The position numbers and the translations under genes are program-made. Shown here one piece after another: positions 1 to 25,305 of a stretch of DNA of 25,305 bases (position 1 is the first letter of the stretch; each line of letters begins with the position of its first letter). The stretch lies in IMG/VR virus record IMGVR_UViG_3300033143_001149, positions 1 to 25,305 of that record; one strand, given 5' to 3'. This DNA comes from a virus. Under the pieces are notes generated by a model. The model was not told the DNA's origin. It saw only the letters and a program-made list of their open reading frames with translations, and did not search any database.

Positions 1-2
1 AG

Positions 3-332
3 AAAATATCAAGAAGAATAGTTTCGGCTATTTGTGCTATCCTAGTTGGTGGTATAGGATTTTTTTCTGTTGCTACCTTGGAAAAGGATAGTCACGTAGT
101 TGAGAGGAGAACTTTACTTGATTCATTAGATACTACTCAGGCAATAGTTGATGATTACGAACACACTGCCAATTACCAGGCTATGTTTAATTACAAAGCT
201 AAAGAGGTTACTGCCAACTGTAACAAGTGCGGCCCTCGTCTAACCGACATTCAATCGATGTTGGATTCCATAAAGGAAGTAAAAGGAGAGTTGGTGGTGC
301 CAAAGTACCCTGGTTGGTCGGCACTTGAATGA
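3..332 (+). CDS. Small membrane-anchored protein, 5' end outside window
   Basis: The reading frame is open from the first complete codon at position 3 with no ATG, so the start lies just outside the window; a TTG at 78 is internal. The visible N-terminus begins with a few basic residues (K-I-S-R-R), followed by a hydrophobic segment (about residues 6-26, IVSAICAILVGGIGFFSVAT) that looks like a signal anchor or uncleaved signal peptide. The remaining ~80 residues are polar and include a CNKCG pair of cysteines and a short C-terminal helix. A type-II small membrane protein next to virion genes could be a spanin, a lysis accessory or a host-envelope protein, but no family motif is recognisable. 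It ends 74 bases before a strong hairpin terminator that it shares with the convergent leftward genes. Confidence 0.6.
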   Translation, partial: KISRRIVSAICAILVGGIGFFSVATLEKDSHVVERRTLLDSLDTTQAIVDDYEHTANYQAMFNYKAKEVTANCNKCGPRLTDIQSMLDSIKEVKGELVVPKYPGWSALE

Positions 333-405
333 CAGGTAAGTTCGCAGCCAACGAAAGAAACCTTTAATCTTAGTAATTTTCGCAAAAAATATTCTAAGAT
401 AAATT

Positions 406-446
406 AAAATCCCCTGAAAGTGGTTGAGACCTGCAGGGGATTTTTT
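406..446. terminator. Bidirectional Rho-independent terminator between convergent genes
   Basis: Positions 406-416 (AAAATCCCCTG) are perfectly complementary to 434-444 (CAGGGGATTTT), giving an 11-bp stem around a 17-base loop. The right side ends in a run of six T (441-446) and the left flank is A-rich, so the hairpin can act on both strands. It lies between the rightward gene ending at 332 and the leftward gene ending at 485. Confidence 0.85.
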
Positions 447-484
447 AGTAGTTGGTATTAGTGAATTTATTATTAACTACTCTA

Positions 485-820
485 TCATGCTTTATTTTGT
501 CCTTCGACATTTCTTCTATTTCTATCAGCTGTTCTTGCGTACTGCCAATGTAGAGCTTCTTCAATCTTTGTAATAGTTAAAGCATTCTCCCTACATGGAA
601 ATGCTTCATTCAAACTCTGGAACAAACATTTAGTGTAGTTTAAAATATCTACTGCTTGTAATCCATTCACTCCAACCTCTCCGATGGGATCTGATTGTAC
701 TTTAAATGATACAATAGGAGCAACTCCTTTCTCATCTGCGATATTTTCTAATCCAATGAAGTCTATTACTTCTGGGTGTGTTTCTTTTAACTTTTCAAAT
801 GCTTTTTCTACGTGTCTCAT
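485..820 (-). CDS. Acb2/Tad1-hairpin-like phage protein, candidate cyclic-nucleotide sponge
   Basis: The 111-residue protein has two parts. Residues about 30-53 contain an APIVSFKVQSDPIGEVGVNG stretch that recurs in many phage hypothetical proteins. Residues about 56-100 form a helical hairpin with the segment CRENALTITKIEEALHW followed by an RTADRNRR-x-VEG tail. The pattern C/SRE-x-x-L-x-I-T-K-L/I-E-E-A-x-x-W matches what I recall of the Acb2/Tad1 hairpin domain. Members of that domain family bind cyclic nucleotide or NAD-derived signals and block CBASS or Thoeris immunity; the binding activity here is inference. It is the last gene of the leftward operon and ends 38 bases before the shared terminator. 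The start has a weak AGAAAG upstream. It could instead be a related hairpin protein of unknown function. Confidence 0.6.
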   Translation of the reverse strand: MRHVEKAFEKLKETHPEVIDFIGLENIADEKGVAPIVSFKVQSDPIGEVGVNGLQAVDILNYTKCLFQSLNEAFPCRENALTITKIEEALHWQYARTADRNRRNVEGQNKA

Positions 821-882
821 TTTATCTTTCTTTAAATTATTTAGATTCGACCTTAATGGTCTTTGTTTTTACTACTTATTTA

Positions 883-1179
883 TTAAGAGCTCCAATCATC
901 TTTTAGTTCTACTTTAATTGTTTTTGGTGCTATAGGTGCTTTTGGTAATGGCATCCAATGGGTAATCTTATAATCCTCATAAGGTTCCATTTCACGAGTT
1001 GCAAACCAATGTGCTTCTTTATCGTGAAGGTGACCACTATCCTCTTTACTATTGGGATCTATTACCCTTTCCCATCTTTGTACACTTGCTTCATAATCAT
1101 TAAAGAATCCTTGTCCAGTTACAAATACTGTAACTCCTGGTTCCGGAAGTTCGTCTTCTACGCTTATCCAATTTTTCAT
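883..1179 (-). CDS. DUF551 family protein
   Basis: The 98-residue protein opens with WISVEDELPEPGVTVFVTG and contains ITHWMPLPKAP at about residues 72-82. These are the two hallmark blocks of DUF551 (W-I-S-V-x-D-x-L-P near the N-terminus, I-T-H-W-M-P-L-P-x-x-P near the C-terminus). The family is widespread in phages and prophages and has no established biochemical role; it is usually among small accessory genes, as here. The gene lies in the leftward operon, 5 bases from its upstream neighbour and 62 bases from its downstream one. The start has no Shine-Dalgarno site, only an A/T-rich leader. The family assignment is firm; its function is unknown. Confidence 0.85.
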   Translation of the reverse strand: MKNWISVEDELPEPGVTVFVTGQGFFNDYEASVQRWERVIDPNSKEDSGHLHDKEAHWFATREMEPYEDYKITHWMPLPKAPIAPKTIKVELKDDWSS

Positions 1180-1184
1180 AAATA

Positions 1185-1631
1185 TTATTTTTTAATTCTA
1201 TATATTAATTCAAATGTTACTGAGAACATTGTTTTTATTATGATGAAAGCTATTAATTTATAATACCAATCCTCTTGTCCATTAACTGATATTGTCAATG
1301 CTATAATTAATTGCCAAGTAGAATAAAATAAGAATTGAGCTAAATGCCAACCATCAGTAAGAAATACAAATATTGTTGTTGAGAAAGGAAATCTTTCTGC
1401 ATGTTTTGGTGCGAATCCAAAGTGATACCATTTTGGTATATAACGATAAAGGGTAAATTTCTTATCAGTTATATTGCTAGGTGTCCATGGTATGGTTTTA
1501 TACTTTCTCCACCAACCATCATTCTTATTCCAATAGTCAGAGTTAAACTTTCCTTCGCTACTCCAATCCATCAATACATTTAGTGGGGCAAGTAGTAAGA
1601 TAAGTATTGCTATTATAACAATCATCTCCAT
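1185..1631 (-). CDS. Three-segment small membrane protein
   Basis: The 148-residue protein starts with a hydrophobic helix (residues 3-20, IVIIAILILLLAPLNVLM). It then has an aromatic, basic soluble stretch rich in Trp and Tyr (about 22-80), a second membrane region (about 84-112, FVFLTDGWHLAQFLFYSTWQ within it) and a third (about 125-143), ending in a basic tail. The block RFPFST-T-x-F-V-F-L-T-D-G-W-H resembles conserved membrane proteins of Bacteroidota phages as I recall them, but I cannot name a function. The start overlaps the stop of the upstream 70-residue membrane protein by 10 bases, so the two are probably translated together and may form a complex in the inner membrane. Exclusion of superinfecting phage is one guess; nothing in the sequence tests it. 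Confidence 0.6.
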   Translation of the reverse strand: MEMIVIIAILILLLAPLNVLMDWSSEGKFNSDYWNKNDGWWRKYKTIPWTPSNITDKKFTLYRYIPKWYHFGFAPKHAERFPFSTTIFVFLTDGWHLAQFLFYSTWQLIIALTISVNGQEDWYYKLIAFIIIKTMFSVTFELIYRIKK

Positions 1632-1834
1632 ATCCCTTTATAGTTCATCCAAGCTCCAAATGGAACTAGAACAATACCAATGAATAGAAATACTAAAGCA
1701 AGCCACCATTCGCTGCTCTCTCTGACTATTTCAAATATTAAAACTATAATTGTCATCAGTATTAGCACTAATGAAGTGTTCTTGTATTTCTTTCTAAAAA
1801 AATACGCTGTAAATGTTTCGTTTTCTTTTTTCAT
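1622..1834 (-). CDS. Two-segment small membrane protein
   Basis: The 70-residue protein has a basic, polar N-terminus (about 19 residues), a first membrane helix (about 20-40, SLVLILMTIIVLIFEIV within it), a short charged turn containing RESSEW, and a second helix (about 43-64) ending in a short basic tail. This is a helical hairpin with both ends predicted in the cytoplasm. It overlaps the next gene by 10 bases and the previous gene by an ATGA of 4 bases, the signature of translational coupling. The size and two-helix form would also suit a holin, but no lysin is visible nearby and the gene is in a divergent accessory operon, so holin is only a possibility. No family is recognised. Confidence 0.6.
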   Translation of the reverse strand: MKKENETFTAYFFRKKYKNTSLVLILMTIIVLIFEIVRESSEWWLALVFLFIGIVLVPFGAWMNYKGIWR

Positions 1835-2094
1835 AATTTATTTGTTTTTACGTTTATGTTCAGGGTATCTAACCCCTTTTGATTATTAATACTTAAAACT
1901 AATTGCTCTCTTGCTATATTTAAGGCCTTTTGTATTCTATTTAATTTATGAAATCCTTTTGAGTTTGGCTTTATTCTTTGTATTACCTTGCCACTAAAAC
2001 AATCCCTCCATTCAATTAATACAATGCCAGTTTTATCATCCGTAGTGATGATTACCTTGCTATCATCTAAAGAATCTTTCTTACTTAATTTCAT
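1831..2094 (-). CDS. Hypothetical protein of leftward operon
   Basis: The 87-residue, basic protein shows a beta-rich N-terminal half (alternating hydrophobics around KVIITTDDKTGIVLIEWRD) and an amphipathic helix around residues 50-70 (KLNRIQKALNIAREQLVLSI). There is no signal peptide or membrane helix. I recognise no family. Both ends are locked into the operon: its start overlaps the upstream stop by ATGA (2091-2094), and its stop overlaps the downstream start by the same 4-base arrangement (1831-1834). That makes the reading frame credible despite the short length. Confidence 0.55.
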   Translation of the reverse strand: MKLSKKDSLDDSKVIITTDDKTGIVLIEWRDCFSGKVIQRIKPNSKGFHKLNRIQKALNIAREQLVLSINNQKGLDTLNINVKTNKL

Positions 2095-2297
2095 TGTTTT
2101 CTTCCATTAGTAAAAAACCATCCAAACTTTCTGTTAAACCATTTTTCAAATCTTACAAACCTATTTGGCTTGATGTGATTCATTAGGTCCTTTCTTATTT
2201 GTTCAGGGGTCTTTCTGTCTTTATCCCTTTCTTTTATTAGGGCCTTTCTTTCGTCTTGTTCTTGTTCGTTTTTATATATCGATCCGATTCCGCTCAT
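2091..2297 (-). CDS. Small charged hypothetical protein
   Basis: The 68-residue protein is dominated by charged residues. A run of Lys, Arg, Glu and Asp occupies positions 9-35 (EQEQDERKALIKERDKDRK at its start), probably a helix, and is followed by a basic, aromatic C-terminus (RFVRFEKWFNRKFGWFF). The last part could sit on nucleic acid or the membrane surface, but no domain is recognisable. It lies 3 bases downstream of the first gene of the operon and overlaps the next gene by 4 bases. Confidence 0.5.
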   Translation of the reverse strand: MSGIGSIYKNEQEQDERKALIKERDKDRKTPEQIRKDLMNHIKPNRFVRFEKWFNRKFGWFFTNGRKQ

Positions 2298-2300
2298 TGC

Positions 2301-2606
2301 TTAATGTTTAAATTCATCGAACTTGTAGTTAATTCTACCATGTTCCGATATTATTGATAGGTTAGTTAATTTGCTTTCGTGTTCTATTTCTTTTCCAGAG
2401 ATGCCGAGAGTAGCCCATATCCTTGTGATCAGCTTTTCTCTCATTCTATCTGTTGGGATTTTGTTGTTATCATCTAAAACCATTACAATCTTTTTCGCCT
2501 GTAGAGAGCTGGCTCTCTTTGTTTTAATCTTAGTGTATGTAATGGTGCAATTCGCTAATACAATCTTAGGCTTATATCCGACCTCATACTTCCTTTCCTT
2601 TTCCAT
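2301..2606 (-). CDS. First gene of leftward operon, hypothetical
   Basis: The 101-residue basic protein starts MEKERKYEVGYKPK and has beta-like strands (KIVLANCTITYTKIK, KKIVMVLDD) followed by a helix around residues 52-70 (RMREKLITRIWATLGISG). No known family is recognised. As the promoter-proximal gene it is the best candidate in the operon for an early regulator or host-directed factor, but that is position-based inference. The promoter-like TACATTTG box ends only 4 bases before the ATG, so the message may be leaderless or almost so. Confidence 0.5.
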   Translation of the reverse strand: MEKERKYEVGYKPKIVLANCTITYTKIKTKRASSLQAKKIVMVLDDNNKIPTDRMREKLITRIWATLGISGKEIEHESKLTNLSIISEHGRINYKFDEFKH

Positions 2607-2610
2607 ATAA

Positions 2611-2618
2611 CAAATGTA
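2611..2618 (-). promoter_or_regulatory. Bacteroidota-type -7 box for leftward operon
   Basis: Read on the minus strand, 2618-2611 is TACATTTG, a full match to TAnnTTTG, the -7 element of the Bacteroidota housekeeping sigma factor. A -33 TTG at the usual spacing is not obvious. Transcription would start almost at the ATG at 2606. Confidence 0.45.
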
Positions 2619-2661
2619 AATAAATAATTGTATTTAAAATACACTTATACTGATTTATTTG

Positions 2662-2669
2662 TATATTTG
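2662..2669 (+). promoter_or_regulatory. Bacteroidota-type -7 box for rightward genes
   Basis: TATATTTG fully matches TAnnTTTG. No good -33 TTG lies at the standard distance; the nearest, at 2628-2630, is too far. Transcription from here would begin around 2675 and run into the first rightward gene. The box is only about 45 bases from the opposing leftward box, making this a compact divergent control region. Confidence 0.45.
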
Positions 2670-2673
2670 CCTT

Positions 2674-2991
2674 GTGAGATTACATAAAAAGAATACAGAA
2701 AATCCTTTTCAGGAGGGTGAATTAAATATTAAAATGGAAGAAGCATACATCATAAAGGGTTTGAGCAAGACAGCTATGAAGCTGTATATGTTTCTGCGTG
2801 AGCATGCTTTCCGAACTAATGGTCGCGTGATATTTGATTTCGCTATGGCTAAAGGAATTTGTAACTTTAAACAAGATAAGTCTGTTTATAATGCTTTAGG
2901 GGAGTTGATAAATAATGATATTATTGCTGGGTCTGATGATTCTATTGAGTATTACTACAACCCCAGTTTTATGTCAAACGAAAAAGAATAG
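2674..2991 (+). CDS. Winged-helix-like protein, possible regulator or replication-type factor
   Basis: The core (KGLSKTAMKLYMFLREHAF, then VIFDFAMAKGICNFKQDKSVY, then ALGELINNDIIAGSDD and a YYYNPSF strand) follows the helix-helix-helix-wing order of winged-helix DNA-binding domains of the kind found in replication initiators and phage regulators. I cannot assign a precise family. The start is uncertain. GTG at 2674 keeps a protein-like N-terminus (ENPFQEGELNIK), while ATG at 2734 would shorten it by 20 residues and has an AGGAGG 17 bases upstream, unusually far. A TTG at 2659 is excluded if the overlapping TATATTTG box is the promoter. As the first gene after the divergent promoters it could regulate one or both sides. 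It ends 2 bases before the next gene. Confidence 0.5.
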   Translation: MRLHKKNTENPFQEGELNIKMEEAYIIKGLSKTAMKLYMFLREHAFRTNGRVIFDFAMAKGICNFKQDKSVYNALGELINNDIIAGSDDSIEYYYNPSFMSNEKE

Positions 2992-2993
2992 CT

Positions 2994-3212
2994 ATGGACG
3001 TTTTAAGGGTAGGTGATAATTTAATTGTAGTAGACGGTTTATCTGTCTACCAGCCAAAGGGTGATAGTAATTGGTTTGCCTGCAATAATAAAAGAATTGG
3101 TACTATTCGTTTACAAGCCTTATATTTGTATTTACATAATGAGGATAATGCTCGAAGAAAGCGATTCAATACTTATGTGGATAAAGTTATTAATAAATTA
3201 ATATACAATTAA
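2994..3212 (+). CDS. Small hypothetical protein
   Basis: The 72-residue protein begins MDVLRVGDNLIVVDGLSVYQ, a beta-strand-rich N-terminus, and continues with a Cys-containing loop (WFACNNKRIGTI) and a helical, basic C-terminus (NARRKRFNTYVDKVINKL). It could be a small nucleic-acid-binding or regulatory protein, but no family is recognised. It starts 2 bases after the preceding TAG stop, in an AGCTATGG context also seen at 14294, and is followed 1 base later by the 52-residue basic protein, so it belongs to the same tightly packed transcript. Confidence 0.5.
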   Translation: MDVLRVGDNLIVVDGLSVYQPKGDSNWFACNNKRIGTIRLQALYLYLHNEDNARRKRFNTYVDKVINKLIYN

Positions 3213-3213
3213 G

Positions 3214-3372
3214 ATGAATATCAATCAACGAGTTGCATTCGCGAGAGCTGCACAAGAAGAGGATGCTAAGATAATGAGCAAGAGAAAGCCAAAAGCCACA
3301 AAGAACAAGAGAAAGGCATCAACTAAGATGAAGCCAGTAAGTAGGAAAGGTAAAAACAAATTCACGTATTAA
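3214..3372 (+). CDS. 52-residue highly basic small protein
   Basis: An uninterrupted frame from ATG 3214 to TAA 3370-3372 encodes 52 residues. A short N-terminal helix (MNINQRVAFARAAQEEDAK) is followed by a tail in which nearly every second residue is Lys or Arg (MSKRKPKATKNKRKA onward). The frame exactly fills the gap between its neighbours: it begins 1 base after the upstream stop, and its TAA shares one base with the next ATG (TAATG at 3370-3374). This tight packing is why I treat it as real. A basic tail of this kind suits binding to DNA or RNA, for example a packaging or virion-DNA accessory, but no family is recognised. Confidence 0.6.
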   Translation: MNINQRVAFARAAQEEDAKIMSKRKPKATKNKRKASTKMKPVSRKGKNKFTY

Positions 3373-3917
3373 TGTATAACGAACTTATTGATGTAGATAC
3401 TGATGGGAATGTTTTTGTTAAAGACAATTCTATTGGGTTAATGCCAAAACTGTTTGCTGTCTATAAGGATAAGCACATGGGTAGTAACATGGTTAAATAC
3501 ATTGTTGGTGTATATGATTACAAATCTCCTTTTAGAAGACTCCCTGAAGACGAGCGCTCAGCAAGAGTTTCCTATTCTGTTTATTCTAAAGACAAACCTC
3601 CAAAAGTTTCTGATACAAAAGTTGAAGAAGCTATTGAAGAATATCTTAAATTACAATATGACCCACTTATTGACCAATATAATACGATGGGTGAGCAGAT
3701 GTATAAGATGAATAAGGTTTACAAGGCTATGATTCCTACGGAGAAGAATCTTGAAGACATGAATAAGATGCAAGAGCAAATGGGTAAAGCTGCAATAGCT
3801 AGAGACAAGATAAAAGACCTCATTCTTAAAGATCAACAAACAGAATCTAATATCAAGGGTACTGGTTCAGAAGACTTTAGTATTTGGGAACAAGATGAGA
3901 TGATAGGGAAAAAATAA
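3372..3917 (+). CDS. Hypothetical protein upstream of TerL; candidate small terminase-type factor
   Basis: The 181-residue protein has a mixed alpha/beta N-terminal half (about residues 1-90, including KYIVGVYDYKSPFRRLPEDE) and a long helical, coiled-coil-like region (about 93-160) rich in Met, Lys, Glu and Gln. A polar C-terminus contains SEDFSIWEQDEM. I do not recognise a family. Position directly before the large terminase, with 3 bases between them, is where many tailed phages keep the DNA-recognition (small) terminase subunit, and a coiled coil suits an oligomeric ring; this is context only. No helix-turn-helix is obvious in the N-terminal half, which weakens the idea. A TAATG start couples it to the 52-residue gene upstream. 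Confidence 0.5.
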   Translation: MYNELIDVDTDGNVFVKDNSIGLMPKLFAVYKDKHMGSNMVKYIVGVYDYKSPFRRLPEDERSARVSYSVYSKDKPPKVSDTKVEEAIEEYLKLQYDPLIDQYNTMGEQMYKMNKVYKAMIPTEKNLEDMNKMQEQMGKAAIARDKIKDLILKDQQTESNIKGTGSEDFSIWEQDEMIGKK

Positions 3918-3920
3918 TCT

Positions 3921-5915
3921 ATGATAGCGGCAAAGAAATACTCTCCAATAATATTTGATAAGAATCAGAAGGACTATAAGCAATTAAAGAAAAATACTTC
4001 TGAATACTTTTCCTTTTGGAAAGAACAGAAGAAAAGATTAAAGGAAGGATATAAACCTACTGGTGGTTCTTGGATTCCAGGAAACTATTATTTCTATTTA
4101 AACTTTTCTAAGATACATGGATTACCAAGTCCAGAATCAAGGCGTAAGTCTATGATTCCTCCAATATATCGTGACCAAGATCATGAGTATTATCAAGAAG
4201 TTCATCACGCTAAGTATGGAGATGGAAAGGATAACAAAGGTGGGTACGGTATTATAGTATTAAAAGCAAGACGTAAGGGGTTCTCCTTTATGAATGCTAA
4301 TATATTATTACATGAATGGACCTGCTATGCTCACTCAGAAAATGGGTTAGGTGCACAGCGTGAAGATTATGTTCAAGATTTTCGTAAGAAGATGTTATTG
4401 TCCTATAACGAATTACCTTCTGAATTGAGGAATAAGATTCTCAATAACAATGAGGAAATCTTTATGTCGGGATACAAAGAGAAGGAAGATGGTATTTGGG
4501 TAGAGAAAGGGATGAAGTCTATGGTTCACTTTAGGGTGATGGAGAAGCCTAATGCTTTCAGGGGAACATCTTTGAATTACATGGTATTCGAGGAAGCGGG
4601 AGAGTTTTTAAAGCTTAAGCGTTCATTCCAATCATCTGAGGATTGTTTTAAAGAGGGTAATGTATTTTTTGGTACACCAATTATCGGTGGAACTTCTAAT
4701 GCTATGGAGGTTGAGTCTGATGATTACATGGATATGTATTATAATGCTGAACAGTTTAATTTAAAGCCTGTATTTATTAAGGCATCTAAAGTGTTTGGTA
4801 GTTTCTTTGATATGTCTACGGGTGCATCTGATTCAAAAGGAGCAGAAGAGTTTATTATAGCTGAGGCTGAAAAGCGTAAATCTACTGGAGATTTACAATC
4901 ATATTACTCTTACTTACAAGAAAATCCTTTAGAGGTGGAGCATGCTTTCTTTAAATCAGGGAAGACTCCATTTGATTTAGAAAAGATTAATAAACAGATT
5001 GCCAATATCAATACTAATCCTAGTTTTCAGAGAGTTCAGAAAGGAACATTGGAATGGCCTAGAGATAAAGAGGGGAAAGAAATATTTGGTGCAACACCAG
5101 AGTTTATTTTAGATGATGGATCCCATGATGAGGTAAATCCTAACAATGAGTTGTTTCCATTTGAGATAGTTGAACAACCAATTCCTTCTATGGCTAATAT
5201 ACATTTAGCTGCGGTTGATCCTTATCATATTGATGATGAACTGGAGGAGATGAAGAAAAAGATGTCTGATCAGAAGGATAGGTCCGATGGTTCAATGTGT
5301 GTGTATCGTAGATTTGTTGGACAGAATACAATAGGTGAGTTACCTGTAGCGTTCTATACTGATAGACCTTATTCTAAGGAGAAGTTCTACGAGAACTGTT
5401 TAAAGTTGGCTGTGTTTTATGATTCTCAAATACTTGTGGAATATAATGATGATGGTTTCCTTAAATATTTTATAGCCAAGAAAATGACTAGATATTTAAA
5501 GGAAAGACCTCGTGCTGCTGATAGTCCTTGGAGTCAAGCGACAAACAGATATGGTATTCACATGAAGACTTTCCAAAAGAAATTATTGACTGAGCTTGTA
5601 GATGAATATGTTAAAAAGCATTGGGAAGATATTTACTTTTTAAAATTATTGAATGAATTATCCGTTTATGGAGTGAAAAATACAGATAGGGTTATGTCTT
5701 TTGGTATGGCTCTAATACATGATATGGATGCTACTAAAAGAATCTATGACAAAGACGAGGAGGAGAATATTGAGCCAATGGATGGATTGCCTGGGTTTAG
5801 TAGAAATAGTCAAGGTGGAATAGTAACTCTAAGTAGTAATAATAATAATCATTTTGAAACTAATAAAAGAAAGGTTACTTTTGATTACAAACTAGACGAA
5901 GATACTGAACTATAA
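3921..5915 (+). CDS. terL: Terminase large subunit (packaging ATPase and nuclease)
   Basis: TerL powers translocation of phage DNA into the procapsid and cuts it at the end of packaging. The 664-residue protein shows both domains. The ATPase has an atypical Walker A, KARRKGFS (115-122), like the K-A-R-x-K/R-G-F-S loop of crAss-like and related terminases. Its Walker B is YMVFEEAGE (220-228), with Glu in place of the usual Asp and the catalytic Glu at 225, and FFGTP (249-253) is the coupling motif. The RNase-H-like nuclease shows AAVDPY with Asp 433, LVEYND with Glu 507 and nearby Asp 510/511, and NTDRVMSFGMALIH with Asp 589. The C-terminus is Asn/Ser-rich. The length suits a full TerL and no break is seen. 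It starts 3 bases after the upstream gene, without a Shine-Dalgarno site, and precedes the portal by 6 bases. Confidence 0.92.
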   Translation: MIAAKKYSPIIFDKNQKDYKQLKKNTSEYFSFWKEQKKRLKEGYKPTGGSWIPGNYYFYLNFSKIHGLPSPESRRKSMIPPIYRDQDHEYYQEVHHAKYGDGKDNKGGYGIIVLKARRKGFSFMNANILLHEWTCYAHSENGLGAQREDYVQDFRKKMLLSYNELPSELRNKILNNNEEIFMSGYKEKEDGIWVEKGMKSMVHFRVMEKPNAFRGTSLNYMVFEEAGEFLKLKRSFQSSEDCFKEGNVFFGTPIIGGTSNAMEVESDDYMDMYYNAEQFNLKPVFIKASKVFGSFFDMSTGASDSKGAEEFIIAEAEKRKSTGDLQSYYSYLQENPLEVEHAFFKSGKTPFDLEKINKQIANINTNPSFQRVQKGTLEWPRDKEGKEIFGATPEFILDDGSHDEVNPNNELFPFEIVEQPIPSMANIHLAAVDPYHIDDELEEMKKKMSDQKDRSDGSMCVYRRFVGQNTIGELPVAFYTDRPYSKEKFYENCLKLAVFYDSQILVEYNDDGFLKYFIAKKMTRYLKERPRAADSPWSQATNRYGIHMKTFQKKLLTELVDEYVKKHWEDIYFLKLLNELSVYGVKNTDRVMSFGMALIHDMDATKRIYDKDEEENIEPMDGLPGFSRNSQGGIVTLSSNNNNHFETNKRKVTFDYKLDEDTEL

Positions 5916-5921
5916 ATACGT

Positions 5922-7013
5922 ATGGATTTTCCACAACAGAATGTTCCCAAGGGAATGAAAGATGAAGAGTGGCACTTAGAATGTGTTGACTCATTAATGC
6001 GCCATCATCAGGATTACAGCTCTTTTCTTGATTCAAGAAAGAAAGATCACGATAATTATTTAATCACACAAGGACAGTTTAATCATAAGGAGTACGAGTA
6101 TGTTACCGACACTTATGGATTAACCTCCCCTGCTAGATTAGTTAATTACCCTATCATATTGCCAAAGCTTGATTTATTGGCAGGAGAATTAATAAGTCAA
6201 CCATTACAATATACTGTTAATGTTATTAATCGTAATGCATTGCGTAAGAAGAATGAGGAAAAGATTACTCTAGCTGCAGAGGTAGTATTGAGGCCAATTC
6301 GTAGGCAGATTGAGCAAGCATTGGGAATGCCAATTCCTGACGAGAATGTTGGTCAAGAAGTACCGCCAGATGTTGAAAGGTATCAAAAACTAAAGTTTAG
6401 AAACGCCATTGAAGAGATGGTTCATGTTGGATTAACATTCTGTATTCAACGATGGGATTTAAAGCAAACCTTTAAAAGAGGTTTCTACGATTTAACTATT
6501 ACTGGTAAAGAATTTTATAAAATTTATATTAAGGAGGGAGATCCTTATGTTGAACGTCTTGACCCACGTTCAATGATATTTGATTTAGATATTGAGAAGG
6601 AAAGCTTACAAGATTCTAAATATGCTGGTCACGAAAATTGGTACACTGTCAATGAGATAATTGACCGATATGGCTATGACCTATCTAAGAAGCAAATTAC
6701 TGAGCTTGAAAAATTACAAAGTAAGGGTGTGGGTAGTGACGTATCTGGCACATTCTCTTTAGATAATTATTCTACTACATCAGCAACCGATTTAAAGATT
6801 AGAGTTGTTGAATTTCAGTGGAGAAGTATCAGGATGATGAAACATAAAGTTTCTAATAATGAATTTGATCCAGAGAATCCTTGGCTGAAAAAAGTGAAGG
6901 ATGATTATAAGGCAAAGAAGGGAGAAACTATTATTGATAAGCCTATAACTGAAATACGTCAAGCAGCAAGGATTGGTCCAATGGCAGCACTTTATCTGTT
7001 GTTGATTCATTAA
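5922..7013 (+). CDS. Portal protein, N-terminal part (broken by frameshift)
   Basis: The portal is the dodecameric ring at one capsid vertex through which DNA enters and leaves. This 363-codon frame holds a characteristic N-terminal region: NYPIILPKLDLLAGELI (about 75-91) followed by polar and charged helices, then GFYDLTITGKEFYKIYIKEG (about 187-206), an antiparallel stretch ending in VERLDPRSMIFD. The pattern fits portals of crAss-like and other Bacteroidota podoviruses as I recall them. Sense coding holds through RIGP (350-353); the remaining residues (MAALYLLLIH) are out of character and a TAA follows. The rest of the protein continues in the next frame from about 6980 to 8008. Joined, the two parts give about 695 residues, a normal portal length. 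Confidence 0.82.
   Translation: MDFPQQNVPKGMKDEEWHLECVDSLMRHHQDYSSFLDSRKKDHDNYLITQGQFNHKEYEYVTDTYGLTSPARLVNYPIILPKLDLLAGELISQPLQYTVNVINRNALRKKNEEKITLAAEVVLRPIRRQIEQALGMPIPDENVGQEVPPDVERYQKLKFRNAIEEMVHVGLTFCIQRWDLKQTFKRGFYDLTITGKEFYKIYIKEGDPYVERLDPRSMIFDLDIEKESLQDSKYAGHENWYTVNEIIDRYGYDLSKKQITELEKLQSKGVGSDVSGTFSLDNYSTTSATDLKIRVVEFQWRSIRMMKHKVSNNEFDPENPWLKKVKDDYKAKKGETIIDKPITEIRQAARIGPMAALYLLLIH
6977..7013 (+). other. Frame break inside the portal gene
   Basis: From 6980 the downstream frame reads N-G-S-T-L-S-V-V-D-S-L-K-N-V-Q, which runs without a stop into the second portal part. The upstream frame ends at 7013. Adding one A within CCAATGG (6978-6984) would give R-I-G-P-N-G-S-T and rejoin the frames. 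No classical slippery heptamer is present in the overlap. Confidence 0.7.
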
Positions 7014-7042
7014 AGAATGTCCAAATACTATACAATATTACG

Positions 7043-8008
7043 ATGTATCAGATTGAATTAGCTATGGCTCGTTCAGGTGGTAAATCAATTGTTTATGATG
7101 TATCTCAGAAGCCTAAGAATATGACGTTGAAAGATGTTATGTATCATGCGAAGAACAGTGGACTTATCTGTATCAACAATAAAGCTGAGGGTATGCAAAC
7201 CAATGGCTTTAACCAATTCCAACAAGTAGATTTTACTCTTAGTCAATCTGTTTCTCAGATGATTAACCTTAAGATGATGCTTGAAGATACAGCTGATAAA
7301 TTAACTGGAATATCTGCTAGTAGAGCAGGGGTTCAGAAATCAGGAGATTTGGTTGGTGTTACTGAGCGTAATGTGATGCAGTCTACTTTAGTTACTGCTC
7401 CATTGTTTGATATTCACTACCGATTGGTTGGTGATGTGCTACAAGGGTTAGCTAATCTAATGAAACCGGCTTGGGGTAAAGAAGGTCGTATGGCTAATAT
7501 CTTTGGTGATATGGGTATGCAGACTTTTAAGATTGATAAGAGTATTGCTTTATCTGAGTATGGTATATTCGTAGAGAATAGCGGTAAAGAGGTTCAGCGT
7601 AAGCAAGAGATGATGGGATTATTAGAAAGATTCTCATCTTCTGGAAATGTGGACCCATTAGCAATTATACAAGCTGTTAATGCAGAAGGATCAAGTGAAG
7701 TTGAGTCAATCTTAACTGAAGGACTTACTGCTATGAAAGAACAGTCTGCTTCAATGGAAGAGAGACAAGTTGCTGCTCAAGAAGAAGCGAATAGAATCAA
7801 TGAAGAGAAAACTACAATGCCTTTACAAGTTCAACAGCTTAAATCACAAACTGATATACAGCTTGCTGAAATGGAGCTTAGTGGTAAGTCACAACTTCAA
7901 AATAATGACTTGATTCATAAGGAGAATATGCAACAAGAAAGTAAGAATTCAAAATTAGATGAAATGATGTTATCTCAATCAGGTGATGATGAGGTCGCTG
8001 AAAGTTAA
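7043..8008 (+). CDS. Portal protein, C-terminal part
   Basis: The ATG at 7043 is probably internal. The same frame is open back to at least 6962, and residues just before it (SVVDSLKNVQILYNIT) look like native portal sequence. Visible features are YQIELAMARSGGKSIVYD at the start, then a segment with LICINNKAEG, a helix-rich crown/stem region (LKMMLEDTADKLTGISASRAG) and VQKSGDLVGVTERNV. The C-terminus (about residues 230-321) is a Gln/Glu/Met-rich coiled coil typical of the barrel and tail of long portals. Together with the preceding part it makes one essential virion protein. It ends 10 bases before the promoter-like box in front of the scaffold-like gene. Confidence 0.8.
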   Translation: MYQIELAMARSGGKSIVYDVSQKPKNMTLKDVMYHAKNSGLICINNKAEGMQTNGFNQFQQVDFTLSQSVSQMINLKMMLEDTADKLTGISASRAGVQKSGDLVGVTERNVMQSTLVTAPLFDIHYRLVGDVLQGLANLMKPAWGKEGRMANIFGDMGMQTFKIDKSIALSEYGIFVENSGKEVQRKQEMMGLLERFSSSGNVDPLAIIQAVNAEGSSEVESILTEGLTAMKEQSASMEERQVAAQEEANRINEEKTTMPLQVQQLKSQTDIQLAEMELSGKSQLQNNDLIHKENMQQESKNSKLDEMMLSQSGDDEVAES

Positions 8009-8018
8009 AATAAAATTA

Positions 8019-8026
8019 TATATTTG
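8019..8026 (+). promoter_or_regulatory. Bacteroidota-type -7 box before the scaffold/capsid genes
   Basis: TATATTTG, identical to the box at 2662, lies in the 35-base gap between portal and scaffold-like genes, 18 bases before the ATG at 8044. A clear -33 TTG is lacking. It would provide an extra promoter for the scaffold, capsid and decoration block that ends at the terminator at 13049. Confidence 0.45.
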
Positions 8027-8043
8027 TATCTAAAGAAAATGTT

Positions 8044-9171
8044 ATGGAAAAAGATAATGAAAGCAACAAGCCTAGCGAGGAAGTTGTAGAAAGTACTCCA
8101 GTTAATGAAACGCCTGCTGCAGAAGGTTCAGAAAAACCAGAAGCAAAATCAGAAGAAAAAGAAAGTGTAGATTTCGATCCATCTGCTTTTTCAGATGTAA
8201 AGGTGGTAAATGCTGAGGTTGAAAAACCAGATAGTGAAATTACTGAAGGTGCTGCTGCATCAGAAGAAGGAAAAGAAACTATTCCTGCTACAGAAGAAAA
8301 ACCTGTAGATGCTCAGGAAGGTCTTGAATGGGTAACGGATGAGGCTACTCCAACTGAAGGGGCAGAGGCTCCAAAACCTGACGAGGTGATTCCTACTGAT
8401 AAACCAGTAGATGAAGCTCCAAAAAAGGTTAGTGAGGATCATTTCAAACAATTCTCTGATGAGTTAGGTTTGAAATTTGACACAATGGATGAGATGAAAG
8501 AACATCTTAAAACTGTTGAAGAAGAGAATAACCAGTTGAGAAATGCAAGTGGTAGTGGAGCGAAAAACGAAGCCATTCAAAATCTTGAATCCCTTTTGAA
8601 AAAGGATAACGAAGATTTAGTTAGGTTGTCATTAGAGAAGGATGGATTTAAAGGAGAGGAATTAGATGACGCAGTTGATAAGTATATCGACAATGGCTTA
8701 ATAGATATTGAAGCAAAGAAAATTCGTAATACAATTAGTAATGCTATTGTAGGCGAACAAAATAAAGTAACACAATCGACTGTCGATGCTGATGCAAAGC
8801 AACAGCAAGAATATGCCGAGAGTGTTAAAAAGCTTGAAGAGCACATAAGCAAGACTGAAACAATGTTCGGTTTTAAAATGGCTAAAGACCCAGAAAGTCT
8901 TAAGCAAGTTCAACAAGGACACGCTGAATACATCAAAAGTGGTAAATTCATGGATGATGTATTTGCAAATGATGAAAGTTTAGCTGAGGCTGCATGGTTC
9001 GTTAGAAATAAAGCAGTGATCATTAATGCCATAGCTAATAAGAATTTACAAAAAGGGAAGCAGTCTATCTTGGATGATATAAGAGAGCCGGAAGTTGTAA
9101 GTCCTCAAAGGTTTAGGGATCCTGAAGGCTCTGATGAGTTTGATCCGCAAAAATTTGGGGCGAGAAATTAA
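8044..9171 (+). CDS. Acidic, coiled-coil scaffold-type protein
   Basis: The 375-residue protein has a disordered-looking N-terminal third (about 1-130) made largely of Glu, Pro, Ala, Ser and Asp, with several EEK/EKP repeats. A helical stretch follows (about 132-167), including MDEMKEHLKTVEEENNQLRN, then a mixed helical C-terminus (about 175-345). Composition, coiled coil and position directly between portal and major capsid genes are what is seen for internal scaffolding proteins that guide capsid assembly and then leave. No sequence motif proves it, and no protease is encoded in the window to remove it. A minor head protein is the main alternative. It has its own promoter-like box upstream. 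Confidence 0.6.
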   Translation: MEKDNESNKPSEEVVESTPVNETPAAEGSEKPEAKSEEKESVDFDPSAFSDVKVVNAEVEKPDSEITEGAAASEEGKETIPATEEKPVDAQEGLEWVTDEATPTEGAEAPKPDEVIPTDKPVDEAPKKVSEDHFKQFSDELGLKFDTMDEMKEHLKTVEEENNQLRNASGSGAKNEAIQNLESLLKKDNEDLVRLSLEKDGFKGEELDDAVDKYIDNGLIDIEAKKIRNTISNAIVGEQNKVTQSTVDADAKQQQEYAESVKKLEEHISKTETMFGFKMAKDPESLKQVQQGHAEYIKSGKFMDDVFANDESLAEAAWFVRNKAVIINAIANKNLQKGKQSILDDIREPEVVSPQRFRDPEGSDEFDPQKFGARN

Positions 9172-9200
9172 AAATAGTATAAATTTAAAAATTAGAAAAA

Positions 9201-10574
9201 ATGAAGTTTCATTCAGGTACTTATGGGAAAGAAACCCAAGAATCAAATGCTTTAGTAACGAACTTATTAAAGTATCCGGAAATTGCTAAAACATTAATTA
9301 GACAATATCCACAATACTCGTTAAACTACTTCCTTGACGGAACTGGTAGATTTGCGAAAGAAGAATTAATAGGCGAAAACGCTTTTAGATGGCCAATCTT
9401 AGGAAGATTGAATAGACCTTCTACTTGCTCTGGTGTAATTACTGGAACTGGTGTTGGAAATTCAACTTTTACTGTTGAGTTTGAAGAAAACTTTTTCAAT
9501 CCTAATGATGTAGTAAGATTTGCTGGTGAAGAACAAGCAATCGTAATGGGGGAACCTGTACCAACAGCTGGTGGTTACACTTTCTCTTTTATCTTACAAA
9601 CTAACGATGCTACTGCAACTATCGCTCCTGCTTCTGCAGCTGCTGGTTTAACAGCTAACACTGTTGGTTCTGCATTTCCAGAAGGATCTGATAGAGGTTT
9701 TGAAAACCACGTTTATCCAGACTGGTATATTAACCACATTGGTATTGCAAGAAAATCTAAATCAATCACAGGTTCTGCCTTGACTGATATTACTTGGATT
9801 GAAAACAATGGTCAAAGAGTTTGGTTCTTTACTGATGAGAAGTTAATGAGAGAAGAGTTCCTTTACCAAAAAGAACTTGATTCTTGGTATTCTACATCTA
9901 CTATGGATGCTAATGGAAACTCTACGGTTATCGGACCAGATGGTAAGCCTATCGTAAAAGGTGACGGAATCCTTCGTCAAATTGATGCTGCTAACGTTGA
10001 TACTTATAACGGTCAATTGACTGAAAAAAGATTAACTGATTTCTTAGCTCAATTGCAATTAAATACAGGAAGTCAAGATAAGCACTGGATGGTGTTTACT
10101 GGTACTGCTGGTAAAGTTGCTTTTCACGAAGCTATGAAAGATTTAGTTTACCCTGCTGGTAACTTAATTTACGATGCTAACGTTGGTGCTGATACTGAAA
10201 TCGGTGTGAACTTTACTTCGTATAATGCTTTAGGTTCTAGATTAACTTTAGTTCACAATTCATTATTTGATGATCCGAATTTACATGGAAACAACATTGA
10301 CCCAGTTAGTGGTTTCCCTAAAGAATCATTTAGAATGGTATTCTTAGATATGGGAACAACTGATGGTGTTTCAAATATCGAAAGAAAAGTTAAAGGTGCT
10401 GCAGGTATCGATAGAGGAATGATTATTAAGTATATATCAGGAATGGTAAATCCTTTCAATCAGTCTTCAATGGAAGCTGCTAACTCAAGAGATGCATTTA
10501 CTTGCGAGATTCTTTGTGAATCAGGTATAATCGTAAGAAATCCATTGTCTTGTGGACAATTAGTATTTGCATAA
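9201..10574 (+). CDS. Major capsid protein (HK97-type)
   Basis: The 457-residue protein follows the scaffold-like gene. The N-terminal helix and loop (KYPEIAKTLIRQYPQYSLN, about 24-42) and FRWPILGRLNRPST (about 62-75) match the opening of crAss-like and related Bacteroidota phage capsid proteins as I recall them. After this comes a beta-rich insertion (about 76-150; GVITGTGVGNSTFTVEF in its first part), then RGFENHVYPDWYINHIGIARK and long mixed segments (WMVFTGTAGKVAFHEAMKDL; IDRGMIIKYISGMVNP) that would be the spine helix and A domain. The start has an A-rich leader (AAAAATTAGAAAAAATG) and no Shine-Dalgarno site, an arrangement that can support strong translation in Bacteroidota. A partial TAnnTTTG-like box (TAAATTTA, 9180-9187) is too weak to call. 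Confidence 0.8.
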   Translation: MKFHSGTYGKETQESNALVTNLLKYPEIAKTLIRQYPQYSLNYFLDGTGRFAKEELIGENAFRWPILGRLNRPSTCSGVITGTGVGNSTFTVEFEENFFNPNDVVRFAGEEQAIVMGEPVPTAGGYTFSFILQTNDATATIAPASAAAGLTANTVGSAFPEGSDRGFENHVYPDWYINHIGIARKSKSITGSALTDITWIENNGQRVWFFTDEKLMREEFLYQKELDSWYSTSTMDANGNSTVIGPDGKPIVKGDGILRQIDAANVDTYNGQLTEKRLTDFLAQLQLNTGSQDKHWMVFTGTAGKVAFHEAMKDLVYPAGNLIYDANVGADTEIGVNFTSYNALGSRLTLVHNSLFDDPNLHGNNIDPVSGFPKESFRMVFLDMGTTDGVSNIERKVKGAAGIDRGMIIKYISGMVNPFNQSSMEAANSRDAFTCEILCESGIIVRNPLSCGQLVFA

Positions 10575-10600
10575 TTATTAATTACATATTTTTTTAAAAC

Positions 10601-11302
10601 ATGGAAAGAGGAAAAGAGCCTTTAAACAAGGCAAAGATAAAGGAACTAATGGAAGGTGCCCCTACAACGGGTAACGTTGAAATTAGATTGAAAGACCCTA
10701 AAAGAACAGGTTCAATAACATTGCGTGGATATACTGGAGATGATGGATCTTACAGACCTTACGTTGACCAACATGGTAACGAAAGAGTTTTTAAGTTTAT
10801 TAGAACTATATATTTGGATATGAGTAAAGAGGGTGATAGGTTAACGCTTCAAGCGGTAGCCAATCATCCCATTTACATCAAAGGTTCAAGACCAGTCCTT
10901 GTTGTTGTAGACCATGAAGATGATGCAGATGCTTTTGTAGCATTAAAAGATAATGAAGCATTAGCTGGTAAAATAATTGCTGACCTTGAAGGTAAGGATT
11001 TGCAAGATTTTGCTAGAGTGCTTTTAGTTACGGTAAAACCGGGCAGTTCAGATAAAGTGATCAAAAGAGCAATCTATGAGAAAGCTGAAACTGAGCCTGG
11101 AGAAATTCTTAATGAATGGAACGATGAAAATCGTGAGCTTAAAGTTATTCTAAGAAAAGGATTAGAGAAGCAATTGTTTACTTATAAACAAGGGCGATAT
11201 ACTTTTAGTAATCAATTGATGGGTACTACCTTTGATATTGCTGTAGATTGGCTTAAAGAAAACGAGGATTTAATTCCTTCAATGCGTAAACAACTAAAGT
11301 AA
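10601..11302 (+). CDS. Conserved-looking virion-region protein, function unknown
   Basis: The 233-residue protein lies 26 bases after the capsid gene and 1 base before a connector gene. The N-terminal half is beta-rich (VEIRLKDPKRTGSITLRGYT; VFKFIRTIYLDMS; TLQAVANHPIYIKG), the centre is acidic (DHEDDADAFVALKDNEALAG), and the C-terminal third is helical and ends in a basic tail. It looks like a soluble, folded protein. I do not recognise a family, but its place among capsid and connector genes argues for a structural or assembly role, for instance a head-completion or capsid-binding factor. Translation starts after a T/A-rich leader with no Shine-Dalgarno site. Confidence 0.55.
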   Translation: MERGKEPLNKAKIKELMEGAPTTGNVEIRLKDPKRTGSITLRGYTGDDGSYRPYVDQHGNERVFKFIRTIYLDMSKEGDRLTLQAVANHPIYIKGSRPVLVVVDHEDDADAFVALKDNEALAGKIIADLEGKDLQDFARVLLVTVKPGSSDKVIKRAIYEKAETEPGEILNEWNDENRELKVILRKGLEKQLFTYKQGRYTFSNQLMGTTFDIAVDWLKENEDLIPSMRKQLK

Positions 11303-11303
11303 G

Positions 11304-11945
11304 ATGGATATAATTGAGATGCAAGATGCCTGCGATGTAGGTTTAGATAAGGCTAATTCTCCTTGGTACACAAGTACTGAGAAGGATTATTACCTAAACA
11401 AAGCTCATCATGAGTTCGCTGAATCTCGATATAGAAATTTTGAAAAGGATGAACGTACTCGTAAAGAATTATTGCCGTTAGTTAGAACAAGCTCTGGAGC
11501 TAATACTGATACGATTAATTATAGCAACATACCTGATTTTATGTTCACCCTAAGTATAGGGGGAGTATTTAATAAGATGTGTGGTAAAGGAACAAGTTTA
11601 AAGGGTGTTCATCCACTTCAGCTCGATGATGAGTTTGATGTAGAGGAAGACCCTTTTAATTTAAGTGCTGATGATAATCCCAACTATGTTGAGGAGAATC
11701 TTAATGGTGATGATGTTGCCATTATTAAATCTACCACAACTCCTTTATCCTATAAGCTAAAGTATTTAATGATACCGACTACGGTATTTCGAGATGTTAA
11801 TAATCCTTCTAATAATGTTAATTCAATTATGCCTATATTTACGCATGATGAAATTGTTAGTATTGCGGTTAGAATGATGATGGCAAATACTGAACAGTTT
11901 CAGAATTATCAAGTACAAGAAAGAGAAATACAAAACGAAAATTAA
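11304..11945 (+). CDS. Head-tail connector (ring/adaptor-type) protein
   Basis: The 213-residue protein has an N-terminal helical block with a pattern common to head-tail adaptors: an aromatic start (SPWYTSTEKDYYLNKAHHEF), then SRYRNFEKDERTRKELLPL. A beta-rich middle (TINYSNIPDFMFTLSIGGVF), an acidic loop (DEFDVEEDPFNLSADDN) and a C-terminal helix with HDEIVSIAVRMMMANTEQFQ follow. The last block, H-D/E-E-I-V-x-x-A-V/V-R-x-M, is typical of phage connector proteins that dock beneath the portal. The start is 1 base after the upstream stop, with no Shine-Dalgarno site. The exact ring position relative to the portal cannot be told from sequence. Confidence 0.55.
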   Translation: MDIIEMQDACDVGLDKANSPWYTSTEKDYYLNKAHHEFAESRYRNFEKDERTRKELLPLVRTSSGANTDTINYSNIPDFMFTLSIGGVFNKMCGKGTSLKGVHPLQLDDEFDVEEDPFNLSADDNPNYVEENLNGDDVAIIKSTTTPLSYKLKYLMIPTTVFRDVNNPSNNVNSIMPIFTHDEIVSIAVRMMMANTEQFQNYQVQEREIQNEN

Positions 11946-11951
11946 AAAATC

Positions 11952-12299
11952 ATGGCAAAAGTAACTTATACAAAAGCTCAACTAGAAGCATTTACCGTTA
12001 AGGAAATGAAGACGTTGGACTTGTTTTCAAAAATTGATCCTAAAGGATTAGACAAAAAAGGAATCGTTAAAGCGTTGATTAGTACTCAAAAAGCTGAACA
12101 AAAAGCTCTCAAAGAAGAAGCTGAAAAATCAGAAATTAAAAAAGAGACTAGCCCGATAGTGGAAAAACCTGTTGTTGAAACTGAGGAAAAATCTGGGGAA
12201 CCAGTAGAAGAAGAAGCTAAAGAAGTGAAAGAGGAAAGTAGTTCTGAACCTCATTTTCATAGACCAACAAAAAGGAGAAATCCTATGAACTTCAGATAA
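11952..12299 (+). CDS. Small HeH/SAP-like domain protein with acidic tail
   Basis: The 115-residue protein has a compact helical N-terminal domain. YTKAQLEAFTVKEMKTLD (residues 5-22) and PKGLDKKGIVKALI (about 30-43) follow the helix-turn-helix-plus-extended pattern of HeH/LEM/SAP-type folds, which bind DNA or protein partners. The rest is Glu/Lys/Pro-rich and probably disordered, ending in a basic HRPTKRRNPMNFR. Such small proteins are common between connector genes in tailed phages, and I can only suggest a tethering or assembly role. It begins 6 bases after the upstream stop. Confidence 0.5.
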   Translation: MAKVTYTKAQLEAFTVKEMKTLDLFSKIDPKGLDKKGIVKALISTQKAEQKALKEEAEKSEIKKETSPIVEKPVVETEEKSGEPVEEEAKEVKEESSSEPHFHRPTKRRNPMNFR

Positions 12300-12328
12300 A
12301 AATAAATTATTAATTTAAAACATATATT

Positions 12329-13027
12329 ATGATTTCAGGAAGAAATTATTATGCATTAATCAATGGGGTAGCTAACACGCCTGCTGCGAGTGGAACACCT
12401 TCAAAAATTAATGTAACGGCACAATTCAATCCGTTTAGATCGGAATTAAAAAGCGCTATCAGCATTGCTCAGCAAGTTGGTACTGCTGGTTTTTTAACTG
12501 TAACTTTTGCAGGTACTTACGCTGTAGGTGACTTAGTGAGATTAACGATTACTTCTAATTTGACTTCTCGTCAAGCTTGGAGAAAATCTTATACTCATGT
12601 TGTTCAAGCTGGTCTTGCAACTGTAACAGATATAGCTAATGCTTTTACTGCAATGATTGCGGCTGATGTGGCTAACACATTAAATACGCCTTATTCTGCT
12701 GTAGCTAATGTAGCAGGTGTTATGACTGTTACTCAGTTAGATGATGACAAGAAAGGATTAGTTGGTTATACATTTACTGATAGTGCTGCTGGTACTATTG
12801 TTAATGTTCCTACGGCAACTGTTATTTCAGAAGGTCAGCCATCTGATTTAGTTGACAAAGGTATCGATGCGGGATTAATTACTGCAGCAAATTATACGAC
12901 TGTAAGAATTACATTCCATGCTGATGCTGCTATTCCTTTTATCGATTCTCAAGGAGCTACTTGTAGAGAGATATACTGGTATGGTACGCCTGCACAAGCT
13001 GCGGCATTGGTTGCGTTAATACCGTAA
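12329..13027 (+). CDS. Beta-domain auxiliary virion protein (decoration or fibre-type)
   Basis: The 232-residue protein is rich in Ala, Thr and Val. Residues about 52-160 form an Ig-like or similar beta-sandwich: FLTVTFAGTYAVGDLVRLTI, then HVVQAGLATVTDIANAF, then a beta strand with VMTVTQLDDDKKG. This G-D-x-V-x-L-T-I ... V-Q-A-G ... I-A-N-A pattern recurs in phage virion proteins as a surface-exposed domain. The C-terminus (TVRITFHADAAIPFID, REIYWYGTPAQAAALV) looks like an assembly interface. An equivalent domain sits inside the connector protein at 14294-15496. It is the last gene before the terminator at 13049, so it belongs to the highly expressed capsid block and may decorate the capsid. 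Receptor-binding is another possibility. Confidence 0.55.
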   Translation: MISGRNYYALINGVANTPAASGTPSKINVTAQFNPFRSELKSAISIAQQVGTAGFLTVTFAGTYAVGDLVRLTITSNLTSRQAWRKSYTHVVQAGLATVTDIANAFTAMIAADVANTLNTPYSAVANVAGVMTVTQLDDDKKGLVGYTFTDSAAGTIVNVPTATVISEGQPSDLVDKGIDAGLITAANYTTVRITFHADAAIPFIDSQGATCREIYWYGTPAQAAALVALIP

Positions 13028-13048
13028 TCAACATACAATTGTTCATTC

Positions 13049-13082
13049 AAAAGGTGGTGGTCCAAAGCCACCGCCTTTTTTT
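13049..13082 (+). terminator. Rho-independent terminator closing the capsid block
   Basis: AAGGTGGTGG (13051-13060) pairs with CCACCGCCTT (13068-13077), a 10-bp stem with one T:G wobble, around a 7-base loop. Seven T (13076-13082) follow. It stands 21 bases after the stop of the beta-domain protein and just before the next gene at 13094, so transcription into the tail genes must either read through or begin anew. Confidence 0.85.
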
Positions 13083-13093
13083 AATTTATAAAT

Positions 13094-13792
13094 ATGCCTA
13101 CTTTAGACCAATATGCTTATAACATCAGAAACATTGCTCGTGGAGGGCAAGGAGATTCTGACGATGAAAGATTAAAAATCAAACAAATTAAATTTTGGAT
13201 AAATGGTTATCGTGCTTCCGGAATCTTTCAAGTTTCTGATTATGGTAAAAATATCGATCCACAATTAATTCAAGACTTAGGTGTTGTTCCCTTACAAGAA
13301 GTTGATAAGGCTGATTCTGATTGTCCAAAAGTAGAGTGGGGCTGTACTATTAAAAAAGTTGTTATCCCAAAATTGGTTGATTTTCCTGAGATGAGAGCAT
13401 TGTCTTATGTTGGAAAGATTGATAAGCAATCTCCATTCATTGTAAATTATCCTGACGTTGCTCAATATAAAGCAGAAACAAAATTTGGACACTTATCTAG
13501 TCGTGCTTTTTTAATTGGACAGAACCTATATGTAATACTTGTTGAAGATGATGTTAATATGGCGTTTATAAATTTTAGAGGTGTATTTGAGGAGCCTGAA
13601 AATGTTGAGGCATATCCATCAGAAGGTTGTGATGTTAAATGTTATGATTCTTCAACGGATCCTTACCCAATGCCTTTTAGGTTATATGAGTATGTTCTTA
13701 CGAGTATTCTTAGGAATGAATTAAATTGGACAACGCAAGCAATTAATGACGAACTTAATAACGGAAGATTAGATAATGCAAAAATTGGATAA
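13094..13792 (+). CDS. Head-tail connector/adaptor-type protein
   Basis: The 232-residue protein begins with a basic helical segment (LDQYAYNIRNIARGGQGDSD, DERLKIKQIKFWINGYRAS). A conserved-looking core follows: VVIPKLVDFPEMRALSYVGK, IDKQSPFIVNYPDV, FLIGQNLYVILVEDD and INFRGVFEEPENV. The C-terminus has PYPMPFRLYEYVLTSILRNE followed by TTQAINDELNNG. The set fits a recurrent connector family of Bacteroidota podoviruses (V-D-F-P-E-x-R ... G-K-I-D-K-Q-S-P-F ... G-V-F-E-x-P) as I recall it. The name is from pattern memory, so the ring position is unknown. It follows the terminator directly, with no promoter box I can call, and its 3' end overlaps the next gene by 17 bases. Confidence 0.6.
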   Translation: MPTLDQYAYNIRNIARGGQGDSDDERLKIKQIKFWINGYRASGIFQVSDYGKNIDPQLIQDLGVVPLQEVDKADSDCPKVEWGCTIKKVVIPKLVDFPEMRALSYVGKIDKQSPFIVNYPDVAQYKAETKFGHLSSRAFLIGQNLYVILVEDDVNMAFINFRGVFEEPENVEAYPSEGCDVKCYDSSTDPYPMPFRLYEYVLTSILRNELNWTTQAINDELNNGRLDNAKIG

Positions 13793-14291
13793 CCATGGCC
13801 GTTATAATTTATACGGTGTATATTTAGAATGTAAGGACGAAATGGATTCTGGTATTAATTCCTTTCCAAAAGGAGTTACAAAATCTAAGGAAGTTACATA
13901 CCGAACATTTGCAATGGTGATTAAAATGTATTTCAAAATTTCATTTGAAATGCTACTCAAGGGAATGAGTGTTCCTTTGTTAAATAAGTTTGGAATACTT
14001 AATGTTGTTAAAACACAATGTATTCGATATAATCCTTATAGATTTGCAATATATAAAGATGAGTCAGGGAAAGTTATAAGTAAAAAAGTTAAAATAAAAT
14101 TAAAGTCTGGTTATTGGTATTTTGTTTTCTGGGATTCTCCTAAGAAATGGAGACAGTACAGGTTTAATATCAATATAAAATATAAAAGAGCATACATGGA
14201 GTTGGTTAATGATGGATTTGATTATCTTGACTACACTTTAGATGGTTACGGTAGGAATGCTTCAATTGATTATATACAACATATAAAATAG
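13776..14291 (+). CDS. Basic virion-region protein, function unknown
   Basis: The 171-residue protein overlaps the preceding gene by 17 bases, which suggests coupled translation. It is strongly basic and aromatic: VTYRTFAMVIKMYFKISFEML is a helical core, LLNKFGILNVVKTQCIRYNP a hydrophobic/basic hairpin, and KKVKIKLKSGYWYFVFWDSP a beta-rich basic stretch, followed by YRFNINIKYKRAYMELVNDG. The order L-x-x-K-F-G-x-L recalls a conserved small protein of crAss-like and related phage structural regions, which I cannot name. It could be a DNA-contacting virion or assembly protein. It ends with TAG, 2 bases before the next gene. Confidence 0.5.
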   Translation: MQKLDNHGRYNLYGVYLECKDEMDSGINSFPKGVTKSKEVTYRTFAMVIKMYFKISFEMLLKGMSVPLLNKFGILNVVKTQCIRYNPYRFAIYKDESGKVISKKVKIKLKSGYWYFVFWDSPKKWRQYRFNINIKYKRAYMELVNDGFDYLDYTLDGYGRNASIDYIQHIK

Positions 14292-14293
14292 CT

Positions 14294-15496
14294 ATGGGTA
14301 ATACTGCAAATAAAATTTCATTAAACAGAATCATTGGTGATGTTATTGGGAATCTTAATTTAAAAGTTACAAATAATATCAAAGATGATTTTGCAAGATG
14401 GGCTTGTGAGGCTGAAGGTAAGATAGGTTCTACTTCGTCTTATCGTCATTATGAATGTGAGTTAACAATAAGAAATCGTAAAGCATCTTTGCCACCTAAT
14501 TTCTCTTATCTAGAAGCTCTTAAGATTGGTAATAAGATTATCAATGTAACTGAGCGTTCATTTAGATTATTTAATAAAGGATTTAAGGCTGGATCTCCAC
14601 TTGCACCTTCTAATTTTATTGGCGGTCAAAAGGTTACAAATACTCCAGGTGTTCCATTAGTTATCGATGTGAAACTAGCAGGAGCTTTTACTGCAGGTGA
14701 TGTTATTACTGTAACGGTAACTGCAAATAATTGTGGTTCTGTAAACTCAAACACTTTTAATTACATTGTTCAGGCGGGAGATTCGTTAACTGTAATTGCT
14801 GCAAATATTTCTACACAAATTAATGCTATCGGAAGTATTGGTTATTCATCTGCTCCCGGAAACGATTTGTTTCAAGTTATTGGTGATGACCCTACTATAT
14901 CTTTTCAGGTTGCTTTATTTACTGATAGTGTTAATGGAAGTTTAACGCAATGTGTAACTCAGCAAAGAGTTCCACCTAAAACGAATACTGTTAATTTAAA
15001 CAACACAAATAAAAACCCAATACTACAATCTAATAATCTTGCAAACGCTTCTGTTGCCGAATTGAATACTGGTTTACAGTCTAATGGCGCTAATGGATGG
15101 AGTGGTCGAAACAGTTTAAATAGTAATGGTTATGATTACGGTGATTATTCTGCTTCTGTTTTCTCTATAGATAATGGTTGTATTAATTTTAATGCCTTAG
15201 ATGATACAAAAATAGGTGTCTCTTACATGGGTGTTGAATTAGATAAAGAAGGTTGGCCGTTAGTATCAGAAACTCATGAAGATGCTGTTACTGCTTATAT
15301 TATGTATATGCACAAAGCAATAAGTTTTTACAATGGGAAAACTCCATTATATGTTTATGAGAAATTAGAGCGTAGATGGTTTGACTTATGTGGTCAAGCA
15401 AGAGGTGACGATGAATTGCCAAATGCAGAAGAAATGAAATATTTAGCAAATATGTGGATGCAATTAGTTCCGCTACCAAGTCTTGAAAACTTTTAA
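14294..15496 (+). CDS. Tail-tube/connector protein (P22 gp4/T7 gp11-like) with inserted beta-domain
   Basis: The 400-residue protein has the two ends of a podovirus connector/tail-tubular protein. The N-terminal helical part includes DDFARWACEAEGKIGSTSSY (31-50), followed by ECELTIRNRKASLPPNFSYL. The C-terminal part contains INFNALDDTKIGVSYMG (297-313) and WPLVSETHEDAVTAYIMY (321-338), with a helical tail. Between them (about 118-222) lies a beta-sandwich (GDVITVTVTANN at 135-146, IVQAGDSLTVIAANIS at 158-173) with the same strand order as the auxiliary protein at 12329. It is probably an inserted surface domain. The insertion is followed by an Asn/Ser-rich linker (about 225-285). The protein should form a ring below the portal, at the head-tail junction. 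It begins 2 bases after the upstream TAG. Confidence 0.65.
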   Translation: MGNTANKISLNRIIGDVIGNLNLKVTNNIKDDFARWACEAEGKIGSTSSYRHYECELTIRNRKASLPPNFSYLEALKIGNKIINVTERSFRLFNKGFKAGSPLAPSNFIGGQKVTNTPGVPLVIDVKLAGAFTAGDVITVTVTANNCGSVNSNTFNYIVQAGDSLTVIAANISTQINAIGSIGYSSAPGNDLFQVIGDDPTISFQVALFTDSVNGSLTQCVTQQRVPPKTNTVNLNNTNKNPILQSNNLANASVAELNTGLQSNGANGWSGRNSLNSNGYDYGDYSASVFSIDNGCINFNALDDTKIGVSYMGVELDKEGWPLVSETHEDAVTAYIMYMHKAISFYNGKTPLYVYEKLERRWFDLCGQARGDDELPNAEEMKYLANMWMQLVPLPSLENF

Positions 15497-15498
15497 TT

Positions 15499-18400
15499 AT
15501 GCAAGGAGATTCAGCAATAAATGTATTTAGTGGAGGAATGTCTGGTGATATAGATATTCTCAATACTGACCCGTCTACTTATAGAGATTCTATGAATGGT
15601 AGACTGATGTTTAATAAGGATGGTACTTATTCTTGGGAGACAGAGAACGGAAGTAAAATTTCGTTTATACTCTCCGCTAATGGTGGGGCAGACAGTCGGA
15701 CATATAAAATATTAGGTAACACTGGTAATGATAATATTCGTATTATCTGGTCACATTATGAAGATGCAAGTCCTGCGTTATCTAATTCTGAAATTGGAAT
15801 ATTCTCAATTAATGAAGCTGGCATTGGACAATACAAAACTTTATTTAATGATGTAAATGACCCTAATGGAGATAAATTAACTCTTCTTTATAAGAATCAA
15901 ATTGAAGCAAGATTTGTTTATGAAAACCCTAAAATAATTAGATGTTATTGGATTGATGGAATTGCTATTGATAGTAATCGCCCAAGAGTTATAACAATGA
16001 GTTTTGATGAAAATCTGGCTACTCCCCTTGGAAACGAATCTGATGTAAGTGCTTATTCTGTAGATAATCCATCTGTATTCGGAATGAATAGTCAGACCAA
16101 TTTTAAAATGGGATTGCTTAAGTATGTTAAGAATGTTGGTGGTGGTTTGCTATCAGGAGTTTATCAATACACCTATAGTTTAGGAACTAAGGAAGGTTAC
16201 AACACTCCTTGGTACCCACCTACACGTAGGGTATTTGTGGCTAATGCTCAGGTAGATAGTTCTAACTGGCATAAATATCAATTTAGTTCTGGAGGTGTTT
16301 CTACAAGTAAGGGAAATCAAGTTCAAATTAAAGGGATTGATCAACGATATGATAGAATAAGAGTGGCATATATTTACTCTGTAACTAGTTCTACCGTAGT
16401 TCATTCTAAAATATTTTTACAAACTAAAGTTGATAAAAACCCAGGTGGAGATACAATGACTTTTGACCATGTTGGAAATATTGGAGAACCATTATTAACA
16501 TCTGAAATAGCTGATATATTTAGTGGTATTTTAGGGGCTAAAACTTTAAACATAAAAGATTCTACATTATATTATGGAAATATTAAAGAAAATATTTTAC
16601 AAGAATTTGATTTAGAACCTATTTTAGAAAACTTAACTATTACGCCATTCTTTAAAGATATGCGTTCTGATGAAGGTCAGCCAGGTGTTTCAAATTTAAC
16701 CCGTCCTATTACACATCAATATCCTAAAACTGGTATAACTCAAATACAGCAACATGATGATTCGGGTGGTACAGAAGATTATGTTATTGATAAAGATTAT
16801 GTAAATTATAAAGGAACACAAATAGATCATTCTTGTTCTGGTTATTTTAGGGCAGAAACTTATCGTATGGCTATTGTGTTTTTTGATTTATTAGGATTTG
16901 AATCTTTTTCATTTCATTTGGCTGATATACAAATGCCAAATATAACGGGAGCCGATTATGAGTGGAATAGGATTAGAGAAGATGGTTCCATTGTTAATTT
17001 TCAGGGTAATTTAGGTGTTCCTGCTTGGCAAACAAATAATTATAACTATGATAATTTTAGAAGTCGAAAAGTTTTAGTTGGAGATGTAGGTCAGAATTAT
17101 ATTACTGGCACTGGAACAAGATCCGTTTCTCATTTAAAGATAATGGGATTAAAGTTTGGTGGTATTGATATTTCAAGTATTAAGAATTTAATTAGTGGAT
17201 TTAAAATTGTAAGAGCTCCAAGAGATAAAACAATTTTACTACAAGGCTCTATTATGCCCTGTGTTGGAACTGATGACAATGAAGATGGACCTGTAGTGTT
17301 ACCTTTACCAAGTACGCATCAAAACTTTTATGATTTTGGTCAAAGTTCAGCTCCTAATGGAAATTCAATTGCTTCTGATGTTAAATTAGAGAAGCCTTTT
17401 GCTTTTCATAATGAAGGAACTAATCCAGAGGATAGATATTTTGTTAGACCTAATACTTCTGTAATGTATGCTCCTGCTATAAATTTTGGTACCGCAGGAC
17501 TTCCAAATATCCAAAGTGAAGATCAAGTTAAAATTGTTGGTTGTGCATGGGATACATATAATGATACAAATCCTGATGATGGTACAAACACTTCAAGAGC
17601 ATTTAGAGCTACTGCTCAATATATGTGGTATGGCAAACATTATAACACTTGGAATGATTGGCATAAGCCAGGCTTTTCTACTAACCCTTTTCCAAGATAT
17701 GAATCTTATATGGAAGGTATTGTAAGAGTTGACCTTTTAAATCCAAGAGGATTTATAGAAGATTGGATTTCAAATACAGCTGGTGGTGTAAGATTAAATA
17801 ATGATGTAACTGCTAAGGATGCCGATGATAATAATCGCTCTGCACATGGGGCTTTTAGCACTATATACATGAATCATGGAAATTTTATTCCAACATCCTC
17901 GTCTGGAGGAACTAATGATTTTTCTTATGCTCCTTTATTTAAAAATGGGGATCCTTCATCAAGTGGTTATCCGGGAATTTCTATAGGAATTTCTATGGAG
18001 TTTATGGGGCATTTACTTTTTAATTGGGTAAGACCAAATCCTCAACCATACGGAGGGCTTACCTTAAGCTCATTAGAAACTACTATATTTTATGGAACAG
18101 GTCATTTTCAGCCTATAAATAATGTTACGTTTGATGCTCAGGGAATGCCTGCTGATAATATCTTTAACGGTATTGAAGTTTGGGGTGGAGATTGTTTTTT
18201 AGATTATATATCTCACATGAGAATGTATCCTCACTCTAAAGATTTAGATGATGATGATTACTCTGATGGTAGGATATTTCCATGGGAAAATGAATATAAT
18301 CATACAATGAGGTTTGCAGGAACTGCAGGCGGAGTTGGTACTGACTTAATGCTTGTTTGGACTAATGTAATGGCTAGACCAAGGGGAGATTTGTCTGGCT

Positions 18401-19962
18401 ATCCAGCCTCTGCTCATGGTTTGTATAGTGGAGATAGTGATCCAGATGGAGGTCCTACTGGAGTTTTTGAAGAGTTTCATATTAATGATGCACTTAATTT
18501 TCAAGAGTTAACAGAATTTTACAATCCTAAACCAATTAACTTTTTGTCTAATGATATATTTCCAGTTCGATGGAGATATAGCCCGGATAAAATATATGGA
18601 GATCCAATTGATACTTGGAGAACGTTTCAAGTAAATGATTTTAGAGATTTGAATGGTAGATATGGTGAAATTACAAGTTCACTTTATATATTTAATCAAA
18701 TATATTCTTGGCAGGTCTCTGCATTTGGAAGGTTAAGAGCTTCTGATAGAGCATTAATAGAGTCGGAAAATCAAGGGTCATTAAGTACTGGAGTTGGAGA
18801 TAAGCTTGATGGTGTAGATTATATTTCTACAGAGTTTGGGAATCAACATCAATGGAGTTTGTTTGCCTCAAATTCTGCTGCTTATTGGGTTGATGTTAAT
18901 AAGAGGAAGATAATGAAGTTTGCTCAAGATGGTCAAAATCCATTGTCTGATATTAAAGGTCAGCATCAATACCTAGAGCAAGAACTTCCACTATTTGAGG
19001 ACTATGATAATCCTGTATTAAATAGAGGTGTTCATGGCGTGTTTGATTTTGGAAATAATGAGGCGATATTTACTTTCAATAGAGATAGATACCTTTATCC
19101 AGACGATAATAATAATATTGTTTTGGTTTCTAGATCTGAACTTGGAAAAACTTATTCGCCATATATTGTTGAACAAAATCAATCGGCAGTACTTAGCTCT
19201 ACATCTAATGGTCAATCCGTTTATTTGCCTAATGGAAATATAGGTGTTGGTATTAATGAAAATACAATATTATATTTAATGCCAGAGCCTAATGCGTATG
19301 TAACATTTGATGTTTACAATGTTGACAATAGTGGAATATCATTATTATTTACCGCAAGTCCTGGAAAATATTATAGATGTTTTAGGCATGGAATTAATGA
19401 TGCTTGGATGTATGAAGAGGTTCTAAAAAATGATACTACTCCTCATAAAGAAAGTCTTACTTATAGTGAGTATGGAAATTGGTTTTCAAGTTATCATTCG
19501 TATTCGCCAACAGCATATATTGGAACCAAGTTTGTTGTGATGTCGCAAGACTCTAAAGGAATTTATAATCCTATTAGAGAGGTTATGGTTCACGATATGG
19601 GGTTAAAGGCGCACTTTCCTTCTTGGTCTAATAAATCATATTTTACTATTTCTATTAACGAATCTCCAATGGTTGCAAAATCATTTGATTCATTGAGAAT
19701 AAATTGTAACGAAGATGCTAATGCTTATATTGATACAATTCTAATGCTGACTGAAACTCAGTTCTATTTTATGGATATGAATACTGATACAAGAAAAAAA
19801 TATTTAGAAGATGTATTAAGAGTTCCTTTAAGAGCCGAGGATCAACAGGATAGAATGAGAGGTAAACATTTATCACTAACAGTTGAACTAAAAAATAATA
19901 CTACTTTTAGAGACAGAATCACTAACTTAGTAGCTTATTTTAGAACTTCAAAAAGATTTTAA
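15499..19962 (+). CDS. Very long muzzle/stabilisation-type tail protein
   Basis: The 1487-residue protein opens with INVFSGGMSGDIDILN (7-22) then PSTYRDSMNGRLMF, the hallmark start of stabilisation/muzzle proteins of crAss-like and related Bacteroidota podoviruses. It ends with DRMRGKHLSLTVELKN and a YFRTSKRF tail, the usual C-terminal strand and basic end of this group. The long middle is beta-rich with many Gly, Asn, Asp and Tyr, and shows no signal peptide or membrane helix. Such proteins form the distal part of the short tail (muzzle) or plug it. It starts 2 bases after the connector gene (TTTTAATTATGC context) and is the largest protein in the window. A receptor-binding or polysaccharide-active module inside the middle cannot be excluded or named from sequence alone. 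Confidence 0.65.
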   Translation: MQGDSAINVFSGGMSGDIDILNTDPSTYRDSMNGRLMFNKDGTYSWETENGSKISFILSANGGADSRTYKILGNTGNDNIRIIWSHYEDASPALSNSEIGIFSINEAGIGQYKTLFNDVNDPNGDKLTLLYKNQIEARFVYENPKIIRCYWIDGIAIDSNRPRVITMSFDENLATPLGNESDVSAYSVDNPSVFGMNSQTNFKMGLLKYVKNVGGGLLSGVYQYTYSLGTKEGYNTPWYPPTRRVFVANAQVDSSNWHKYQFSSGGVSTSKGNQVQIKGIDQRYDRIRVAYIYSVTSSTVVHSKIFLQTKVDKNPGGDTMTFDHVGNIGEPLLTSEIADIFSGILGAKTLNIKDSTLYYGNIKENILQEFDLEPILENLTITPFFKDMRSDEGQPGVSNLTRPITHQYPKTGITQIQQHDDSGGTEDYVIDKDYVNYKGTQIDHSCSGYFRAETYRMAIVFFDLLGFESFSFHLADIQMPNITGADYEWNRIREDGSIVNFQGNLGVPAWQTNNYNYDNFRSRKVLVGDVGQNYITGTGTRSVSHLKIMGLKFGGIDISSIKNLISGFKIVRAPRDKTILLQGSIMPCVGTDDNEDGPVVLPLPSTHQNFYDFGQSSAPNGNSIASDVKLEKPFAFHNEGTNPEDRYFVRPNTSVMYAPAINFGTAGLPNIQSEDQVKIVGCAWDTYNDTNPDDGTNTSRAFRATAQYMWYGKHYNTWNDWHKPGFSTNPFPRYESYMEGIVRVDLLNPRGFIEDWISNTAGGVRLNNDVTAKDADDNNRSAHGAFSTIYMNHGNFIPTSSSGGTNDFSYAPLFKNGDPSSSGYPGISIGISMEFMGHLLFNWVRPNPQPYGGLTLSSLETTIFYGTGHFQPINNVTFDAQGMPADNIFNGIEVWGGDCFLDYISHMRMYPHSKDLDDDDYSDGRIFPWENEYNHTMRFAGTAGGVGTDLMLVWTNVMARPRGDLSGYPASAHGLYSGDSDPDGGPTGVFEEFHINDALNFQELTEFYNPKPINFLSNDIFPVRWRYSPDKIYGDPIDTWRTFQVNDFRDLNGRYGEITSSLYIFNQIYSWQVSAFGRLRASDRALIESENQGSLSTGVGDKLDGVDYISTEFGNQHQWSLFASNSAAYWVDVNKRKIMKFAQDGQNPLSDIKGQHQYLEQELPLFEDYDNPVLNRGVHGVFDFGNNEAIFTFNRDRYLYPDDNNNIVLVSRSELGKTYSPYIVEQNQSAVLSSTSNGQSVYLPNGNIGVGINENTILYLMPEPNAYVTFDVYNVDNSGISLLFTASPGKYYRCFRHGINDAWMYEEVLKNDTTPHKESLTYSEYGNWFSSYHSYSPTAYIGTKFVVMSQDSKGIYNPIREVMVHDMGLKAHFPSWSNKSYFTISINESPMVAKSFDSLRINCNEDANAYIDTILMLTETQFYFMDMNTDTRKKYLEDVLRVPLRAEDQQDRMRGKHLSLTVELKNNTTFRDRITNLVAYFRTSKRF

Positions 19963-19965
19963 ATT

Positions 19966-20832
19966 ATGGCAGTATTTACAAGTACATCAGAATTAGAGCA
20001 GCAGAAACAGCATAGAAACTTCAAGAAGCAAACCGGATGGAAAGCTGGTGCAATGGCTATGATGGGTCATAATGCGGATGGAACTAAAAATTCTTTCGGT
20101 AAATATTTAGGAGGTAGTCCTTTAATGACTCTTGGTGCAGGTATTATGTCGCAAGATTCTGATGCCGAGGAAGTTATAAAGTCTCAACAAGAAGCAGAGA
20201 TAAGTCATCAGCTAGGGGTTGTTGAGTTTGTTGGTGAAATATATGGTGCGGGTGCTGCTTCGGGTGCTTCGGGAGGTGCTGGTGCAGCTAGTGGGTCTGC
20301 TACTGGTGGAAGTGCTGCTTCAATGTTTGGTCAAGGCGGTGGCGGTGCAGCAGGGCAAGGCTCTATGATGGGAAATACAATGAACTCAGCTTTAGGTGGT
20401 TCGGGTGGTGCTAATAGCTTACAATCTACAGTTGGTGGTGGAAGTTCTATGTTTAAAGAGGGAACTAAGGCAAGCGATCTTGCTAATAGCGAAGGTGGTA
20501 AAACATTAACTAATAAATTAAGTGAACAAGGCAAGCAGTCTGTTATAGATGAAATGAATGCTTCAGCAGGTGATATACTACCATTAGAAAGTGAATATAC
20601 AACAGAAGGTGATTCTGTATCTTCGGCTGGAAGTGCTAACGTTGATTCTTCAGTAAGTAGTGGACAAACTGATTCTATGAGTAGCATGGCAAGTGCGACA
20701 GAATCATTACCATTGGTTGGTTCTGCAACAGGTTTATATGCTGAAAAAATGGCTATTGCTGATGCTTATGAAGGTAAACGTAGAGAAATTGCAGGAAGAA
20801 CTACTAAAAGTTCTGGCGCTAGAAGAGTTTAA
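19966..20832 (+). CDS. Gly/Ala/Ser-rich virion-region protein, candidate cargo/ejection protein
   Basis: The 288-residue protein has a basic, helical N-terminus (STSELEQQKQHRNFKKQTGW) and a small hydrophobic stretch with GKYLGGSPLMTLGAGIMSQ. A low-complexity middle (about 90-150) consists almost wholly of Gly, Ala, Ser and Met, and the C-terminal helix is polar. Proteins directly after the muzzle gene in crAss-like phages are virion cargo or ejection proteins; a flexible Gly/Ala-rich middle and an amphipathic N-terminus are compatible with a protein that leaves the particle with DNA. Nothing proves this. It begins 3 bases after the muzzle stop (TTTAAATTATGG context) and is followed by 2 bases before the next gene. 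Confidence 0.5.
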   Translation: MAVFTSTSELEQQKQHRNFKKQTGWKAGAMAMMGHNADGTKNSFGKYLGGSPLMTLGAGIMSQDSDAEEVIKSQQEAEISHQLGVVEFVGEIYGAGAASGASGGAGAASGSATGGSAASMFGQGGGGAAGQGSMMGNTMNSALGGSGGANSLQSTVGGGSSMFKEGTKASDLANSEGGKTLTNKLSEQGKQSVIDEMNASAGDILPLESEYTTEGDSVSSAGSANVDSSVSSGQTDSMSSMASATESLPLVGSATGLYAEKMAIADAYEGKRREIAGRTTKSSGARRV

Positions 20833-20834
20833 TT

Positions 20835-22982
20835 ATGGCTAAGACACAAAAAGAAATAGATAATAATGCTAGAGCTTCTGTTGAAAGGTCGCAGAAAATT
20901 TCAATGGTATATAGAAAGCAGCAAGAGCTTGACGCGTTACAAGAAGAACTAGACTCTATTGCTGTAAAATTTAATGTAAATAAAACTGAGGCACAAAATA
21001 AAGCTGAATTAGTAACTCCATTAGAGAGAAAGATTAAGAATGCAAAAAGTGTTTTAAATAAAGAGCATATAAAAGTAATCAATAGTGGTGATAGGGAGTT
21101 GATTAAAGATTATAAGAAAACTTTATCTGCAGATGATTACGGTAAAAAAATTGCTTCATCTGTGAATTACAACCCTTCCAAACAATCGAAAAAAAATACG
21201 ACAATGGCTAAGACTAATAAGAGAGATAAAATCGTGTCTGATTTTAGAGAGAATTTACAAGCTAAAGAAGATAAACTTGCTTATTTAGAACAAAAGGATC
21301 CTAACAGTAAGGAGTATAAGGATTTAAAAGCCGAGATAGAAAACGGTAAAATTATATCTGTTTATCAGGACCAGAAAAATAAGGAAGAACAATACGATAA
21401 AGATATTGCCGAGGCTGAGAAGAGTGGTAACTGGACAAGAGCTAAAGAGTTAGATACTGAGAAAAAATCTTTTGATAAGAATAAGGTTGATTTCGGCAAG
21501 ATGACTAAAGAGCTAGAGGCAAATAATGCATTTAGATATTCGACAAGAGAAGGTGCTCAACCATTTCTTAAAACGGGTAAGGATATTTTAGACGTTAATA
21601 TGGGTAATATTAACGAATCTTTTGCTAAAAGTAATCAAGAGTTTATTTCTGAAAGAGATGCTGAACGTGCTGCTTTAAATATTGAGAGAGCTTCTTCTGA
21701 AGATGGATCAGGAAGTACTTCGAGTAGCGAAACTAGAAGCTCAACTTCTAGCCGTTCTGAAAAAACACAAATTGAAACTCGTCCTGAAAGACAGCCTAAT
21801 GCAGCTAGTGATACTTCTGATTTAGAAAAAGGAAGTCAAGATTGGGCTCAAATAGCAGAACAAAGACAACAAGAAATTGATGATCTTAACTCAGCCGAAT
21901 CTGAAGAATTTCAATTTGATTATGCTCCAGACGGGCAAAGTGATAAAGATGTTCTTGGTAGTTTAATGGATGTTGGTAGAGGTGCTGTAGGGATGATGGG
22001 AGCTATGGAAGAAGTTCCTACTTATGAAAGAGGAACTATGTGGAATCAGGCAATGGACGAATCTGAGAGGATGCGTGATGAAGGATTGTCTGCTGATGAA
22101 TTAAACTATCGTAATCAACAAGCTGAACAAGCTTATGCATATAATGTTAAGAATATTCGTAGAGGTGCGGGAGGAAGTGCAGGAGCTTATTTAGGTAATG
22201 TTCAAAGTGCTGCTGCAGGTCTTTATGGAGAATATGGAAAGACTGCTGCTATTGATGAAGGACTTCGTAGACAGAATAGAGCTAACTTCCAAGGGATGGC
22301 TGGAAAAGATGAGGTTATTAATCGTCAAATATTTCAAGATGATTTATCCCAGGTACTAAAAAACAAAGAACAAGGTGCTGCCTTAGTTGGTGATGCTATA
22401 AATAATATCCAAGAGAGAGAACAATTCAGAAAGAAATATGGAAAGGATAGTGCTTCTTACGCATACAAGAAAGCTTTAACTAAAGATTTAGAATCTGAAT
22501 CTTTCTATAGAGATAAATCTAATAAAAGTAGAACTGGCAAAGCTTTACGTGAATTAGAATTTGAAAGAGATAAAGCTTTAGAAAAGTCAGGAGATGTGAA
22601 TGTTATTGATGGTGCTCAAAATGATGCGTTAGTAAAAGAAACAATGGCTAAGACTCAACAGGCTGATACATTAGGTAATAGTACTGGTTCGGGATTAGTA
22701 AATGATGCTTTAAGTAATGCTAAAACTGAAACAGTTCCTACTGAAATTAATGCAGAAGGAAAGCCTATAACTGGAGGAACAGTTACTAAGACTTCTTCTT
22801 CTCCTTCTCCTAGTGGTCAATCTGAACAAGAGATTTCTAAAGAAAATATTGCCAAAAACATAAAGAAATCTGAGCCTAAAAAACTTAAGAAAGAATTAGA
22901 TATTCTTATTGATGCAGAGCAGTATGGTGGTCTTACCAAAGAACAAGAGGTAAGAAAAAATGAATTAAAGGGATTAATTTAA
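20835..22982 (+). CDS. Long coiled-coil protein, candidate internal virion protein
   Basis: The 715-residue protein is highly charged and helical. Regions about 10-75, 130-210 and 545-580 are rich in Lys, Glu, Gln and Ala with heptad-like spacing, so coiled coils are likely. The middle (about 285-330) is a low-complexity Ser/Thr/Arg stretch, followed by an acidic Asp/Ser/Gln part and a Gly/Ala segment (RGAGGSAGAYLGNVQSAAAG). The N-terminus MAKTQKE is echoed in frame at residues 124 and 604 (MAKTNKR, MAKTQQA). It has no membrane helix or enzyme motif. Order after the muzzle suggests an internal or ejected virion protein. It ends 12 bases before the next gene. Confidence 0.5.
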   Translation: MAKTQKEIDNNARASVERSQKISMVYRKQQELDALQEELDSIAVKFNVNKTEAQNKAELVTPLERKIKNAKSVLNKEHIKVINSGDRELIKDYKKTLSADDYGKKIASSVNYNPSKQSKKNTTMAKTNKRDKIVSDFRENLQAKEDKLAYLEQKDPNSKEYKDLKAEIENGKIISVYQDQKNKEEQYDKDIAEAEKSGNWTRAKELDTEKKSFDKNKVDFGKMTKELEANNAFRYSTREGAQPFLKTGKDILDVNMGNINESFAKSNQEFISERDAERAALNIERASSEDGSGSTSSSETRSSTSSRSEKTQIETRPERQPNAASDTSDLEKGSQDWAQIAEQRQQEIDDLNSAESEEFQFDYAPDGQSDKDVLGSLMDVGRGAVGMMGAMEEVPTYERGTMWNQAMDESERMRDEGLSADELNYRNQQAEQAYAYNVKNIRRGAGGSAGAYLGNVQSAAAGLYGEYGKTAAIDEGLRRQNRANFQGMAGKDEVINRQIFQDDLSQVLKNKEQGAALVGDAINNIQEREQFRKKYGKDSASYAYKKALTKDLESESFYRDKSNKSRTGKALRELEFERDKALEKSGDVNVIDGAQNDALVKETMAKTQQADTLGNSTGSGLVNDALSNAKTETVPTEINAEGKPITGGTVTKTSSSPSPSGQSEQEISKENIAKNIKKSEPKKLKKELDILIDAEQYGGLTKEQEVRKNELKGLI

Positions 22983-22994
22983 TATATTTACACA

Positions 22995-24539
22995 ATGGCA
23001 GATTGGGGATTATATGCGGCATTGAGAGGTCAAGATAACTGGGCTCAACGTAGAGCTGACGAACAAATGGAGATGCAAGTTCTTCAAAAGCATGCAGCTC
23101 GTGAAGAGAAGAAAACTCAACAGTCAATGATGGCTGAGGAGGGAATCAACAAGTATCTTGACGAGATGGCTAATATTGATGTTCTTCCCGAAGATCAAGA
23201 AAGAATCAAGGAAGTAGAAAGACAAGCAAGGCACAATATTATTAAGGGTATTGCTCAGAATAATGGTGACTTATCTCGTTATGTTTCTTCTGGAGGTATT
23301 ACTGATTTACATGAATATAAAAATTCTATTATCCAGTCTGGAGAAGTTAAAACAGCTTTATCAAATAAGGAAAATATGGCTAAAATTATAGCCGATAAAC
23401 AAGCAGGTAATCGCTGGTTTAAGCCTATAGAAGTAAACATTCCGCAAACAGATGAAGAAGGAAATGAGTTGATGGATGTTAACGGTCAGCCTGTGATGGA
23501 TAAAAGAATGGTTGATGTTGATGAGCAATTATCTTTATTTAAGAATGGTGTCATTAATAATCTTGGCTATAATGGTTCTGAAAAGAAGGTTAAACTTAAT
23601 GCTATGGCATTTAAGGGGGCGTTCAAAGATGATAAAAATAAGCAAGGACCTAATGAGGTTACTACATCTGATATTGTATTTCACGCTATGGAAGCAGGAG
23701 CTTCTGAAGAATATGCTAATCATTTGGCAGATAGTTATAAAGAAAGATATGATGCGGGTATGGATCCTTGGAAATGGAAAGCGTGGGATCAAGCAGAAGC
23801 TGATTTAATGAATGCAAAAACTAATAAGTTGAAAGGCCATACAGGTTCAACAGAAAATCAAGGTTATAAAGACATATACAAAAGGTCTGTTACGGGAGTT
23901 GGTCACAATCAACAAGCTGGAGAATCTAAAGATTGGGTAAACAAAGATGGTTCTGTAGGTGCTACTGATTATAAAACTCACACTGTTTCATCTAATGAAA
24001 CAAGAGAGCTATTTAATCAAATGGGTATTAGTCTAGACCAATTAAAGAATGTTAAAACAGTGGATAATGATGGAGATATTATTGAGGTTGCCGATGTTCA
24101 AAATCCAGTATTAATACCTGGAGGAAAAATATATTCTCCTAGTAGCGGTAGACCTGTAGCTTTATCAAATTTACCATATACAATTACATCTATAGACCCT
24201 GTAGTTCATAGAGTTGATGGAGATTCTTATATGCAAGTTAGTATTTATACGGATGAAAATGCTTTTGATGCTTTAGGTGATGAAGGAATTAGAAGTGAAG
24301 CTGGACTTGACCACATGAATGCAGATTGGAAACAACACGTTTCTAAAGCAGGAGGTGGTGGATGGTCAGGAGAGAACTATGATGTTACTGCTTGGATTAA
24401 AATAAATGATTCCCCATCTGCTCGTAAGAAAGGAACTAACAATCTTCAACCTGCTAAGTGGCAAGAAGAAGGTGGGGTTTATGGTACAGGTGGTGGAGAT
24501 GGTGTTGTTAAAGAGAATGTAAGGGAATTTTATAATTAA
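22995..24539 (+). CDS. Helical virion-region protein, candidate cargo protein
   Basis: The 514-residue protein has a helical, charged N-terminal half (WGLYAALRGQDNWAQRRADE; EMQVLQKHAAREEKKTQQSM; DEMANIDVLPEDQERIKEVE), then a mixed domain with FKPIEVNIPQTDEEGNELMD. A C-terminal beta-rich part (about 350-470) contains PYTITSIDPVVHRVDGDSYM and a Gly-rich tail. No family is recognised. Its position between the coiled-coil protein and the last ORF, in one tightly spaced transcript, suggests it is packaged in the virion. The leader is A/T-rich with an imperfect TATATTTA (22983-22990) just upstream, too weak to be called a promoter. Confidence 0.5.
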   Translation: MADWGLYAALRGQDNWAQRRADEQMEMQVLQKHAAREEKKTQQSMMAEEGINKYLDEMANIDVLPEDQERIKEVERQARHNIIKGIAQNNGDLSRYVSSGGITDLHEYKNSIIQSGEVKTALSNKENMAKIIADKQAGNRWFKPIEVNIPQTDEEGNELMDVNGQPVMDKRMVDVDEQLSLFKNGVINNLGYNGSEKKVKLNAMAFKGAFKDDKNKQGPNEVTTSDIVFHAMEAGASEEYANHLADSYKERYDAGMDPWKWKAWDQAEADLMNAKTNKLKGHTGSTENQGYKDIYKRSVTGVGHNQQAGESKDWVNKDGSVGATDYKTHTVSSNETRELFNQMGISLDQLKNVKTVDNDGDIIEVADVQNPVLIPGGKIYSPSSGRPVALSNLPYTITSIDPVVHRVDGDSYMQVSIYTDENAFDALGDEGIRSEAGLDHMNADWKQHVSKAGGGGWSGENYDVTAWIKINDSPSARKKGTNNLQPAKWQEEGGVYGTGGGDGVVKENVREFYN

Positions 24540-24545
24540 AATATT

Positions 24546-25298
24546 ATGCCAGAAGAAATAGTTCACAATACTGAGGATGGTAATACTGCTCAAAATCAAC
24601 CTACAAATAATGTAAATGAAGAGGATTCGGCAGCTAAAGCTTTCCAAGAAAAGACTGCTCGAACAATAGCCTACTTCAACGATATGGATAATCCTGAGTA
24701 TGATGATATAGAAAAGGATATACTTGCTACAGGAACGTCTATACCAGACTTTAAGAAAGATTTTGTTGAATCTATTGATGCGATGGGTGGTGGTGAAGGA
24801 GAATCTATAATGGGTATGATGCCTACTGATAAGAACTATAGTAATGTTTATGATTTTAAGAATAGTGTTTGGGATGATTTTGCTACAAGTTTTCAAGGTG
24901 GTTTAAATAGAGCTGCTTATGGTCTTGGTGCAGTTGTACCAGGTATTGCTGCTGCTACTCAAGAAAGTGGAGAAAGCCCTGAATGGACTACTGATTGGAT
25001 TGAGGGGATGGGAGATTGGCATGATGCTACAAAGGAAAGAACAAGCGATGCTTCTAAGCAATCGTTTTTTGAAACAGGAAGTGCAAGAGCATTTGCTAGT
25101 GGAATGGGAAGTGGTTTAGCCTCTATGGCTCCAATGGCTTTAAATTTTATTCCTTATGTTGGTAGTGCTGCATATCTTACAACAACCTTTTCTGATGTAT
25201 TTGGTACTATCTTAGAGAATGGTCAAGAGAATGTATTGTCCGTTGAAAATTCATCACGTATGGCATTGGCATTGGCTATTCCTATTACTGTTTTGTAA
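24546..25298 (+). CDS. N-terminal part of a large membrane-active virion-type protein, abruptly stopped
   Basis: The ORF gives 250 residues: an acidic, polar N-terminus (1-100), then Gly/Ala-rich amphipathic and hydrophobic stretches (SFQGGLNRAAYGLGAVVPGI; SGMGSGLASMAPMALNFIPY; GSAAYLTTTFSDVFGTILEN), ending ALALAIPITVL before TAA (25296-25298). The Gly-Ala-hydrophobic mix is like the N-terminal region of giant internal virion proteins that insert into the host membrane during DNA ejection, and crAss-like genomes often place very large virion proteins, including the RNA polymerase polypeptide, after these genes. The stop falls in the middle of a hydrophobic stretch and only 7 bases remain in the window, so the gene is probably longer in relatives or broken here. 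The start is in the AT-rich context ATATTATG, 6 bases after the upstream stop. Confidence 0.55.
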   Translation: MPEEIVHNTEDGNTAQNQPTNNVNEEDSAAKAFQEKTARTIAYFNDMDNPEYDDIEKDILATGTSIPDFKKDFVESIDAMGGGEGESIMGMMPTDKNYSNVYDFKNSVWDDFATSFQGGLNRAAYGLGAVVPGIAAATQESGESPEWTTDWIEGMGDWHDATKERTSDASKQSFFETGSARAFASGMGSGLASMAPMALNFIPYVGSAAYLTTTFSDVFGTILENGQENVLSVENSSRMALALAIPITVL

Positions 25299-25305
25299 AT
25301 AGTTG

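Follow-up and report, generated by a model that had tools for sequence, protein, structure and literature searches.

Do crAss-like phages carry sponges for the nucleotide alarm signals of their hosts, and if so, to which sponge family do these belong? The window, by which we mean the whole stretch of viral DNA analysed (a fragment of 25,305 bases), raises this question at positions 485–820 of the minus strand, where an initial annotation had placed an "Acb2/Tad1-like" protein. Within the Acb2/Tad1 hairpin group, the encoded protein is a member of the Tad1 family. With a probability of about 0.88, we read it as a Tad1-family sponge that, by homology, would form a hexamer of dimers and bind nucleotide alarm signals without cutting them.

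A Tad1-family protein under purifying selection

The open reading frame at 485–820 (minus strand) is intact, starts with ATG and encodes 111 amino acids, which include exactly the three segments quoted in the initial annotation, APIVSFKVQSDPIGEVGVNG, CRENALTITKIEEALHW and RTADRNRR. The closest relative of the protein, 89% identical, is found in a related phage contig (L001). The two genes differ by 36 synonymous and 12 non-synonymous codon changes (dN 0.087, dS 1.15), and the low dN relative to dS means that the frame is under purifying selection and is no chance ORF: this is a real gene. Relatives of the protein are encoded in 202 stretches of viral contigs, and a scan of bacterial genomes with the patterns used yielded one relative only. 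Neither a search of NCBIfam with the protein nor a search of phage-isolate DNA at near-identity returned a match.

Which of the two sponges does this gene encode? All of the nearest characterised proteins are Tad1, and so only the Tad1 side of the original label stands. A single-sequence phmmer search of the PDB retrieves CmTad1 (8kbb, E 6.1e-12) and CbTad1 (7uav and 8kbe–8kbh, about 2e-5). A profile built from 30 relatives matches CmTad1 8kbb at 5.9e-17, CbTad1 at about 6e-12 and phiKZ gp184 at 1.1e-6, and matches nothing besides Tad1 proteins. Together with CmTad1, the nearest characterised homolog is the founding, functionally tested Tad1 of Bacillus phage SBSphiJ7 (OM982674, 142 aa), to which tblastn gives 42.7% identity over 81 aa and hhalign a probability of 99.1% (E 8e-19, 80 columns). 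The two proteins have in common the QxxPxxExGxNG motif, the CRENA turn, the TKxEEALxW stretch of helix 2, RTxxR and the VEG tail; SBSphiJ7 Tad1 differs by its longer N-terminal domain. Against the Acb2/Tad1 hairpin HMM (PF24729, Acb2_Tad1_hairpin), a check suggested in the initial annotation, the window protein does match (20 bits, E 7.8e-4), yet it stays under the curated cut-off of 27 bits, and this sub-threshold score counts against a Tad1 sponge. The same model matches 30 of 30 relatives at E < 0.01. In control searches, SBSphiJ7 Tad1 scored 34 bits, the T4 Acb2 Vs.4 scored 71 bits, and phiKZ gp184 gave no match; because gp184 is a published Tad1, the cut-off is a poor test for this family. 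The model lies closer to Acb2 and has little power to test for Tad1.

An AlphaFold model based on the alignment (pLDDT 92.2, pTM 0.82) contains helices at residues 3–14 and 16–21, strands at 22–25 and 36–39 and, with high confidence, the C-terminal hairpin that had been recognised from sequence, composed of helices 56–73 and 77–102 (515–655, minus strand), in which CREN follows the turn and helix 2 carries R96 and R100. This is the monomer fold of Tad1, an N-terminal beta part joined to a long two-helix hairpin, with the beta part reduced: only two strands of at least three residues are called, which counts against the Tad1-sponge reading. In a fold search, all 17 PDB matches with E < 0.1 are CmTad1 or CbTad1 (TM about 0.5–0.6) and none is an Acb2 structure. 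Named Acb2/Tad1 hairpin proteins are included among the fold matches in BFVD.

The block APIVSFKVQSDPIGEVGVNG had been regarded as an extra beyond minimal Acb2. It aligns with Tad1 proteins, including a segment of 20 residues in CmTad1, and forms the closing part of the usual Tad1 N-terminal domain; as it aligns with the Tad1 core, we rejected its interpretation as an added domain. According to the AlphaFold secondary structure, the N-terminal part (residues 3–43; 692–814, minus strand) is a shortened form of the Tad1 beta domain. Only 41 residues precede the conserved Gln, and the domain starts with a helix, a further point against the Tad1-sponge reading. The motif KVQSDPIGEVGVNG (residues 40–53; 662–703, minus strand) corresponds in alignments to QxGPIxExGxNG of CmTad1 and SBSphiJ7 Tad1, and the C-terminal tail R-x-VEG-x-N (residues 103–111; 488–514, minus strand) is conserved across the Tad1 family.

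Pocket residues and the hairpin turn

Is the ligand pocket retained? The family alignment comprises 137 distinct rows, 89 of which lie outside the clade of the window protein and serve as the distant set. Twenty positions are conserved in at least 85% of these 89 rows, and the window protein keeps 19 of them. R96 and R100 are conserved in 89/89 distant rows and N79 in 87/89; the pocket-aligned and tail residues kept in the window protein are N79, R96, R100, V105, E106 and G107. N79, R96 and R100 align with CbTad1 N92, R109 and R113, which are putative gcADPR contacts; F82 of CbTad1 is likewise a putative ligand contact. In the CbTad1 chain of 124 aa, positions 82, 92, 109 and 113 are occupied by F, N, R and R, an agreement that supports the numbering, short of proof.

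The aromatic residue found at the F82 position in the solved Tad1 proteins (Phe or Tyr) is replaced by Leu70 in the window protein, and this counts against the reading as a Tad1 sponge. Leu occupies the position in 26 of the 89 distant rows, so an aromatic residue there does not define the family. The turn is shorter as well: from this residue to the Asn of CREN we count 10 residues in the window protein and 11 in CmTad1, CbTad1, SBSphiJ7 Tad1 and phiKZ gp184. The combination of Leu with 10 residues occurs in 66 rows, the window protein and 65 relatives, in a sample biased by the queries. This Leu-type short turn appears to be a common subtype absent from the solved Tad1 proteins, a modest difference. 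A neat division of the family into a Leu-type and an aromatic-type clade finds no firm support: in a poorly resolved tree built on few columns the labels are clustered and, scored over these two types only, require four changes.

Could the altered turn signify an altered ligand? A Tad1 fold with a changed pocket might have lost gcADPR and bind another signal instead, such as a different cADPR isomer or cyclic oligonucleotides only. The Leu and the one-residue-shorter turn, present in the window protein and 65 relatives and at odds with the Phe or Tyr and longer turn of solved Tad1s, speak for such a change; nevertheless, the remaining pocket-aligned residues (N79, R96, R100) are kept, ten Phe-type members have the short turn too, and F82 itself is a putative ligand contact. 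We therefore consider this reading unlikely. Equally doubtful is its extension to the whole group, in which Leu-type short-turn Tad1s of crAss-like and other environmental phages would form a ligand-shifted branch for a non-gcADPR signal, suited to the defences that their hosts use.

The phage and its gene neighbourhood

The view that the window derives from a crAss-like phage is borne out by capsid, terminase and portal matches. Its capsid protein is similar to gp32, a capsid protein of the crAss-like phage phi-crAss001 (PDB 7qof, 1.2e-7), and terminase, portal and capsid all match head-and-packaging PHROG families strongly. Among 37 contigs with Tad1 relatives, the same terminase type is found in at least 14 and the capsid protein in at least 9, counts that are lower bounds because many contigs are fragments; many carriers of Tad1 relatives are crAss-like, too. 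In the window, the portal gene (5922–8008) is interrupted: two ORFs, which lie in different frames and meet near 7010, match successive portions of a single portal family, and four relatives have one open frame of 732–867 aa. Either the sequence was misassembled here or the gene is broken.

Is the sponge gene, as the initial annotation suggested, part of a counter-defence island that also includes DUF551 and membrane proteins? The DUF551 neighbour is real (883–1179, 47.6 bits), but DUF551 occurs in just one of the 37 contigs, and this one is not the nearest relative, L001. Even in L001 different genes surround tad1, and no neighbour recurs widely; when the ORFs of the close loci, over 50 in number, were clustered, each family was found alongside tad1 in 8 loci at most. 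We rejected the island for want of a recurring association, and tad1 in the window behaves as an independent accessory gene. Among the neighbours in L001 is a gene for a DnaJ-domain protein (3955–4656, 74 bits), two genes upstream of tad1. Two small membrane-protein-like ORFs lie at 1185–1834 of the window and have no significant family match; the larger has a distant match (32%) about 5 kb from tad1 in L022, L024, L025 and L027.

We deem it very unlikely that crAss-like phages have recruited the Tad1 fold to a structural or packaging function. phiKZ gp184 (PDB 8y6v chain I), which has the same C-terminal domain as the window protein, is annotated as a structural protein, and in two relatives (L006, L034) the gene directly adjoins that for the large terminase. 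Unlike the window protein, however, gp184 measures 230 aa and has a long N-terminal extension, and the position and neighbours of the gene vary among phages, as fits an accessory gene. Moreover, gp184 is a Tad1 reported to block CBASS and Thoeris, and the delivery of this protein into host cells by injection has been reported as an anti-defence role in its own right (PMC13282480).

Least probable of all is that the gene encodes Acb2, a cyclic-oligonucleotide sponge without a gcADPR site: Acb2 (T4 Vs.4, 7uq2; p26, 8h2j and 8ixz) is likewise a helical-hairpin signal sponge of the same Pfam family, whose name covers both proteins, and T4 Acb2/Vs.4 gives a short match in helix 2, but Vs.4 scores 71 bits on the Pfam model against 20 for the window protein, hhalign with Vs.4 yields a probability of 4.4% over 14 columns versus 99.1% over 80 with Tad1, and neither Vs.4 nor p26 is found among PDB sequence or fold matches, so that we rejected this identity. 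Acb2 has no beta domain (PMC12043709).

Proposed action and significance

Tad1 forms a hexamer of three dimers that has six pockets for gcADPR and cyclic dinucleotides and takes up cyclic trinucleotides at its trimer interfaces; in this way it blocks both Thoeris and CBASS (PMC12043709). As a Tad1-family sponge, the window protein would by homology assemble from dimers into a hexamer. It would tightly bind, without cutting it, the host-made alarm signal of Thoeris, glycocyclic ADP-ribose, and probably also signals of CBASS, namely cyclic trinucleotides, for example cA3, and some cyclic dinucleotides. The defence effector would then stay inactive, and the phage would replicate. We infer oligomeric state, ligand, target defence and action during infection from the characterised homologs. 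Carrying a gene of this kind can be costly in some hosts, since CbTad1 and another Tad1 trigger the Panoptes decoy system (PMC12657218).

How does the window protein relate to its described counterparts? CmTad1 (8kbb, 8kbc, 8kbd) and CbTad1 (7uav, 7uaw, 8smd, 8kbe–8kbh) are its best sequence and fold matches, at a moderate TM-score of about 0.6; they differ from it in the turn, as does SBSphiJ7 Tad1, and in the N-terminal part. A crAss-like phage protein annotated with this domain exists already: A0A345BP16 of crAssphage sp. isolate ctcc615 is named an 'Acb2/Tad1 hairpin domain-containing protein'. Its fold match to the window protein is weak (E 2.2), and it may represent a different branch.

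As a kind, the window gene is ordinary, with mild interest in its turn subtype and crAss-like setting, and it leaves the understanding of sponges unchanged. It does add a Tad1 sponge to the gene content of crAss-like phages, which are abundant and for which few counter-defence genes are known. It also highlights a common Leu-type Tad1 subtype without a solved structure, and with this Leu-type protein it would be practicable to ask whether the hairpin turn sets the specificity of the sponge.
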